DNA of 64,000 bases from NCBI RefSeq assembly GCF_014651375.1, contig NZ_BMWT01000001.1, forward strand, positions 186,001 through 250,000, written 5' to 3'. The notes below the pieces were generated by a model. It made no database searches. It was not told the origin of the DNA and saw only the letters and a list, made by a program, of their open reading frames with translations. This document shows positions 1 to 64,000 of this stretch, one piece after another. Position numbers and translations under genes: made by a program. The first letter of the stretch is position 1. The number at the start of each line of letters is the position of its first letter. The stretch is from Tateyamaria omphalii. Its GTDB lineage: Bacteria > Pseudomonadota > Alphaproteobacteria > Rhodobacterales > Rhodobacteraceae.

Positions 1-403
1 TCGTCTTGGTAAACTCTGACTGGTTTCGATCCAATCGGATCACGTCCGGATCATAGTTCACGCCGTCAAAGGCACGATCAAAGGTCGTGCTACTGATGCC
101 TTGTGCCAATGCACGTGGCTTGAAATCCCTGATCCATCGCTGAAAATCTGCATTCGAAGTGGATGTATCCACCACCGGTGAGGATGGTACCTGCAAAGCA
201 GCTGGGCGCAGTTGCGGGCGCACAACAGTCAGGGTTGCGACCTCCAGTGGAGACAACGTTTGTGTCCGAGTAACTGTATCCGCAACAGGTCGTTCTTCCG
301 GCCTGATCGAAGATGGAATGGCCTGCGAGATCGCCGCTCCGGCAAGAAGAATTGCGCTGCCCGCCGCGCAAAAGGTGACTGCCCACCGCATGTTTTGCCT
401 CAT
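1..403 (-). CDS. lytic murein transglycosylase, N-terminal part (cut by window edge)
   Basis: The reverse frame is open from an ATG at 403 to base 1, giving 134 codons of a longer gene. It begins with a signal peptide (MRQNMRW, then a hydrophobic stretch with CAAGSAILLAGAAISQA), followed by a low-complexity linker. The stretch FQRWIRDFKPRALAQGIS and then FDRAFDGVNYDPDVIRLD is typical of the start of the MltB-type lytic transglycosylase domain, which cleaves peptidoglycan between MurNAc and GlcNAc in the periplasm. The catalytic Glu lies outside the window. A second in-frame ATG at 391 is an alternative start. A longer-looking reverse frame at 90-455 is a shadow of this gene. Confidence 0.8.
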   Translation of the reverse strand, partial: MRQNMRWAVTFCAAGSAILLAGAAISQAIPSSIRPEERPVADTVTRTQTLSPLEVATLTVVRPQLRPAALQVPSSPVVDTSTSNADFQRWIRDFKPRALAQGISSTTFDRAFDGVNYDPDVIRLDRNQSEFTKT

Positions 404-459
404 AATCGCTTGTGCCGCGTTTTCTCCAATGTAGCGAAAATCGGCCGTCCGGCAAAGGC

Positions 460-1179
460 TCAGTCGAAATGGGCGCGGTCCTTCGCCACTTCGTGCACCT
501 CGGCCCGGATGCGCGCGAGGTGGTCGCGCAACAACGACACCCGATGCGGACGAAAGCTTTGGTCTGTCACGCACAACTCATCCATGCGGTCCAACCGGAA
601 CACACGGAAGTCCTCCCTCAGATGGCACCACGCCAGCAAAACGTTGGTGTTTTCCATATACACGATGCCCAGCGGTTTGACGGTCCGCTCGGTCTGATCG
701 CCCTTGGCGTCCTGATAGGCAAAGTGCACGCTGACCTCGTCCCATGCCGCCTGCCTGAGCGTGCCAACATCAATGCGCGGCGGATCAGGGCGCCAGTACC
801 GCCTTGCATCCAGTACGGCGTGTTTCAATCGGTGCGCCTGTTTCGGCGGTACACGCGCCTGAATTTTTGCCAGCGCAGACGTTGCTGCCTTAGCCAGTGC
901 CGGGTCCGCAATGACCGCAACATCGCGCAAGCCAAGAACCAACGCTTCCAACTCATCGTCTTCAAATCCAAGCGGAGGCAGAGAAGCATCTTCGATGAGC
1001 GTAAACCCAAAGCCCGCCTCGCCATCAATCACGGCCCCAAGCCCACGCAGCTCATCAATATCGCGATAGATCGTGCGCAGTGACACATCCATTTCATGGG
1101 CAAGCGATTGTGCCGTTATGGGCGGTGTCAAACGGCGCAGCGTCTGCATCAACTGGAAAAGGCGGTGTGTTCTGGTCAT
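460..1179 (-). CDS. YafY/DeoR-like HTH-WYL transcriptional regulator
   Basis: 239 aa. An N-terminal winged helix-turn-helix (about residues 5-60, with the typical SLRTIYRDIDELRGLGA) is followed by a C-terminal WYL-type ligand domain (about 135-230; VHFAYQDAKGD, VKPLGIVYMENTNVLLAWC, FRVFRLDRMDEL). This is the common single-domain-pair YafY regulator of proteobacteria. It is divergent from a glutathione S-transferase gene, 85 bp away, and a strong dyad (1198-1220) lies in that gap, so it most likely controls the GST and itself. The ligand cannot be told from the sequence. Confidence 0.88.
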   Translation of the reverse strand: MTRTHRLFQLMQTLRRLTPPITAQSLAHEMDVSLRTIYRDIDELRGLGAVIDGEAGFGFTLIEDASLPPLGFEDDELEALVLGLRDVAVIADPALAKAATSALAKIQARVPPKQAHRLKHAVLDARRYWRPDPPRIDVGTLRQAAWDEVSVHFAYQDAKGDQTERTVKPLGIVYMENTNVLLAWCHLREDFRVFRLDRMDELCVTDQSFRPHRVSLLRDHLARIRAEVHEVAKDRAHFD

Positions 1180-1197
1180 GCTTCAGTCATATCACAT

Positions 1198-1220
1198 GTG
1201 CTGCCAGTTTCTGACAGCAC
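1198..1220. promoter_or_regulatory. candidate operator dyad between WYL regulator and GST
   Basis: A 23-bp dyad has outer arms GTGCTG and CAGCAC and inner arms CAG and CTG, with only one non-complementary pair outside the 3-bp centre. It lies 18 bp upstream of the regulator start and 44 bp upstream of the GST start. Position and symmetry fit a binding site of the adjacent regulator; that assignment is inference. Confidence 0.55.
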
Positions 1221-1264
1221 GGATCAGTATCTCAACCTCAGATTTCATTGAACAGGAGAGAAAG

Positions 1265-1957
1265 ATGCTGACCCTTGTGACTTACCCTCCCGCCTTTGGC
1301 CAACCCAGTGGCAGCCCGTTTTGCGTCAAAGCCCTTTACCTTCTCAACTTGTCTGGCCTGCCCTGGCAGCGCAAAGACACGGCTGACCCGCGCAACTGGC
1401 CAAAGGGCAAGTTACCCGCGCTTTGGGTGGATGACGAAATCATCGGCGACAGCGACAATATCCGCGCTTGGCTTGAAGAACGCGGCGCTCACTTTGACAA
1501 GGGCCTAAGCGATCTGGATCGTGCCACATCGCGCGCCTTCATCCGCATGGCCGAAGAACACATGTACTTCCACGTCGTGATGGACCGCTGGGGGGACAAG
1601 GCTGTTTGGCCCCTTGTTAGAGACACATATTTCGCTGCAATCCCTGCGTTTCTGCGCAAGTTCATCACCCGTGGTATCCGTCGAATGCTCTTGCGTGGTA
1701 TGGATGCGCAAGGGCTTGGTCGCCTGACCGCGGGCGAGCGCCTTGAACGGATTGAGCCCGATCTGTTGGCCATCACGGATCGCCTATGGCACGGCCCCTT
1801 CTTGTTTGGACCGAAACCCAGCGCCGCAGACGCCAGTGTCGCAGCGATGCTGGGCGCTATGGCATCGACTCCGGGTGGAACGGCCCTGTCACGCCGCGTC
1901 AAACAAGACGTGATGCTGGTCGATTACATGAAAAGGGTCGAAGCAGCGCTGGGTTAG
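1265..1957 (+). CDS. glutathione S-transferase family protein
   Basis: 230 aa. The N-terminal thioredoxin-like GST domain (LVTYPPAFGQPSGSPFCVK, cis-Pro in KLPALWVDD, then IGDSDNI) is followed by an all-helical C-terminal half. The start at 1265 is chosen because AGGAGAG lies just upstream; an upstream open frame to 1073 runs into the promoter and the neighbouring gene. Its stop codon overlaps the stop of rnr on the other strand (TTAG at 1954-1957). It is probably regulated by the divergent WYL protein. The substrate is unknown. Confidence 0.88.
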   Translation: MLTLVTYPPAFGQPSGSPFCVKALYLLNLSGLPWQRKDTADPRNWPKGKLPALWVDDEIIGDSDNIRAWLEERGAHFDKGLSDLDRATSRAFIRMAEEHMYFHVVMDRWGDKAVWPLVRDTYFAAIPAFLRKFITRGIRRMLLRGMDAQGLGRLTAGERLERIEPDLLAITDRLWHGPFLFGPKPSAADASVAAMLGAMASTPGGTALSRRVKQDVMLVDYMKRVEAALG

Positions 1958-4209
1958 CGCCGCTTGCGGCTCACCTTGCGCTTGGCCTTATCCGCCCGGC
2001 GCTTGGCATTGGCAGGTTTGCGGCGTGCGCTGCGGCCTGCCGGGCTGCGACGACCACGCGGCAACGCCTGTCCGTCCAGGGCCAGAAGTTCCAGTGCAAT
2101 CCCGCCTGTTACCGGAACAACCTCGGACAAGCGCACGGTTGCCCGTTGACCAAGTCCGATGATCATGCCGGTATCAGACCCCATCAGCGTGTTCGCCTCG
2201 CGGTCGAAATGGAAGTATTCCGCCCCGATGGACCGCATCGGCACCAAACCATCTGCACCGCTATCATCCAGTTTCACGAAGATACCGAACTTGGCGATCC
2301 CGGCCACACGCCCTTCCAACTCGTCACCCACCCGCTCGCTCAGATAGGCGGCAAGGTAGCGATCCGTCGTATCCCGCTCGGCCACCATCGACCGGCGCTC
2401 GGTATCCGAGATATGAGTCCCAGTCTTATCCAAATTCTCAATGTCTTCCGGCGTCAGCCCATCCTTTCCCCAGCCATGTGCCGCGATCAGCGCCCGGTGT
2501 ACAATCAGGTCTGCATAACGTCGGATGGGCGACGTAAAGTGCGCGTAGCTGCGCAGAGCAAGGCCAAAATGCCCAAAGTTCTGCGGGCTATAGTAAGCCT
2601 GTGTCATCGACCGCAGGGTCGAGATGTTGATCAACTCCGCATCTTCCGTATCCGCCGCCTGGGCCAAGAGCCGGTTCAGATGCGCGGTTTTCAGGACCTG
2701 CCCCTTGGCCAGTGTCAGACCCGCTGCCTGCGCCGTTTCACGGAGGTTATCAAGTTTGTCGGGTGACGGTTCCTCGTGCACCCGGAACAGCAGCGGAGAT
2801 TTCTTTGCAATCAACGTCTCAGCCGCGGCCACGTTGGCCAGCACCATGAACTCTTCAATCAAGCGGTGGGCATCCAAGCGATCCTTGAACGCAACCGACC
2901 GCACAGTGCCGTCTTCGTCCAGAACGATCTGACGTTCGGGCAGGTCCAACTCAAGTGGTTGGCGGCGATTTCGCGCGTCAACCAGCGCAGCGTAAGCCCT
3001 GTAGAGAGGCAGCAAAACAGGCTCTAGCAGGGGCAAAGTACGTTCATTCGGATGCCCGTCAATGGCCGCCTGTACCTCTTCGTAGTGCAGCGATGCAGGC
3101 GACCGCATCAGCCCCCGATGGAAGCTGTGCCCAATCTTCTCACCATGCGCATCAATCTGCATCCGCACCGCAATACAGGCGCGCGGCACGCCTTCGTGGA
3201 GGGAACACAGGTCACCCGACAGCCGGTCTGGCAGCATCGGCACAACCCGATCCGGGAAATAGGTAGAGTTGCCGCGCTTCTTCGCCGCACGGTCCAGTGC
3301 TGAACCGGGCATGACATAGGCGGCCACATCCGCAATCGCGACCCAGATGACATGCCCGCCTTCGTTCTTTGGATCGTCATCGGCATGGGCATAGCACGCG
3401 TCGTCATGGTCACGCGCATCAGACGGGTCGATGGTAATCAGCGGCATGTCGCGCAGGTCTTCGCGCCCCTTCAATCCCTTGGGCTTTTGCGCATCAGCTT
3501 CGACAATCACGGCGTCAGGAAAGGCGTCCGGGATACCGTGTTCGTGGATGGCAATCAGTGACACCGCCTTGGGAGCTGAAGGATCACCCAGCCGTTCAAC
3601 GATGCGGGCACGCTGCAGGCCAATGCGGTTCTTGGGGCCGGCCTGTTCCGCCTCGACCAACTCGCCGTCTTTAGCCCCATGGGTGGCACCGGCAGGGACC
3701 GACCACTCCTTGTCGCTGCCCTTGTCCACGGGCACGATACGTCCACCCTCTGCACCCGCGCGGAACACGCCCAATATGCGGCGTGGGTTGGTGCCGATGC
3801 GACGGATCAGGCGCGCTTCGTAGTTATGGTCGTTCTCTTTGACCAAGGTGAGGCGGGCAAGAATGCGGTCCCCCGGGCCAAGCGCGGGATCAGACGCGCG
3901 GGGCAGGACCAGAATCTTTGGTTCAATCCCTTCGCCCTGCCATTCCATTGGACGAGCAAATAGATCGCCGTCACCGTCGGGTTCCTCTACCTGAAGTACG
4001 CTCACAGGGGGCAGGCGGTCCGGATCCTGATAGGTCTTCTTGCGCTTTTCCAGATGCCCCTCGGCCTCAAGCTCTTTCAACAGACGTTTGAGGTCGATGC
4101 GCGCAGCGCCCTTGATCCCGAACGCCTTGGCGATGTCGCGTTTGGCAGTCAGGGTCGGATTTGAGGAAATCCAGTCCAGTATCTCGGATCTTGTGGGAAT
4201 ACGGCTCAT
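1954..4209 (-). CDS. rnr: ribonuclease R
   Basis: 751 aa, 3'-5' exoribonuclease of the RNase II/R family, active on structured RNA. It has an N-terminal winged-helix segment (ILDWISSNPTLTAKRDIAKA), OB-fold cold-shock domains, the RNB catalytic domain with the Asp-rich active site ITIDPSDARDHDDACYAH, a C-terminal S1 domain (about 610-695; GRVAGIAKFGIFVKLDDSGA), and a very basic tail rich in Arg/Lys typical of RNase R. The start at 4209 (MSRIPTRSEI) is preferred over an upstream extension that lies in the preceding gene. It is the last gene of the dapE - GNAT - DUF2064 - rnr operon, 31 bp after the DUF2064 stop. Confidence 0.95.
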   Translation of the reverse strand: MSRIPTRSEILDWISSNPTLTAKRDIAKAFGIKGAARIDLKRLLKELEAEGHLEKRKKTYQDPDRLPPVSVLQVEEPDGDGDLFARPMEWQGEGIEPKILVLPRASDPALGPGDRILARLTLVKENDHNYEARLIRRIGTNPRRILGVFRAGAEGGRIVPVDKGSDKEWSVPAGATHGAKDGELVEAEQAGPKNRIGLQRARIVERLGDPSAPKAVSLIAIHEHGIPDAFPDAVIVEADAQKPKGLKGREDLRDMPLITIDPSDARDHDDACYAHADDDPKNEGGHVIWVAIADVAAYVMPGSALDRAAKKRGNSTYFPDRVVPMLPDRLSGDLCSLHEGVPRACIAVRMQIDAHGEKIGHSFHRGLMRSPASLHYEEVQAAIDGHPNERTLPLLEPVLLPLYRAYAALVDARNRRQPLELDLPERQIVLDEDGTVRSVAFKDRLDAHRLIEEFMVLANVAAAETLIAKKSPLLFRVHEEPSPDKLDNLRETAQAAGLTLAKGQVLKTAHLNRLLAQAADTEDAELINISTLRSMTQAYYSPQNFGHFGLALRSYAHFTSPIRRYADLIVHRALIAAHGWGKDGLTPEDIENLDKTGTHISDTERRSMVAERDTTDRYLAAYLSERVGDELEGRVAGIAKFGIFVKLDDSGADGLVPMRSIGAEYFHFDREANTLMGSDTGMIIGLGQRATVRLSEVVPVTGGIALELLALDGQALPRGRRSPAGRSARRKPANAKRRADKAKRKVSRKRR

Positions 4210-4240
4210 CTGTTCGAGGTAGCACGCACATCCGGGGGCG

Positions 4241-4810
4241 TCATGGCAAATCGTCGACCGTATCGACATCCGCCAAGGTGTCGACCAGAGCGACACAGGG
4301 CAAACCAAGAGCGGCGCGGCTGTCATCCAGCGCATGTTCCGTTGACCAGCGCACACCATCCAACGCGGGCTTTCTCAATTTAGAGCCTGTTTTCACGCCA
4401 ATCAGCCAGTATCCACCATCCGGCGCAGGCCCGAACACAGCGTCATGATTGCCCAGCGCAGCAAACGCCTCCGAAATACGCTTTCGGTCAATGCCTGGAA
4501 TGTCCGCGCCGATCACACAGACCGGACCACCGGCGCGGCGCATCATGCGGATCATCCGGTCACCAAGATTGCCGCCGCCTTGCGGCCAACGCCCAAACCG
4601 ACTTGGCCAGACACGGCTCAGTAGACCTTCACGATCCGGCGCCACGGCCAGCACCACCCGCCAGCGCGGGTCCTCGATCCGGCGCAACAATGCGCGCACC
4701 TGATGACGAAACCACCAAGCGGCAGCCACCATTCCGATGTCTCGTCCCAAGCGCGTCTTAACACGGCCAGGGCGGGGCACTTTCAACATGACCACCAAAG
4801 TGGGCTTCAA
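4241..4810 (-). CDS. DUF2064 / TIGR04282-type nucleotidyl-glycosyltransferase-like protein
   Basis: 189 aa. The N-terminal VVMLKVPRPGRVKTRL is the nucleotide-binding start of the CofC/DUF2064 family, and VCVIGADIPGI and FGPAPDGGYWLIG are the conserved family blocks. Members have a GT-A-like nucleotidyltransferase fold; the substrate here is not known. The start codon overlaps the stop of the upstream GNAT gene by 4 bp (ATGA), so it is translationally coupled in the dapE operon. Confidence 0.8.
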   Translation of the reverse strand: MKPTLVVMLKVPRPGRVKTRLGRDIGMVAAAWWFRHQVRALLRRIEDPRWRVVLAVAPDREGLLSRVWPSRFGRWPQGGGNLGDRMIRMMRRAGGPVCVIGADIPGIDRKRISEAFAALGNHDAVFGPAPDGGYWLIGVKTGSKLRKPALDGVRWSTEHALDDSRAALGLPCVALVDTLADVDTVDDLP

Positions 4811-5229
4811 AGTGGCCGCTCCATATCGCGGTGTGGAATGCCTGCGTCGTCATAGATCGGACCAAAGGCATCAAAACCAAGCCGTTCATAAAAGGCTAAC
4901 GCATGGGTCTGTGCACCCAGTTTGGCTTTCGATATCCCATCCTGCTGCCGCGCGACCTCAAGACACGCCTCGATGATTGCAGCCCCAAGGCCCGTGCCAC
5001 GCGCTTCTTTCAAGACACAAACACGCCCGATCTTGGCGACAGATCCTTGCACCAGAATACGGGCGCACCCCATCGGGGTACCATCGACATGCGCCAAAAC
5101 ATGCAGTGCGTCACCGTCCCGGCCATCCACCTCTTCCGCCTCGCTGACACCCTGCTCTTCGATGAACACGGTACGGCGCAGCGCGTGGCACGTGGCCAGA
5201 TCGTTGGTCTGTTCAATCTGCCATGTCAC
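4807..5229 (-). CDS. GNAT family N-acetyltransferase (ElaA-like)
   Basis: 140 aa with one GNAT fold. The acetyl-CoA loop is [11 protein letters not shown], preceded by the beta strand [10 protein letters not shown]; the C-terminal [11 protein letters not shown] is typical, and the N-terminal [17 protein letters not shown] resembles ElaA-type proteins. The start overlaps the dapE stop and the end overlaps the DUF2064 start, both as ATGA. The substrate is not predictable. Confidence 0.85.
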
Positions 5230-6371
5230 TTGAAGTAGTCCTTTAGGATGCGCGTGTAGATGGATTTGAGCTGACGGATATGCGCCACGTCCACATGCTC
5301 ATCGACCTTATGCATGGACTGGCCGACAAGCCCGAACTCGACAACCGGGCAGTGGTTCCTGACAAATCGCGCATCCGACGTGCCCCCCGACGTGCTCAGA
5401 ATCGGTTTCACACCCGTCTCAGCCTCGACCGCAGTTGCAACAAGGTCAGACAGCGGCCCCGGTGGGGTCAGAAAGCTTTCGCCAGACACTTTGACTGTTA
5501 CATCAATCTCAACGCCATAGCTGCTTGCCACCTCGTCCGCCTGCGCCTTCAACCACGTGGTCAGGCTGTCACCAGAATGGATATCGTTGAAGCGGATGTT
5601 GACCGCCGAACGGGCCTGCGCCGGAATGACGTTGGTGGCAGGGTTGCCAGTATCAACGGTCACCACGGCCAAGGTTGATGCATCAAAGTGATCCGTGCCC
5701 TGATCCAACTCATGGCTCGCCAACTGGTCCATCAAACGCATCAGTGGGGGCAGCGGGTTGTTGGCGCGATGCGGATAGGCCGAGTGCCCCTGCACGCCTG
5801 TCACAGTGAACCAAGCCGTCAGCGATCCACGCCGCCCGATCTTCATCATCTCACCCATGGTTTCCGGGCAGGTCGGCTCACCGACTAGGCAGACGCTCAT
5901 CGCCTCGCCTTCCGCCTCCATATGCGACAGCAAGGCGGTCGTGCCATCAACGGCATCCCCTTCCTCATCCCCAGTGATCGCCAGAATGATCGCACCATCG
6001 GGCGGGGTGTCCGTCACAAAGTCGATTGCAGCGGCAGCAAAGGCAGCGACGCCAGATTTCATGTCCGTCGTGCCGCGACCGTACATGACGCCATCACGTT
6101 CCTCGGCACCGAACGGGGGCATCGTCCAGTCCTCGGCAGTGCCGATCGGTACGACATCCGTGTGTCCGTTGAAACCAAAAGTCCGCGCATGGCCCTTGGC
6201 CCCGAACCGGGCAAAGAGATTGCGAATGCCGCCACGATCCGCCCATGCACATTCAAACCCTGCCGATGACAGTTGATCATGCAGGATATCCAAGGCCCCT
6301 GCATCCTCTGGGGTCACCGATGGACAACGCACAAGCTCAGCGGTCAGGGCGACTGGATCAACGGGTTGCAT
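5226..6371 (-). CDS. dapE: succinyl-diaminopimelate desuccinylase
   Basis: 381 aa M20-family metallopeptidase that hydrolyses N-succinyl-LL-DAP to LL-DAP in lysine and peptidoglycan synthesis. Metal-site blocks are visible: [24 protein letters not shown] and [12 protein letters not shown], and near the C-terminus [11 protein letters not shown] and [15 protein letters not shown]. The ATG at 6371 is chosen because AAAGGA sits 7 bases upstream; a TTG at 6389 would add six residues. It is the first gene of a four-gene minus-strand operon. Confidence 0.95.
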
Positions 6372-6615
6372 GAACAAATCCTTTTGCAAGCATGTGGCGA
6401 AAAGGACGCGTTGCGAACACCTTACGCCAGCCAGACAGTTAACAGGCCGTAAATTCCTGTGCTAGGGTTGTCGCAATAATATGACCCGAGGCAGGGCATC
6501 AGCAGTCCGGTCGCCAACGTGCGGCCACCCAAGTGCATAAAAAGGCACACAAGACGCGCGGATCAACCGCGTGCGCTGCGCTTGTTCTGTCCGCAACTAT
6601 TGGGGTGGGGCAAAC

Positions 6616-8214
6616 ATGCCGGCAGCAGAGCTTCCGATTCAAACGGTGCGCGAAGGCGTTGACGCGACCGATATGGCAAACGCGATCTTCGGCGATGGCG
6701 TGCAAGTGGTGTCATCGTCCTATACAGGCGACATCGACAGCGCAGGCATCTATTCGAATGGTGACAGTGTCTCGCCCGGGGTGACCCCCAGCGATACCGG
6801 CGTCATCCTGTCGACAGGGAATGCCGAGGATTTCACAAATTCCTCCGGCCAGGAAAACCAGGCGACCAATACGTCGACCAACACCTTCGGCCAGAACAAC
6901 AACGGTCAGTTCAACGCAGCCGCAGGTGCGCGCACATTCGACGCCTCGTATCTGGATGTGGACTTTATTCCGGATGGAAATCTGATGACGATGCAGTTTG
7001 TCTTCAGCTCCGAGGAATATCCGGAATTCCAGAACTCAATCTATCAGGACTTCGTTGGGGTTTGGGTCAACGGTGATCTGGTCGAAATGGAAGTCGGGGA
7101 TGGGGACACTGATCCCGGCAACATCAACACCACCAACAACATCAACATGTTCGTCGACAACTCGAACGACGCCTTCAACACCGAAATGGACGGGTTCACG
7201 ATCACGCTGACCCTGACCATGGTCGTCAACCCGGATGTCGTGAACTCGATCCGCATCGGGATCGCTGACGTATCGGACAGCCAGTTTGATTCCAACCTGC
7301 TGATCGCCGGGGATTCCGTTCAGACATCTTTGGTCGCCGTTGGCGACGACGTGAATGTTTTCCCCGAAGGCGTGACCTCGTTCAACGTGCTCGACAATGA
7401 CGTTTCGCCAGTGGGCAGCACTCTGACCATCACCCATGTCAACGGCCAGCCGGTCGCGTATGATCCAGTCACCGGGATTGGGACGACAATCACGCTTCCA
7501 ACCGGCCAGCAAGTTACGATTGGGCCGAATGGCGAACTGACCGTTGCGGGCGACGGTGACGAAGAAGACTTCAACTTCACTTATACAGTCACTGATGGCA
7601 CCAACACGGATGTCGGGTTCGTCAACGCGACATCCGTCCCGTGTTTCGTCGCAGGCACTTTGATCTCGACTCCGGATGGTGACGTTCCAGTCGAAAGCCT
7701 GAGCGAAGGTGACCTTGTCCTGACCCAAGATGATGGCGCGCAACCTTTGCGCTGGATTGGAACGCGCACCGTGCCTGCACAAGATCAGTATGCCCCGATC
7801 CTGATTCGGGCAGGCACGTTCGGCCAACATGACGATGTCATGGTGTCTCCGCTGCACCGTGTTCTCATCCGTGACAGCCTGGCCGAGCTTTTGTTTGGTG
7901 ACCGCGAAGTTCTGGTGGCTGCCAAGGATTTGGTCAACGATCGCTCCGTCACTCGGCGTGAGGGCGGCACCGTTACCTATGTCCACCTGATGTTCGACCG
8001 GCACCAAGTCGTTTTCTCAGGCGGGTTGGCCACAGAAAGTTTCCTGCCTGGCCCCCAGACAACCAAGAGCTTCGAGCGCGAGATTGTGGAGGAGATTTGC
8101 AGCATCTTCCCTGAACTCAACCCGGACACCGGCGAAGGATACGGCCCTGCCGCACGCCGCACGTTGCGTGGATACGAAGCCGGTTTGTGGCGCAAGTCGC
8201 GCATTGCGGCATGA
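6616..8214 (+). CDS. choice-of-anchor L domain protein with C-terminal Hint domain
   Basis: 532 aa. Residues about 5-240 match the choice-of-anchor L pattern (MANAIFGDGVQVVSSSYTGD, GVILSTGNAEDFTNSSGQ, FVFSSEEYPEFQN). An Asp-rich beta segment follows (FNVLDNDVSPVGS, then DFNFTYTVTDGTN), then a Hint domain from about residue 355 with the nucleophile in CFVAGTLISTPDGDV and the block DVMVSPLHRVLI. Proteins of this type are Asp/Asn-rich, acidic and probably surface-exposed or secreted by a type I-like route; there is no classical signal peptide. The ATG at 6616 has a G-rich RBS and begins the family-typical MPAAELPIQT. It overlaps the next gene by ATGA. Confidence 0.85.
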   Translation: MPAAELPIQTVREGVDATDMANAIFGDGVQVVSSSYTGDIDSAGIYSNGDSVSPGVTPSDTGVILSTGNAEDFTNSSGQENQATNTSTNTFGQNNNGQFNAAAGARTFDASYLDVDFIPDGNLMTMQFVFSSEEYPEFQNSIYQDFVGVWVNGDLVEMEVGDGDTDPGNINTTNNINMFVDNSNDAFNTEMDGFTITLTLTMVVNPDVVNSIRIGIADVSDSQFDSNLLIAGDSVQTSLVAVGDDVNVFPEGVTSFNVLDNDVSPVGSTLTITHVNGQPVAYDPVTGIGTTITLPTGQQVTIGPNGELTVAGDGDEEDFNFTYTVTDGTNTDVGFVNATSVPCFVAGTLISTPDGDVPVESLSEGDLVLTQDDGAQPLRWIGTRTVPAQDQYAPILIRAGTFGQHDDVMVSPLHRVLIRDSLAELLFGDREVLVAAKDLVNDRSVTRREGGTVTYVHLMFDRHQVVFSGGLATESFLPGPQTTKSFEREIVEEICSIFPELNPDTGEGYGPAARRTLRGYEAGLWRKSRIAA

Positions 8215-9290
8215 GTTGGATCGGCATCAACGACCACGAAGACGGTCGCTTTTCAAAAACCGGTTTTGACAAGCGCGCGCCCATTCCCAAGAGGGGCCCA
8301 ATACTGGAACGTGGCACTCTGATGTTCGAAACCCAAGTGGCGGGGCACGAACGCACCCACGAACTGTTGGGAATCGCGCATCCATTCCCGTGGCCGCGTG
8401 AACTGTCGTTTCGCGCGATACCGGGCGGCGGCATCTCTATGCTGCACAGACACAATACCGACATCACCCATGCCGCCATTCGCTGGGCCAATGACGGACG
8501 CACCCACACACTGCGCGTCACGTACGCTTGGAACGCGCCGGATGGGTGGGGGCGGCTTGCTCTGGAACGGCCCGAAGGCAACAGCATCGTCAGCCGACCC
8601 GTTCATATGCCTCGCCCATTCATGACCGACGATCTGCGGGATTTAGTGTTGGCCCATCCCGCCCGAACACTGTCGAAAGAGTTGCTGTTCAGTGCCATCA
8701 GCACCGACATCCTTCCGATTGGCCCAATGCCGTCGCTGCACCCGGCCACACCCATTGCAACGCCGAGTGGCTATCGCGCTGCGGAAAGTTTGCAACGCGG
8801 TGACACCGTGGTGACGGACAATGGCGACATAGTTCCTGTTCTGCACACCGTCCGCCACACGGTCCCGGCACGTGGCAGCTTTGCCCCGGTGAGGTTGCGC
8901 GCACCCTATTTCGGCCTGCAGCGTGATATCATCGTCGCTCCTGAGCAGAGGCTTGTTCTGAGAGGGTCCGAAGTCGAATACATCTTTGGTCAGGAAGCAG
9001 TTCTTGTGCCCGCCCGACATCTGGTGAATGGGCACGCTGCGATCTGGAGTACAGCCGGCAACACAGCGGACTATGTGCAAGTGATCCTGCCTGGGCATGA
9101 AGTGCTCATGGCAGCCGGTTGCGCAGTCGAAAGCCTTTACATTGGACGTATTCGCCGGGACACAGATCGATTGGATGCGAGTGTTTTGGCCAACACTCCA
9201 AGCCGTCTATTGCCAGAGCATGCGCGGCCCATCCATCAGGTCCTTGGCCCGTTCGAGGCGATCACACTGGTCGATCAACGCGCCGCATGA
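8211..9290 (+). CDS. Hint-domain protein lacking the catalytic Cys
   Basis: 359 aa, coupled to the preceding Hint gene by an ATGA overlap. The N-terminal half (about 1-190) is a domain I do not recognise. The C-terminal half has the Hint pattern TPIATPSGYRAAESLQRGD, DIIVAPEQRLVLRGSEVEYIFG and VLVPARHLVNG, parallel to the upstream protein. Where that protein has CFVAGT, this one has HPATPI, so the Cys nucleophile of autoprocessing Hint domains is missing. It may be a partner or a structural module. The function is unknown. Confidence 0.75.
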   Translation: MSWIGINDHEDGRFSKTGFDKRAPIPKRGPILERGTLMFETQVAGHERTHELLGIAHPFPWPRELSFRAIPGGGISMLHRHNTDITHAAIRWANDGRTHTLRVTYAWNAPDGWGRLALERPEGNSIVSRPVHMPRPFMTDDLRDLVLAHPARTLSKELLFSAISTDILPIGPMPSLHPATPIATPSGYRAAESLQRGDTVVTDNGDIVPVLHTVRHTVPARGSFAPVRLRAPYFGLQRDIIVAPEQRLVLRGSEVEYIFGQEAVLVPARHLVNGHAAIWSTAGNTADYVQVILPGHEVLMAAGCAVESLYIGRIRRDTDRLDASVLANTPSRLLPEHARPIHQVLGPFEAITLVDQRAA

Positions 9291-9300
9291 ACCTGAATGT

Positions 9301-10056
9301 TCAACTGGCGTAGTTTGACCCTTCCTCGTCCAGAATGGCCTTCAACTCGGCCAGATGGCGCAAATCCTGCTCGGGATAATCCTCGATCTCTTGCGCTGTC
9401 TTTTCGGCAACCTCATCCGGGATCAGACGCAACGGCTTGCCGGTCTGCAACGCCAGCAGATAGGTCTGACAGGCCCGCTCGAAATAGAACATCCGGTTGA
9501 ACGTTTCAGCCACCGTATCGCCAATCACCATGATCCCGTGATTGCCCATGACTATCACCTTCTTCTTGGGATCATCGAACAGCTTGGCACAGCGTTCGCC
9601 TTCTTCCTCGAAGGCGAGGCCACCATAGTCGCCATCGACCACCACGCGATTGTAAAACATGCACCCATTCTGATCGACGGGCGGCAAAGTGCTGTCAGCG
9701 AGGGCCGCAAGGGCGGTCGCATAAGGTGAATGCACATGCATTGCGCAGCGTGCTTGGGCACAATGGCGATGCATCCCGCCATGCAGCCCCCATGCGGTTA
9801 GATCAGGCGCGTCCGGCCCTTCTATACTGCCCGGGTCATTGGCATCCACCACAATCAGGTCCGACGCCTTGATGCGTGAAAAGTGCATCTGGTTGGGGTT
9901 CATCAAGAACTTCGTCCCGTCATCATTGATGGCAAGCGAGAAATGATTTGCCACTGCTTCATGCATGTTCAGGCGCACGGTCCAGCGGAAGGCTGCGGCG
10001 AGATCAACGCGTTCCTGCCAATTGTCCATGTTTGGGCGAATCTGTGTGACGGTCAT
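9301..10056 (-). CDS. class II aldolase/adducin family protein
   Basis: 251 aa. It has the class II aldolase fold with metal-binding His in AMHVHSPYATAL and, later, GNHGIMVIGDTV. The family includes L-fuculose-phosphate aldolase-type enzymes and many uncharacterised proteins; the active-site pattern is kept, but the substrate is not evident. It lies downstream of and in line with a VOC-domain gene (79-bp gap) and ends 10 bp from the convergent Hint gene. Confidence 0.85.
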   Translation of the reverse strand: MTVTQIRPNMDNWQERVDLAAAFRWTVRLNMHEAVANHFSLAINDDGTKFLMNPNQMHFSRIKASDLIVVDANDPGSIEGPDAPDLTAWGLHGGMHRHCAQARCAMHVHSPYATALAALADSTLPPVDQNGCMFYNRVVVDGDYGGLAFEEEGERCAKLFDDPKKKVIVMGNHGIMVIGDTVAETFNRMFYFERACQTYLLALQTGKPLRLIPDEVAEKTAQEIEDYPEQDLRHLAELKAILDEEGSNYAS

Positions 10057-10135
10057 GATGCTCTCCCACTTACTGCGAACAAACCTGCACGGACGACACA
10101 GGTTGGATCAACACTAAACCCGTTTTGAAGGAAGC

Positions 10136-10555
10136 CTATTTGGGTCGAGATGGCACCCAAGCGTAACCGTTCTCACACAGAATGTATGCTTCGCGCAGGC
10201 CGTGGGGCTTGTCCGCAGCTTCTGCCAGTATCGTGGCACCTGCCGCTTTTGCCCGCATCACCGCCCCATCTGGGTCCGTGTTGTACAATTGCACTTCGAT
10301 CCCGGCGCCGCGTGGCGGATTTTCCGGGAGCAGCCCCAATAATGGGTGTGAATGATAGGTACCATCACTATGCAATTGGAACAATTGGTCCCCGTAAGTC
10401 ATGATGGCAAAATCATTGGTCGGCTGATGGGACTTCATCCCAAAAACAGCTTCGAGAAATGCGACTTGGGCCGCGACGTCTCGTACCAACAGGTTCAAAC
10501 CTATGCCTTTCAGGCTGCGACCAAAGCTGTCAGCGTCTATCGTATCATAGTCCAT
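10136..10555 (-). CDS. VOC (glyoxalase/bleomycin-resistance fold) protein
   Basis: 139 aa. The beta-alpha-beta pattern of a VOC module is visible (GIGLNLLVRDVAAQVAFLE, FGMKSHQPTNDFAIMTYGD, then GIEVQLYNTDPDGAVMRAK and GLREAYILCENGYAWVP). It may be a small dioxygenase, lyase or binding protein; the activity cannot be fixed from one module. It is divergent from the adenine deaminase gene and upstream of the class II aldolase on the same strand. Confidence 0.8.
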   Translation of the reverse strand: MDYDTIDADSFGRSLKGIGLNLLVRDVAAQVAFLEAVFGMKSHQPTNDFAIMTYGDQLFQLHSDGTYHSHPLLGLLPENPPRGAGIEVQLYNTDPDGAVMRAKAAGATILAEAADKPHGLREAYILCENGYAWVPSRPK

Positions 10556-10673
10556 AAGGTCAGCCTTGCTGATATACTTTCGTCGGTCAAGTCCCGCTTA
10601 CTACAGTCCACCCGCTGCACGGTATCTGCGCGATCCCTCTTGCACCTCCCGGAGAAACTTGATCATTTAGGAC

Positions 10674-12476
10674 ATGGAATATGACCTTTTCCCTTCTTGG
10701 CCCGATGTCGCTCCTGATCTTGTAAATGTTGCTGCCGGTCGTGCACCAGCTGACACTGTGTTGCGTGGTGGTATTTGGGTGAATGTCCACACGCGCGAAG
10801 CGCTGCCGGGTCATGACATTGCCATCAAACACGGTCGCATCGCCTGTGTCGTTCCAGATGCGACCGCGCAGATTGGACCCGAGACCGAGATCATAGAGGC
10901 CAACGGCCGCTATATGGTTCCGGGCCTTTGCGACGGGCATATGCATATCGAATCCGGAATGCTGACACCTGCAGAATTTGCCGCTGCCGTCATTCCGCAT
11001 GGCACAACCACGATGTTCACCGACCCGCATGAGATCGCAAATGTGTTGGGCCTCGAAGGGGTCCGCCTGATGCACGACGAGGCGCTGATGCAACCCGTGA
11101 ACATCTGGACGCAGATGCCGTCCTGCGCGCCATCGGCTCCTGGGATGGAAACAACAGGCTATGAGATCAGCGCAGAGGATGTGGCCGAAGCAATGTCTTG
11201 GCCAGGCATTGTCGGCTTGGGCGAGATGATGAACTTTCCCGGCATGGCCAATGCCGACGCCCAAATGTTGGCCGAAGTCGCGGCAACCCAACGGGCAGGC
11301 AAAACCGTAGGCGGACACTATGCATCCCCTGACTTGGGTCCCGATTTTACCGCTTATGTTGCCGGCGGCCCTGCAGATGACCACGAAGGCACTTGCGAGG
11401 CGGATGCAATAGCCCGGATGCGCCAAGGTATGCGATCAATGATCAGGCTTGGCAGTGCTTGGTATGACGTGGAAACGCAGATTACGGCAATCACAGAAAA
11501 AGGGCTCGACCCGCGCAATATGATCCTGTGCACAGATGACAGTCACTCAGGCACGTTGGTCAACGATGGTCATATGAACCGAGTGGTGCGGCACGCCATC
11601 AATTGTGGCTGCGACCCGCTCGTAGCGCTTCAAATGGCGACGATCAACACCGCCACCCATTTCGGGTTGGAGCGCGAGATCGGATCGCTTACCCCGGGCC
11701 GCCGGGCCGATGTGATCCTGACCTCCGATCTCAAAACGCTACCCGTAGAACAGGTCATCGCACGTGGAAAAACGGTCGCCGTCAATGGCAAGTTGACCGC
11801 CGCATGCCCGCATCTCAACTGGCCCGCCAAGGCACGTCAGACCGTGAACATGGGCGCAGTCAAAACCGCCGCTGACTTCGAGATTGCAGCACCCGAAGGC
11901 CGCAACTCCGTCACCGCCAACGTCATCGGGGTGGTCGAAAATCAAGCCCCGACCAAGGCCCTGAAACGCGATATGCCTGTCAGCGATGGCAAGGTCGAAA
12001 GCCACGGTGACACCTGCCAGATCGCACTGGTCGAACGACACCATGCCACCGGCAGCGTAACCAACGCGCTCGTGTCCGGGTTCAACTACCAGGGCAAAAT
12101 GGCCATGGCCTCGACCGTGGCACATGACAGCCACCATATGATCGTCGTCGGCACTGACCGTGATCAGATGGCCCTTGCCGCCAACCGGCTGGCCGAGGTG
12201 GGTGGTGGCATCACGATCTTCCGCGATGGCGAGGAACTGGCGCTGGTCGAACTGCCCATTGCGGGCCTCATGTCCGACAACCCCGCCCGTGACGTCGCCG
12301 CCAAAGCCGACAAGATGGTGCAAGCCATGGTCGATTGCGGCTGCACCCTGAACAACGCCTACATGCAGCACTCGCTGCTGGCACTTGTTGTTATTCCTGA
12401 ACTGCGCATCTCTGATTTGGGACTGGTCGATGTCCGCACGTTTGATTTCATTCCAGTCCTCGAGCCAACAACATGA
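10674..12476 (+). CDS. ade: adenine deaminase
   Basis: 600 aa amidohydrolase converting adenine to hypoxanthine and ammonia. It has an N-terminal composite domain (VLRGGIWVNVHT), then the metal-binding GLCDGHMHIESGM and PHGTTTMFTDPHEIANV, the Asp of ILCTDDSHSGT, and the C-terminal adenine deaminase domain (KMAMASTVAHDSHHMIVVG). The length is normal for the Ade family. The gene for AMP nucleosidase starts within its stop codon (ATGA). Together they would turn AMP into adenine plus ribose-5-phosphate and then hypoxanthine. Confidence 0.93.
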   Translation: MEYDLFPSWPDVAPDLVNVAAGRAPADTVLRGGIWVNVHTREALPGHDIAIKHGRIACVVPDATAQIGPETEIIEANGRYMVPGLCDGHMHIESGMLTPAEFAAAVIPHGTTTMFTDPHEIANVLGLEGVRLMHDEALMQPVNIWTQMPSCAPSAPGMETTGYEISAEDVAEAMSWPGIVGLGEMMNFPGMANADAQMLAEVAATQRAGKTVGGHYASPDLGPDFTAYVAGGPADDHEGTCEADAIARMRQGMRSMIRLGSAWYDVETQITAITEKGLDPRNMILCTDDSHSGTLVNDGHMNRVVRHAINCGCDPLVALQMATINTATHFGLEREIGSLTPGRRADVILTSDLKTLPVEQVIARGKTVAVNGKLTAACPHLNWPAKARQTVNMGAVKTAADFEIAAPEGRNSVTANVIGVVENQAPTKALKRDMPVSDGKVESHGDTCQIALVERHHATGSVTNALVSGFNYQGKMAMASTVAHDSHHMIVVGTDRDQMALAANRLAEVGGGITIFRDGEELALVELPIAGLMSDNPARDVAAKADKMVQAMVDCGCTLNNAYMQHSLLALVVIPELRISDLGLVDVRTFDFIPVLEPTT

Positions 12477-13933
12477 GAACATTAGAACAAGCCGGTCACG
12501 GCCACACCGAATTTCACGCCCCTCAAGCCGCCGTCGCTCACCTGCGCGAGCTTTATGAAGACGCGGTCCAATTCCTGAGCCAGCAATTCCAGCACGCAAT
12601 GGAACATGGCGCACCCGAGGGGCGCGTGCGCGCGTACTACCCTGAAATCCGCTTTACCACGTCAAGTTATGCACAGGTAGATACGCGTCTGAGCTTTGGG
12701 CATGTGTCGGACCCGGGCACATACGCAACCACCGTCACGCGGCCTGACCTGTTCGAAAACTACCTGACGCAACAGATCGGGCTGCTGATTACAAACCACG
12801 GGCAACCCGTCGAAATCGGATATTCGAACACACCCATGCCCGTTCACTTCGCGGTGGCAAACAACCCCAACATCACGGTGCCTCAACAGGGTGCCGCCGC
12901 CTTTCCGCTGCGCGACGTCTTTGATGTCCCGGACCTGAGCAACACAAACGATGACATTGTAAATGGAACGTATGAAGCGACTGATGGCATTGGCCCACTC
13001 GCACCATTCACTGCCCAACGCATCGATTACTCGCTGGCACGGCTTGCGCATTACACTGCGACCGATGCAGACCATTTCCAGAATCATGTTCTGTTTACGA
13101 ACTACCAGTTCTACGTGTCCGAGTTCGAGGCCTACGCCCGCACACAACTGGACGACCCCGACAGCGGATACATAGCATTCGTATCGACAGGAAATGCCGA
13201 AATCACGGCGGGCGACCAAGAGCTTCCGGCCAGCCCCAAGATGCCGCAAATGCCGACCTACCACCTCAAGCGCGCAGATGGGTCCGGGATCACGCTGGTG
13301 AATATCGGCGTAGGACCCTCGAATGCCAAAACAGCAACGGACCACATTGCCGTTCTGCGCCCCCACGCTTGGCTCATGGTCGGCCATTGCGCGGGTTTGC
13401 GTAACTCGCAAGCTCTCGGCGACTTCGTTCTGGCCCACGCCTACCTGCGGGAAGACAATGTGCTCGACACCGACTTGCCGCCATGGGTTCCGATCCCGGC
13501 GCTGGCAGAAATCCAGATCGCTTTGGAAGAAGCTGTGGCCGAGACCACACAGTTAAAAGGCTACGAACTGAAACGCATCATGCGGACTGGCACGGTCGCC
13601 AGCTACGATGATCGCAATTGGGAACTGCGTGACCAGCACGGGCCGGTGCAACGCCTGTCCCAATCGCGCGCCATCGCGCTGGATATGGAGAGCGCCACCA
13701 TCGCGGCCAACGGATACCGATTCCGCGTGCCTTATGGCACTTTACTCTGCGTTTCGGACAAGCCACTGCACGGAGAACTGAAGCTTCCAGGCATGGCTTC
13801 CAACTTTTACAAGGAACAGGTTGCGCGTCATTTGATGATTGGAATCCGCGCAATGGAGCACCTAAGGACCATGCCGCTGGAGCGTATCCACAGCCGGAAA
13901 TTGCGGTCTTTCGAGGAAACAGCCTTCCTGTGA
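12473..13933 (+). CDS. amn: AMP nucleosidase
   Basis: 486 aa enzyme that splits AMP into adenine and ribose 5-phosphate. It has the N-terminal Amn domain (VRAYYPEIRFTTSSYAQVDT) and a C-terminal nucleoside-phosphorylase fold (GSGITLVNIGVGPSNAKTA, LMVGHCAGLR, and the ALDMESATIAANGYRFRVPY nucleobase/active-site block). The length matches the proteobacterial family. It is translationally coupled to ade by a 4-bp overlap, so the product adenine is the substrate of the upstream gene's enzyme. Confidence 0.93.
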   Translation: MRTLEQAGHGHTEFHAPQAAVAHLRELYEDAVQFLSQQFQHAMEHGAPEGRVRAYYPEIRFTTSSYAQVDTRLSFGHVSDPGTYATTVTRPDLFENYLTQQIGLLITNHGQPVEIGYSNTPMPVHFAVANNPNITVPQQGAAAFPLRDVFDVPDLSNTNDDIVNGTYEATDGIGPLAPFTAQRIDYSLARLAHYTATDADHFQNHVLFTNYQFYVSEFEAYARTQLDDPDSGYIAFVSTGNAEITAGDQELPASPKMPQMPTYHLKRADGSGITLVNIGVGPSNAKTATDHIAVLRPHAWLMVGHCAGLRNSQALGDFVLAHAYLREDNVLDTDLPPWVPIPALAEIQIALEEAVAETTQLKGYELKRIMRTGTVASYDDRNWELRDQHGPVQRLSQSRAIALDMESATIAANGYRFRVPYGTLLCVSDKPLHGELKLPGMASNFYKEQVARHLMIGIRAMEHLRTMPLERIHSRKLRSFEETAFL

Positions 13934-13987
13934 CGGCGAAAAACAGCGGAAAACCCCTTATTTTGGCTTGCCATAAGCCACTATTCG

Positions 13988-14016
13988 TTGTGTGTTCGCA
14001 CAACATTCCGTTATAT
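13988..14016 (+). promoter_or_regulatory. sigma70-like promoter of the HU gene
   Basis: TTGTGT (13988-13993), a 17-bp spacer and TTATAT (14011-14016) lie about 50 bp before the HU start. The -35 region is also a small dyad (TTGTG/CACAA). This is pattern evidence only. Confidence 0.5.
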
Positions 14017-14063
14017 TGCGGATCAGAGGCCCAAGTTGTCGGGCAGACGAAGGAGACCATGAA

Positions 14064-14351
14064 ATGGCAAAACCAATGACAAAAACCCAACTCGTCGCCG
14101 CGCTGGCCGAAGAAATGGGGACAGACAAGAAATCCGCAGGCGGCGCACTTGACGCGATCTGCGGCCTGATCACCAAGGAAGTGTCGGGCGGTGGCGCAGT
14201 CACTTTGCCGGGCGTTGGCAAGATCTACTGCCGTGAGCGTCCCGAGCGTATGGTGCGCAACCCTGCCACGGGTGAGCAGTTCAAGAAAGAAGCGGACAAG
14301 GTCGTAAAAATGACCATCGCCAAAGCGCTCAAAGACAGCGTGAACGGCTAA
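14064..14351 (+). CDS. HU/IHF-family DNA-binding protein
   Basis: 95 aa, the usual size for HU. It has the N-terminal helical dimer part (KTQLVAALAEEMGTDKKSAG), the GVGKIYCRERPERMVRNPAT beta arm with the Pro-containing tip (RNPATGEQ), and a Lys-rich C-terminus. The start at 14064 is set by AGGAG at 14051-14055; the ATG at 14059 is out of frame. The gene is monocistronic between its own promoter and terminator. The beta-arm Cys (KIYCRE) is unusual for HU and may mark a roseobacter-type variant. Confidence 0.9.
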   Translation: MAKPMTKTQLVAALAEEMGTDKKSAGGALDAICGLITKEVSGGGAVTLPGVGKIYCRERPERMVRNPATGEQFKKEADKVVKMTIAKALKDSVNG

Positions 14352-14373
14352 TACCGCGTCTCTCGACGTATTC

Positions 14374-14400
14374 AGGGTCGCCCACGGGCGGCCCTTTTTT
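14374..14400 (+). terminator. intrinsic terminator after HU
   Basis: A 9-bp stem (AGGGTCGCC/GGCGGCCCT, one G-U pair) with a CACG loop is followed by T6. It overlaps the stop end of the convergent DUF3179 gene. Confidence 0.85.
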
Positions 14401-15766
14401 ATGGGTTGTACACTGTGGCCGCATCACCAAGGTAGTTGTCCCAGGCAAACCAATAGCTGATGTGGCCTGCGACGCGTTCCAGCCTCTCGCCATCGGGTCC
14501 AAACAGCGCATCCTCGGTGACACGCCACGCAGCGCCGGATTGATCCGAAATCTTGCCACCCGTTTGGGTGAACGTCCTGTCCCCACGTTCGTAGGCCCGG
14601 ACACTGCGTTTCCCGACATCTCCGATCAGCAGCAGGGGTGTATCCGCAATCCCGTCGTTGATGATAGGCTGACCCTCAAACGCATTCAGCGGCCAGCCAC
14701 GCGCGGCCCCGAACTGACGCACAGCAAAGATGTAGTCCTTCTGCGCATATTGTCGTTGGTCCACCTGTGCTGGGAACATCAGATCAGGCGAAGCGAAATA
14801 GTCGTTGTAGACGACGCCCGACCCATAGTCGCGACGATGCCCCGTGTTGACGCTCAGCACTTTTGTCGTGGGATTTGACGTCTTCCAGCTGTCCCACGTG
14901 GTGATGACCACCGGGCGCTGCTGCAACTCGATCCCGCTGTCCACCAGGGGCCCAACCACCGGCTTGCCCGTCCATTGGTTCCACAGCGAATGCGTCTCAC
15001 GGTCGAACATCAGCTTGTTCGAGCGATAGAGGAACCCGGACGACCCAAACACCAGCGGCTTTGACCGCCCCGGGGCATCTGTCTCAAACAGGATGCCTGA
15101 GCCGCACAACGTGCAATAGGCCAGTGCCACCGGAACACCGCCAATCACCTCGTTGAACATCTCGTGCCAACCCATGATCCGCAGGGGATAGGCCCGCACA
15201 TCGCCGTTGATAGACACGCCAAAAACCAGATCGTCTCCACGAAGATATTCGGCGTCGCCGGCGTCGATCAGATCGGGATTGTCCAGTGACGGTATGCCAT
15301 CCTTCACCACCCCGCCCCAAGCAATCTCCTCCAGCCGAATACGCATCTGGTCTGGCTGGATATGCTCAGGCCGCAGGAACAGGTCGAAATTGTCGTCGAT
15401 CCGCAGCATCACCTCGCGCTTGTATGTGGGGAAATCGGGGTGAGGTTTGATCTGAGGGTTTTGTTCCTGCCACAGCATCCACTGGAACCAGTCGGTAAAG
15501 AAGTCTTCGCCGGTGACGGCCGTCAGCACATCAGCGATCTGCGGACCTCGTGATCGGGAAAAACGCAGGGACGTGATCAATGGGGCTGCCATGTCAGGCG
15601 ATCCGCGTTCTTTTATCCACGCCAGCGCTTCTTCGAATTCGGTGGTCGGCGCCGACAAAGGTGCGCGCATGGCATCCAAGGCGCTTATACCTTGAGACAA
15701 GGCAGCGTTGGGCAGCAAGGCGCCGGACAGGGTCAGGCCGCCAAAGGCACGGCGGGTCAGGGTCAT
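14399..15766 (-). CDS. DUF3179 protein with Tat-type signal
   Basis: 455 aa. The N-terminus MTLTRRAFGGLTLSGALL has the twin-Arg pattern and an Ala-rich cleavage region, so export by Tat is likely. The body has DUF3179 blocks: GVSINGDVRAYPLRIMGWHE, VALAYCTLCGSGI, FGSSGFLYRSNKLMFDRET and WNQWTGKPVVGPL. The CTLCGSG segment suggests a metal or thiol site. The family function is not established. The start at 15766 has GGAGG upstream; the open frame running farther upstream enters the divergent gene. It is divergent from the EamA gene. Confidence 0.85.
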   Translation of the reverse strand: MTLTRRAFGGLTLSGALLPNAALSQGISALDAMRAPLSAPTTEFEEALAWIKERGSPDMAAPLITSLRFSRSRGPQIADVLTAVTGEDFFTDWFQWMLWQEQNPQIKPHPDFPTYKREVMLRIDDNFDLFLRPEHIQPDQMRIRLEEIAWGGVVKDGIPSLDNPDLIDAGDAEYLRGDDLVFGVSINGDVRAYPLRIMGWHEMFNEVIGGVPVALAYCTLCGSGILFETDAPGRSKPLVFGSSGFLYRSNKLMFDRETHSLWNQWTGKPVVGPLVDSGIELQQRPVVITTWDSWKTSNPTTKVLSVNTGHRRDYGSGVVYNDYFASPDLMFPAQVDQRQYAQKDYIFAVRQFGAARGWPLNAFEGQPIINDGIADTPLLLIGDVGKRSVRAYERGDRTFTQTGGKISDQSGAAWRVTEDALFGPDGERLERVAGHISYWFAWDNYLGDAATVYNP

Positions 15767-15896
15767 GTCGGTCCTCCATTGCTTCGAGCCCTTTGTGCAC
15801 CGAAACGCGATCACATACATTGCAAAGGGCCGTGAACAGCGCCTTGCATCCCCGCCCGAATTCCCCGAACGTCCGCGCGGAACAAAAGGGACGGTC

Positions 15897-16766
15897 ATGG
15901 ACATCCGCGCACTTCTGATGGGCCTGACCTTTGCCCTGATCTGGTCCTCTGCCTTCACTTCGGCGCGGATCATCGTCACCCACGCACCACCGCTTGCTGC
16001 ATCGTCGCTGCGCTTCTTTATCGCTGGCTGTATCGGTGTAGCCATAGCCCGAATGATGGGCCAAACATGGAACCTGACGCGCGACCAATGGCGGGCCACC
16101 CTGATCTTTGGCCTGTGTCAGAACGCAATCTATTTGGGCCTCAACTTCTATGCCATGCAAACGGTCGAGGCGTCGCTGGCCTCCATCATCGCATCGACCA
16201 TGCCGCTGATGGTGGCCTTTGCGGGTTGGGTCGTGTTCCGTGACAAGCTGCCGCCGCTCGGGATCATTGGGCTGATCCTGGGGATCACGGGCGTCATCCT
16301 GATCATGTCGGCACGGCTGGATGCGGGTGTTGACCTTTATGGCGTGGCACTGTGCGTCATCGGCGCAGTCGCCCTGACCATTGCAACACTGTCCATGCGC
16401 ACCATGTCATCGGGGGGAAACCTTATGATGGTGGTGGGTCTACAGATGTTCGTGGGCGCGGTGGTTCTGGGCATCGCGTCGGCCATGATCGAAACGATCG
16501 AGGTGACACCGACACCAGCACTCTATGCCGCCTTCATCTATACCGTCTTCGTCCCGGGTCTTGCTGCCACGTGGATCTGGTTCGCACTTGTCGCCCGCAT
16601 CGGAGCGACCAAGGCGGCAACTTTCCACTTCCTTAACCCGTTCTTCGGCGTGGCCATCGCTGCGGCACTTCTGGGCGAACGTCTGGGCCCCCAAGACATC
16701 CTGGGTGTCGCCATCATCACGGCCGGTATTCTTGCGGTGCAATTGTCACGGCAGACCAAAACCTGA
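15897..16766 (+). CDS. EamA/DMT-family transporter
   Basis: 289 aa with about ten predicted hydrophobic helices in two repeated EamA halves (first half FALIWSSAFTSARIIV to GLILGITGVILIMSA; second half GVALCVIGAVALTIATLSM to ILGVAIITAGILAV). This is an inner-membrane drug/metabolite exporter of the 10-TM class with unknown substrate. The ATG at 15897 is preceded by AAAAGGGA. The upstream extension of the frame is non-hydrophobic and lies opposite the DUF3179 start. Confidence 0.88.
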   Translation: MDIRALLMGLTFALIWSSAFTSARIIVTHAPPLAASSLRFFIAGCIGVAIARMMGQTWNLTRDQWRATLIFGLCQNAIYLGLNFYAMQTVEASLASIIASTMPLMVAFAGWVVFRDKLPPLGIIGLILGITGVILIMSARLDAGVDLYGVALCVIGAVALTIATLSMRTMSSGGNLMMVVGLQMFVGAVVLGIASAMIETIEVTPTPALYAAFIYTVFVPGLAATWIWFALVARIGATKAATFHFLNPFFGVAIAAALLGERLGPQDILGVAIITAGILAVQLSRQTKT

Positions 16767-16836
16767 CCCCTGCCACTTGCACCCGCGTGCACCCGCAATA
16801 TTGTGTCCCGAGATTTCAGATTTCGGAGCCCATTTG

Positions 16837-17235
16837 ATGCGCCGCCGCACTTTTCTTCTATCCGCTGCCGCTTGTGCCGTGCCATCGCTCAGCGCGGCCT
16901 ATCCAGCGCAAATGTTCACGCCTGCGGTGTGGCGCGATCTGCGTCAGACCGACCAAACAGTGGTCATGAATTTTCGGGCACGCTGGTCGCTGACCTGCCA
17001 GATCAAATCCGACCTGATTGCCGAGGCTCTGGCCGAAAACCCGGCATATGCGAACCTCACATTCGTTGATGTGGATTGGGATACATTCGGCCCCTCGCAA
17101 ATGACCCAGCGGCTCAAGGTTGAACGCCGGTCGACATTGCTCGTGATGAAAAACGGCAATGAGGTGACACGCCTTGTGAACGAACCCTATGCCCGCAAGG
17201 TCCGCGCGCTTCTGGACGCTGCTCTTGCCGCCTGA
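16837..17235 (+). CDS. exported thioredoxin-like protein with a single active-site Cys
   Basis: 132 aa. MRRRTFLLSAAACAVPSLSAA is an export signal with an Arg-rich start (possibly Tat). The thioredoxin-like core follows: VVMNFRARWSLTCQIKSDLI, NLTFVDVDWDT, STLLVMKNGNEV. The usual WCxxC active site reads WSLTC, so the first, attacking Cys is Ser and only the second remains. It therefore may not be a dithiol oxidoreductase. The end of the gene overlaps the start of the next regulator. Confidence 0.75.
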   Translation: MRRRTFLLSAAACAVPSLSAAYPAQMFTPAVWRDLRQTDQTVVMNFRARWSLTCQIKSDLIAEALAENPAYANLTFVDVDWDTFGPSQMTQRLKVERRSTLLVMKNGNEVTRLVNEPYARKVRALLDAALAA

Positions 17236-18211
17236 GGCGACGACCCCAAGGCGCTACGCCTTTTTGCTTGTTCCCGGCTATTCCCAACTGGGCTTCGCCT
17301 GCGCGCTCGAAGCACTCAGCCTCGCCAACCTGCACCCGTCAGGCCAGACATTCTATACGTGGCGCGTGATCGGAGAAACGGGTGATCCCGTGCCCGCGTA
17401 TAATGGGATCACCACCGCCGTCGATACGGCGCTGCCGGAACTCTCCCGCGATGAAACACTTGTTGTCTGCGCAGGCAACCGTGCAGCCGAGGGCAGCACA
17501 CGGCCCATCCTCAACTGGCTGCGCCGCGAGACGCGCAAGGGTATGGATTTCGGCGCCCTTTCGTCCGGCACTTACACGCTGGCGCTTGCCGGATTGCTGT
17601 CGGGCAAGACGGTGACGACGCATTGGGAATACCGCGATGCGCTGATTGAATTGCTGCCCGACGTGATCATCGAAAACAGTCTCTATTCAAAGGACGGGCG
17701 CATCTTCACCACGGCGGGCGGGGCGGCGTCCATGGACATGATGCTGGACCGGATCAAATCGGAATACGGCGTTGATCTTGCGACATGGGTTGCGGACCAG
17801 ATGGTCTACACCGACCCACGTGCAGCCAGCCACGGCCAACGCCTGTCGCGCCGCGCGCGCCCTGACATGGCGCACGGCAAACTGGGCATGGCGCTACAAA
17901 TCATGGAGAATAATCTTGAGGACCCGCTGCGCCCGGACGAAATCGCCGATCTGATCGAACTCAGCACAAGGCAATTGGAAAGGGTCTTTGCCAAACATCT
18001 GGGCATGTCCCCCAAGCGCCACTACCTGCAACTGCGGCTGGAAAAGGCACGCGGGCTTTTGCGCCAGACCAATCTCAGCGTCACCGACATCTGCGTAGCC
18101 TGCGGGTTCCGATCCCTCTCGCATTTCTCCAAAAGCTACCGGGGCACCTTTGGCCTGAGCCCGGGTCAGGAAAAGCGCGGCACTGGATCGATGTGGCCCA
18201 CGCAACCATGA
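17189..18211 (+). CDS. GlxA-type transcriptional regulator (DJ-1/PfpI plus AraC HTH)
   Basis: 340 aa with the ATG at 17189; a TTG at 17225 is a possible shorter start, and the 47-bp overlap with the upstream gene makes the start uncertain. The N-terminal half is a glutamine-amidotransferase-like DJ-1/PfpI domain (YAFLLVPGYSQLGFACALEA, FGALSSGTYTLALAGLLSGK, TTHWEYRDAL). The C-terminal AraC double helix-turn-helix spans about 230-325 (LSTRQLERVFAKHLGMSPKR, VTDICVACGFRSLSHFSKSY). Such proteins often control catabolism of quaternary amines or amino acids in Rhodobacteraceae; the target here is unknown. Confidence 0.85.
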   Translation: MPARSARFWTLLLPPEATTPRRYAFLLVPGYSQLGFACALEALSLANLHPSGQTFYTWRVIGETGDPVPAYNGITTAVDTALPELSRDETLVVCAGNRAAEGSTRPILNWLRRETRKGMDFGALSSGTYTLALAGLLSGKTVTTHWEYRDALIELLPDVIIENSLYSKDGRIFTTAGGAASMDMMLDRIKSEYGVDLATWVADQMVYTDPRAASHGQRLSRRARPDMAHGKLGMALQIMENNLEDPLRPDEIADLIELSTRQLERVFAKHLGMSPKRHYLQLRLEKARGLLRQTNLSVTDICVACGFRSLSHFSKSYRGTFGLSPGQEKRGTGSMWPTQP

Positions 18212-18263
18212 TTGCGGCCTCGCACGGCGCCATGTATCCCAACCCAAAAGGAATGAGGGGCAG

Positions 18264-19511
18264 ATGAACTTCCTGTTTGTGCATCAGAACATGCCGGGCC
18301 AGTACCGCGAGCTGATCCAATGGCTGGCAGCACAAGGTGGGCACCAGATCGTCTTTCTGACCCAACGCCAGAAAGCACCGCAATTCGAGGGTGTCCAAAC
18401 GGTTGTCTACAAGTCGCACCACCAGGCCAAGGAAGACGCCTATGGCCTGTCCCGCACATGGGAAAACGCTTCTGGCAACGGCTTTGGCGCGGTGCTTGCG
18501 CTGCGCCAGCTGGTCGACAAAGGCTTCACCCCTGACATCGTCATCGGCCATGTCGGATGGGGCGAGATGTCGTTCTTTCGCGAAGTGCTGCCCGACACGC
18601 CAATCATCGGGTTCTTTGAGTACTACTATTCAATCCACGGCGGTCCGGTCGGATTCGACCCCGATAGCCCGATCAGCGATCACGCACCATTCATCATGCA
18701 CGGCCACAACGTTGTCCCGCAGGTGAACATCAATGTCGTCGATGTGGCCCACAGCCCAACCTATTGGCAGCGCGACCGGTTCCCCAAGCACTTCCACGAC
18801 AAGATCTATGTCTGCCACGATGGCATCCGCACCGACAAGCTGAAGCCGAGCAAGAAGGCACAGGTGACGCTTGGCCGGATCGGGCGTCCCCTGACCCCCA
18901 AGGACGAGATCGTGACTTTCATGTCCCGCAATCTCGAAACGACACGCGGCTATCATCAGTTCATGCGGGCCGTTCCAAAAATCCAGAAGGCGCGGCCAAA
19001 CGCTCGCATCCTGGTGATCGGCGGCAACGATGTGTCCTATGGCGGCAAGAACAAGCACCCCGGCGGGTTGCGCGGACAGATGGAGGCCGAGGTCGGCCAC
19101 TTGATCGATTGGGACCGGCTGCATTTTCTGGGGCAAGTCCCCTACGACAGCTACCAGAACATCATCCAGATCAGCTCGTGCCACATCTACCTCTCGATGC
19201 CTTTCGTGCTGTCATGGTCCCTACTGGAAAGCATGTCGATGGAGGCAACGATTGTGGCCAGCGATGTGGCCCCGGTGCGCGAAGCGATGGAACACGGCAA
19301 GACCGGCCTGCTTGTCGATTTCTTCGATCCCGACGCCATTGCCGCGCAAGTGGCGGATGTGCTGGCAAAGCCGGTCGACTATGCCCATCTGGGTCCGGCT
19401 GCGCGACAGCACGTGATCGATACGTATGATTTCAAAACCATCTGCCTGCCGGAACATATACGCCAGATCAACGCGCTGGTCCCGGCGGACAAGCAGATCA
19501 CGATGGGTTAG
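18264..19511 (+). CDS. GT-B glycosyltransferase (family 4-like)
   Basis: 415 aa. It begins with the fold start MNFLFVHQNMPGQYRELI. The C-terminal donor domain holds IVTFMSRNLETTRGYHQFM, ARILVIGGNDVSYGG and, near the end, the E(x7)E-type block SWSLLESMSMEATIVASDVA. It probably adds one sugar to a lipid-linked glycan at the cytoplasmic face. It is the first gene of a glycan cluster, 3 bp before the SDR gene. The exact sugar is unknown. Confidence 0.85.
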   Translation: MNFLFVHQNMPGQYRELIQWLAAQGGHQIVFLTQRQKAPQFEGVQTVVYKSHHQAKEDAYGLSRTWENASGNGFGAVLALRQLVDKGFTPDIVIGHVGWGEMSFFREVLPDTPIIGFFEYYYSIHGGPVGFDPDSPISDHAPFIMHGHNVVPQVNINVVDVAHSPTYWQRDRFPKHFHDKIYVCHDGIRTDKLKPSKKAQVTLGRIGRPLTPKDEIVTFMSRNLETTRGYHQFMRAVPKIQKARPNARILVIGGNDVSYGGKNKHPGGLRGQMEAEVGHLIDWDRLHFLGQVPYDSYQNIIQISSCHIYLSMPFVLSWSLLESMSMEATIVASDVAPVREAMEHGKTGLLVDFFDPDAIAAQVADVLAKPVDYAHLGPAARQHVIDTYDFKTICLPEHIRQINALVPADKQITMG

Positions 19512-19514
19512 GCG

Positions 19515-20285
19515 ATGCGGATCGTAATGCTTGGCGCAGGCGGCAAACTGGGCCAGTTGCTCAAACCGCGCTGGCCGGGCGCTGCCACCTGGACAACCCG
19601 CTCCGATGTCGACATCGCTGACCCTGACGCATTGGCACGTGCGCTCAGCGGGGCAGATGCGGTCTTTTGCCTTGCAGGCGTCACGCACGGGTCCAACGCC
19701 CCGATGGAATTGAACACAACGCTGGCTCGCCAGACACTGGACGCTGCGCACGGCGCACATGTCTTTCTGTTTTCATCCGCCGCTGTCTACGGCGCTTTGC
19801 AGGGGTTGCTGAGCGAAAATGGTGCAACCTCAGCGCAAAGCCAATACGGCATATCCAAGCTCGAGATGGAGCGGATGGCGGCACAGCACCCCAACCCAAG
19901 CACATCGCTGCGGTTGGGCAACGTGGCCGGAGCAGACGCGATCCTGGGGGGATGGCAGCCCGGCTTTCAATTGGATCAGTTCCCTGATGGCTCAACACCG
20001 GTCCGAAGCTACATCGGCCCGGGGAAGTTGGCAGAGGTGCTGAACACACTCGCGCACAGCAACGATCTGCCACAAGTGTTGAACATCGCAACACCAAACA
20101 CCGTACATATGGGCGATCTTCTGGACGCCGCTGCGCTGGAATGGACGCCGCGACCGGCAACAGACCGCGCGATTGCAAGCGTACATCTGGACACTGCCGC
20201 GCTTGAACGGTTCACATCATTCACTGACTCTGACAGCACGGCCAACGGGATCGTGGCGGACTGGATGCAAGGAACACACACATGA
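19515..20285 (+). CDS. NAD-dependent sugar epimerase/reductase (WbpV-like)
   Basis: 256 aa short-chain nucleotide-sugar enzyme. It has the Rossmann start MRIVMLGAGGKLGQLL, the VFLFSSAAVYG strand and the catalytic YGISK (YxxxK). It is shorter than full GalE proteins and lies directly before a sugar-phosphate transferase, which resembles loci where a 4-ketoreductase supplies UDP-QuiNAc or UDP-FucNAc. That product assignment is inference. It overlaps the next gene by ATGA. Confidence 0.75.
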   Translation: MRIVMLGAGGKLGQLLKPRWPGAATWTTRSDVDIADPDALARALSGADAVFCLAGVTHGSNAPMELNTTLARQTLDAAHGAHVFLFSSAAVYGALQGLLSENGATSAQSQYGISKLEMERMAAQHPNPSTSLRLGNVAGADAILGGWQPGFQLDQFPDGSTPVRSYIGPGKLAEVLNTLAHSNDLPQVLNIATPNTVHMGDLLDAAALEWTPRPATDRAIASVHLDTAALERFTSFTDSDSTANGIVADWMQGTHT

Positions 20286-20896
20286 CATGGCGCAAGCGCA
20301 TCTTCGACCTGTTCTTTGCCAGCCTCCTGGTGATCATCCTGGGCCCGATCATCCTGTACCTGATCTGGCTTGTCTGGCGAAAACAAGGCAGGCCCCTGTT
20401 CTATGTGGCCGAACGGATGAAGTCGCCAACAGAAAGTTTTGGACTGTGGAAATTCCGCACCATGACCATCGACACCAATGATCAGGGCGTTTCCGGAGGT
20501 CACAAACAGACACGGATCACCCCGTTTGGTGCCAAGCTACGGGCCAAGCGGCTGGATGAATTTCCACAGCTTTGGAACATTCTGAAGGGCGATCTGTCCT
20601 TTGTCGGACCGCGTCCGCCATTGCGCGAATATGTCGAAAGGTTCCCGGAAGTATACGGTAACGTATTGAAATCACGACCAGGTGTCACCGGTTTGGCCAC
20701 AATCCGTTTTCACAAACACGAGGACCGACTTTTGGCGCGGTGCAGCACGCCAGAAGAAACGGACAGCACTTATTGCCGCATTTGTGTACCACGCAAAGCG
20801 CGCCTCGACCTCATTTATCAGAAGAATCAGACCACCTGTTACGACTTTGACTTGGTCTTTCAAACCATTGGCAACCTCTTTCGACGCGGCCGCTAA
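20282..20896 (+). CDS. initiating sugar-1-phosphate transferase
   Basis: 204 aa, the small monotopic phosphoglycosyl transferase class (PglC/WcaJ C-terminal type). A single N-terminal membrane helix (IFDLFFASLLVIILGPIILY) is followed by LWKFRTMTID and the catalytic region RLDEFPQLWNILKGDLSFVG then PRPPL. It transfers a sugar-phosphate from a UDP-sugar to undecaprenyl phosphate at the inner membrane. It is translationally coupled to the upstream SDR. Confidence 0.9.
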   Translation: MTWRKRIFDLFFASLLVIILGPIILYLIWLVWRKQGRPLFYVAERMKSPTESFGLWKFRTMTIDTNDQGVSGGHKQTRITPFGAKLRAKRLDEFPQLWNILKGDLSFVGPRPPLREYVERFPEVYGNVLKSRPGVTGLATIRFHKHEDRLLARCSTPEETDSTYCRICVPRKARLDLIYQKNQTTCYDFDLVFQTIGNLFRRGR

Positions 20897-21091
20897 CGCA
20901 CGCAAATCGTTGTTTCATCCCGCATTATGTGCAATTAGTGCGTCTGAACGGTTAAATTGTAAGCGTTTTGGGCGCTTTTCCGCCGGGAACTGGGCAGCTT
21001 TTCTGCATCTGCAAAATAGTTGCACGATCTCGGGAATTGTTCGTGTTAGCGCTGTTGGCAGCTTGGCAAAGCGACCGACTAAGGGGGCAAA

Positions 21092-22999
21092 ATGCTGGAT
21101 CTGCTGAAGCTGCTGTCGCGCACGCAGAAACGAAATATTCTGATCGTTATCGACACGATCCTCATTCCCGCAGCATTGGTATTCGCTTTCAGTCTCAACT
21201 TATCCGGACAGACGGCGCTCGCAAATTTCCAAGCCTATCTGCCCATTCTGCCATACCTTTTGATCGTGGCGGCTGGCCTGTCGCTTTGGCTTGGCATCTG
21301 CTCGACCACACTGAACGAATATGAAGCCGCTTCAATTGGACGGACGGGCGTCTTCGCCGCACTTTTGACCATGACGTCGATTTTGCTGACGACAGCGGCC
21401 AATATGCCGCTACCGATGTCGACACAGATCACCTTCGGCATTTCATTCTTTGTCTTCTCGATCATGAGCCGTGCGATCCTTTTGCAAGTGGTACTTGCCA
21501 TCTACCGCAGCGGCGCAAACCGGTGTCGGGTGCTAATCTATGGTGCGGGCACGACTGGAATGCAGCTTGTCTCTGCCCTTCGCAGTCATGAACTCATCGA
21601 ACCTGTTGCTTTCGTTGATGATAATCAGGCGCTTCACGGCGTGAACGTGCTGCGGCTGCCCGTCTACAGCCCTGTTCGGATTGCAGAAATCGTTTCCGAA
21701 AAGAAAATCGATCGCGTGCTTCTGGCCATCCCATCGCAAAGTCATCCCAAACAGATGCAGATCGCCAGACGCCTGCAGAAGATGGGCCTGGAAGTGCAAA
21801 CGCTTCCATCGTTCTCCCAGTTGATCGGTGAAGAAGCGCTGATCGAGAAACTGACCCCCATCAATCCACGGAACTTCCTTGGCCGCGATGAAGTCATGGC
21901 AGCTCAAGATGGTGGCGACGAAGCCTATGCCGATCGACGCGTCCTAATCTCGGGCGCGGGCGGATCGATTGGCTCGGAACTCAGCCGCCAGGTACTGGAA
22001 TACCGCCCGCAGAAGATCGTTCTGTATGAGCTGAGTGAACTTGCACTGTATCAGATTCATCAGGAGCTGACCCAGCTGGCCGAAGGCAGCAACATTGAAA
22101 TTGTCCCGCTCTTGGGATCCGTCACGGACGCACGTCAGGTCCGCGGTGTGTTGAAGGACCATGACATCCAGGTTGTGCTGCATGCAGCTGCCTACAAGCA
22201 TGTACCTCTTGTTGAATTCAATCCACTTGCCGGGCTGGCCAACAATGCCTTGGGCACGCAAACCCTGGTCAGCGAGGCCGCCGCAGCAGGCGTTGAGCGG
22301 TTCATGCTTATTTCGTCGGACAAAGCCGTTCGTCCTACAAACATGATGGGCGCTTCCAAACGTCTGGCCGAGTTGGTGGTACAAGACATCGCTCAACGCA
22401 TCGCGACGCCAAACGGTTTGAAGTTCTCGATCGTGCGTTTCGGGAACGTGTTGGGCTCATCCGGGTCCGTTGTGCCGCTTTTTCAGGAACAACTGCGTCG
22501 CGGCGGTCCTTTGACCGTCACACACCAGGACGTGTCCCGGTACTTCATGACGGTGCATGAGGCAGTTAATCTGGTTCTGCGGGCGGCTTCCATGGCCAAG
22601 GGTGGTGAAGTGTTCGTTTTGGATATGGGAAAACCTGTCCGCATTGAACAACTTGCCCGTCAAGTCATTGAAAGCGCAGGGTTCACAGTGCGTGACGCAG
22701 ACCACCCTGATGGAGATATCGAGATTGAGTTCACGGGGCTCCGGCCGGGCGAGAAAATGACGGAAGAGTTGACACTGAGTGGCACGCGGATCGGTACAGG
22801 TCACAAGAAAATCTTCTTCACCGTCGAGGACTGTCTGAGCGAGATTGAAGTGGCCTCCGCCATGCGCTCACTTCGTCAGGCATTGGCATCAAGCGATGAG
22901 GAAGAAGCCCGCGCCACCGTCAAACGATGGGTCGAGGGATATCAAAACTCCAAAGATGCAATGGAAACCAACCGCGAAGTTGTCACGCCTGTATCCTGA
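21092..22999 (+). CDS. membrane nucleotide-sugar 4,6-dehydratase (WbpM/CapD/PglF type)
   Basis: 635 aa. Four N-terminal membrane helices (about 10-125) are followed by a first nucleotide-binding domain (CRVLIYGAGTTGMQLVSAL) and a catalytic SDR domain from about 285 (VLISGAGGSIGSELSRQVLE). Its active site reads SSDKAVRPTNMMGASKR: Met replaces the Tyr of YxxxK, as is usual in WbpM-type dehydratases. The predicted reaction is UDP-GlcNAc to UDP-4-keto-6-deoxy-HexNAc. A 195-bp gap with no clear gene separates it from the preceding transferase. The RBS is AAGGGGG. Confidence 0.9.
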   Translation: MLDLLKLLSRTQKRNILIVIDTILIPAALVFAFSLNLSGQTALANFQAYLPILPYLLIVAAGLSLWLGICSTTLNEYEAASIGRTGVFAALLTMTSILLTTAANMPLPMSTQITFGISFFVFSIMSRAILLQVVLAIYRSGANRCRVLIYGAGTTGMQLVSALRSHELIEPVAFVDDNQALHGVNVLRLPVYSPVRIAEIVSEKKIDRVLLAIPSQSHPKQMQIARRLQKMGLEVQTLPSFSQLIGEEALIEKLTPINPRNFLGRDEVMAAQDGGDEAYADRRVLISGAGGSIGSELSRQVLEYRPQKIVLYELSELALYQIHQELTQLAEGSNIEIVPLLGSVTDARQVRGVLKDHDIQVVLHAAAYKHVPLVEFNPLAGLANNALGTQTLVSEAAAAGVERFMLISSDKAVRPTNMMGASKRLAELVVQDIAQRIATPNGLKFSIVRFGNVLGSSGSVVPLFQEQLRRGGPLTVTHQDVSRYFMTVHEAVNLVLRAASMAKGGEVFVLDMGKPVRIEQLARQVIESAGFTVRDADHPDGDIEIEFTGLRPGEKMTEELTLSGTRIGTGHKKIFFTVEDCLSEIEVASAMRSLRQALASSDEEEARATVKRWVEGYQNSKDAMETNREVVTPVS

Positions 23000-23106
23000 A
23001 TGCCGCGCTTCATCGCAAGTTTGAGGCGCGACTTTCCACGACATTGTTTAACCAATGCGCCCATGTTTTAAGGCGCTAACACATAAAAGACCGGACAGTG
23101 AAACCT

Positions 23107-25278
23107 ATGCCTCAGCGGATTAGATCGCTTGTTTTGGCCAGTATTGGCAGCCTCACCATCGGATTGATCGCGCCGATGGCACACGCCCAAAACGCGAACA
23201 CGCAGAAACCCAAGGTGGTCACATCATCACCAAGCCTGAACTTCTATGGTGTACCGGGTTTGATTGATACGCCATCAGCCGAGCCGCTGCCTGACGGGCA
23301 ACTGGCCCTTGGCGTGTCGCATTTCGGGGGGCAAACACGCACGACCCTGACTTTCCAGCTGGCGCCACGCATTTCAGCCAGTTTCCGATACATCGGCATT
23401 CGGGATTGGAACTCTGACGGGTTCGAAACCTATCGCGACAGAAGCTTCGATGTCCGGTATCTTCTGTTCAGGGAAGGGCGCTACCGCCCGGCTGTCAGTG
23501 TCGGTCTGCAGGATTTTGCGGGGACGGGCATTTACGCCAGCGAGTATCTTGTTGCAACCAAGAATTTCACGCGCCCTTTCCGGTTGCCGGGCGAGGTCAA
23601 GGTGACGGCAGGGTTGGGCTGGGGACGCCTTGGGTCCTCTGGATCAATCGGCACGTTGATTGGTGATACGCGCCCGACCTTCACACCGGGCGATACAGGC
23701 GGTGATCTTGCAACGGATCAGTGGTTCCGCGGGCCAGTATCACCCTTTGGCGGGATTGAATGGCAGTATAATGACCGTCTCGGTTTCAAGCTTGAGTACT
23801 CGTCAGATGCCTACGAGCCGGAAACATCCCGCGGAGTGTTTGACCGCGATTCCCGGGTAAACCTCGGTGTCGAATATCAATGGACCAATGCATTGCGGGT
23901 CGGTGCGTACTACCTTTATGGATCCGAAATCGGGATCAACGCCCAGCTGCAGTTCAACCCTAAACGTCCTGCAACACCGTTTACGGTTGCAGGCCCACGC
24001 CCCATCATCGTGCGGCCCACACGCAGTGCCAGCCCCGAAGCCTACGATACAGCTTGGGCCGGCTCGACAAGTTCGTCGGTCTTCATCCGGGACGTGGTCG
24101 AACCGGAATTGACAGAAGACGGAATTCGTCTGGAAAGCCTCACTGTTACTGCCAACAGAGCCGAAGCGAGAGTTTCGAGCATCCAGTTCGACAACCTGGC
24201 CATCGTCGTTGGCCGCACCGGACGTGCGTTGGCGCGGCAACTGCCGCCCTCGGTGGAAATCTTCGACATCGTATTGGTCAACGAAGGACTGCCGATTTCG
24301 AAGGTCACAGTGAACCGCCGGGACTTGGAGACGCTGGAGTTCCGGCCTGATGCGGCGAACACCCTCTTGGCAAAGTCAGAAATTTCTGACGCGGACCCGA
24401 GACCTACGGCGGGCGCGGTCGACGGCACCTTGGCCTATCCGCGCTTCAGCTACTCGGTCGGCCCGTTTATCCGCCCCAGCTACTTTGACCCCGACCGGCC
24501 CATCCGGTTGGACGGCGGCATTTCAGCCGGTGCACAATATCGCTTTGCGCCCGGTTGGACACTCAGCGGTGAAATCCGTCACAGGTTGGCTGGTGACGTC
24601 GAAGATGGACGGTTGTCAAACTCGGTGCTTCCGCGCGTTCGCACAGACGCAGTACTGTATGCTCAAGCTGCAGACACAACGATGGAAAACCTGTTCATCT
24701 CCAAGCAATGGAAACCGGGCAAAAACACGTACGCTCGCGTAACCGCAGGCTACCTTGAACAGTTCTTTGGAGGTGTTTCGGCAGAGGTGTTGTGGAAACC
24801 CGCGACGAGCCGCCTTGGTATCGGAATCGAAGCAAACTATGCGAAACAGCGGGATTTTGACCAGCGCTTCGGCTTTCAGGACTACGATGTCGCGACAGGT
24901 CATGTGTCGGCGTACTACGATTTCGGCGGTGGCTACTACGGACAGATGGACGTCGGTCGATACCTTGCCGGAGATGTTGGGGCGACCTTTACGCTTGAGC
25001 GCCAGTTCGCGAACGGGTGGCGTCTTGGCGGATTCTTCACGCTGACCGATGTCAGTTCGGAAGAGTTCGGCGAAGGCTCTTTTGACAAGGGGATCACCAT
25101 TACCATACCGACAAGCTGGTTTACCGGAAAACCAAGCCGTCAAACCGTCGGTACAACCATTCGGCCCATCCAACGCGATGGCGGTGCACGCCTTGGCGTT
25201 CCCGGTCGTTTGTACGGACAAATCCGCGATGGGCATGCCACTGATCTGAACGCGGATTGGGGAAGGGTTTGGGAATGA
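23107..25278 (+). CDS. yjbH: YjbH-family outer-membrane exopolysaccharide protein
   Basis: 723 aa from the ATG at 23107 (a GTG at 23098 would add three residues). A signal peptide (LVLASIGSLTIGLIAPMAHA) is followed by LNFYGVPGLIDTPSAEPLPD, the typical start of YjbH beta-barrel proteins, then many alternating beta strands to the C-terminus. In enterobacteria yjbEFGH affects exopolysaccharide production. It overlaps the YjbF-like lipoprotein gene by ATGA, so the pair is coupled. The gene order differs from the E. coli operon. Confidence 0.85.
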   Translation: MPQRIRSLVLASIGSLTIGLIAPMAHAQNANTQKPKVVTSSPSLNFYGVPGLIDTPSAEPLPDGQLALGVSHFGGQTRTTLTFQLAPRISASFRYIGIRDWNSDGFETYRDRSFDVRYLLFREGRYRPAVSVGLQDFAGTGIYASEYLVATKNFTRPFRLPGEVKVTAGLGWGRLGSSGSIGTLIGDTRPTFTPGDTGGDLATDQWFRGPVSPFGGIEWQYNDRLGFKLEYSSDAYEPETSRGVFDRDSRVNLGVEYQWTNALRVGAYYLYGSEIGINAQLQFNPKRPATPFTVAGPRPIIVRPTRSASPEAYDTAWAGSTSSSVFIRDVVEPELTEDGIRLESLTVTANRAEARVSSIQFDNLAIVVGRTGRALARQLPPSVEIFDIVLVNEGLPISKVTVNRRDLETLEFRPDAANTLLAKSEISDADPRPTAGAVDGTLAYPRFSYSVGPFIRPSYFDPDRPIRLDGGISAGAQYRFAPGWTLSGEIRHRLAGDVEDGRLSNSVLPRVRTDAVLYAQAADTTMENLFISKQWKPGKNTYARVTAGYLEQFFGGVSAEVLWKPATSRLGIGIEANYAKQRDFDQRFGFQDYDVATGHVSAYYDFGGGYYGQMDVGRYLAGDVGATFTLERQFANGWRLGGFFTLTDVSSEEFGEGSFDKGITITIPTSWFTGKPSRQTVGTTIRPIQRDGGARLGVPGRLYGQIRDGHATDLNADWGRVWE

Positions 25279-25961
25279 TGAAGCGACTAACATCACTGGC
25301 ACTCGGGACCGCAATGCTTGTTGCCGGATGTTCGGGTGGCACAGATACACAAACCGATCAGGCCACCAAGTTCAAAAGCCTGTACGATGCATTCCGTGCA
25401 TCCCGTACGGCCCCGGCAGAGTTGCCCACTCTGACCCCTGCTCTAATTGACAGCCTGACTGTCCCTTCTCTGGAAGTGACAATTGAAAACCGCGACGCAA
25501 CCGCATTCTTGATTCCGTTTTCAGAACGCCAGGATTCAGGGCCCGGACTCGTACGGACATGGCGCAGCGCGAACGATGCCCAGGTAACATTACGCAAAGG
25601 CGTGATTGCCGCAACGCGTGGCATTGGCTTTGACATAGGATCGGTCGACGCAGACCCAGCCGTCCAAGCCATACAGAAACGCACGCCGATTTCTGGGGAT
25701 CACACGCTGTACATCAAGAACGGCAACAACGGCATTGATGAGATTTCTTTGCAATGTGAGATGCGCAAGGTGGCCGATGAAACCCTAGAAATCGTGGGGA
25801 AATCCTTTCCCGTTGTTCATCTGCAAGAGAACTGCACCGGATGGAAAGGCGTTGTTGCCTTTGATTACTGGGTCGACAGACGAGATTCGACCGTGTGGCA
25901 AACCCGACAATGGTCCGGGCCTGACCTGGGATACATTCGTACGAGGCTGCTGAAAAAATGA
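25275..25961 (+). CDS. yjbF: YjbF-family lipoprotein
   Basis: 228 aa. A lipoprotein signal (LTSLALGTAMLVAGC with the lipobox Cys) is followed by the YjbF-like domain (VTLRKGVIAATRGIGFDIGS, LQCEMRKVADETLEIVGK, CTGWKGVVAFDYWVDRRD). It is probably an outer-membrane lipoprotein acting with the YjbH barrel. The ATG at 25275 overlaps the yjbH stop; a second ATG follows immediately at 25278. Confidence 0.83.
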   Translation: MMKRLTSLALGTAMLVAGCSGGTDTQTDQATKFKSLYDAFRASRTAPAELPTLTPALIDSLTVPSLEVTIENRDATAFLIPFSERQDSGPGLVRTWRSANDAQVTLRKGVIAATRGIGFDIGSVDADPAVQAIQKRTPISGDHTLYIKNGNNGIDEISLQCEMRKVADETLEIVGKSFPVVHLQENCTGWKGVVAFDYWVDRRDSTVWQTRQWSGPDLGYIRTRLLKK

Positions 25962-26076
25962 TCATGTTGCGGCAACGCAGCACAAATTTATCAGGTTGAA
26001 TATTCAAGCCCTATTGCTGATTGTGTTTTCACAGAAACTGACCTAACTAATTTGCAGTCGTCATAGGAGTCATAAC

Positions 26077-26319
26077 ATGACCAAAGCATTCAAACTGATT
26101 TCCACAGCCGCTGTATTGGCAGCAACTTCGACCGTTGCTCTGGCGCAGGGCGTTCCGCTGAACACAACCGTTTCCGGTGGTCAAGGCGCTGAAATCCAAG
26201 CTGGCCAAGGCGAAGCAGGAGCTATTGCACTGACACCAGTTGCAACTGCTGGCCTTCTTGCAGCTACTTTGGCGATTGCAGCCGGGGACTCTTCCTCCTC
26301 GTCCACAACCGACAACTAA
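26077..26319 (+). CDS. small secreted YjbE-like protein 1
   Basis: 80 aa. A signal peptide (LISTAAVLAATSTVALA) is followed by a Gly/Gln-rich stretch, a hydrophobic Ala/Leu segment (TAGLLAATLAIAAG) and a Ser/Thr/Asp tail (DSSSSSTTDN). This layout matches YjbE, the small exported protein of the enterobacterial yjbEFGH locus; the match is by architecture. AGGAG lies 7 bp upstream. A 12-bp palindrome TTGAATATTCAA is at 25996-26007 in its promoter region, and a strong terminator follows, so it can be transcribed separately and at a high level. Confidence 0.7.
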   Translation: MTKAFKLISTAAVLAATSTVALAQGVPLNTTVSGGQGAEIQAGQGEAGAIALTPVATAGLLAATLAIAAGDSSSSSTTDN

Positions 26320-26346
26320 GAAATCTCATCAAAAAAGAGATTTGTG

Positions 26347-26377
26347 AAGGGCTTGCTTCGGCAGGCCCTTTCTTTTT
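26347..26377 (+). terminator. intrinsic terminator after YjbE-like 1
   Basis: A 10-bp stem (AAGGGCTTGC/GCAGGCCCTT, one G-U pair) with a TTCG tetraloop is followed by TCTTTTT. Confidence 0.92.
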
Positions 26378-26584
26378 CACCTGCCAAGAACTTGATCAAA
26401 CGAACCGGACCAGCGTCCATCAACTTCGAGAAATTCTTGCCGTGCGCGATGTTTTGCAAGCTCTGCACGGGAAAAGTGGCGAGTGTATTCCGGTTTTTGA
26501 CGATGCCAGACACCTCCCTTGAGACTAGGTATCACTTGCTCGAAACGTGTGTGCCTAAGTTCTCAATGGAAAGGTTTCCAAACA

Positions 26585-26854
26585 ATGATTCGCACACTCG
26601 TAGCTGCGACTGCTTTGACAACTGCACTTGCCATCGTGCCAGCTGTTGCCCAAGACGCGCCACCTCCTGGCCCTGCGGCAAATACCGAAACCGCTCCAAC
26701 CGAGGGTCAGCTTTTCGGAGGTGAGCTTACACCGGCTGCAACGGCGGCTGTTGTTGGTGTTGGAATTGCGATCATCGCACTAAGCTCTGATGGCAGTGAC
26801 GGAACCACGACTTCGTCGACAACAACCTCCTCGACGACCTCGACAACCCGTTAA
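26585..26854 (+). CDS. small secreted YjbE-like protein 2
   Basis: 89 aa. A signal peptide (MIRTLVAATALTTALAIVPAVAQ) is followed by a Pro/Glu/Thr linker, a hydrophobic segment (TAAVVGVGIAIIALSS) and a Ser/Thr tail (GTTTSSTTTSSTTSTTR). It has the same layout as the gene at 26077 and as E. coli YjbE, which also ends in a Thr/Ser run. The RBS AAAGG sits inside a small dyad (TGGAAA/TTTCCA). It is a probable paralogue kept next to yjbHF. It ends 2 bp before the convergent glutathione peroxidase gene. Confidence 0.7.
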   Translation: MIRTLVAATALTTALAIVPAVAQDAPPPGPAANTETAPTEGQLFGGELTPAATAAVVGVGIAIIALSSDGSDGTTTSSTTTSSTTSTTR

Positions 26855-26856
26855 AT

Positions 26857-27381
26857 TCACTCACGAAACAGCTCTGCCTCGATCGCGCGCCGAATAGCGG
26901 CCGCAATCGGGGTCGTGCGTGAGCCCCATGTCCCGGCTACGGCACCATCCGTACTGATCAGAACTTTGTTGAAGTTCCAGGCCGGGACAAATCCCGCTTC
27001 TGCCTTGAGCGCCCTGTAAAACGGATGGGCGCTTGGGCCTTTGATCCGTGTTATGTCTGCCATCGGCAAATCTAGACCAAAGGTTATTTCGCAAAAGGCG
27101 CGGACCTCGTCAGCACTGTCCAGCTCTTGTCGGAAATCGTTCGATGGCACAGCCAATACGATCAGACCATCATCGCGATAGGTGTCATAGAGGTCTTGCA
27201 GTGCTTCATATTGGCCTGTGAACGCACATTGCGACGCGGTGTTGACGACAAGAATTGGCTGACCTTCCCAGTCGGACAGGTTCAGTACACCGCCGTCAAT
27301 CGACTCGAACTGCGCATCCCGGACATCCGCCGTCGCCAGACCTGCGAACGCCAAAAACAGACCAAAAAACAATACGCGCAT
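26857..27381 (-). CDS. exported glutathione peroxidase family protein
   Basis: 174 aa. A signal peptide ([18 protein letters not shown]) implies a periplasmic location. The thioredoxin-fold peroxidase core contains [20 protein letters not shown], where the Cys is the peroxidatic residue, and later the conserved [13 protein letters not shown]. It reduces hydroperoxides, probably with thioredoxin or another thiol donor. The start at 27381 is preferred over the ATG at 27390 because AAGAG would be too close to the latter. Two methionine sulfoxide reductases lie divergently, which suggests an oxidative-stress neighbourhood. Confidence 0.87.
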
Positions 27382-27497
27382 CGGACACATCTCTTTCGCA
27401 TCACATCATAGTTAGCCCACTGCGATCATCTGTCATGCTCTTTCAATTTCCGGCCACGGCCCCAAGTATAGGGCAACGCAGAACGGAAAATTTGAAC

Positions 27498-27941
27498 ATG
27501 ACCACCTACATGAAGAACCCTGACGTCATCGCCACCCTCTCGCCCGAAGAGTACCACGTCACCCAGGAAAGCGGGACGGAACGCCCCGGCACTGGCAAAC
27601 TGCTCAACAACAAGGAACCCGGTATCTACGTCGATATCGTGTCGGGCGAACCGCTCTTTGCATCGTCGGACAAGTACGAAAGCGGCTGCGGCTGGCCCTC
27701 GTTCACCAAACCCATCGAAAACGTCACCGAACACCACGACTCCAGCCACGGCATGATCCGGACAGAGGTGCGCTCGAAACACGGCGATAGCCACCTCGGC
27801 CACGTCTTTCCCGACGGTCCCCGCGACCGCGGCGGCCTGCGCTACTGCATCAATTCCGCTTCACTCCGCTTTGTCCACCGTGACGATATGGAGGCAGAAG
27901 GCTATGGTGCCTACCTGAACCAAGTGGAGGATGTCGCATGA
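27498..27941 (+). CDS. msrB: peptide-methionine (R)-S-oxide reductase
   Basis: 147 aa. It has the MsrB core [27 protein letters not shown] and the catalytic [12 protein letters not shown] (RYCxN). The CxxC zinc pairs of zinc-type MsrB proteins are absent, so this is the zinc-free form. No export signal is seen, so it is cytoplasmic. The stop overlaps the start of msrA (ATGA), which gives repair of both methionine sulfoxide epimers from one mRNA. Confidence 0.93.
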
Positions 27942-28444
27942 ACGACCAACGCGCAGTACTGGCAGGCGGATGCTTCTGGGGCATGCAGGACCTGATCCGC
28001 AAGAAACCCGGCGTGAAATCCACACGCGTCGGCTACACCGGCGGTGATGCCCCCAACGCAACCTATCGCAACCACGGCACCCACGCCGAAGGAATCGAGA
28101 TCATCTTTGACCCCGCCATCATCTCGTTCCGCGACCTGCTCGAGTTTTTCTTCCAGATCCACGACCCCACCACGCCGAACCGGCAGGGCAACGATGTGGG
28201 CCTCAGCTACCGCTCGGCCATCTACTACGTGGATGATGCCCAGAAACAGGTGGCACTGGATACGATCGCAGACGTGGAAGCCTCAGGAATCTGGCCCGGC
28301 AAAGTGGTGACCGAAGTTGAGCCGGTCAGCGACTTCTGGGAGGCCGAGCCGGAACACCAAGACTACCTCGAACGCATCCCCAACGGCTACACCTGCCATT
28401 TCGCACGTCCCAATTGGATCCTGCCGAAACGCGCAGCCGAGTAA
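27938..28444 (+). CDS. msrA: peptide-methionine (S)-S-oxide reductase
   Basis: 168 aa. The catalytic [11 protein letters not shown] (GCFWG) is near the N-terminus, followed by [28 protein letters not shown] and [18 protein letters not shown] then YRSAIYY, all MsrA hallmarks. It is cytoplasmic and coupled to msrB by a 4-bp overlap. It ends 6 bp from the convergent hyuA-like gene. Confidence 0.95.
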
Positions 28445-28450
28445 ACGCAG

Positions 28451-30439
28451 CTACAGGGCGATACCCGGTCGCCCTGTGGCCTCGGTCACCAGCTCTGCCT
28501 CGACAAACACCTCGCGGGCTTCGGCTTGGGCCGTGCGTATATCCCGCGCGACCCGTAGCTCAATATCAGATGCGCCAGCGGCCAATGCCGCTGCACGCGC
28601 ATCTTCACTCAAAACAGTCTCTAACCGGGCCAATGCAGGCTCTGACGCAGCAAAATCCTCGGGCCCCGAGGGTAAATGCACCCGGAACAATCCCTCCGAG
28701 GGCGAAGTCACCGTCCCCGTCCGACGCACGGTCACACGGCCCACAACGGCGCCAATCGCATTGGCCACACCGCCATCCTCGGGCAGCTGCATGTCGCACC
28801 CCAATCGCGCACCCACCGCAGGGTAATACGCCCGTGCCGACGCACCCAATCCAACCACGGGTACATCCAACCCGGTCGACACCCGCACCAGACCTGTCGC
28901 GCCGGACAAACCCCGCTGCATCAACACATGGGTGGCCAAGCCCTCATCCATCCCGTCCTCGGCCAGGGCGGCCTCCAGCAACGCAACGCTGGTCTGATGG
29001 GTCAACTGATCCACAACCATCTGTGCAAGCTGTTCCGCCGTGTCAGCCAACCGCTCACCAGCCCCGGTACGACGGCGGCCAAACAGAACACACGCCATCT
29101 GTGCCGCCTCAGCATCCCACGCGTCCAAGCGACCCAGCACATGGCTCGCATCTGATGGCGTCAGGCCGGCCACTTGCACCAGCCCACGCCCCACAAGACG
29201 TTTGAGCGCCCCATGCTCCATCCGCGTGCGCAAAACATCACCCAGCCCACGCACATCTTCACCAATGCGCGCCAACAGATCGGCATCCCGCGTCGGCAAA
29301 CCATCCGCCTGCACACCCGGCACCGCGCGCACAAAACGCCCATCATGTTCCCCCGGCGTGGTGCTGCGCATCTGCGCCTCAAGCAGCGGCAACACCACGT
29401 CCGGCGTCTCCTGCGCCAGTAAGGACACGGGCAACACCCGGCGCGGCCCAAGGGTGACACCGCCGCGCAAACCTTCCGCCACGAAATGCACCTTACTGTC
29501 GCCGCCCAAGCCGCTTGTGCGCATGGCGACTGCCTCAACCATGGTGCGATGCGGACCAACCCGCGCGCCATTCGGATCAATCACGGGCCGACCACCCCGC
29601 AACACGGCCACATCGGTGGTCGTCCCGCCAATATCGCTGACCAAGGCATGATCGGCTCCGGTCAGCCAACGCGCGCCTACGATGGACGCTGCCGGACCGC
29701 TCAGGATCGTCTCGATGGGCCGCGTCCGCGCCTGCGCGGATGACATCAGCGCCCCGTCACCCCGCACCACCATCATCGGCGCGCGGATACCGATATCGCG
29801 CAACTCGGCCTCGGCCCGTCCAATCAGCGCATCAATCATCCCGATCAGTCGCGCATTCAAAACAGCGGTCAACGCCCGTTTCGGCCCACCCAGCTTTGCT
29901 GACAATTGGTGCGACGCAGATACGGGCCGCCCGGCCACATCACGTACCAGTTCCATGACCCGCACTTCATGGGCCGGGTTACGAGTGGCAAACTGCCCTG
30001 CCACGGCAAACCCGCTCACATCGCGTTTATGTGTGTCTAAAAAGGTCAAAAGGGCCGCTTCATCCAAAGATGCCGCTTCTGACCCGTCGTGCTTGTGTCC
30101 CCCGGCCAAAACACAAACCGGATCGCCCCCCAGCGCATCGGCCAGACCCTGCGCCTCCAGATCCTGTTCCCGAAACCCGATATAGATCAGCGCAACGCGT
30201 CCCCCCTGCCCTTCAACCAGGGCATTGGTGGCAAGGGTGGTGGACAGGGATGCCATCCCAACCTCTGCCGGATCAACGCGCGCCTCGTCCAGAACGGTGC
30301 GCACAGCACGACCGACGCCAACGGCAAGATCATGGCGCGTGGTCAGCGCTTTGGCGCGGGCCAGAACCCGTGCCTCATCCTGCATCAGAACTGCATCGGT
30401 ATAGGTGCCACCCGTATCCACACCCAGCAAAATGGCCAT
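28451..30439 (-). CDS. hydantoinase/oxoprolinase family protein (HyuA-like)
   Basis: 662 aa. It has the N-terminal ATP-grasp-like start LLGVDTGGTYTDAVLMQDEA, SLSTTLATNALVEGQGG, and the central DIGGTTTDVAVLRGG of the N-methylhydantoinase A/oxoprolinase family. The family opens cyclic amides or acts as one half of acetone/acetophenone carboxylase-like enzymes, usually with a HyuB partner. No hyuB lies beside it here, so the substrate is open. GGGGAG precedes the start. It follows queG by 25 bp on the same strand. Confidence 0.85.
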   Translation of the reverse strand: MAILLGVDTGGTYTDAVLMQDEARVLARAKALTTRHDLAVGVGRAVRTVLDEARVDPAEVGMASLSTTLATNALVEGQGGRVALIYIGFREQDLEAQGLADALGGDPVCVLAGGHKHDGSEAASLDEAALLTFLDTHKRDVSGFAVAGQFATRNPAHEVRVMELVRDVAGRPVSASHQLSAKLGGPKRALTAVLNARLIGMIDALIGRAEAELRDIGIRAPMMVVRGDGALMSSAQARTRPIETILSGPAASIVGARWLTGADHALVSDIGGTTTDVAVLRGGRPVIDPNGARVGPHRTMVEAVAMRTSGLGGDSKVHFVAEGLRGGVTLGPRRVLPVSLLAQETPDVVLPLLEAQMRSTTPGEHDGRFVRAVPGVQADGLPTRDADLLARIGEDVRGLGDVLRTRMEHGALKRLVGRGLVQVAGLTPSDASHVLGRLDAWDAEAAQMACVLFGRRRTGAGERLADTAEQLAQMVVDQLTHQTSVALLEAALAEDGMDEGLATHVLMQRGLSGATGLVRVSTGLDVPVVGLGASARAYYPAVGARLGCDMQLPEDGGVANAIGAVVGRVTVRRTGTVTSPSEGLFRVHLPSGPEDFAASEPALARLETVLSEDARAAALAAGASDIELRVARDIRTAQAEAREVFVEAELVTEATGRPGIAL

Positions 30440-30464
30440 GCTCGCTCCCCGTTTTCGTGCAGCC

Positions 30465-31508
30465 CTACAGCGCCTGTTCGCGACCCGTCGCGCTCAATTG
30501 CGTCACAGCCCAGCGCGCCGCGTCGGCCACCGCTGCATCCGGGTCGTCCACAAGCGCCTGCACAGCGGGCAACAGGTCCGCACGCCCCGAATTGCCGATG
30601 GCATAGGCCACATTGCGCACGAACCGGTCCCGCCCGATCCGCTTGATCGGAGAGCCCGAGAACCACGCGCGAAAGCCCGCATCGTCCAGCGCCGCTAACT
30701 CCGCCAGGGGCGGTGCACCGACGGCACCCAGATACCGCATATCGCTGGCCTCAACCGCAAACTTGTTCCATGGGCACACGGCCAGACAATCATCACAGCC
30801 ATAAATCCGGTTGCCAAGCCCTGGGCGCAACTCTTCGTCCACAGGGCCCTTGTGCTCGATCGTCAGGTACGAAATGCAGCGCCGCGCATCCAGTTGATAG
30901 GGGCCGGGAAAGGCGTTTGTCGGACAGATATCCAGACAGGCCCGGCACGACCCACAATGATCGATTTCGGGGGAATCTGCATCCAACTCCAAAGTGGTAA
31001 AAACAGACCCTAAAAAGGCCCAGCTGCCCCACTCCCGACTGACAAGATTGGTGTGTTTGCCTTGCCAACCCAACCCTGCCGCCTGTCCCAAAGCCTTCTC
31101 AGGCACCGGGGCCGTATCGACAAACACCTTCACTTCGCCGCCCGCTTCTGCAATCAGCCAGCGCGCCAACCGCTTCAGGCGTTTTTTGACGATGTCATGA
31201 TAATCCCGCCCCTGCGCATAGACGGACACAGCCCCCAGATCGGGCCGCTCCAACACGGCCAAAGGATCATGCTCCGGCGCGTAGCTTTCGGCCAGCATGA
31301 TGACCGATCGCGCCTCGGGCCACAGCGCCGCCGGGTTGCCACGCCAATGCATCCGCTCGGCCATCCAGCCCATCTGCCCGTGCCGCCCTGCCTCGACAAA
31401 AGTCTCAAGCCGCCCTGCGACCTCCGGCACAGCATCCGGTCGGCACACACGCGCCATCACAAAGCCCTCTTCCAGAGCGCGCCCTATGACCCGCTCCTTC
31501 AGGTCCAT
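30465..31508 (-). CDS. queG: epoxyqueuosine reductase
   Basis: 347 aa cobalamin- and Fe-S-dependent enzyme for the last step of queuosine tRNA modification. It has two [4Fe-4S] motifs, [12 protein letters not shown] and [13 protein letters not shown], the N-terminal B12-binding domain ([18 protein letters not shown]), [19 protein letters not shown], and C-terminal HEAT-like repeats ([20 protein letters not shown]). AGGGAAGAG precedes the start. The preceding GST gene is separated by a terminator. Confidence 0.95.
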
Positions 31509-31522
31509 CTCTTCCCTGTTTC

Positions 31523-31557
31523 AAAAAAATCCCGGGGGTCCGGGGGCTGGCCCCCGG
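31523..31557 (-). terminator. terminator between GST and queG (minus strand)
   Basis: Read on the minus strand, CCGGGGG pairs with CCCCCGG (or with an inner CCCCCGG copy), followed by GATTTTTTT. It would end the mtgA-GST transcript before queG. Confidence 0.7.
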
Positions 31558-31571
31558 TCCGACGCAAAAGA

Positions 31572-32237
31572 TCAGAAATCCAGATCATTATAATGCCGCG
31601 GTGGCGGGAACCCCGGCACCTGATCAGCCAGGATACTCCGAAACGCAGGGCGCGACTTGATCTTGGCATACCAATCCTTGACCACCTCCGAACGGTTCCA
31701 ATCCACGTCCGAAATATAGTCCAAAGCAGACAAATGCGCAGCCGCTGCAAAATCGGCCAGCGTCATCACATCCCCCGCCAACCAGCGCCGATGGTCCAGC
31801 AACCATGTCATGTAGTCGAGGTGATACTTGATCGCCTTTGCCCCGTCCTTGACGTTGCGACTGTCGGGAAAGCCCTGGCCCATGACCTTCTTGTTCACCC
31901 GCTCATAGAGCAGCTTCGACGTCACTTCGTGGTGAAACTTGTCATCGAACCACCCCACCAGCCGACGCACCTCCAGCTTGGCCGCCGGATCCGATGGCAT
32001 GAGCGACGGTTCGGGCCGCGTCTCCTCGATATATTCGCAGATGGCCGCACTCTCGCTCATCATCACGCCATCCAAACGCAGGACCGGCACTTTTGCGGCG
32101 GGGTTACGGCGCAGGAAATCCGGGTCCGCCTCCCAATAGCGTTCCTCGACCAGCTCAACCTCGATCTTCTTCTCGGCAAGGCTCAGACGCACCTTACGGC
32201 AGAACGGGGACAGGGGAACGTGGAACAGGCGGGCCAT
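31572..32237 (-). CDS. glutathione S-transferase family protein
   Basis: 221 aa. The thioredoxin-like domain begins MARLFHVPLSPFCRKVRL, with the cis-Pro in KVPVLRLDGV and MSESAAICEYIEE. The C-terminal helical domain includes WLAGDVMTLADFAAAAHLSA. The SPFCRK segment has a Cys at the active-site turn, so an Omega/Beta-like, Cys-type GST is possible. The start at 32237 is the natural N-terminus; the upstream open frame is shared with mtgA sequence. The substrate is unknown. Confidence 0.88.
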   Translation of the reverse strand: MARLFHVPLSPFCRKVRLSLAEKKIEVELVEERYWEADPDFLRRNPAAKVPVLRLDGVMMSESAAICEYIEETRPEPSLMPSDPAAKLEVRRLVGWFDDKFHHEVTSKLLYERVNKKVMGQGFPDSRNVKDGAKAIKYHLDYMTWLLDHRRWLAGDVMTLADFAAAAHLSALDYISDVDWNRSEVVKDWYAKIKSRPAFRSILADQVPGFPPPRHYNDLDF

Positions 32238-32292
32238 GGTCAATCCGGTTTGGTCAAACGTCTGGCATCCATGCACGGCTGGCCCACGATTT

Positions 32293-33018
32293 TCAACTCT
32301 GGAAACACCGCGCACGGCCATCCGCGCGGATCGTGGCCGCCCCATCCAGGATCTGACCGGCCCGTTTGCGCACGAAAGACGACGGCTGACTGGCCGACCG
32401 ACCCTTGGGATTCGGCAGGATCGCGGCCAGACGGGCGGCCTGCACATTCGTCAACGCATCCGGCCCCACACCAAAGTAATGACGCGCGGCAGCTTCGATG
32501 CCAAAAACACCCTCATCGAACTCCGCTACGTTCAGATAGACCTCAAGAATCCGCCGCTTTGACCACAACGCCTCGACCAGCGGAGTCATGGCGGCCTCCA
32601 TCACCTTCCGCACCCAGGATCGGCCATGCCACAGGTACACGTTCTTCACGACCTGCTGGCTGATGGTGGACGCACCCCGGCTGGCCCCCGCATCAATGGC
32701 GCGGCGAATGGCAACCACGTCCAGCCCCCAATGCAGACAAAAATTGGCGTCCTCGGCGGCCACAGCCGCCCGCGCCATGATCGGGGCGATCTCCTCCATC
32801 GGGACCCACTCATGGTCGACACCGCCCAAACGGCGGGACTCCTGCATCATGTAAAGGGTCGTGGGCGGGTTGATGACAGACCACAGCAGAGCCGCCACAA
32901 CGGCCACCAGAAACACCACGCTCACCCCGCGCAATGTCCACCGAAACAGCCAGCGGCCCGGCCGAAACCGACGCTTCACCTTGGCTTTTGATGTGCGTTT
33001 ACTGCTCTTTCTTGCCAT
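32293..33018 (-). CDS. mtgA: monofunctional biosynthetic peptidoglycan transglycosylase
   Basis: 241 aa. A basic N-terminus and one membrane anchor (GVSVVFLVAVVAALLWSVI) precede the GT51 glycosyltransferase domain: AAEDANFCLHWGLDVVAI (catalytic Glu), GASTISQQVVKNVYLW, ILEVYLNVAEFDEGVFGIEA. It polymerises lipid II into glycan strands at the outer face of the inner membrane. There is no transpeptidase domain. Confidence 0.93.
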   Translation of the reverse strand: MARKSSKRTSKAKVKRRFRPGRWLFRWTLRGVSVVFLVAVVAALLWSVINPPTTLYMMQESRRLGGVDHEWVPMEEIAPIMARAAVAAEDANFCLHWGLDVVAIRRAIDAGASRGASTISQQVVKNVYLWHGRSWVRKVMEAAMTPLVEALWSKRRILEVYLNVAEFDEGVFGIEAAARHYFGVGPDALTNVQAARLAAILPNPKGRSASQPSSFVRKRAGQILDGAATIRADGRARCFQS

Positions 33019-33054
33019 GCGCCCAGCTATAGAACGCAGAACATGCCAAGTGAA

Positions 33055-33705
33055 CTATCGCGCCAGAGATTGGGCAAGATAGGTGCCAATACGACGCGCT
33101 CCTGATGGGGAAGGGTGGATGCCGTCAAAGGCATATTGCGACCGAACGGACGGGTCCATCACGTCTTCGCTGTCCACGAAACGCAGGCCCGGGGTCGCAT
33201 CAGCCAGCCGGGCAAGGCGGGCGTCATATTCCACCAGATAGGGACGGCAGCCAACAAAAGGGCCTGATCGGGGACTGGCATAATAGCCCATCCAGATCAC
33301 CCGCGCCCCGCTCTGTCGCAGACGGGCCAGAAAGGCCGGCACCTCGCCCGTCAGATCCGGCGCAATCAAACCATCCAGAACAGCGTCACAGGCACTGCAC
33401 CTGCAATCGCTCAGGAAATCATTGGCCCCGCCATTGATCAGGATCACATCCCAAGCCCCCGCCCGGTACTGCGCACGCACATCAAAGCCCGTAGCACGGC
33501 CAAAAGACGAGTCGTTGGAAAAACGCGCACCCGCCACCGCACTGTTTTGAACCTGTGCATTCAGCCTGTCGCCCATGACAGACGGAATGTCCCGCCCGGT
33601 CCACTTGTGCCAGGCCAATATGCTGTCCCCGATGGCCAGCACCCGCAAAGGCTCTGCCGATACCGCACCGGCCAACATCCAAAAAACAAGAACAAGCAAT
33701 CGCAT
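33055..33705 (-). CDS. exported SGNH/GDSL-type hydrolase
   Basis: 216 aa. The signal peptide is MRLLVLVFWMLAGAVSA. The SGNH blocks are LAIGDSILAW (nucleophile Ser), ILINGGANDF (Asn) and the C-terminal FDGIHPSPSGARR (catalytic Asp/His). It is probably an esterase or deacylase acting outside the cytoplasm; the substrate is unknown. The start at 33705 is chosen for the signal peptide; upstream ATGs at 33729 and 33762 lack a clear RBS. Confidence 0.8.
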   Translation of the reverse strand: MRLLVLVFWMLAGAVSAEPLRVLAIGDSILAWHKWTGRDIPSVMGDRLNAQVQNSAVAGARFSNDSSFGRATGFDVRAQYRAGAWDVILINGGANDFLSDCRCSACDAVLDGLIAPDLTGEVPAFLARLRQSGARVIWMGYYASPRSGPFVGCRPYLVEYDARLARLADATPGLRFVDSEDVMDPSVRSQYAFDGIHPSPSGARRIGTYLAQSLAR

Positions 33706-33870
33706 GGGTGTAAGATATGGCAGGCGCATGCGAAGACCAGACCGCAAGACTTCGTTCATCAATTCATCAAAAATTAAACTTAATTACAAAGCGTTAATCA
33801 CTAAGGCGCGTTAACGATGTCTGCTATTTTTGCCGTGGTGGAGGCACTCAACCCTGCACGGAGATAGGAG

Positions 33871-34101
33871 ATGATCGAACCAACAACCGAGGCCCGCCCG
33901 GGGGCCATTGCACAACAATACCGCGTGCTCAACGCAGCCGACGCAGCCCTTGTCTGGGTGCTGAAATGGTCTGGCGATGCCAACCACGTCATTGCAAACA
34001 AGTTGGGGACAATGCCCACGCGGGTCGCGGACATCCTTGCTGAAAACACGCATCTGGGCAGCAAGGAACAGGCGGCTAGGATGGTTGATTCACGAAATTG
34101 A
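33871..34101 (+). CDS. small predicted HTH-like protein
   Basis: 76 aa, with GGAG 7 bp before the ATG, so probably real. The stretch HVIANKLGTMPTRVADILAE resembles a short helix-turn-helix, followed by SKEQAARMV. I do not recognise a named family. The sequence ends inside the convergent toxin-like gene (12-bp overlap) and sits at the edge of the AT-richer island. The function is unknown; a small DNA-binding regulator is possible. Confidence 0.6.
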   Translation: MIEPTTEARPGAIAQQYRVLNAADAALVWVLKWSGDANHVIANKLGTMPTRVADILAENTHLGSKEQAARMVDSRN

Positions 34102-34404
34102 TGCATTCCAAAGTATTACGGTTCTTTGGTCTTCAACAACTTCATAGAGTACTCGGTGCATAGGAACGATGCCTGCCCGATCTATTGCGCGAAGCCAAAA
34201 TTCACGTCCATCAATTACAGCGTGCCTACTTCCGTAAATCTTTGGATTGAACTCCAGCGCTTTTTCCAACGCTTCCAGAATATCAAAAAGGATGCACTTA
34301 TCAAACTCACCGCTATCAATTGCGCGAAGCCATGCGCGCTCGTAGAGTACCTCCTGTACGACCCTCCAAGGTCGATGGTTTTCTAGGTCTTCTTTCAGAA
34401 GCAA
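34090..34404 (-). CDS. RelE/ParE-like small toxin candidate
   Basis: 104 aa from a TTG at 34404; the frame stays open farther upstream, so the start is uncertain. The arrangement EVLYERAWLRAI near the start, then LEALEKALEFNPKIYGSRH and PMHRVLYEVVEDQRTVILWN near the end, resembles the RelE/ParE fold (helices, 'NP..G', then a 'RVLYEV...V.IL' strand pair). It overlaps the 3' end of the Panacea-domain gene by 89 bp in another frame, a typical coupled TA layout. The toxin role is inferred from this pattern and context. Confidence 0.5.
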   Translation of the reverse strand: MLLKEDLENHRPWRVVQEVLYERAWLRAIDSGEFDKCILFDILEALEKALEFNPKIYGSRHAVIDGREFWLRAIDRAGIVPMHRVLYEVVEDQRTVILWNASIS

Positions 34405-34930
34405 TTTCTTGAATAGCCCGATCTGCCCAAATTTCGTGTTCCGGTCTGTCAGACACCGGAATCATGTTTATCGCTAGAGCATAGTCTATATGCTGTCCCA
34501 TTTCCACACTGTGCCACACAATATCGTGCGAAAACTCACTAATCGATGAAGCAGTGTGGTTACGACAAACAAACTGGATTGTTCTAGAAATTAGTTGGCT
34601 TTCATTTGCATTCAGCGCCTTAGAATTCGGTGTCTCTAAGCTAGTATATTCGCTTTTTCGGTATCCATAGTAGTTAGTCGAAGTACAGGTGATTTTTTTA
34701 CTGTCGACAAGCCGATCCACAGTTTCCAACAATTGCTCGCAAGTCGGACCAAAGGGACGCTTTTTATACGTTGCCCCAGTTAGCGGCCGACCACTATTCA
34801 GATATGAAAGCATGTCTGCATAATACAAGCATTTGTGAAGCTTCACTTGTCCAAGTTCAACGGGTTCACACTCATCAATAATGGTGTGAACTATTAGCTC
34901 TAGCTTCTTTCTATCAACCTGAAACTTCAT
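34316..34930 (-). CDS. Panacea/DUF4065 (SocA-like) antitoxin candidate
   Basis: 204 aa. ELIVHTIIDECEPVELGQVK, LHKCLYYADMLSYLNSGRPL, TGATYKKRPFGPT and the late FSHDIVWHSVEMGQHIDYAL match the layout of the Panacea domain (about residues 5-165). This domain is known for antitoxins that neutralise many unrelated toxins. The last 30 or so residues, rich in Arg/Ser/Gly, lie wholly in the overlap with the next gene and may be a flexible tail. Base composition is visibly more AT-rich than in the flanking genes, which suggests transfer. It is 87 bp downstream of gltB on the same strand. Confidence 0.75.
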   Translation of the reverse strand: MKFQVDRKKLELIVHTIIDECEPVELGQVKLHKCLYYADMLSYLNSGRPLTGATYKKRPFGPTCEQLLETVDRLVDSKKITCTSTNYYGYRKSEYTSLETPNSKALNANESQLISRTIQFVCRNHTASSISEFSHDIVWHSVEMGQHIDYALAINMIPVSDRPEHEIWADRAIQEIASERRPRKPSTLEGRTGGTLRARMASRN

Positions 34931-35019
34931 ACAAGGATTCTATATATATCTGGTAAAGAATCAATGACTTAGCGACCAACAAGACTGTGTGCCGCTAAGT
35001 GATTCATTTTATGAAGTTT
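34922..35019. repeat. nested inverted repeats between gltB and the Panacea gene
   Basis: The outer arms are AAACTTCAT (34922-34930) and ATGAAGTTT (35011-35019). The inner arms are ACTTAGCG (34967-34974) and CGCTAAGT (34993-35000), flanked by GAATCA/TGATTC copies with a 4-base bulge. It could be a hairpin ending gltB transcripts, an operator for the TA pair, or a scar of insertion. Confidence 0.5.
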
Positions 35020-38000
35020 ATTCCGCCGGAATGGCCGCCTCTTCCAGGCTGATCGGGTGTTCGAGCTTGCCCAGCATCTCCTTCGGACAGATCTGAAGGA
35101 AATTGTGCTGCTCAACATCCCAGTGCTGCAGGAGGGTGGCCGCCTTGGCGCTGCCTGTTTCCTCCAGATGACGTTCCAGCAACGCTTCAAGCTGCGCCTT
35201 CCAATGGTCCACGGTCACCGGGCAGGTCACCAGCGTTTCCATGTTCATCAGCGCCTGTGACTTGCCCTCCGGATCATACAGATAGGCCATGCCGCCGGTC
35301 ATACCCGCACCAAAGTTGGCCCCGATCTCACCCAGAATGACGGCGATGCCGCCGGTCATGTATTCGCACCCGTTCGATCCGCAGCCCTCGATCACCACCT
35401 TGGCGCCCGAGTTGCGCACGGCGAACCGTTCGCCTGCGCGACCCGCCGCAAACAGGTAACCATCTGTGGCACCATACAGAACGGTGTTACCGATGATCGT
35501 GTTGTCCGCAGCCACGATGGGCGATGCCATGGGCGGACGCACCACGATGGTGCCGCCCGACAGGCCCTTGCCCACATAGTCGTTCGCGTCCCCCGACACT
35601 TCCAGCTTCAGCCCCGGTGCTGCAAAGGCGCCAAGGGACTGTCCCGCCGATCCGGTCAGCTTCACGGTCAGGTGGTCGGGTTGCAGCGTGTTGCGCATTC
35701 CGAACTTGCGCACGATGTGGCTGGATGTGCGGGTGCCCACGGTCCGGTGGGTGTTCTGCACCGCATATTGCAGTTGCATCTTCTCACCGTCCTCAAGGAA
35801 CCGCGCCGCATCGCGCACGATCTGTGCGTCCAGTGTGTCGGGCACCGCGTTCCGTTCGCGATCGCGGTCATAAACGATGTCCGCCGCCCCATCGACCGAG
35901 ATCAGCATGGGGTTCAGGTCCAGATCATCCAGATGGGCCGACCCACGCGACACCTGCGCCAGCAGGTCCGCCCGGCCAATCACCTCGTCCAAGCTGCGCG
36001 CGCCGATTTCGGCCAGCAGCTCGCGCACCTCCTGAGCGTAGAAGGTGATCAGGTTCACCACCTTGTCCGCGTTCCCGGTGAACTTCGCGCGCAGGCTTTC
36101 GTCCTGCGTACACACGCCCACGGGGCAGGTGTTCGACTGGCACTGACGCACCATGATACAGCCCATCGCGATCAGCGCCGCGGTGCCAATGCCGTATTCC
36201 TCGGCCCCCAGCATCGCCGCCATGACAATGTCACGACCCGTGCGCAGACCGCCATCGGTCCGCAAGGTCACGCGATCCCGCAGGTTGTTCATGGCCAGCA
36301 CTTGATGCGCTTCGGTCAGGCCCATTTCCCATGGCAGGCCAGCGTATTTGATCGACGTCGCAGGCGATGCACCGGTGCCTCCGTTGTGGCCGGAAATCAG
36401 GATCACGTCGGCCTTGGCCTTCGCCACACCGGCGGCAATCGTCCCAACGCCCGAGGACGCCACCAGCTTCACCGTCACCTTGCAGCGTGGGTTGATCTGC
36501 TTGAGGTCATAGATCAGCTGCGCAAGGTCCTCGATCGAATAGATATCGTGGTGTGGCGGGGGCGAAATCAGCGTCACGCCCTTGGTCGAGTGCCGCAACC
36601 GCGCGATCAGGTCCGTGACCTTCATGCCGGGCAACTGCCCACCCTCACCGGGCTTGGCACCCTGTGCCACCTTGATCTCCAGCTCTTCGCACTGGTTCAG
36701 GTACTCGGCGGTCACGCCAAAGCGACCCGACGCCACCTGCTTGATCTTGGCCGACGGGTTGTCGCCATTGGGTTCGGGGTGGAAGTGGGCCGGATCTTCT
36801 CCGCCCTCGCCACTGTCCGACTTCGCGCCAATCCGGTTCATCGCGACATTGAGGGTCTTATGCGCCTCGGGCGACAGCGCGCCTAGGCTCATGCCCGGCG
36901 TGACAAAACGCTTGCGGATCGAGGTGATGCTCTCCACCTCTTCCAGCGGCACAGGCTTGCCCAGCGGCTTGATGTCCATCAGGTCGCGCAGGTGGATCGG
37001 CGGGTTCGACCGCATCTTGGCCGAATACTGCTGCCACATCTGGTAGGACGCCCGGTTACACGCCATCTGCATCATGTGCATCGACGTCGCTTCCCAGGCG
37101 TGGGTCTCACCCGATTTCCGCGCCTTGTAGAACCCGCCAATGGGCAGAACGTTGGTGCCGGTCCAGCCCTGCGCGTGAACGTCCTCCACCTTGGACTGAA
37201 TACCGGTCACACCGATGCCGCTGATGCGGCTGGTCATGCCGGGGAAGAACTCAGCACACATGGCACGGGACAAGCCCACAGCTTCAAAATTCAGACCACC
37301 GCGATAGGAGGACACAACGCTGATCCCCATCTTCGCCATGATCTTGAGCAGACCCTGGTCGATGGCATTGCGATAGCGCGCCACGTTCTCTGTCAGCGTG
37401 CCGTCCAGCAGCCCGCGATCAATGCGGTCCGCCAGTGAGTCTTCGGCGAGGTAAGCGTTCACGACGGTTGCACCACAGCCAATCAACACGGCAAAGTAAT
37501 GCGGATCGATGCACTCGGCACTGCGCACATTGAGCGAGCAGAAGGTCCGCAAGCCCTGCCGGGTCAGATGCGAATGCACGGCAGAGGTCGCAAGGATCAT
37601 CGGCATCGCCACCTTGTCCGCATTCGAATGCTGGTCGGTCAGCACGATGTGCCCCGCACCCGACCGCACGGCATCTTCAGCTTCGGCCCTGATACGCGCC
37701 AACCCCGCGCTCAGCGCGCCTTGTCCGGGCTCAAACGTACAGTCAATTTCGACCAGATCGGCATTCAGATGCGTGATCAGCTCATCCCACTGCGCATTGC
37801 CCACAAACGGGCTGTCCAGCGTGATGATCTCGGTCTGTGCACTGCTTTCATCCAGTACGTTCTTGAGGTTCCCGAACCGCGTTTTCAGGCTCATCACCCG
37901 ATATTCGCGCAAGCTATCAATCGGCGGGTTCGTCACCTGGGAAAAGTTCTGGCGGAAGAAATGCGACAGCGGGCGGTACTTCTTGGACAACACGGCAGAA

Positions 38001-39547
38001 GGCGTGTCATCCCCCATCGACGCCAGCGCCTCTTTCCCGTCCTCGGCCATCGGGGCCAGAATGCTCTCCAGCTCCTCGATCGAATAGCCAGCCGCAATCT
38101 GACGCCGGCGCAATGCCTCACCCTCGAACAGCGCCTTCTCGGTCACGCCGGACAGGGCGGCCTCAAGATCGGTGATCTTGCCAACCCACTCGCCAAAGGG
38201 CTGAGACGCCGCCAGTTGATCCTTGATCTCGGTGTCGTGGAACAGTTTGCCCTCGACCATATCAACCGCCAGCAACTGGCCCGGGCCCAGCGCGCCCTTT
38301 TCAACGACACCAGCTTCGTCCAGCGGCACCATCCCGGTCTCGGACCCGGCAATAACCATCCCGTCATTGGTCACAACATAGCGCATGGGGCGCAGACCAT
38401 TCCGGTCCAACCCGGCACAGACCCAGCGGCCATCGGTCATCGCCAACGCAGCCGGGCCATCCCACGGCTCCATCACCGAGTTGCAGTAGGAATACATGTC
38501 GCGCCACGCCTGCGGCAGCTCCACCGCCTGCTTCGACCACGATTCGGGCACCAGCATGGTCTTGGCCATGGGCGCATTGCGGCCCGCACGCACCAGCATC
38601 TCGAACACGGCGTCCAACGCCGCCGAGTCACTCGACCCGCTGGCCACGATGGGCTTGATGTCCTCGGCCATCTCGCCAAAGGCGCCAGACGCCATGCGGA
38701 TTTCGTGAGATTTCATCCAGTTCAGGTTGCCCTTCAGCGTGTTGATCTCACCGTTATGGGCCAACATGCGGAACGGCTGCGCCAGCCACCACTGAGGGAA
38801 GGTGTTGGTGGAATAACGCTGGTGATAGATAGCAAAGGCACTCTCGAACCGCTCGTCCAGCAGGTCGGGATAGAACTCCGCCACCTGCTCTGCCAGCATC
38901 ATGCCCTTGTAGATGATCGACCGGCACGACATCGACGCGATATAAAGCTCCGGCACCTGCGCAGCAGCAGCGGCCTTCTCGATCCGGCGGCGAATGACAT
39001 ACAGCTCACGCTCAAACGTCTCTTCGTCCACACCCTTGGAGTTTGAAATCAGGATCTGCTCAATCTCGGGCCGGGTGGCATTCGCCTTCTCGCCCAGACA
39101 TTCGATGTTCACCGGCACATGGCGCCAGCCATAGATGTAATAGCCCATGCGCAGCACTTCGGTTTCCACGATGGTCCGGCAGGTTTCCTGCGCGCCAAAG
39201 TCGGTGCGGGGCAGAAACACCTGACCGACGGCAACCATCTGATCGCGATTGGGCGTGTGACCGGTGCGTTCAATCTGATCATAGAAAAACGCTTCGGGGA
39301 TTTGCACGTGAATGCCCGCGCCGTCGCCGGTCTTGCCATCGGCATCGACGGCCCCCCGGTGCCAAATGGCTTTCAGCGCCTTGATCCCGTTTTCAACAAC
39401 GGCCCGGCTTTTCGTGCCATCGACGGACACAACCAGACCCACACCGCAAGACGAATGCTCCTCGGCTTCCGAATACAGACCATTCTCGGCCATAAACGTG
39501 CGCTTGGCTTCCTCACGGCTGACCCAGTCGGCATCATATTTGGTCAT
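35018..39547 (-). CDS. gltB: glutamate synthase (NADPH) large subunit
   Basis: 1509 aa. A short propeptide precedes Cys34 in SSCGVGLVVSVDG, the glutaminase nucleophile. The central domain, the FMN-binding synthase domain (GEGGEDPAHFHPEPNGDNPS, LISGHNGGTGASPATSIKYA), the [3Fe-4S] ligands in CIMVRQCQSNTCPVGVC and the C-terminal GXGXG beta-helix domain are all present, and the length is normal. It makes glutamate from glutamine and 2-oxoglutarate with GltD. AAGGAA precedes the ATG at 39547. The start overlaps the preceding hypothetical gene by ATGA. Confidence 0.97.
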   Translation of the reverse strand: MTKYDADWVSREEAKRTFMAENGLYSEAEEHSSCGVGLVVSVDGTKSRAVVENGIKALKAIWHRGAVDADGKTGDGAGIHVQIPEAFFYDQIERTGHTPNRDQMVAVGQVFLPRTDFGAQETCRTIVETEVLRMGYYIYGWRHVPVNIECLGEKANATRPEIEQILISNSKGVDEETFERELYVIRRRIEKAAAAAQVPELYIASMSCRSIIYKGMMLAEQVAEFYPDLLDERFESAFAIYHQRYSTNTFPQWWLAQPFRMLAHNGEINTLKGNLNWMKSHEIRMASGAFGEMAEDIKPIVASGSSDSAALDAVFEMLVRAGRNAPMAKTMLVPESWSKQAVELPQAWRDMYSYCNSVMEPWDGPAALAMTDGRWVCAGLDRNGLRPMRYVVTNDGMVIAGSETGMVPLDEAGVVEKGALGPGQLLAVDMVEGKLFHDTEIKDQLAASQPFGEWVGKITDLEAALSGVTEKALFEGEALRRRQIAAGYSIEELESILAPMAEDGKEALASMGDDTPSAVLSKKYRPLSHFFRQNFSQVTNPPIDSLREYRVMSLKTRFGNLKNVLDESSAQTEIITLDSPFVGNAQWDELITHLNADLVEIDCTFEPGQGALSAGLARIRAEAEDAVRSGAGHIVLTDQHSNADKVAMPMILATSAVHSHLTRQGLRTFCSLNVRSAECIDPHYFAVLIGCGATVVNAYLAEDSLADRIDRGLLDGTLTENVARYRNAIDQGLLKIMAKMGISVVSSYRGGLNFEAVGLSRAMCAEFFPGMTSRISGIGVTGIQSKVEDVHAQGWTGTNVLPIGGFYKARKSGETHAWEATSMHMMQMACNRASYQMWQQYSAKMRSNPPIHLRDLMDIKPLGKPVPLEEVESITSIRKRFVTPGMSLGALSPEAHKTLNVAMNRIGAKSDSGEGGEDPAHFHPEPNGDNPSAKIKQVASGRFGVTAEYLNQCEELEIKVAQGAKPGEGGQLPGMKVTDLIARLRHSTKGVTLISPPPHHDIYSIEDLAQLIYDLKQINPRCKVTVKLVASSGVGTIAAGVAKAKADVILISGHNGGTGASPATSIKYAGLPWEMGLTEAHQVLAMNNLRDRVTLRTDGGLRTGRDIVMAAMLGAEEYGIGTAALIAMGCIMVRQCQSNTCPVGVCTQDESLRAKFTGNADKVVNLITFYAQEVRELLAEIGARSLDEVIGRADLLAQVSRGSAHLDDLDLNPMLISVDGAADIVYDRDRERNAVPDTLDAQIVRDAARFLEDGEKMQLQYAVQNTHRTVGTRTSSHIVRKFGMRNTLQPDHLTVKLTGSAGQSLGAFAAPGLKLEVSGDANDYVGKGLSGGTIVVRPPMASPIVAADNTIIGNTVLYGATDGYLFAAGRAGERFAVRNSGAKVVIEGCGSNGCEYMTGGIAVILGEIGANFGAGMTGGMAYLYDPEGKSQALMNMETLVTCPVTVDHWKAQLEALLERHLEETGSAKAATLLQHWDVEQHNFLQICPKEMLGKLEHPISLEEAAIPAE

Positions 39548-40257
39548 TGGTCGGTTCCTTTCTTCGGGCTTGCGAAACGCGCCAGCGTCGGCTCGCACTC
39601 ATATAGCGGCGTTTTGGTGAAGAACCCGGGCTCTCCGGGGTACACAAAGTCGATCGGTGAATTGTCCCAAGAGATGGGTTCGTCAGTGTCGGTGCGGGTG
39701 TAGTTGCCGCTGATGAAACGGCGCAGACGCGGAATGATGTATTCGTTGCCTTCCAACTCGAAAACGGTGCCGTCGGCCAACTCGCTGCGCATGGAAAACT
39801 GCGTCTTCAACAGCGTTTCGCCATCAATCACCACTTCACCCGGCAGAATGCGGTCGAACCCGACATAACGGTTCAGCCCATCAGGTCCCTGCTGCTGGAA
39901 ATCCAGACTGTCGATGCCCGTCTCAAGCAGCTCTGTCATGTTGGCCGGATCGGCGGGCGGCTCGACCAGAACAAACCGTCGCATCGGAAACAGCTCATAG
40001 CTTTCGATCCACTGGGTTTCGTAGTCGATCTTGCCCAGGTTGTTTGGCCCGTTCGCGTCAAAGGTGATGCCCCACTGCTCCCCCTCGGCATCGGCCTCGC
40101 ATGTGTACATATGCGTCACTTCGCAGCCCCGGCTCTGAACCGTCAGAACCTCGGTGCAGCCCGCAGGTGGGTAGAAACGCGATGCGTCCTGTTGCCCCAA
40201 AACAGGGACAGCGGTGACGCTTGCCAATGCGATGGTGATGCCTGCGCGCAGCTTCAT
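39544..40257 (-). CDS. exported hypothetical protein between gltD and gltB
   Basis: 237 aa with a signal peptide (MKLRAGITIALASVTAVPVLG). Cys pairs in GCTEVLTVQSRGCEVTHMYT and a later YECEPTL may form disulfides. The rest is beta-rich (GITFDANGPNNLGKIDYETQ, VGFDRILPGEVVIDGE). I do not recognise a characterised family. It is coupled by ATGA overlaps to the GFA gene upstream and to gltB downstream, so it is co-translated with glutamate synthase, although its predicted periplasmic site makes a direct role in that enzyme unlikely. Confidence 0.75.
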   Translation of the reverse strand: MKLRAGITIALASVTAVPVLGQQDASRFYPPAGCTEVLTVQSRGCEVTHMYTCEADAEGEQWGITFDANGPNNLGKIDYETQWIESYELFPMRRFVLVEPPADPANMTELLETGIDSLDFQQQGPDGLNRYVGFDRILPGEVVIDGETLLKTQFSMRSELADGTVFELEGNEYIIPRLRRFISGNYTRTDTDEPISWDNSPIDFVYPGEPGFFTKTPLYECEPTLARFASPKKGTDQ

Positions 40258-40706
40258 GACGCACCTACAGTCGGATTGATCGCAACAACATCATCACGTG
40301 TCAGGCGCTTTTGGCCGCTGTCCTCCAGACGCAGGCCAGCCGGGGCGTGATCCACAAAAATCTCGTGGCTCAACGTAAAGGCATCCGGCTCATCAAAGAT
40401 GCCCAATGGCAGATCGGTGCCGCCAAACCACTTGTCCTGTTTCGTCTGCCGGAAATACAGGTTGGTGCCACATTCCCGGCACCACGCCCGCTCCGCCCAA
40501 TCGCTGCTGGCACGGGTGGCGATGTGTTCAGTGCCGGTCCAACTCAGGTCATCGGTCTTTATACTCACTTCACACAGGGCCGATCCGGTCCACCGGCGGC
40601 AGGACGGGCAGTGGCAGACGCCGAAAGTGGTCGGCACGTTGCGCGCAACAAAGCGAACCGCCCCACACAGGCAGCCTCCGGTCGCTTTATCCAACATGTC
40701 GCTCAT
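40254..40706 (-). CDS. GFA (CENP-V) family zinc-binding protein
   Basis: 150 aa with the Cys set of the GFA fold: GGCLCGAVRF, CHCPSCRRWTG and WCRECGTNLYFRQ, which binds zinc. The family was named for glutathione-dependent formaldehyde activation, but most members have no proven activity. It lies between gltD and gltB, 195 bp after gltD, and overlaps the next gene by ATGA. Confidence 0.85.
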   Translation of the reverse strand: MSDMLDKATGGCLCGAVRFVARNVPTTFGVCHCPSCRRWTGSALCEVSIKTDDLSWTGTEHIATRASSDWAERAWCRECGTNLYFRQTKQDKWFGGTDLPLGIFDEPDAFTLSHEIFVDHAPAGLRLEDSGQKRLTRDDVVAINPTVGAS

Positions 40707-40833
40707 CTTTAGACGTCCTTAACCTTCCAGGTTATGCGGGTCAGCTATGCTGCCTTATTGCCTTCATCTTTTGCTCAGCTTCCGGCCAAATCCAAAACAG
40801 CGCGGTTTGAGCCGGAAAATGTGCAGTTTTCCA

Positions 40834-40903
40834 AAACTGTCGGGAAACTGCGTGATTTGAGAGATACCAAACTTCGCGGTTTTGGGTCGAAACTTCGCAG
40901 TTT
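40834..40903. repeat. cluster of short palindromes downstream of gltD
   Basis: CAGTTTT-CC-AAAACTG (40834-40849) is followed by AAACTTCGCGGTTT and AAACTTCGCAGTTT (about 40869-40903), all built from AAACT/AGTTT half-sites. They lie in the 195-bp gap between gltD and the GFA gene and could be a regulator binding array or transcript-end hairpins. Confidence 0.45.
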
Positions 40904-42341
40904 ACTCCGCTGCGATCACCTGCGTGGTTGCATTGAACTGCTCAAGGATCGCGTCTGCACAATCACGGCCATCGCGGATCGCCCACACAACCAAAGATGC
41001 CCCGCGCACGATATCACCCACAGCGTACACACCCTCCAGAGCGGTCTTGCCCGTGGTGTATTCTGCCTTGATCGTGCCCCACCGGTTCACTTCCAGACCA
41101 TCAGTATCCCACAGTGTTGGCAGGTCCTCCGGTTCAAAGCCCAGCGCCTTGATCACAAGGTCGGCCTCTTCAACATAGTCAGCACCTTCGATCACCTCGG
41201 GGGCCTGGCGGCCCGTGGCATCGGGTGCACCCAGACGCATCTTTTGCACCATGACACCAGCCACCTTGTCACCCTCGGTGGTAAAGCCCTTGGGCGCGCT
41301 CAACCATTCGAACACGACGCCTTCCTCTTCGGCGTTCTGCACCTCGCGTTGCGACCCGGGCATGTTCGCACGGTCGCGGCGATACAGGCATTTGACAGAT
41401 GTCGCGCCCTGCCGGATCGACGTCCGCACACAGTCCATCGCCGTGTCACCACCACCGATGACGACAACCCGCTTGCCCTCGGCATTCAAGCGGCCACTGT
41501 CAAAGTCTGCGACCTCATCGCCAAAGCTCTTGCGGTTCGATGCAGTCAGGAAGTCTATCGCTTTCTCAATGCCCTCCGCTTCGCCGTTAGGCATTGAAAG
41601 ATCACGGCTTTTGTAGACGCCGGTGGCGATGATAACGGCGTCGTGCTCAGCCCGGATCGATGTGAAAATGTCTGCGTCCACATCGCAGTTCAGCACGAAG
41701 TTCACGCCGCCAGCTTCAAGCTGTTCATTGCGACGCATGACCACGTCCTTCTCCAGCTTGAAGCCGGGAATACCATAGGTGAGCAGCCCACCCGCGCGGT
41801 CATAGCGGTCATAGACAGTGACCTGCACACCGGCCCGGCGCAGCACGTCGGCGGCAGCTAGACCGCCAGGGCCTGCTCCGATGATGCCCACGGATTCCGC
41901 ACGCTCGGTCTTGGGTGTGATGGGCATGACCCAGCCTTCTTCCCAGGCGGTATCCGTGATGTATTTCTCAACCGACCCGATGGTGACGGTACCATGGCCG
42001 GACTGTTCAATCACGCAATTGCCTTCGCACAGGCGGTCCTGCGGGCAGATGCGACCGCAGATTTCGGGGAAGGTGTTGGTCGCCTGACTCACCTCGTAGG
42101 CTTCCCGCAAGCGCCCCTCTGCAGTCAGTTTCAGCCAGTCAGGGATGTTATTGTGCAGCGGACAATGCGACTGGCAATACGGCACCCCACATTGCGAACA
42201 GCGCGACGCCTGCTCCTTGGCTTTGGCGTCGGCATACTCGGCATAAATCTCGTGAAAGTCCTCACGCCGCACCCCCGCCTCACGCTTCTCCGGCATGTCC
42301 CGTTCGATCTTCACGAATTTCAGCATCGGTTGTTCAGCCAA
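40902..42341 (-). CDS. gltD: glutamate synthase (NADPH) small subunit
   Basis: 479 aa. The N-terminal Fe-S part has CSQCGVPYCQSHCPLHNNIP and ICGRICPQDRLCEGNC. The FAD domain starts at VGIIGAGPGGLAAADVLRRA, and the NADPH domain has VVVIGGGDTAMDCVRTSIRQ. It passes electrons from NADPH to GltB. It is upstream of gltB in the same direction, split by two other genes. It is divergent from uppP, with a long palindrome in the shared upstream region. Confidence 0.96.
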   Translation of the reverse strand: MAEQPMLKFVKIERDMPEKREAGVRREDFHEIYAEYADAKAKEQASRCSQCGVPYCQSHCPLHNNIPDWLKLTAEGRLREAYEVSQATNTFPEICGRICPQDRLCEGNCVIEQSGHGTVTIGSVEKYITDTAWEEGWVMPITPKTERAESVGIIGAGPGGLAAADVLRRAGVQVTVYDRYDRAGGLLTYGIPGFKLEKDVVMRRNEQLEAGGVNFVLNCDVDADIFTSIRAEHDAVIIATGVYKSRDLSMPNGEAEGIEKAIDFLTASNRKSFGDEVADFDSGRLNAEGKRVVVIGGGDTAMDCVRTSIRQGATSVKCLYRRDRANMPGSQREVQNAEEEGVVFEWLSAPKGFTTEGDKVAGVMVQKMRLGAPDATGRQAPEVIEGADYVEEADLVIKALGFEPEDLPTLWDTDGLEVNRWGTIKAEYTTGKTALEGVYAVGDIVRGASLVVWAIRDGRDCADAILEQFNATTQVIAAE

Positions 42342-42395
42342 AACATATCCTCCAACAAGCGGTCCGAGCCGTTTATGGTATCGTGAGGGGAATTA

Positions 42396-42416
42396 AAAGT
42401 CAGCATTGCTGACTTT
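42396..42416. promoter_or_regulatory. 21-bp perfect dyad upstream of gltD
   Basis: The 10-bp arms AAAGTCAGCA and TGCTGACTTT are separated by one base. This spacing suits a dimeric DNA-binding protein better than an RNA hairpin. It lies 55 bp upstream of gltD and 138 bp upstream of uppP. The regulator is unknown. Confidence 0.6.
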
Positions 42417-42554
42417 GTTTCAGATTTTTTGCGAAATCGTACTGTAGGTTTGGGAAATTTGGCACAAATATACATCCGAGTCGGACCTATATTACTGCTT
42501 TACGTTCAGAATCAAAGGCTTGTAACGTCACTATATCATAGGACCAGGCGCAAG

Positions 42555-43358
42555 ATGACTCTTTTTCAACTTCTGATGGTGGCCATCATCCAAGGCATCA
42601 CCGAGTTCTTGCCTGTGTCATCATCAGGGCACTTGATCTTGTTGCCAACATTGACCGGAACACCAGATCAGGGTCTCGCCATTGATGTTGCCGTGCATGT
42701 TGGCACGCTGCTGGCGGTCATCCTGTACTTCTGGGCCGACGTACGAACTGCCGCGCACGGCCTGACCCGCCTCGCACAGCGCAAGGTCGATACCCAAGGC
42801 GCATTCCTGGCCCTGTGCCTGATCACGGCAACGATTCCAGCGGTGATTGTTGGCCTTTTCATCAAAGTGACCGGACTGGACGAAGCCATGCGCAGTGCGG
42901 CGGTCATCGGATGGACCATGCTGATCTTCGGTCTTGTCCTTTACTGGGCCGACAAACGCGGCCCGACCGACCGCACAGCAGAACGATGGACCATCAAGCA
43001 CGCGGGCCTGATGGGGCTTGCACAATGTCTGGCGCTGATCCCTGGCACATCTCGGTCAGGCATTACGATCACAGCAGCACGCGCCCTTGGATACGAGCGT
43101 GAAGGGGCGGCCAAACTGTCCATGCTGATGTCGATCCCCGTCATCATAGCGTCAGGTGCAGTGTTGAGCATTGACGTGGTAAGCGATGCAAACTGGTCTG
43201 TGATGCGCGACGCGATTGTCGCTGCCGCGTTTGCTTTTGTCGCCGCTCTGGGTGCACTCGTTCTGATGATGCGGTTGTTGCGCAGCGTTAGCTTCACACC
43301 TTACGTGATCTACCGCGTCGTTCTGGGGATCGGACTGCTGATCTGGGCCTACAGTTAG
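42555..43358 (+). CDS. uppP: undecaprenyl-diphosphatase
   Basis: 267 aa membrane protein of the BacA/UppP family, which recycles undecaprenyl diphosphate to the monophosphate used by the glycan and peptidoglycan pathways. It has the signatures [19 protein letters not shown] near the N-terminus and [19 protein letters not shown], and about eight hydrophobic helices. The start at 42555 gives the family-typical [14 protein letters not shown]. The stop overlaps the convergent NDUFA9-like gene. Confidence 0.95.
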
Positions 43359-44335
43359 ACGCGCAGGTTCCGCGCGCTTTCCTTGATCGCATCGTATTGG
43401 CCAGAGGGGCGGAAGCGCCAAAGATAGTCTGGCAGCACCGAACTCATTGCAATCGGATCAATCCCGAGATCCTCGAAGCCCTTGGCGCCATTGGACACCA
43501 CGTTGTCATTGCGCAGGTTGCGCACCTGATCGCGCGTGATCTGGGCCGGGACCAGCCCGAGCGTCAGCGCACTCAGCGTGTCAAAGCCGAACCCCATGAT
43601 GGATGCGGCCCAAAACGGAATGTTCACAACGGCACGGCGGCGACGGATCACCTCGAGCATCAAAGTCATCAGTGCCCGGAATGTGCGCACGTCCGGCCCG
43701 CCAAGCTCATACACACCGGCAGGGACATCGGTTGTCAGCGCACGTTCGGCAGCTTTGGCAACATCATCAACATAGACAGGCTGGAACCGTGTATCCGCAC
43801 CGACGACAGGCAGGATCGGGCCCAAACGGGACATCGATGCAAACCGGTTAAAGAACTGGTCCTCCGGCCCGAAGATGATGGAGGGGCGCAAAATCACCGC
43901 CTCCGGCATGTGCTGTAGAACAGCCGCTTCACCTTCGGCTTTGGTCCGGGCATAATCGCTGGCGCTTTCGGCATCCGCACCGATCGCAGAGACGTGGATC
44001 ATCTTTTCGACGCCCTGCTCAGCTGCGATGCGCGCAATCCGCTCCGCCCCTTCCGCCTGCACGGCATCAAAAGTGTTCTTGCCCTGTTTGGCGAGGATAC
44101 CAACGCAATTCACAACGGCATCTGCGCCCATCATCACCTGCGCAACAGACGCATCGTCGCGAATGTTGCACAGGACAGGCTCAACCTGTCCCACAACACC
44201 ATAGGGTTTGACAAAGATCGCCTCATTCGGACGGCGCACGGCGACACGCACACGCCAACCTGCCTTGGCCATCCGTCTTGCGATGTACCGCCCTACAAAA
44301 CCGGATCCGCCATAGATCGTGACCAGCTGGGACAT
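43355..44335 (-). CDS. NDUFA9-like NAD(P)-binding protein
   Basis: 326 aa atypical SDR. It has the N-terminal [19 protein letters not shown] (GxxGxxG), [50 protein letters not shown] and [12 protein letters not shown]. This is the bacterial family related to the complex I accessory subunit NDUFA9; some members act in quinone or respiratory chain biology. No nuo genes are nearby. The start at 44335 is the natural beginning of the Rossmann fold. Confidence 0.85.
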
Positions 44336-44490
44336 GTCTTGCTCCTCGCGCACAGGTTCGAAACGGGTCTATCTGCCGCTTGGCGCGCAGACAAGACGCC
44401 AAATTGGCACGGCAAAGGCCGGAATTGAGGTTTTTCAAAGCGGTTGCTCAGAAGACCTGTGCCATACTCTGACGATCATACAGAATCGGA

Positions 44491-44519
44491 TTGACACCCC
44501 CAAGCACCACGCTTAAACG
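44491..44519 (+). promoter_or_regulatory. promoter of tRNA-Leu
   Basis: A perfect TTGACA (44491-44496), 17 bp, then TAAACG (44514-44519; TTAAAC with 16 bp) ends 17 bp before the tRNA. Confidence 0.6.
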
Positions 44520-44536
44520 ACGCTCCACCAACCCGT

Positions 44537-44623
44537 GCCCAGATGGCGGAATTGGTAGACGCGCTAGCTTCAGGTGCTAGTGTCCGTATGGACGTGGAGG
44601 TTCGAGTCCTCTTCTGGGCACCA
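44537..44623 (+). tRNA. tRNA-Leu(CAG)
   Basis: 87 nt including an encoded CCA. The acceptor stem GCCCAGA pairs with TCTGGGC. It has the D-arm GGCGGAATTGGTAGAC, an anticodon loop CTTCAGG with anticodon CAG, the long variable arm TGTCCGTATGGACG typical of class II tRNAs, and the T-arm GGTTCGAGTCC. Confidence 0.97.
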
Positions 44624-44627
44624 AAAT

Positions 44628-44750
44628 CCCGAACAATATGCTGATGTACGCAAGATGGCATTTCGTCGTTTGACCGGCAATCACATGAACGGTTTTGCCG
44701 GGGAACACCTTTAGGGTGAGCCAACTCCCCTCTTCAGGCCATCGTTCGGG
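44628..44750. ncRNA. candidate structured RNA between tRNA-Leu and nasT
   Basis: There are nested complementary segments. The outer P1 is CCCGAAC (44628-44634) with GTTCGGG (44744-44750). P2 is GATGGC (44654-44659) with GCCATC (44738-44743), stacked directly on P1 on the 3' side. P3 is CCGGCAA (44674-44680) with TTGCCGG (44695-44701). P4 is GGGGA (44700-44704) with TCCCC (44726-44730), enclosing CACC/GGTG. No ORF explains it. The strand is unclear: on the minus strand it would end in GTTCGGGATTTT. I do not recognise an RNA family. Confidence 0.4.
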
Positions 44751-44895
44751 AAAAAGCGAACCGATGAATAGACGTCAGCCGCATGCCTATTCGCTAAAAA
44801 CTTAGGCGGAATGGGGCCATTTGCATAGTTTTTGCACGACTTCGTCAATCACTTCGCTAACGGGTACCTCAGTAAATAGAATGTCCCGCCAAATA

Positions 44896-44907
44896 CCTAC
44901 TAGTAGG
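44896..44907 (+). promoter_or_regulatory. palindrome covering the nasT ribosome-binding region
   Basis: CCTACTAGTAGG is a perfect 12-bp palindrome 4 bp before the nasT ATG and includes the only Shine-Dalgarno-like bases. It could be an operator or limit translation. Confidence 0.35.
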
Positions 44908-44911
44908 CAGC

Positions 44912-45496
44912 ATGGAGACTGGCATCCGAATACTAGTCGTCGAACCCGACGAAGACCGGTTGCGCGACATTGTTGATGCTTTGCATGATGCAGGTTGGCA
45001 GGACGTCAAAGCCCTTGCACAAATCTCTGCCATCGCGCGAACGGTAAAAGAGTATGAACCGGAAATCGTGCTTATTGATCTGGCGAACCCTGATCGTGAC
45101 ACGCTTGAGCATATAACGTCAGCAACCGACACGGGCAAAAGGGCCGTCGCGCTTTTTGTAGATCAAACGGATGCGGCATTGACCAACGCAGCGTTGAAGG
45201 CCGGAGTCAGTGCATATGTTGTAGACGGCCTCAAAATGAACCGCATCAAACCGGTGCTGGAAACCGCGATCGCGCGCTTCAAGGTCATCCGCCAGATGCA
45301 ATCAGAACTGGATGCGGCCAAGCAAGCACTGGAAGATCGAAAAACCATCGATCGTGCAAAAGGCTTCCTGATGCGGCAGCGCAAGATGACCGAAGAGGAG
45401 GCCTATAGTCTATTGCGAAAAACGGCGATGGATCAGGGTCGTCGGGTTATTGACGTGGCCCAAGCCCTGGTTACAGCTGCGGACCTCTTGTCATGA
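44912..45496 (+). CDS. nasT: ANTAR-domain antiterminator of nitrate assimilation
   Basis: 194 aa. The receiver-like domain (about 5-120; ILVVEPDEDRLRDIVDAL, EIVLIDLANPDRD) is followed by a coiled linker (QMQSELDAAKQALEDRKTID) and the ANTAR RNA-binding domain (RAKGFLMRQRKMTEEEAYSL, then QGRRVIDVAQAL). Family knowledge: NasT binds paired hexaloop hairpins and prevents terminator formation, and is held inactive by NasS without nitrate. The matching RNA target is visible at 46755-46851, downstream of nasS. It overlaps nasS by ATGA. Confidence 0.93.
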   Translation: METGIRILVVEPDEDRLRDIVDALHDAGWQDVKALAQISAIARTVKEYEPEIVLIDLANPDRDTLEHITSATDTGKRAVALFVDQTDAALTNAALKAGVSAYVVDGLKMNRIKPVLETAIARFKVIRQMQSELDAAKQALEDRKTIDRAKGFLMRQRKMTEEEAYSLLRKTAMDQGRRVIDVAQALVTAADLLS

Positions 45497-46626
45497 CCCG
45501 TTCTGTGCTGAATTGCGGGTACGTCGCCCTTGTGGACAGCGCTCCGCTGATCATCGCTCAGGAACTTGAGTTCGCGGCAGAAGAAGGGGTTGAGCTCAAT
45601 TTGGTTCGGCAGCCCTCTTGGTCGGCCTTGCGCGATATGCTGGCTTTGGGTCATCTGGATGCGGCACAAATGCTGTCGCCCATGCCGGTTGCCATGTCTT
45701 TGGGTATGGGAAGTTTGCCGGCAAAAATAGATGCGCTGATGGTACTTTCCGTGAATGGAACTGCTTTCGGCGCGTCAAACAGGTTGTCCGCTCGGCTTGA
45801 TGGAGTCCCCTTTGGTGACCCGGGCGCAATCCTGAAAGCAATCGCCAAACGGGTCAGCGGCCCCATACGCATTGGTGTCCCATTCCATTTCTCAATGCAC
45901 CGCTTGCTTCTGTCCTACTGGGCCTCGACCTTGCCTGAGTTGCAAATCGAGGAAGTGACTGTGCCCCCTCCCCGGATGGCTGACGCAGTGGCCGATGGGC
46001 ATGTGGATGCTTTCTGGGTTGGTGAACCTTGGGGCAGCGTTGCTGTGCAGCGCGGTGTGGCACAGCTGCTAATGGCGGGACGAGACGTTTGGCAGTTTGC
46101 ACCTGAAAAGGTCCTCGCTGCACGTCATGACTGGATTTCGCAAAATGAATTGGAGGCCCGTGCGCTGATGCGTGCGGTTTATCGTGCCGCCGGATGGTTG
46201 GATGCCAATCAAAACAAACCGCTGGCTGTCGAGATCCTAAGTCGCAGTGAGCATCTTGATCTTCCGGCTGAACTTATCGATCCGGCGGTCACCGGCCACA
46301 TCACACCAAAGATCGGCACTGCTCCTGTTCAGATCCCAAGGTTTCTACACTTCCACAAGTTCGCGGCAAACTTTCCGTGGCGCAGTCAAGCAGCATGGAT
46401 TGCCAGGCAACTCGGGGCTGATGGAGCTGGCATTCAAGGCGCCAAGACCTGCTTTCGAAGCGATCTTTATCGGCGACATCTTTTTGGTGTGAATGCTGAC
46501 CTTCCCGGCGCGTCGGAGAAAGTCGAAGGAAGCTTGAAGTTTGAAACGGCTGTCGCGTCCACTCGTGGCCATATGATTCTTGCACCTGACGCCTTCTTCG
46601 ACGGCAGCACCTTCGATTTTAGCTGA
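45493..46626 (+). CDS. nasS: nitrate sensor, NrtA-like cytoplasmic binding protein
   Basis: 377 aa, with no signal peptide. It belongs to the NrtA/CmpA substrate-binding fold (LNCGYVALVDSAPLIIAQEL, HLDAAQMLSPMPVAMSLGMG, DAFWVGEPWGSVAVQRGVAQ). The lack of an export signal and the coupling to nasT (4-bp overlap) identify it as NasS, which binds nitrate or nitrite in the cytoplasm and releases NasT. It is related to NrtA encoded just downstream, a clear sensor/transporter duplication. Confidence 0.9.
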   Translation: MTRSVLNCGYVALVDSAPLIIAQELEFAAEEGVELNLVRQPSWSALRDMLALGHLDAAQMLSPMPVAMSLGMGSLPAKIDALMVLSVNGTAFGASNRLSARLDGVPFGDPGAILKAIAKRVSGPIRIGVPFHFSMHRLLLSYWASTLPELQIEEVTVPPPRMADAVADGHVDAFWVGEPWGSVAVQRGVAQLLMAGRDVWQFAPEKVLAARHDWISQNELEARALMRAVYRAAGWLDANQNKPLAVEILSRSEHLDLPAELIDPAVTGHITPKIGTAPVQIPRFLHFHKFAANFPWRSQAAWIARQLGADGAGIQGAKTCFRSDLYRRHLFGVNADLPGASEKVEGSLKFETAVASTRGHMILAPDAFFDGSTFDFS

Positions 46627-46651
46627 TTTTTGATGAATTCTTGGGCAATTG

Positions 46652-46685
46652 CTGCATTGCCGCAAAATTCCGTGCTGCAATGCAG
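46652..46685. repeat. inverted repeat at the start of the nas leader
   Basis: CTGCATTGC (46652-46660) and GCAATGCAG (46677-46685) are perfect 9-bp arms with a 16-bp spacer, 25 bp after the nasS stop. This may be an operator for the nrtA promoter or a hairpin at the nasTS transcript end; the T-run behind it is poor. Confidence 0.45.
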
Positions 46686-46754
46686 TCATTCTTTTGCATT
46701 CGGCTGTCCGTTTGGTGAAAGTGATCTCAACAGGGCATTGGCGTCCTAGAACAC

Positions 46755-46802
46755 GCATCCGCCAGCGTTGGCAGGTGCAACACTTCAAGAGCAAAGCCGC
46801 TC
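46755..46802 (+). promoter_or_regulatory. ANTAR (NasT) target: tandem hexaloop hairpins
   Basis: P1 has arms at 46755-46763 and 46770-46778 (nine pairs, one C-A mismatch) closing the hexaloop AGCGTT (46764-46769). P2 has the stem GAGC/GCTC (46789-46792, 46799-46802) closing the hexaloop AAAGCC (46793-46798). Both loops have A at position 1 and G at position 4, the known ANTAR RNA signature. The linker is about 10 nt. P2 shares its loop and 3' arm with the following terminator stem, so the two are mutually exclusive. Confidence 0.85.
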
Positions 46803-46851
46803 GTTTAGAACACGGACCTCCTCCCCCGTGACCTAAACGCGCGGCTTTTTT
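46793..46851 (+). terminator. leader terminator of the nrt-nir-nas operon
   Basis: The 5' arm AAAGCCGCTCGTTTAG (46793-46808) pairs with 46833-46848 over 16 positions with one mismatch, and runs into T6 (46846-46851). The loop holds a second stem CACGG/CCGTG (46811-46815, 46826-46830). It lies 39 bp before nrtA and is the expected attenuator relieved by NasT. Confidence 0.9.
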
Positions 46852-46889
46852 CATTTGTGCCCCGGAAGGGCGGAAAAAGGAGACCATAG

Positions 46890-48260
46890 ATGAAAACCTT
46901 GCGTGCAATCGCACTCGCAACAACCAGCCTGATCGCCACATCGGCTTCGGCTGAACTGTTGGACCTCGAGAAAGAAGACCTCACCTTCGGCTTTATCAAA
47001 CTGACGGATATGGCCCCTTTGGCTGTCGCATATGAACTGGGCTACTTCGAAGACGAGGGGCTGTTTGTCACGCTCGAAGCGCAGGCAAACTGGAAAGTCC
47101 TTCTTGATGGCGTAATCAGCGGGCAACTGGATGGCGCGCATATGTTGGCAGGCCAACCGTTGGCCGCGACGATTGGCTACGGCACCGAGGCTCACATCAT
47201 CACGCCATTTTCCATGGACCTGAATGGCAACGGTATCACCGTGTCGAATGAGATATGGGAAGAAATGAAACCCAACGTGCCGCTGATGGATGACGGGCGA
47301 CCACAGCACCCAATCAGCGCCGCCGCCTTGGCACCCGTCGTCGAAGACTACAAAGACCAAGGCCTGCCGTTCAATATGGGCATGGTGTTCCCGGTCTCTA
47401 CGCACAACTACGAAATTCGCTACTGGCTGGCTGCTGGCGGTCTTGAGCCCGGATATTACAGCCCGCAGGACATCTCGGGCCAGATTGGCGCTGATGTTTT
47501 GCTTTCGGTGACACCTCCGCCGCAGATGCCTGCGACAATGGAGGCCGGTACAATTTACGGTTACGCCGTGGGCGAACCTTGGAACCAACAGGCTGTCTTT
47601 AAGGGCATCGGCGTTCCCGTGATCACCGACTACGACATGTGGAAAAACAACCCGGAAAAGGTTTTCGGTCTCACGAAAGAATTCGCGGAAGAGAACCCGA
47701 ACACGACGCTGGCTTTGACCAAGGCATTGATCCGCGCGGCGATTTGGTTGGATGAAAACGACAATGCAAACCGTCCTGAAGCGGTCGAAATCCTGTCCCG
47801 TTCCGAATACGTCGGAGCAGATTACGACGTGATCGCAAACTCAATGACGGGTTTCTTTGAGTTCGAAAAAGGCGACGTGCGTCCAGCGCCAGACTTCAAT
47901 GTCTTCTTCCGTTACAATGCGACGTACCCGTTTTATTCCGACGCAATCTGGTACCTGACACAGATGCGCCGCTGGGGCCAAATCCCGGAGACGAAGTCGG
48001 ATGATTGGTACTTTGAAACCGCGGCAGATGTGTATCGCCCGGACATCTACCTGAATGCGGCGCGTCTGCTGGTGGATGACGGTCTGGCAAACGAAGCCGA
48101 CTTCCCCTGGGACAGTGACGGTTTCAAAGCAGCAACACCCGCGACCGACATCATCGATGGTATTCCCTATGACGGTCGTACCCCGAATGCGTACATCGAC
48201 AGCCTGCCCATCGGCCTGAAGTCAGGGCAGATCATCGTGGACAGCGAAATCCAAGGATAA
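46890..48260 (+). CDS. nrtA: nitrate/nitrite ABC transporter substrate-binding protein
   Basis: 456 aa. The signal peptide is [21 protein letters not shown]. The NrtA/CmpA fold follows: [60 protein letters not shown]. It is periplasmic (soluble or anchored) and delivers nitrate to NrtB and NrtCD. AAAAGGAG lies just upstream of the ATG. Expression is controlled by the leader attenuator. A hairpin follows the stop codon. Confidence 0.93.
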
Positions 48261-48271
48261 GTCACCTGTTC

Positions 48272-48296
48272 CTGCCCTGCCTTAATGGCGGGGCAG
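48272..48296 (+). other. intercistronic hairpin after nrtA
   Basis: CTGCCCTGCC pairs with GGCGGGGCAG (10 bp, one G-U pair) around a TTAAT loop, with no T-run. It is probably an mRNA 3' stabiliser that lets the binding-protein message outlast the rest of the operon. Confidence 0.65.
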
Positions 48297-48336
48297 ACAC
48301 CTTACCTACTCAGAACGCACAGACTGGACATTCATC

Positions 48337-49410
48337 ATGACCGCGATTGGCTCTCACACTTACGACGCAGAAGCACGCCGCGCGCGAAGTTTTGCCCGCA
48401 TAAACAAAGCCGACGCATGGTTCCGCGTGCTGGGCCTTGCTTGGCTGACCCCAATTCTAAAGGCCGCCGCTGGCGACAATCCGAAAGCGCAAATCGGTGA
48501 GATTTGGCGACTGCTGGGGGTTCCGCTCGCCGCGATTGCCGCTTTCCTGATGTTGTGGGCCTCGCTGGCGCCACAGGTTCAGACATCGCTTGGCGCAATT
48601 CCCGGTCCGGTCGAGGTCTGGGAACAGGTTGGCGAGCTGCGTCAGGACGCGATCCGGGAAGGTGAAAAAGAGATCGCATTTTATGAGCGCCAGGAGGCGC
48701 GGAATGTCGAACACATCTCAAATGGTGATACCGATAAGGTTCGCAATCGCGTCTACACAGGCAAGCCAACCTACTACGACCAAATCTGGACATCGATCAA
48801 AACCGTCTTCTTTGGCTTCCTCATCGCGTCCGTTGTTGCAATACCCTTGGGCATCGCGGCGGGCCTGTCAGTGACAGCGAACGCCGCATTGAACCCGTTG
48901 ATCCAAGTCTTCAAACCGGTTTCACCGCTGGCTTGGCTGCCGATCGTGACCATGGTTGTGTCTGCCGTTTACACAACAAATGATGGAATGTTTTCGAAGT
49001 CTTTCCTGATCTCTGCCATCACGGTGACGCTGTGTTCGCTCTGGCCAACGCTGATCAACACCGCGCTTGGCGTCAGCAGCATCGACAAGGATCTTGTGAG
49101 CGTCAGCCGAGTCCTGAAAATGAACACCTACACAAAGATCACCAAGCTGGTTTTGCCGTCCGCGCTGCCACTGATCTTCACCGGACTGCGCCTGTCTCTT
49201 GGCGTTGGATGGATGGTGCTGATCGCCGCGGAAATGCTGGCCCAAAATCCCGGCCTTGGCAAATTCGTCTGGGATGAATTCCAGAATGGGTCGTCCCAAT
49301 CTCTCGCCCGCATCATGGTGGCTGTCTTCACCATTGGCGTCATCGGCTTCCTTTTGGACCGCGTGATGTACGCGCTGCAGTCGATGTTCACATTCTCAAA
49401 CAACCGGTGA
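48337..49410 (+). CDS. nrtB: nitrate ABC transporter permease
   Basis: 357 aa. A hydrophobic helix near 65-85 is followed by a hydrophilic loop and a BPD_transp_1 domain (about 145-350) with the EAA-type region VSVSRVLKMNTYTKITKLVL, then PSALPLIFTGLRLSLGVGWM. It is an inner-membrane permease pairing with NrtA and the fused ATPase. It is longer than cyanobacterial NrtB because of the N-terminal extension. Confidence 0.92.
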   Translation: MTAIGSHTYDAEARRARSFARINKADAWFRVLGLAWLTPILKAAAGDNPKAQIGEIWRLLGVPLAAIAAFLMLWASLAPQVQTSLGAIPGPVEVWEQVGELRQDAIREGEKEIAFYERQEARNVEHISNGDTDKVRNRVYTGKPTYYDQIWTSIKTVFFGFLIASVVAIPLGIAAGLSVTANAALNPLIQVFKPVSPLAWLPIVTMVVSAVYTTNDGMFSKSFLISAITVTLCSLWPTLINTALGVSSIDKDLVSVSRVLKMNTYTKITKLVLPSALPLIFTGLRLSLGVGWMVLIAAEMLAQNPGLGKFVWDEFQNGSSQSLARIMVAVFTIGVIGFLLDRVMYALQSMFTFSNNR

Positions 49411-49415
49411 TCTGA

Positions 49416-51080
49416 ATGAGTTTTCTGTCCTTCAAAGACGTCTCAAAGAACTACGGGGATACGCCGGTTCTGAACGGCATCAATTTGGATGTTTCAGACG
49501 GTGAGTTCGTTGTCATCCTTGGATTCTCCGGCACCGGTAAGACCACTTTGGTCAATCTTATGGCTGGTCTGGAAATGCCGACATCTGGAACCATCAGCTA
49601 CAAGGGTGAGCCGATCACTGAGCCCGGGCGCGAACGCGGGGTGATCTTCCAAAGTTACTCGCTGATGCCGTGGCTGACGGTAAATGGAAATGTGGCGCTC
49701 GCCGTCGACACGATGTTCCCCAACTTGTCGAAACAGGAACGTGCGGACAAAGTTGACCACTACGTCAAGATGGTCGGCCTGAGCCACGCAACCTCGCGCC
49801 GACCTACGGAGTTGTCTGGCGGAATGCGCCAACGGGTAAACGTGGCGCGCGCACTGGCCATGGATCCGGAGATGCTGTTGCTGGACGAACCATTGTCCGC
49901 GCTTGACGCACTGACCCGCGCCAATCTTGCTGATGAAATCGAAGCAATTTGGGACAAAGACAAGAAAACATGTGTTCTCATCACGAACGATGTAGACGAA
50001 GCGATCATCCTCGCTGACCGTATCATTGCGCTGAACCCGGACGGTACGCTGGGCGAAGAATTCGCGGTGTCGATCCCCCGCCCTCGCGACCGGATGGAGA
50101 TGAACAATAACGAGACCTTCAAACGCTTGCGGCGCGACGTGACAAAATACCTGATGGATGTGGGTATTGAAGCCAAGGTCGAAGGCTCTCGCTCACTACC
50201 GGATGTCACGCCGATCCATGGAATCCCTGCGGCAGTTGCCGACGCACAGAAAGGAATGATCCAAAACCGGTTCCTGGATTTTTCTCAGCTCGACAAGGTC
50301 TATCCCACACCCAACGGCCCGCTGACGGTGGTCGAGAATTTTGACCTCAAGGTCGATAAGGGTGAATTCATCTCTCTGATTGGCCACTCAGGTTGCGGCA
50401 AGTCCACCGTCCTCACAATGGCCGCCGGGCTGAACGAAATCTCGAAAGGGGGCATTCGTTTGGATGGTCGCCATGTCGAGGGAGCGGACCCGGAACGCGC
50501 CGTGGTGTTCCAGTCTCCCAACCTCTTTCCATGGCTCACGGCCAAGGAAAACGTCGCCATCGGCGTGGACAAGGTCTATCCCAAGGCATCGCAAGCCGAA
50601 CGCCAGGACGTCGTCGAATTCTATCTTGAGCGCGTAGGTCTTGCGGACAGCATGGACAAGTCCGCCAACGACCTCTCGAACGGGATGAAGCAACGTGTCG
50701 GTATCGCGCGCGCTTTTGCCTTGTCACCCAAACTGCTTTTGCTCGATGAACCTTTCGGCATGCTGGACAGCTTGACCCGTTGGGAACTGCAGGAGGTTCT
50801 TATGGAGGTGTGGTCGCGCACCAAAGTGACAGCAATCTGTGTGACACATGACGTTGACGAGGCGATCCTGCTTGCCGATCGCGTCGTGATGATGACGAAC
50901 GGCCCGCAGGCAACGATTGGCAAGATCGTTGACGTTGACCTGCCGCGACCACGCACGCGCAAGGCGCTGCTCGAACATCCGGATTACTACAAGTACCGGC
51001 AGGACGTGCTCGATTTCCTTGAGGAATACGAACACGGCGCAAAGCCCAAACCATCACCCAAAGCCATAGCAGCGGAGTGA
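49416..51080 (+). CDS. nrtC: nitrate ABC transporter, fused double ATPase
   Basis: 554 aa holding two complete ABC ATPase domains. The first (about 1-260) has Walker A GFSGTGKTT, signature LSGGMRQRVNVARAL and Walker B LLLDEPLSALD. The second (about 285-540) has Walker A GHSGCGKST, signature LSNGMKQRVGIARAF and Walker B LLLDEPFGMLD. This merges the roles of NrtC and NrtD in one chain, without the extra binding-protein domain of cyanobacterial NrtC. It is 5 bp after nrtB. Confidence 0.93.
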   Translation: MSFLSFKDVSKNYGDTPVLNGINLDVSDGEFVVILGFSGTGKTTLVNLMAGLEMPTSGTISYKGEPITEPGRERGVIFQSYSLMPWLTVNGNVALAVDTMFPNLSKQERADKVDHYVKMVGLSHATSRRPTELSGGMRQRVNVARALAMDPEMLLLDEPLSALDALTRANLADEIEAIWDKDKKTCVLITNDVDEAIILADRIIALNPDGTLGEEFAVSIPRPRDRMEMNNNETFKRLRRDVTKYLMDVGIEAKVEGSRSLPDVTPIHGIPAAVADAQKGMIQNRFLDFSQLDKVYPTPNGPLTVVENFDLKVDKGEFISLIGHSGCGKSTVLTMAAGLNEISKGGIRLDGRHVEGADPERAVVFQSPNLFPWLTAKENVAIGVDKVYPKASQAERQDVVEFYLERVGLADSMDKSANDLSNGMKQRVGIARAFALSPKLLLLDEPFGMLDSLTRWELQEVLMEVWSRTKVTAICVTHDVDEAILLADRVVMMTNGPQATIGKIVDVDLPRPRTRKALLEHPDYYKYRQDVLDFLEEYEHGAKPKPSPKAIAAE

Positions 51081-51085
51081 ATGAC

Positions 51086-53521
51086 ATGACTAAGAAACTG
51101 ATTGTCATCGGCGCTGGTATGGCCTCGGGCCGCGCGCTCGAACACTTGTTCGATGCAGGTGGCGACTATGACGTTACCCTGTTCAATGCAGAACCCCGCG
51201 GCAACTATAACCGCATCATGTTGTCACCCGTGCTGGCGGGCGATCAGACGTACGAAGAGATCGTGACACATGATGACGCCTGGTATGCCGAACACAACGT
51301 GACCTGCAGGTTCGGCGAAGCGATCACACGGATTGACCGTGACAAAAAGACAGTAACCGCGGCAAACGGCGACGTTCTGCCTTATGACAAGTTGCTTTTC
51401 GGCACCGGTTCGAACCCGTTCATCATCCCCCTTCCCGGCCATGATCTGGAAGGTGTGATCGCCTACCGTGATCTTGATGATACCGAGCGCATGATGGCGA
51501 TGGGGCCCGACAACAAAGTCGTCGTCATTGGCGGTGGTCTGCTGGGCCTGGAGGCAGCCGCAGGAATGGCTGCGCGGGGCGCCGACGTGACCGTCGTGCA
51601 TATCATGGGCCACTTGATGGAGCGTCAGCTTGACGAAGCAGCCGGCTACCTGCTTCGCAAGGCGCTGGTCGACAAGGGCATCACCGTGCTGTGCCAAGCA
51701 AACTCGAAAGAGATTGTAGGCGATAACGGCCATGTCAAAGCGTTGATCCTTGATGATGGCACCGCGTTGCCCTGTGACCTCCTGGTGATGGCGGTGGGCA
51801 TCCGTCCAAATGTGGCCTTGGCGCAGGACGCTGGATTGGCCGTTGGAAAAGGCATTCATGTAGACGATCAGATGCTGACCTCCGATGAACACGTACTGGC
51901 CGTCGGGGAATGCGTGGAACACGACGGCGCAGTCTTTGGTTTGGTCGCCCCGCTTTACGATCAGGCCAAAGTTGTCGCGAAAACTCTCATGGGTGAACAA
52001 GGCGCCTTTATTCAGAAAGAGTTGTCGACCAAACTGAAAGTCACAGGGTGCGACCTGTTTAGTGCGGGTGACTTTGCCGACGGAGACGGAAGAGAAGACA
52101 TTGTTTTCCGCGATCCAGCGCGTGGCGTCTATCGCCGCTTGGTGATCAAAAATAACGTAGTCATCGGTGCGGTCATGTACGGCGACACGACGGACAGCAA
52201 CTGGTTCTTCGGCCTGATCAAAGACAAAGCCGATATCTCCGATATGCGTGATACGCTCATCTTTGGTCCGGCTTATCAAGGGGGGACCCCCCTGGACCCT
52301 TTAGCGGCTGTTGCAGCCTTACCGCCTGAGGCGGAGATCTGCGGCTGCAACGGAATCTGCAAAGGTGACATCGAAGAAGCGATCACAGCAGGCGCCACGG
52401 ATCTCGGCGCCATCAAAGCCACAACAAAGGCGTCCGCCTCTTGTGGCACTTGCACAGGCCTCGTCGAACAGGTGTTGGCCGTGACTTTGGGTGATGATTT
52501 CACAGTCCCCACCACGCAATCCATTTGCGGCTGCACGGATATGACGCACGAAGACGTGCGCCGCATGATCAAGAGCCAAAAGCTGACCTCTATGGCCGCT
52601 GTTTGGCAGGAGTGCGGATGGAAGACCTCTTGTGGCTGTCACGTTTGCCGTCCAGCTCTGAACTTCTACCTGCTGGCCGATTGGCCCTTGGAATACCAGG
52701 ACGACCCGCAAAGCCGGTTCATCAACGAACGCAAGCATGCCAACATCCAGAAGGACGGCACCTTTAGCGTCGTGCCTCGCATGTGGGGCGGGATCACAAC
52801 GCCAAACGAGCTTCGCGCCATCGCCGATGCTGCCGACAAATACATGGTACCGACAGTGAAGGTCACCGGTGGCCAGCGCATCGATCTTCTGGGTGTCAAA
52901 AGCGAGGATCTGCCGGACATCTGGGCAGACCTGAACGCGGCAGGCATGGTTTCTGGCCACGCCTATTCCAAAGGTCTGCGCACGGTCAAAACCTGCGTCG
53001 GCACCGATCATTGTCGCTTCGGCACCCAAGACAGCACTGGTCTTGGGATCAAGCTGGAAAAAGAGCTTTGGGGATCCTGGACACCGCACAAGCTAAAGCT
53101 TGCCGTCTCGGGCTGCCCGCGCAACTGCGCTGAGGCGACTTGCAAAGACATCGGCGTCGTATGCGTCGACAGCGGTTTTCAAGTCAGCATTGGCGGCGCT
53201 GCCGGAATGGATGTGAAAGAGACAGAGCTTCTGGTGCAAATCCCGACGGAAGAAGAAGCCGTTTTGGTCATTAAGGCGGTTACCCAGCTTTATCGCGAAA
53301 ACGCCAGATATCTGGACCGCATCTACAAATGGATGGGGAAGGTCGGGCTCGACTGGATCAGAGAGCGCATTGTCGAAGATCTGGACGAACGGGCTGAATT
53401 GGTTGCGCGGTTCGAGCTGAGCCAATCCATCTATCGCAAGGACCCTTGGGCCGAGCATGCCAATACCAAGGCTGACCGATATCGCCCGCTTGCAAACTTG
53501 GCGCTGGAGGCTGCGGAATGA
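51086..53521 (+). CDS. nirB: assimilatory nitrite reductase (NADH) large subunit
   Basis: 811 aa, reducing nitrite to ammonium. It has an N-terminal FAD/NADH module (KLIVIGAGMASGRALEHL, VVVIGGGLLGLEAAAGMAAR), two BFD-like [2Fe-2S] segments (CGCNGICKGD with CGTCTG; CGCTDMTHED with SCGCHVCRP), the ferredoxin-like half domains, and the siroheme-[4Fe-4S] ligands CVGTDHC and SGCPRNCAEATC. The ATG at 51086 is preferred (AGCGGAG 8 bp upstream) over a GTG at 51077 that overlaps nrtC. Confidence 0.95.
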   Translation: MTKKLIVIGAGMASGRALEHLFDAGGDYDVTLFNAEPRGNYNRIMLSPVLAGDQTYEEIVTHDDAWYAEHNVTCRFGEAITRIDRDKKTVTAANGDVLPYDKLLFGTGSNPFIIPLPGHDLEGVIAYRDLDDTERMMAMGPDNKVVVIGGGLLGLEAAAGMAARGADVTVVHIMGHLMERQLDEAAGYLLRKALVDKGITVLCQANSKEIVGDNGHVKALILDDGTALPCDLLVMAVGIRPNVALAQDAGLAVGKGIHVDDQMLTSDEHVLAVGECVEHDGAVFGLVAPLYDQAKVVAKTLMGEQGAFIQKELSTKLKVTGCDLFSAGDFADGDGREDIVFRDPARGVYRRLVIKNNVVIGAVMYGDTTDSNWFFGLIKDKADISDMRDTLIFGPAYQGGTPLDPLAAVAALPPEAEICGCNGICKGDIEEAITAGATDLGAIKATTKASASCGTCTGLVEQVLAVTLGDDFTVPTTQSICGCTDMTHEDVRRMIKSQKLTSMAAVWQECGWKTSCGCHVCRPALNFYLLADWPLEYQDDPQSRFINERKHANIQKDGTFSVVPRMWGGITTPNELRAIADAADKYMVPTVKVTGGQRIDLLGVKSEDLPDIWADLNAAGMVSGHAYSKGLRTVKTCVGTDHCRFGTQDSTGLGIKLEKELWGSWTPHKLKLAVSGCPRNCAEATCKDIGVVCVDSGFQVSIGGAAGMDVKETELLVQIPTEEEAVLVIKAVTQLYRENARYLDRIYKWMGKVGLDWIRERIVEDLDERAELVARFELSQSIYRKDPWAEHANTKADRYRPLANLALEAAE

Positions 53522-53853
53522 GCGTTTGGATCGATATAGGCGCACTGGAGGATGTACCCCTACGTGGCGCGCGGATGATAAAGACGCCGATGGGCTGTGT
53601 CGCTGTGTTTCGCACCAGCGAAAATGAAGTCTTTGCTCTGGACAATGCCTGTCCACACAAGGCTGGTCCTTTGGCCGAGGGCATTGTGCACGGGAAATCC
53701 GTGACCTGCCCACTGCATAACTGGGTCATCTCGCTCGAAACAGGTGAAGCACAAGGCGCAGACGAAGGTCGCGTTGCAACCTATCAGGCACGCGTAGAAA
53801 ATGAACGCATCCTGCTGGACCGCGCCTTTCTCAGGGCCCGGGTCGCCGCATGA
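53518..53853 (+). CDS. nirD: nitrite reductase small subunit (Rieske-type)
   Basis: 111 aa Rieske-fold subunit. It keeps both iron-sulfur ligand pairs, CPHKAGPL (CxH) and CPLHNW (CxxH), unlike the E. coli-type NirD that has lost them, so a functional [2Fe-2S] centre is likely. It is coupled to nirB and nasA by ATGA overlaps at both ends. Confidence 0.93.
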   Translation: MSVWIDIGALEDVPLRGARMIKTPMGCVAVFRTSENEVFALDNACPHKAGPLAEGIVHGKSVTCPLHNWVISLETGEAQGADEGRVATYQARVENERILLDRAFLRARVAA

Positions 53854-56426
53854 AGTGGACCAAAACCACATGCCCGTATTGCGGCGTTGGATGCGGGGTC
53901 CTTGCCGCGGCAGACGGCTCAATCAAGGGCGACCCTGAGCATCCTGCCAATTACGGGCGTTTATGTTCCAAGGGATCCGCTTTGGGCGAAACCATAGACT
54001 TGGAAGGGCGCCTGTTGCACCCCAAGGTCCATGGACGGAAGAAAGATTGGGACACGGCACTGCACTTGGTCGCTCAAAAATTCAGTGCCGCAATCGCAGA
54101 GCATGGTCCAGACAGCGTTGCCTTCTACGCATCCGGTCAATTGCTGACGGAAGACTACTACGTCGCCAATAAGTTGATGAAGGGCTTTATTGGATCGGCC
54201 AATATCGACACGAATTCGCGGCTTTGCATGGCGTCCTCGGTCGCCGGACACAAACGAGCATTTGGCACTGATACTGTGCCCGGTTGCTATGAGGATTTGG
54301 AACAAGCGGATTTGATCGTACTCGTCGGGTCAAATTTGGCATGGTGCCACCCGGTGCTGTACCAACGCATAGCAGCAGCAAAAACAGCACGCCCGGAGAT
54401 GCGCGTTGTCAATATCGACCCGCGCCGCACTGCCACGAATGAGCTGACAGATCTGCACCTACAGATAAAACCAGACAGCGACGTGGCGCTTTTCAACGGA
54501 CTGCTGACACATCTGGCGGATCAGGGATACGTTGATCATGTGTATGTTGACGCCCATGTGAACGGGTTCAAGGACGCAGTTTCAAAGGCCAGACAATCAA
54601 ACCCGGCTGATACCAATGTTGCAGATACTGACCTGGCCACATTCTACAGCCTATGGGGACGCACTGAGAAAGTCGTAACTGTCTACTCGCAAGGTGTGAA
54701 TCAATCCAATTGCGGCACTGATAAAGTCAATGCGATCCTAAATTGCCATCTCGCCACGGGACGCATTGGCAGACCTGGCATGGGTCCTTTTTCCGTTACC
54801 GGTCAGCCGAATGCCATGGGCGGCAGGGAGGTTGGCGGTCTGTCGAACATGCTGGCCAATCACCTTGAGTTGGGCGACCCGGATCACCGACAGGCAGTGC
54901 AGGGTTTTTGGGACAGCCCCGCCATGTGCTCGAAACCGGGCCTCAAGGCGGTTGATCTGTTTGATGCCTGTGCAAAAGGCGAGATCAAGGCGCTGTGGGT
55001 GATGTCCACCAATCCGGCGGTGTCCTTGCCCAATGCAGATGGAGTAGCCGCCGCCATCCGCAACGTGCCTTTTGTCGTGACGTCCGACATCATCGAAAAA
55101 ACCGACACGAATGATTTGGCACATGTATGCCTGCCCGCAGCTGGATGGGGCGAAAAGAGCGGCACAGTGACCAACTCGGAACGTCGCGTGTCGCGCCAAC
55201 GTGCTTTCCTACCTGCGCCCGGCAATGCACGACCAGATTGGGACATCATCAGCGATGTGGCCAGACGCATGGGATTTGGAGACGCCTTCAAGTACCGATC
55301 GCCCAAAGACGTCTTTGCTGAATATATCGCCTTGGACGCTGCGGCTTCCAGATTTCATCGGGATTTGGACCTGAGCATCTTTGCAGATGCCGATTACGCA
55401 GAGTTGATCCCGACCCGGTGGCCACAAAACGACAAACGCTTCTTTGCGGACGGTCAGTTTTACCACGCAGACCGCAAGGCCAGGATGATCCCGGTGTCGC
55501 AATCCGCCCTAAACAATTCGCGGTTTGAGCTGAACACAGGCCGAAATCGCGACCAGTGGCACACAATGACGCGCACCGGCAAATCACCTCGCCTTGGTGC
55601 GCATCTGGCCGAGCCTTATGTCGAGATCAATCCGCAAGACGCCATGGCGCTCAACGCCCGTTTGGGTGATCTGATCAAGGTCGAAAGCACCTTTGGTACC
55701 GCGCTTTTGCGGGCGCTAATCACGCCGCGGGTCAGCCCCGGCGCGCTTTTTGCGCCCATGCATTGGACGCGGCAACAGGTCGGCCGAGGCACGGTCAACA
55801 GCGTCACGATCCCTTCGACAGATCCTGTTTCCGGACAACCCGCGTTAAAGTCTTCGGCGGTCAAAGCCACGGTCTACCGCGCCAAATGGTATGGCTTTAT
55901 CGCAAGCGCGGCCCACATGATCCCTCAAACACCCTACGCCGCAATTGCACGCAGCCAAACTGGCTGGCAGGCGGAACTTGCCGGTGGGAAAATCCCAGAG
56001 GATTGGGTGAAGGAAGCCCGTCAACTGAGCGGTATTCAAAACGGCGATGCCACATTGTTGGAGGACCCAGTCACAGGACTTCATCGCGTCGCGATTGTCG
56101 TTGGAAAACAAATCGCGGCCCTGTTTTTTTCTGGACGCAAACCTGTGGTTCTATCACGCCCCGCCGCCATTTCATTGATCGGTACACAAAGCTCGGCATT
56201 GGGCGCTTTGGCAGGCCGCGCACCGGCGGATCAACCCGATCCCGGCGCGACAGTCTGTGGCTGTTTCAACGTTGGGCAAAACACACTGCTCGACGCCATT
56301 GCCCAAGGCGCTCGGACCGTTACGGCATTGAGCGAGGCAACATGCGCAGGCACGAATTGCGGATCATGTCGTCCCGAGCTCGCAGCGCTCTTGTCCAAGA
56401 TTCACAAACCCATGGCGGCGGAATGA
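53850..56426 (+). CDS. nasA: assimilatory nitrate reductase catalytic subunit
   Basis: 858 aa molybdopterin enzyme, reducing nitrate to nitrite in the cytoplasm. The N-terminal [4Fe-4S] motif is CPYCGVGCGVLAAAD with the later Cys in GRLCSKGSALG. The Mo-bis-MGD domains include TNSRLCMASSVAGHKRAFGT (Cys Mo ligand region), GVNQSNCGTDKVNAI and TGRIGRPGMGPFSVTGQPNA. The C-terminal molydopterin-binding domain is followed by a BFD-like [2Fe-2S] tail (VCGCFNVGQN, CAGTNCGSCRPEL), as in Klebsiella-type NasA. It is coupled to its neighbours by ATGA overlaps. Confidence 0.95.
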   Translation: MKWTKTTCPYCGVGCGVLAAADGSIKGDPEHPANYGRLCSKGSALGETIDLEGRLLHPKVHGRKKDWDTALHLVAQKFSAAIAEHGPDSVAFYASGQLLTEDYYVANKLMKGFIGSANIDTNSRLCMASSVAGHKRAFGTDTVPGCYEDLEQADLIVLVGSNLAWCHPVLYQRIAAAKTARPEMRVVNIDPRRTATNELTDLHLQIKPDSDVALFNGLLTHLADQGYVDHVYVDAHVNGFKDAVSKARQSNPADTNVADTDLATFYSLWGRTEKVVTVYSQGVNQSNCGTDKVNAILNCHLATGRIGRPGMGPFSVTGQPNAMGGREVGGLSNMLANHLELGDPDHRQAVQGFWDSPAMCSKPGLKAVDLFDACAKGEIKALWVMSTNPAVSLPNADGVAAAIRNVPFVVTSDIIEKTDTNDLAHVCLPAAGWGEKSGTVTNSERRVSRQRAFLPAPGNARPDWDIISDVARRMGFGDAFKYRSPKDVFAEYIALDAAASRFHRDLDLSIFADADYAELIPTRWPQNDKRFFADGQFYHADRKARMIPVSQSALNNSRFELNTGRNRDQWHTMTRTGKSPRLGAHLAEPYVEINPQDAMALNARLGDLIKVESTFGTALLRALITPRVSPGALFAPMHWTRQQVGRGTVNSVTIPSTDPVSGQPALKSSAVKATVYRAKWYGFIASAAHMIPQTPYAAIARSQTGWQAELAGGKIPEDWVKEARQLSGIQNGDATLLEDPVTGLHRVAIVVGKQIAALFFSGRKPVVLSRPAAISLIGTQSSALGALAGRAPADQPDPGATVCGCFNVGQNTLLDAIAQGARTVTALSEATCAGTNCGSCRPELAALLSKIHKPMAAE

Positions 56427-57358
56427 GCCTGGCGCCCTTCATCCAGATCGTCGCCAGGGGCAAAGGGCGCGCCAGGACGATGAGCTTTGAAGAAGCCGAG
56501 GCAGCCATGGCCATCATCCTGAGCGGCAATGCCGCCCCAGAAGCCATCGGCGCTTTGCTCATGGTCATGCGGCTGCGCGGGGAAACCGCCGAAGAAATCG
56601 CAGGTTTCACATCGGCCCTACGAGCCCGTGAAAAAGGCACCATGCCACGCGCTGATCTTGATTGGCCGGTCTATGCAGGAGGTCGCAGCCGAGGTGCTCC
56701 TTTGTTTCTAGTGGCCGCGAGGCTTGTTGCACAAGCAGGCTACACTGTCGCGATGCATGGCTGGAACTCCCATCACTCGGACCATTGTTCGATACGGACG
56801 GTATTAAAATGGGCTGGCCCCGGGGTGCACTACTGCCCACTTGAGACTCTCTGCCCCGAGGCTTTCAGCTTGTTGAAGTTGCGCAGTGTTCTGGGCCTAC
56901 GATCTTGTTTCAACACTGTCTTACGCATGTGGAACCCAAGTGCAGCGCCCGTGACCGTACAGGGCGTATTTCACCCTTCGTACAGAAGCCTTCAAGCGCA
57001 AGCTGCCCGCATACTGGGACAACAAGACCTGACTGTCATCAAGGGCGGTGGAGGAGAATTTGAACGCCACCCCGGCAAGGATATCGCCGTATTTGGGTTG
57101 CGCAACGGCCAGCACGTTGCCGAAACCGCACCCGCCGTTCTGAATGACAAGCGACGCTTGCATGACGTGAATGCGGAGCTCGATCTTGGTGCACTTTGGC
57201 GCGGGCAATGCGTTGATCCATTTGCGGTCGCCACAATCACCGGCACAGCAGCCATTGCCCTGTGGTCACTGCATGACACGCAGACCTTGCCAGAGGCCGA
57301 GACCAAAGCTCGCATGCTTTGGCAAACACGTCATTCCACCGAAAGCCTGAGCGCATGA
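56423..57358 (+). CDS. TrpD2-like (glycosyl transferase family) protein in the nas operon
   Basis: 311 aa. The N-terminal helical part (SFEEAEAAMAIILSGNAAPE, MRLRGETAEEIAGFTSAL) and the later LLKLRSVLGLRSCFNTVLRM, APVTVQGVFHPSYRSLQAQA and VIKGGGGEFERHP place it in the anthranilate phosphoribosyltransferase-like TrpD2/YbiB group. The phosphoribosyl-binding GTGGD and the usual HG(E/A)DGHTA-like block are changed (YAGGRSRGAPLF, MHGWNSHHSDHCSIRTVL), so normal TrpD activity is unlikely. The gene sits between nasA and cysG with ATGA overlaps at both ends. Its role in nitrate assimilation is unknown. Confidence 0.8.
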   Translation: MSLAPFIQIVARGKGRARTMSFEEAEAAMAIILSGNAAPEAIGALLMVMRLRGETAEEIAGFTSALRAREKGTMPRADLDWPVYAGGRSRGAPLFLVAARLVAQAGYTVAMHGWNSHHSDHCSIRTVLKWAGPGVHYCPLETLCPEAFSLLKLRSVLGLRSCFNTVLRMWNPSAAPVTVQGVFHPSYRSLQAQAARILGQQDLTVIKGGGGEFERHPGKDIAVFGLRNGQHVAETAPAVLNDKRRLHDVNAELDLGALWRGQCVDPFAVATITGTAAIALWSLHDTQTLPEAETKARMLWQTRHSTESLSA

Positions 57359-58764
57359 AAACATTCCCTATGTTCCTCCAAATGGCCGATCGCCGCGTTG
57401 TTATCGTGGGCGGAGACGAACAGGCTGCTCAAAAAGCACGCTTGATCTTGAAGACCGAAGCGGATGTCACGTTGCTGGCCCCAAAGCTGGATGCCGAATT
57501 GTCAGGTCTTGTGGCAGCTGGCCGCGTGAAACACGAGATGGGCAATATATCTCCTGCCAGTTTTAGGAACACAGCCCTAACCTTCATCGCAACCGGATGC
57601 CCCGGCGCAGATATGGCCCTACATGCCTTGGCCAAAGAAGGAGGTGCAACTGTCAACGTTGTCGATCAACCCGGCCTTTGTGATGCACTCACCCCTTCAA
57701 TCGTGGACCGTGACCCAGTCATCATCGCGATAGGTACCGAAGGCACTGCGCCTGTGCTGGCACGGCAGATCAAAACCAAGCTTGAAGAGGTCCTTGAACC
57801 GCGCCTAGGGGAACTTGCCGCATTGGCGGGACGTCTACGTACCGCTGCTGCAGCGAGGCTTGGACCGCGCAAGCGCCGAGATCTTTGGCGTTGGGTATTC
57901 AATGAAAGACCGCGCCAACTGTACAAAAAAGGTTCAGAACGAGAAGCGGCAAGGCTGATCAAAACGGCCATCCAAACTGGCAACTTCGGCGACAAGACGG
58001 AAGGGACCGTGAGCCTGGTTGGTGCCGGACCGGGTGCGAAGGACTTGATTACCTTGCGCGGTGTGCAGCGTTTGCAAGAAGCCGACGTGATTTACTACGA
58101 CCGCCTCATCGATCCGGACATGCTGGAATTGGCACGACGAGATGCCGAACGAATTTATGTGGGTAAGGCACCCGGATGTCATTCGTGGCCGCAAGAAAAG
58201 ATAACACGAACGTTGGTTGCAGCCGCTCAGCAAGGAAAACGCGTCGTACGATTGAAATGCGGCGACCCCGGGATTTTTGGGCGCGCAACGGAAGAGACTG
58301 ATGCTCTGAAGAAAAGTGGTGTTCCGTTCGAAATCGTGCCCGGCGTCACAGCTGCATGTGCGGCCGCCGCAAGCGTTGGGAAAGCTTTGACGGAACGTGG
58401 TGCAATTGACACGTTGGTATTCTCAACTGGCCACAATCGGAATGGCCATGTGGTACCTGATGCCGTACGCCATATTGCACCCGGGACTTGCGTCGCACTT
58501 TATATGGCGGTCGGATCGGCATCGCGGTTGGCAAAAGAGGTCGAAGCATCCAATTCGGCAAGTCAGATAAACGTTCAGGTCATCACGAAAGCCGAACGCA
58601 GAGGCCAATGCGACTTTGAATGCAGGCTACAGGATTTGCCGGAAACACTCGCGCGAAACGGCGTCAAAGGAGAAACCATCATTCTGCTTCGGAGACCTTC
58701 GGAAACCAGTCAATCCATCGTGAAAACTGCATCAGTGCAACGGTTACAGCAAGTCGCAATCTAA
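57355..58764 (+). CDS. cysG: siroheme synthase
   Basis: 469 aa bifunctional enzyme. The N-terminal dehydrogenase/ferrochelatase domain has MFLQMADRRVVIVGGDEQAA and NVVDQPGLCDALTPS. The C-terminal uroporphyrinogen-III methyltransferase has VSLVGAGPGAKDLITLRGV, VIYYDRLI, VRLKCGDPGIFGRATEE and VPGVTAACAAAASVGKALTE. It makes the siroheme cofactor of NirB, which explains its place as the last gene of the operon. The start overlaps the TrpD2-like gene (ATGA). Confidence 0.95.
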   Translation: MKTFPMFLQMADRRVVIVGGDEQAAQKARLILKTEADVTLLAPKLDAELSGLVAAGRVKHEMGNISPASFRNTALTFIATGCPGADMALHALAKEGGATVNVVDQPGLCDALTPSIVDRDPVIIAIGTEGTAPVLARQIKTKLEEVLEPRLGELAALAGRLRTAAAARLGPRKRRDLWRWVFNERPRQLYKKGSEREAARLIKTAIQTGNFGDKTEGTVSLVGAGPGAKDLITLRGVQRLQEADVIYYDRLIDPDMLELARRDAERIYVGKAPGCHSWPQEKITRTLVAAAQQGKRVVRLKCGDPGIFGRATEETDALKKSGVPFEIVPGVTAACAAAASVGKALTERGAIDTLVFSTGHNRNGHVVPDAVRHIAPGTCVALYMAVGSASRLAKEVEASNSASQINVQVITKAERRGQCDFECRLQDLPETLARNGVKGETIILLRRPSETSQSIVKTASVQRLQQVAI

Positions 58765-58781
58765 CGACCACGAAAGACCCA

Positions 58782-59462
58782 CTACTCGTCGAAATAGGTT
58801 CGATGCGTTGTATAAATCGCGTCGATGATTGGATCGAGACGGTTCAGGTGTTGGCGAAGAACCAGTTCCGCAACCCCTGCATCCTCTTCCTGCAACGCTT
58901 GAACCAATGCCTTGTGATCTGCGTACAGCGTCTCCATCGCTTCGGTGCTGGTGAGAGACAACACACACAGTCTGTCAACCTGGGCTTTGTTGGTTGCGAT
59001 TAGGTCGAAAGCAAAAGGACGGCGCGCGGACAGGCAGAGCAAACGGTGAAAGTCGTAGTCCAGATCGTGAAACGCCTTTGTGTCCTCAGCCGCAATTGCA
59101 TCCTGCTGGGCACGCAGGCTCGACTTGAGATCGGCGTCGACTGCCACGTCTCGTGACTGGGCGGCGTTGCGCACCACTTCAAGTTCAATTGCCGCGCGCA
59201 CGAAACGGGCGTTTGCAATCAAATCCCGCGAAAATGGACGAACAATCGTGGCCCGCTGCGGGCGGATAAGTAGCAAGTTCAGATTTGCAAGGCGAGTGAA
59301 GGCTTCGCGCACCGGTTGGCGCGAATATCCAAAGGATTTCGCAACATCTGTTTCGGAAATCTTCGTACCGGGAAGCAGATCAAGCCCAACGATTCGAGCA
59401 TACAATTCCTCAAAGATGCGGTCTGTGCTGGTAACGCGATCGACGGTCTCTGTGGATGCCAT
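58782..59462 (-). CDS. GntR/FCD-family transcriptional regulator
   Basis: 226 aa. The winged helix spans about 10-75 (ELYARIVGLDLLPGTKISET, DVAKSFGYSRQPVREAFTRL). The FCD helical effector domain spans about 85-210 with metal-site pattern residues (FVRAAIELEVVRNAA, LDYDFHRLLCLSA, DHKALVQALQEED). It is divergent from the TRAP operon, whose promoter region holds two matching operators. The effector is probably a uronate or related sugar acid, by context. The start is at 59462; upstream sequence is non-coding. Confidence 0.9.
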   Translation of the reverse strand: MASTETVDRVTSTDRIFEELYARIVGLDLLPGTKISETDVAKSFGYSRQPVREAFTRLANLNLLLIRPQRATIVRPFSRDLIANARFVRAAIELEVVRNAAQSRDVAVDADLKSSLRAQQDAIAAEDTKAFHDLDYDFHRLLCLSARRPFAFDLIATNKAQVDRLCVLSLTSTEAMETLYADHKALVQALQEEDAGVAELVLRQHLNRLDPIIDAIYTTHRTYFDE

Positions 59463-59532
59463 TGGTATTTGTCTTTCCGATATTCGATTGGCGCATTGTG
59501 CCAAAGATACAAGGCTTGGGAACCCCCAGATT

Positions 59533-59547
59533 TTGCATACTAGGCAA
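59533..59547 (-). promoter_or_regulatory. GntR operator copy 1
   Basis: TTGCATACTAGGCAA, with TTGC/GCAA ends, lies 71 bp upstream of the gntR start. It matches the reverse complement of copy 2 at 14 of 15 positions. Confidence 0.65.
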
Positions 59548-59611
59548 CAGTTGGTACGGCGCCCCACACTGCTAAAAATAGCCTTATATCATCAAAATGT
59601 AAACTTTCTTG

Positions 59612-59626
59612 TTGACTAGTATGCAA
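59612..59626 (+). promoter_or_regulatory. GntR operator copy 2
   Basis: TTGACTAGTATGCAA is, in reverse, TTGCATACTAGTCAA. It is centred 79 bp from copy 1 and opposite in orientation. It overlaps a possible -35 box for the TRAP operon, so repression is plausible. Confidence 0.65.
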
Positions 59627-59842
59627 GTTTTCGTGTTGCCTATCCGCACTTCAGGAAGGGACAGGATCATCAGGTTGACAGGGGTGACGATCAACGGGGT
59701 TTCGCAATGGCTGAAGGTAGACAGCCAGGATTTTTCTCCATGATCACGCTCCCGACCCGTCGGCCCAGGCCTTCCACCATGGTTTCCGTCTGAGGAGGGC
59801 GGCAACCACACAACAAGACCAGAACATGAATGGGAGGTTCAC

Positions 59843-60826
59843 ATGTTTAACTTTTCACTGAAGGCAGCGACTGCTGCCGCTGTCCTGATCGGTGGCGTTT
59901 CCATCGCGCAAGCCGATGTCACCCTGCGGGGCGCGAGCATGTTCGATGAAGAGCACGCGTTTACCCAAACCCTGCGCCAATTCGAACAGCTGGTTGCCGA
60001 CAAATACGACGGCGAGGTTGCTTTTGATCTGCGCCTCAACGGGGAACTGGGTGTCGAATCTGATTATGTGACGTATCTCAACCAGGGTGTGGCCGTTGAC
60101 TACACGATCCTGGCGCCGTCCAACATGGCCGTTTTTTCGGAATCGATCCCGTTGATGGACATGCCTTTCCTGTTCCGGGATCTCGACCACTGGAACGCAG
60201 TTCTGTCATCTGACGCGCTGCAACCGCTTGAGGATGATCTGCGCGAAGCAGCCGGAATTGTCATCGTTGGGTATCACGGCGGTGGGGTACGCAACCTCGC
60301 TTCAGCCGAACCGATCACCAATATGGAAGAACTGGCCGGACACCGGATGCGGGTGATGGGCGCGCCAATTCAGGCTCAGACGTTCTCGGCAGTAGGCGCC
60401 GCTCCATCCGCCATCGCCTACAACGAGGTCTATAATGCTATCCAGACCGGTGTGATTGCAGGCTTTGAAAACGAAGCGGCATCCATCCAGAACCTGAAGT
60501 TCTACGAGGTCGCTCCGCATATCTCATTGACGCAGCACACCATCACCGTGCGTCCAATCGTGATGTCGGCCAAGATCTTTGACGGTCTGCCCGCCGACCT
60601 TCAGGCCGCCATCATGGAGGCAGGGGCCGAGGCTGGCGCTTTTGGCCGTGCCCTTGAAAGCGGGCAGGACGGTGAAAAACTGCAGGCGATGGCTGATGCT
60701 GGCCAGATCAAGGTTCACGACTTTGCCGGGCGTGAAAAGATGCTCGAACTCGTGCAGCCAGTACAGGATGCCTATGCCGCAGAGCTGGGCGCAACCGAAC
60801 TGCTTGAGCGCATCCGCGGGATGTAA
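59843..60826 (+). CDS. TRAP transporter substrate-binding protein (DctP type)
   Basis: 327 aa. The signal peptide is SLKAATAAAVLIGGVSIAQA. The DctP-fold blocks are ASMFDEEHAFTQTLRQFEQL, DMPFLFRDLDHWNAVL, GHRMRVMGAPIQAQTFSAVG (with the conserved Arg that contacts the substrate carboxylate) and AYNEVYNAIQTGVIAGFENE. It is a periplasmic binder of an organic acid. With the KduD-like and KdgF-like genes behind it, a uronate is the likely substrate. It is followed by a stabilising hairpin. Confidence 0.92.
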   Translation: MFNFSLKAATAAAVLIGGVSIAQADVTLRGASMFDEEHAFTQTLRQFEQLVADKYDGEVAFDLRLNGELGVESDYVTYLNQGVAVDYTILAPSNMAVFSESIPLMDMPFLFRDLDHWNAVLSSDALQPLEDDLREAAGIVIVGYHGGGVRNLASAEPITNMEELAGHRMRVMGAPIQAQTFSAVGAAPSAIAYNEVYNAIQTGVIAGFENEAASIQNLKFYEVAPHISLTQHTITVRPIVMSAKIFDGLPADLQAAIMEAGAEAGAFGRALESGQDGEKLQAMADAGQIKVHDFAGREKMLELVQPVQDAYAAELGATELLERIRGM

Positions 60827-60837
60827 TGTCTTGATGG

Positions 60838-60866
60838 CGGGCGGCAGCTTTTGAGGTTGCCGTCCG
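60838..60866 (+). other. intercistronic hairpin after the TRAP binding protein
   Basis: CGGGCGGCA pairs with TGCCGTCCG (9 bp, one G-U pair) around an 11-nt loop, with no T-run. It is in the same position as the hairpin behind nrtA and is probably an mRNA stabiliser. Confidence 0.6.
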
Positions 60867-60912
60867 TTGCTTCATTGACCCGATTTCGGGACACTCCGGC
60901 ATAGGACAGAAC

Positions 60913-61407
60913 ATGGTTGGACGATTTCTGGACCGGTTTTGCATCGGCCTTCGCATCTTGCTCGGCGTGCTGATGGGCGTTTTGGCCGTCCCGGTCGCGA
61001 TGCAGGTGATCTCTCGCTACACCGGCCTGATCCCCACGTATCTGTGGACCGAAGAACTTGCGACATTCATCTTCATATGGATCGTCATGATTGGATCAAT
61101 GGTAGCTGTCTGGGACGGTACGCATTTCGATGTGCGGGTGATCCCGGATGCGCAGCGGCCTGTGCTGCGCCTGATCCAAAACGGGATTGTGCATCTCGCG
61201 ATCCTCGTATTCGGGCTGCTGTTTGCAATCTACGGGATTGAATACGCCGAGTTCGGCAGCAACCAGCGGTCTGTGATGATGCGCGCCAATCTCCTGATCA
61301 CCCACATTTCCTTGCCAATTGTTGGTGTGGTCTGGTCGATATTCGCCAGCTACCGGCTTGTGCAGGAGTTCGCGGTGTTCCGCCAACCCGCCGGAGACAC
61401 CCAATGA
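60913..61407 (+). CDS. TRAP transporter small permease (DctQ type)
   Basis: 164 aa with four predicted membrane helices (about 13-35, 50-70, 90-110, 130-150) and the DctQ family layout (GVLAVPVAMQVISRY, WTEELATFIFIWIVMIGSMV). It overlaps the large permease gene by ATGA. Confidence 0.9.
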   Translation: MVGRFLDRFCIGLRILLGVLMGVLAVPVAMQVISRYTGLIPTYLWTEELATFIFIWIVMIGSMVAVWDGTHFDVRVIPDAQRPVLRLIQNGIVHLAILVFGLLFAIYGIEYAEFGSNQRSVMMRANLLITHISLPIVGVVWSIFASYRLVQEFAVFRQPAGDTQ

Positions 61408-62714
61408 TCCTTGATACTGCCACGGCAAGCCTCATGCTCATTTTGGGCTTCCTTATCCTCATCCTGATCCGAATTCCGGTGGCCTTTGCGCTTGGCTTGT
61501 CCACGGTACCGGTCGTGTTGATTGAGCTGCGCCTCACACCCTTCATCGTGCTGGACCGAATGTTCCAGTCCTACAATTCTTTCATCCTTCTGGCCGTGCC
61601 GTTTTTTCTTCTTGCGGCAAATCTGATGAACAGCGGCAAAGTCACCGATCGTTTGATAGAATTGGCCCGCGTTCTCACTGGCTGGCTGCCGGGCGGACTT
61701 GGGCATGTGAACGTGGCCGTGTCCATGTTGTTTGCCGGCATCTCCGGGTCCTCGACGGCTGATGCTGCCGGGATTGGCAAGATCCTGATCCCCGCCATGC
61801 AGAAAGAGGGGTATGACACGCGCTTTGCCGTTGCGATCACCGCCTGTTCATCCGTGATGGGGGTGATCATTCCGCCGTCCATCTTGATGATCGTCTGGGG
61901 CGGGGTGATGCAGGTCTCGGTCGGAGCACTGTTTCTGGGCGGTGCCGTGCCGGGTCTGATGATCGGACTAGCCCTGATGGCAACGGTCTATGGCTTTGCG
62001 AAGGTCCGCGGTTATCCGGTGACGGCGCGACCCGACTTGCAAGAATTCCTCGCGGCTTGGAAAGGGGCGGCACTTGCGCTGCTCACACCGATTTTCGTGA
62101 TTGGCGGCATCGTGGGTGGCATCGTCACACCAACCGAAAGCGCCATCATCGCAGCAGGCTACGCCCTGATCCTTGGCATGTTCGTTTATCGAACGGTCAA
62201 GCCGCGCGATCTTGGTTTCATCCTGTACGATACCGCTCGGTTTGCTGCCATTTCTCTGTTCGCCATCGGGACAGCAACGGCTTTTGGTTGGCTCTTGTCC
62301 TTTTACAACGCCCCGCGCCTGATCGTCGGTATCCTGACCGCGTGGGAATTCGGTCCGTTTGGCACCGCGCTCGTCATTGCAGCGCTGTTCTTGATCTTCG
62401 GGCTGTTCATCGATGCGATCCCGACAATCATCATTCTTGGCACAGTTTTGATGCCGGTGGCACAGGCTGGCGGGGTCGATCCAATCGCGTTCGCGATTAT
62501 CGGGATCGTGTCGCTGGCATTCGGATTGGTGACGCCACCCTACGGGCTGTGTCTGTTGATCTCATCAGCCATCGGGGGCCTGAACGTGGTACAGGTGCTG
62601 CGCGAAGTGGCGATCATACTCGCCCCGATGCTGGCGATCCTGATCCTGCTTGCGGCCGTTCCTGACATCATATTGTGGCTGCCCAGAATCCTCATGCCCG
62701 GAGCATTCCCGTGA
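61404..62714 (+). CDS. TRAP transporter large permease (DctM type)
   Basis: 436 aa with about twelve hydrophobic helices. It has DctM hallmarks: AVPFFLLAANLMNSGKVTDR, LFAGISGSSTADAAGIGKI, ITACSSVMGVIIPPSILMIV, GIVTPTESAIIAAGYAL and LAFGLVTPPYGLCLLI. It carries the sodium-coupled uptake across the inner membrane together with DctQ. Confidence 0.94.
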   Translation: MILDTATASLMLILGFLILILIRIPVAFALGLSTVPVVLIELRLTPFIVLDRMFQSYNSFILLAVPFFLLAANLMNSGKVTDRLIELARVLTGWLPGGLGHVNVAVSMLFAGISGSSTADAAGIGKILIPAMQKEGYDTRFAVAITACSSVMGVIIPPSILMIVWGGVMQVSVGALFLGGAVPGLMIGLALMATVYGFAKVRGYPVTARPDLQEFLAAWKGAALALLTPIFVIGGIVGGIVTPTESAIIAAGYALILGMFVYRTVKPRDLGFILYDTARFAAISLFAIGTATAFGWLLSFYNAPRLIVGILTAWEFGPFGTALVIAALFLIFGLFIDAIPTIIILGTVLMPVAQAGGVDPIAFAIIGIVSLAFGLVTPPYGLCLLISSAIGGLNVVQVLREVAIILAPMLAILILLAAVPDIILWLPRILMPGAFP

Positions 62715-62781
62715 TCCCGGAAACATCATTCATCCCGAACCCCCGGGCTGCTTAGCGCCCGCCCTGACAGGAGAGAACTTT

Positions 62782-63525
62782 ATGAAACTTGCAGGCAAAA
62801 CCGCCATTGTAACCGGAGGTGGCCGCGACATTGGCCGGGCCGTTGCTGTGAAACTGGCCTCCGAAGGAGCCAATGTCGCCATCAACTATTTTGCCAGTTC
62901 AGAAGGTGCAGAAGAAACAGTGGCGCAGGTCGAGGCGATTGGCGGCAAGGCCATTGCGATTCAAGGCGACCTGAACGAAGCGGCAGATGTGGACGCACTG
63001 GTGGCTAAGACGGTCGAGACCTTTGGCGGTTTGGACATCCTTGTAAATAACGCCGGGGGCCTGATCGCGCGCAAGACCATTGCAGAGATGGATGTAGATC
63101 ATTGGAACGCTGTCATGTCCCTGAACCTGACAAGCACTTTCTTGATGACGAAGGCGTGCATTGCCCACATGTCGCAAGGGGCCATTGTCAATCTGGCCAG
63201 CCAAGCAGGACGTGACGGGGGTGGACCAGGTGCCGTGGCCTACGCCACGTCCAAGGGGGCCGTCATGACCATGACGCGTGGTCTGGCCAAAGAATTGGGG
63301 CCCGACATCCGCGTCAACGCGCTTTGCCCCGGTATGATTGACACCGATTTCCACAACATCCACACACCCGACGCTGGCCGACGTGGGTTCGAAGCAAACG
63401 CCCCGCTCAAGCGGCAGGGCCATGTGGATGACGCGGCGAACCTCGTGCTTTTCCTGGCTTGTGATGACAGCGCTTTCCTGACCGGAACAAACATCGATAT
63501 CAACGGTGGAATGTTGTTCTCATGA
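62782..63525 (+). CDS. SDR oxidoreductase (KduD/DEH reductase-like)
   Basis: 247 aa classical short-chain dehydrogenase. It has the cofactor site VTGGGRDIGRAVAV, NNAGG, a catalytic Ser in IVNLASQAG, YATSK (YxxxK) and the C-terminal TGTNIDINGGM. AGGAGAG precedes the ATG at 62782. The operon partner KdgF suggests that it acts on keto-deoxy-uronates (as 2-dehydro-3-deoxy-gluconate 5-dehydrogenase or DEH reductase); that specificity is inference. It overlaps kdgF by ATGA. Confidence 0.85.
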   Translation: MKLAGKTAIVTGGGRDIGRAVAVKLASEGANVAINYFASSEGAEETVAQVEAIGGKAIAIQGDLNEAADVDALVAKTVETFGGLDILVNNAGGLIARKTIAEMDVDHWNAVMSLNLTSTFLMTKACIAHMSQGAIVNLASQAGRDGGGPGAVAYATSKGAVMTMTRGLAKELGPDIRVNALCPGMIDTDFHNIHTPDAGRRGFEANAPLKRQGHVDDAANLVLFLACDDSAFLTGTNIDINGGMLFS

Positions 63526-63842
63526 CGCGTTCGGACAGCCACCCGGTCGTCGAGACAGGCGAAGGCGTCACACGGCAAGTGCTGGCGGATCACCCCGAGA
63601 TGATGGTCGTGGCCTTCCGTTTCTCGGCGGAAGGCGCCATCGGCGCGCTGCATGATCATCCTCACGTGCAATCCACCTATGTTGAAAGCGGGTGGTTCGA
63701 ATTCACACTCGGCAACACCAAACGCATAGTTGGCCCGGGTGACAGTTTCGTCATTCCATCGGGGCAGACACATGGCTGCGTCTGCTTGGCGCCCGGAACG
63801 CTGATCGACGCCTTTACGCCTCGGCGCGACGATTTCCTGTAG
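63522..63842 (+). CDS. kdgF: KdgF-like cupin (unsaturated uronate ring opening)
   Basis: 106 aa single cupin domain. The metal-binding HDHPHVQSTYV and the later PSGQTHGCV follow the KdgF pattern, as do LGNTKRIVGPGDSFVIPSGQ and the ending FTPRRDDFL. Known KdgF enzymes convert 4,5-unsaturated monouronates from pectin or alginate to linear keto acids. It is the last gene of the TRAP operon. Confidence 0.82.
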   Translation: MTRSDSHPVVETGEGVTRQVLADHPEMMVVAFRFSAEGAIGALHDHPHVQSTYVESGWFEFTLGNTKRIVGPGDSFVIPSGQTHGCVCLAPGTLIDAFTPRRDDFL

Positions 63843-64000
63843 CGTTCCTGCGCACGCCTCGCATCCCTTCGCAAAATCCGGGCTGTCGCATCAGAGCGTT
63901 GGTGCGCCACCCAGGTTCGAAACATCCCACCAATGACAAATTCATGCGGAAAACGTGAACCGTTGATACGCGGTATGGCGCAGCCCAAGAGAGCCCCGCG
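63843..64000. other. right-edge stretch, no supported gene
   Basis: A plus-strand frame from an ATG at about 63932 stays open to the edge, but there is no ribosome-binding site or recognisable protein start. It may be the beginning of the next gene or non-coding. Confidence 0.3.

Follow-up and report, generated by a model that had tools for sequence, protein, structure and literature searches.

Upstream of its nitrate assimilation genes, Tateyamaria omphalii (family Rhodobacteraceae) carries a leader that raises two questions: whether it is a transcription attenuator controlled by the ANTAR protein NasT and, if so, how many hairpins the switch comprises. The leader lies in the 64,000-nucleotide stretch of DNA analysed here (hereafter the window), within a cluster ordered nasT, nasS, a 263-base gap, nrtA, nrtB, nrtC/D, nirB, a nirD-like ORF and nasA. 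An earlier note, made from the sequence alone, had read positions 46755-46851 as a complete, two-hairpin NasT/ANTAR antitermination switch and had placed nasT and nasS directly upstream, where we indeed find them:

44537-44620: tRNA gene upstream of nasT
44912-45496, + strand: nasT, antiterminator with receiver-like and ANTAR domains (Pfam ANTAR; alignment with EutV and NasR)
45493-46626, + strand: nasS, NrtA-like nitrate/nitrite sensor (PF13379)
46890-48260, + strand: nrtA, first gene of the controlled operon
48337-51080, + strand: nrtB and fused nrtC/D
51077-53521, + strand: nirB (TIGR02374)
53518-53853, + strand: nirD-like ORF, named by eye
53850-56426, + strand: nasA, molybdopterin nitrate reductase (with a score under the curated cut-off in the NasA/NasC models)

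By eye, we also noted a siroheme-synthase-like gene at 57319-58764, 3' of nasA and within the window.

The ANTAR domain of NasT matched PF03861 in Pfam at 74.9 bits, the sole ANTAR match found genome-wide, and its receiver domain scored below the Pfam cut-off. NasT could be aligned with EutV over residues 6-187 and with NasR over residues 105-190. EutV has been reported to contact RNA through R142, K143, K147, K149, E160, Y164, R168, M172, N173, R175 and R177 (PMC8934654); if the EutV chain numbering is assumed to be shifted by 2, the NasT residues at these 11 positions read R K R K E Y R M D G R in the same order, N173 and R175 being replaced by D and G. NasS, whose nearest solved relatives are nitrate transport proteins, supplies the NrtA-like sensor gene adjoining nasT that marks a NasS-NasT system, and we count NasT as apparently keeping the receiver-like and ANTAR domains and the RNA-contact residues of this type. 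The locus resembles that of Paracoccus denitrificans, a member of the same taxonomic order, both in having nasTS upstream of the nas genes and in its ANTAR regulator; in that organism, nitrate or nitrite is reported to dissociate NasS from NasT, and NasT, oligomeric once released, binds the nasA leader RNA (PMC3795266).

Within the leader we distinguish four elements (loops in brackets):

46732-46747, + strand: H1, distal hexaloop hairpin AGGGC[ATTGGC]GTCCT, loop 46737-46742, recognised from fold and comparison
46755-46778, + strand: H2, the first hairpin of the earlier note, GCATC-C-GCC[AGCGTT]GGC-A-GGTGC, loop 46764-46769
46789-46802, + strand: P2, antiterminator hairpin and the second of the earlier note, GAGC[AAAGCC]GCTC, loop 46793-46798
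46793-46851, + strand: intrinsic terminator, arms 46793-46808 and 46833-46848, T6 at 46846-46851

The two tandem hairpins described earlier, with their six-base loops AGCGTT and AAAGCC each carrying A at position 1 (A1) and G at position 4 (G4), are thus present in the sequence, and also in the predicted folds. So is the overlap claimed for the second of them: 46793-46802 is common to P2 and to the 5' arm of a terminator whose 16-position stem, made of 15 pairs and one T.C mismatch (46801/46840), runs into T6. H2 and P2 are joined by a 10-nt linker (46779-46788), which falls within the 5-12 nt of the eut leaders bound by EutV, the leaders that define the two-hairpin ANTAR motif (PMC3369931), and within the 2-25 nt reported for a later search for ANTAR targets. 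What the earlier note overlooked in calling the switch complete is H1, which lies 5' of the segment that it described, 7 nt from H2 (linker 46748-46754) and 41 nt from P2, and whose hexaloop likewise has A1 and G4. The core pair of an ANTAR target is complete here, but the leader is not one of only two hairpins; we count it as a variant of the two-hairpin motif because of the third conserved hexaloop, H1.

The start of nrtA comes only 38 bases after the T-tract, which places the promoter necessarily 5' of the terminator; a promoter scan of 44700-47000 returned no sigma-70-like promoter. Between nasS and H1, we noted by eye an inverted repeat at 46649-46684, CTGCATTG...CAATGCAG, which is a possible regulator site or part of a promoter.

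The folding check proposed in the earlier note, on 46740-46860, gave a structure that beat 200 of 200 shuffles (z -4.64), and extending the segment to 46720-46860 did so as well (z -5.72). The predicted fold holds H1 together with H2 and P2. The case for H1 comes from comparison rather than from folding energy, since 46720-46806 on its own had only a modest advantage over shuffles (z -1.89, with 11/200 shuffles at least as good). In predicted nascent transcripts running from 46720 and lengthened in steps of 4, P2 was formed in those ending between 46804 and 46840 and lost from 46844 on, displaced once the 3' arm of the terminator had been made. Forcing P2 in the full leader cost 12.8 kcal/mol, so a bound protein would be needed to keep it. 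P2 and the terminator are therefore mutually exclusive in the folds, which bears out the structural half of the mutual exclusion proposed earlier; its other half, that NasT binding is what excludes the terminator, would hold by analogy with related systems.

Taken by itself, a pair of A1/G4 hairpins is no rarity over 64 kb. As raw counts without a shuffle control, the window has 28 such close pairs on the + strand and 20 on the - strand with stems of at least 3 bp, and 3 and 4, respectively, with stems of at least 4 bp. A simple terminator scan (loops of 3-8 only) missed the leader terminator, and scanning 44700-47000 gave 4 terminator-like sites where 2.7 were expected. With the bare motif common and the terminator absent from the simple scan, comparison with relatives had to decide. 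The Rfam comparison suggested in the earlier note came back empty: at gathering scores the tRNA alone matched in the window, with no ANTAR-type family, and at relaxed thresholds 46600-46900 gave five sub-threshold matches (best E 0.54), none of them ANTAR-type. What raises the H2-P2 pair above chance is its overlap with the terminator, its position and its conservation.

To compare leaders, we used the window NasT as a query and took the best 80 of 256 matching loci. An NrtA relative of >60% identity lies downstream in 76 of these 80, and 79 have their own NasS. The exception, L051 (4001-6435), has nasT, an intact-looking leader and nrtA without a nasS match of its own between them, and its NasT might act without its inhibitor. 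Including the window there were 81 leaders, 78 of which had a P2 anchor; the three that did not were Paracoccus leaders (L098, L102, L104) and were set aside. A hexaloop scan of the 78, with the slot for H1 set at 42-62 and that for H2 at 14-36 bases 5' of the P2 loop, pointed to three hairpins, not two. The best-scoring H1 had A1 and G4 in 72/78 leaders, whereas the best-scoring H2 had A1/G4 in 34/78 and G1/G4 in 13/78, with the proviso that choosing the best-scoring hairpin picks a non-homologous one in a few leaders (e.g. L054). A fixed rule with a wider slot and C-G closing detected H1 in 66/78 leaders, compared with 1.1 in dinucleotide shuffles; an earlier, too narrow slot had given 48/78 against 5.8, or 46 against 1.8 when a 5' closing C was demanded. 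A rule for the H2 slot (A or G at position 1, G at 4, loop of 6 or 7, at least 3 bp, 5' closing C) was satisfied in 62/78 leaders against 7.0 in shuffles. Kinship inflates these and all the other counts given here.

From 69 non-redundant segments we aligned 22 leaders, picked for window-like spacing. G4 is present in 22/22 for each of the H1, H2 and P2 loops, while A1 is present in 22/22 for H1 and P2 and in 16/22 for H2; the closing pair of H1 is C-G in 22/22. The H1 loop is thus more conserved than the H2 loop, and the A1 of the first hairpin of the supposedly complete switch turns out to be the least conserved of the three. A stronger hold on G4 than on A1 fits the report that EutV stacks directly on G4 (PMC8934654).

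Covariation, on which the earlier note had staked its reading, was found in these homologous leaders. In the 22 leaders 90.0% of cells were paired, compared with 79.7% after shuffling (reached by 0/500 shuffles), and the covariation score was 0.331 against 0.162 (again 0/500), with slid registers scoring 0.05-0.11. The number of pairs changed on both sides was 9 against 7.0 and was reached by 40/500 shuffles, which makes this one measure weak; such changes affected 6 of 7 pairs in H2, 2 of 5 in H1 and 1 of 4 in P2, whose inner pairs hardly vary. Compensatory change is strong for H1 and H2 and slight for P2. For H1 we extended this to 73 distinct leaders (the 78 less 3 near-identical ones and 2 with no G4 hairpin in the H1 slot), aligned without gaps on the H1 loop: pairs 2-6 beat 1000/1000 shuffles and pair 7 all but 4. 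Pair 2 is G-U in 15 of the 73, which points to H1 being an RNA element rather than a DNA palindrome. The base common to the outer pair of P2 and the terminator varies with both partners, as G,C,G in 42/75 leaders and A,T,A in 3/75, being unpaired in the terminator in 30/75; the terminator partner was picked for best pairing, so these counts lean towards structure. The three A,T,A leaders (L039, L040, L042) look closely related, and their change may be one event.

Covariance model R1, which requires all three hairpins, found the leader in 70 of the 81 sources at E <= 0.01, 22 of these 70 being its seeds. In the genome of the window itself it returned one site at 63.8 bits, the next best scoring 19.0 bits (E 0.16), and neither R1 nor an exact P2-plus-terminator pattern, whose 1 match was the leader itself, gave a second site there; given that R1 demands three hairpins and the exact pattern is narrow, two-hairpin targets could escape this search. 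Among 198 genomes of the family, R1 matched 43 at E <= 0.01. All 43 are among the 82 genomes that have NasT at E <= 1e-20, and none among the remaining 116, an overlap with a chance of about 6e-21 if genomes were independent. Of 46 R1 matches, 41 lie 1.0-1.6 kb 3' of nasT on the same strand. R1 had no match in 39 of the 82 strong-NasT genomes, having been built from leaders like that of the window and run with strict filters. Together with the ANTAR domain encoded upstream, the covariation and this association support the NasT/ANTAR antitermination reading of the earlier note at the level of sequence.

One genome, G071, holds two further R1 matches. At L210 (2028-2129), about 227 kb from nasT, P2, a terminator and upstream hairpins stand ahead of a gene named by eye as siroheme-synthase-like, similar to the one 3' of nasA in the window; this R1-matching leader is likely a second NasT target of the same build. 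The other, L211, was taken as a chance match: it has no clear terminator and lies immediately 3' of a long ORF. Genome G156 also has one further R1 match.

Outside the family, we looked for NasT in 241 genomes from the same class and 299 from the same phylum, and took 79 NasT regions. Under a strict rule requiring P2 to overlap a terminator, 36/79 loci yielded 44 candidate leaders, some of them surely false, and 43/79 loci yielded none. Upstream of the 44 candidates there was at least one C-G closed A1/G4 hexaloop in 35 (1.6 shuffled) and two in 11 (0.02 shuffled). By a positional rule that accepted either A or G as the first loop base, a distal hexaloop (-70 to -40) was present in 24/44 (1.44 shuffled), a proximal one (-29 to -15) in 22/44 (0.64) and both in 9/44 (0.04), the two together thus being missing from 35/44. 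Among 21 hand-picked far, Paracoccus and relative loci, R1 matched 3 at E <= 0.01. On these comparisons, the distal hairpin is not peculiar to the family of the window, and the full set of three hexaloops recurs outside it, though far from universally under the positional rule. Some of these regions have features of their own. L154 and L198 have two and three separate P2-plus-terminator candidates, respectively, within one 13 kb NasT region, which suggests several attenuators per cluster. L129 (P2 loop at ~7973) has three hexaloop-like hairpins upstream of P2, two under a stricter rule, and is perhaps a four-hexaloop array. In L124, L132, L142, L143 and L149 we saw by eye TGGCAC-like and TTGC-like elements 5' of the first hexaloop, resembling a sigma-54 promoter.

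The nasA leader of P. denitrificans has two named hairpins, HI at 137 bp and HII at 91 bp upstream of nasA; a 3-bp change in HI is reported to reduce expression severely, and mutation of HI in the chromosome to abolish growth on nitrate, while a change in HII made little difference with nitrate and raised the low expression in ammonium twofold (PMC5424462). In strain HAMBI_2443 (L205) we found three G4 hexaloops, the third with G at position 1, whose loops start 155, 130 and 107 bp upstream of the inferred start of nasA; a likely terminator follows them. The published distances fit best with HI as the second hexaloop and HII as the terminator, bearing in mind that the strain may differ, and for this reason an equation of HI with H1 was dropped. 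The first hexaloop would then seem to lie outside the published mutants. Unlike the window leader, the two Paracoccus leaders L205 and L206 have three hexaloops of which none clearly overlaps the arm of the likely terminator, and their antitermination hairpin may be of another form.

With the eut leaders, the window leader shares A1/G4 hexaloops, a second hairpin overlapping the terminator and a linker of about 10 nt; it differs in having three hexaloops rather than two, and its sensor is the binding-protein-like NasS rather than a histidine kinase. An extra single hexaloop has been reported in the EutX small RNA, so that more than two hexaloops are not unheard of. With NasR and the nasF leader of Klebsiella, it has in common that an ANTAR domain governs antitermination of a nitrate assimilation operon in response to nitrate, the difference being that NasR is a one-component NIT-ANTAR protein; SELEX enriched loops closed by C-G and carrying A1 and G4 (PMC7496416, PMC3369936). 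In the NasT/ANTAR literature covered here, comprising search listings and passages of the papers cited, we found no description of a third hexaloop.

The three hairpins, the conflict between P2 and the terminator, the covariation and the association with NasT are shown by sequence and comparison, and we consider it highly probable that the leader as a whole is a NasT-controlled transcription attenuator built as an array of three hexaloops. By inference from P. denitrificans, Klebsiella NasR and EutV, the nitrate signal, NasT binding and readthrough would work as follows. Without nitrate, NasS would keep NasT and RNA polymerase would halt at the terminator; once nitrate or nitrite is present, NasS would free NasT, whose ANTAR domains would bind G4 hexaloops as the leader is being made. 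The first to be transcribed, H1 followed 7 bases later by H2, would capture or recruit NasT, which would then hold P2, made 10 bases after H2 and taking up the 5' arm of the terminator, allowing readthrough into nrtABC-nirBD-nasA. For EutV, successive capture has been proposed, by a recruitment hairpin and then an antitermination hairpin (PMC8934654), and the same scheme could extend to three hexaloops; alternatively, two cooperating NasT dimers might occupy the array. H1 is probably a NasT site, and its role as an extra site for loading NasT is the least supported part of this reading.

If H1 were a separate element, for example a palindrome at the DNA level, a hairpin that stabilises the 5' end or a site for some other regulator, then H2 and P2 would form a classical two-hairpin ANTAR switch. 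Their layout is textbook, two hairpins have been reported to be enough for full NasR binding (PMC7496416), and H1 could hardly serve alone as a classical P1 given its distance from P2, as lengthening the P1-P2 linker by 20 nt abolished antitermination by EutV (PMC8934654). That distance may overstate the separation, since a folded H2 would bring H1 closer to P2 than 41 bases imply. Moreover, H1 fits the ANTAR signature better than H2 does, with A1, G4 and C-G closing all in 22/22 leaders, it covaries and does so with G-U pairs, and distal hexaloops recur in the leaders of other families; we consider this alternative unlikely.

The position of the terminator directly 3' of nasS, and the abundance of bare A1/G4 hairpin pairs, would also suit a plain terminator of nasTS, with hairpins of no regulatory role. 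The operon transcript must nevertheless cross that terminator, given the short gap before nrtA, and the hairpins covary and accompany NasT, which makes this explanation very improbable. Slimmer still are the chances that a leader peptide or a small-molecule riboswitch causes the attenuation: short ORFs are present in the leader, but those of at least 20 aa that start within it on the + strand all begin with TTG, and no Rfam family matched the leader at its gathering score.

The type of system, NasST acting through a two-hairpin ANTAR motif, is already known, and what the window leader adds is the third hexaloop. Tentatively, NasT leaders of Alpha- and Gammaproteobacteria might commonly be arrays of three or more ANTAR hexaloops, in which NasT is handed over from H1 to H2 to P2 or two dimers cooperate, so that the recognition unit would be an ordered array and not a pair. 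An ANTAR dimer might bind paired hexaloops both at once or, as proposed for EutV, successively (PMC8934654). Under simultaneous binding of two loops a conserved third hexaloop has no obvious use, whereas capture and transfer, or the loading of a second dimer, would give it one, and a natural three-hexaloop leader thus helps to separate these models. Searches for two hairpins capture no more than part of such leaders, and R1 provides a model for finding the NasT leaders of Rhodobacteraceae.
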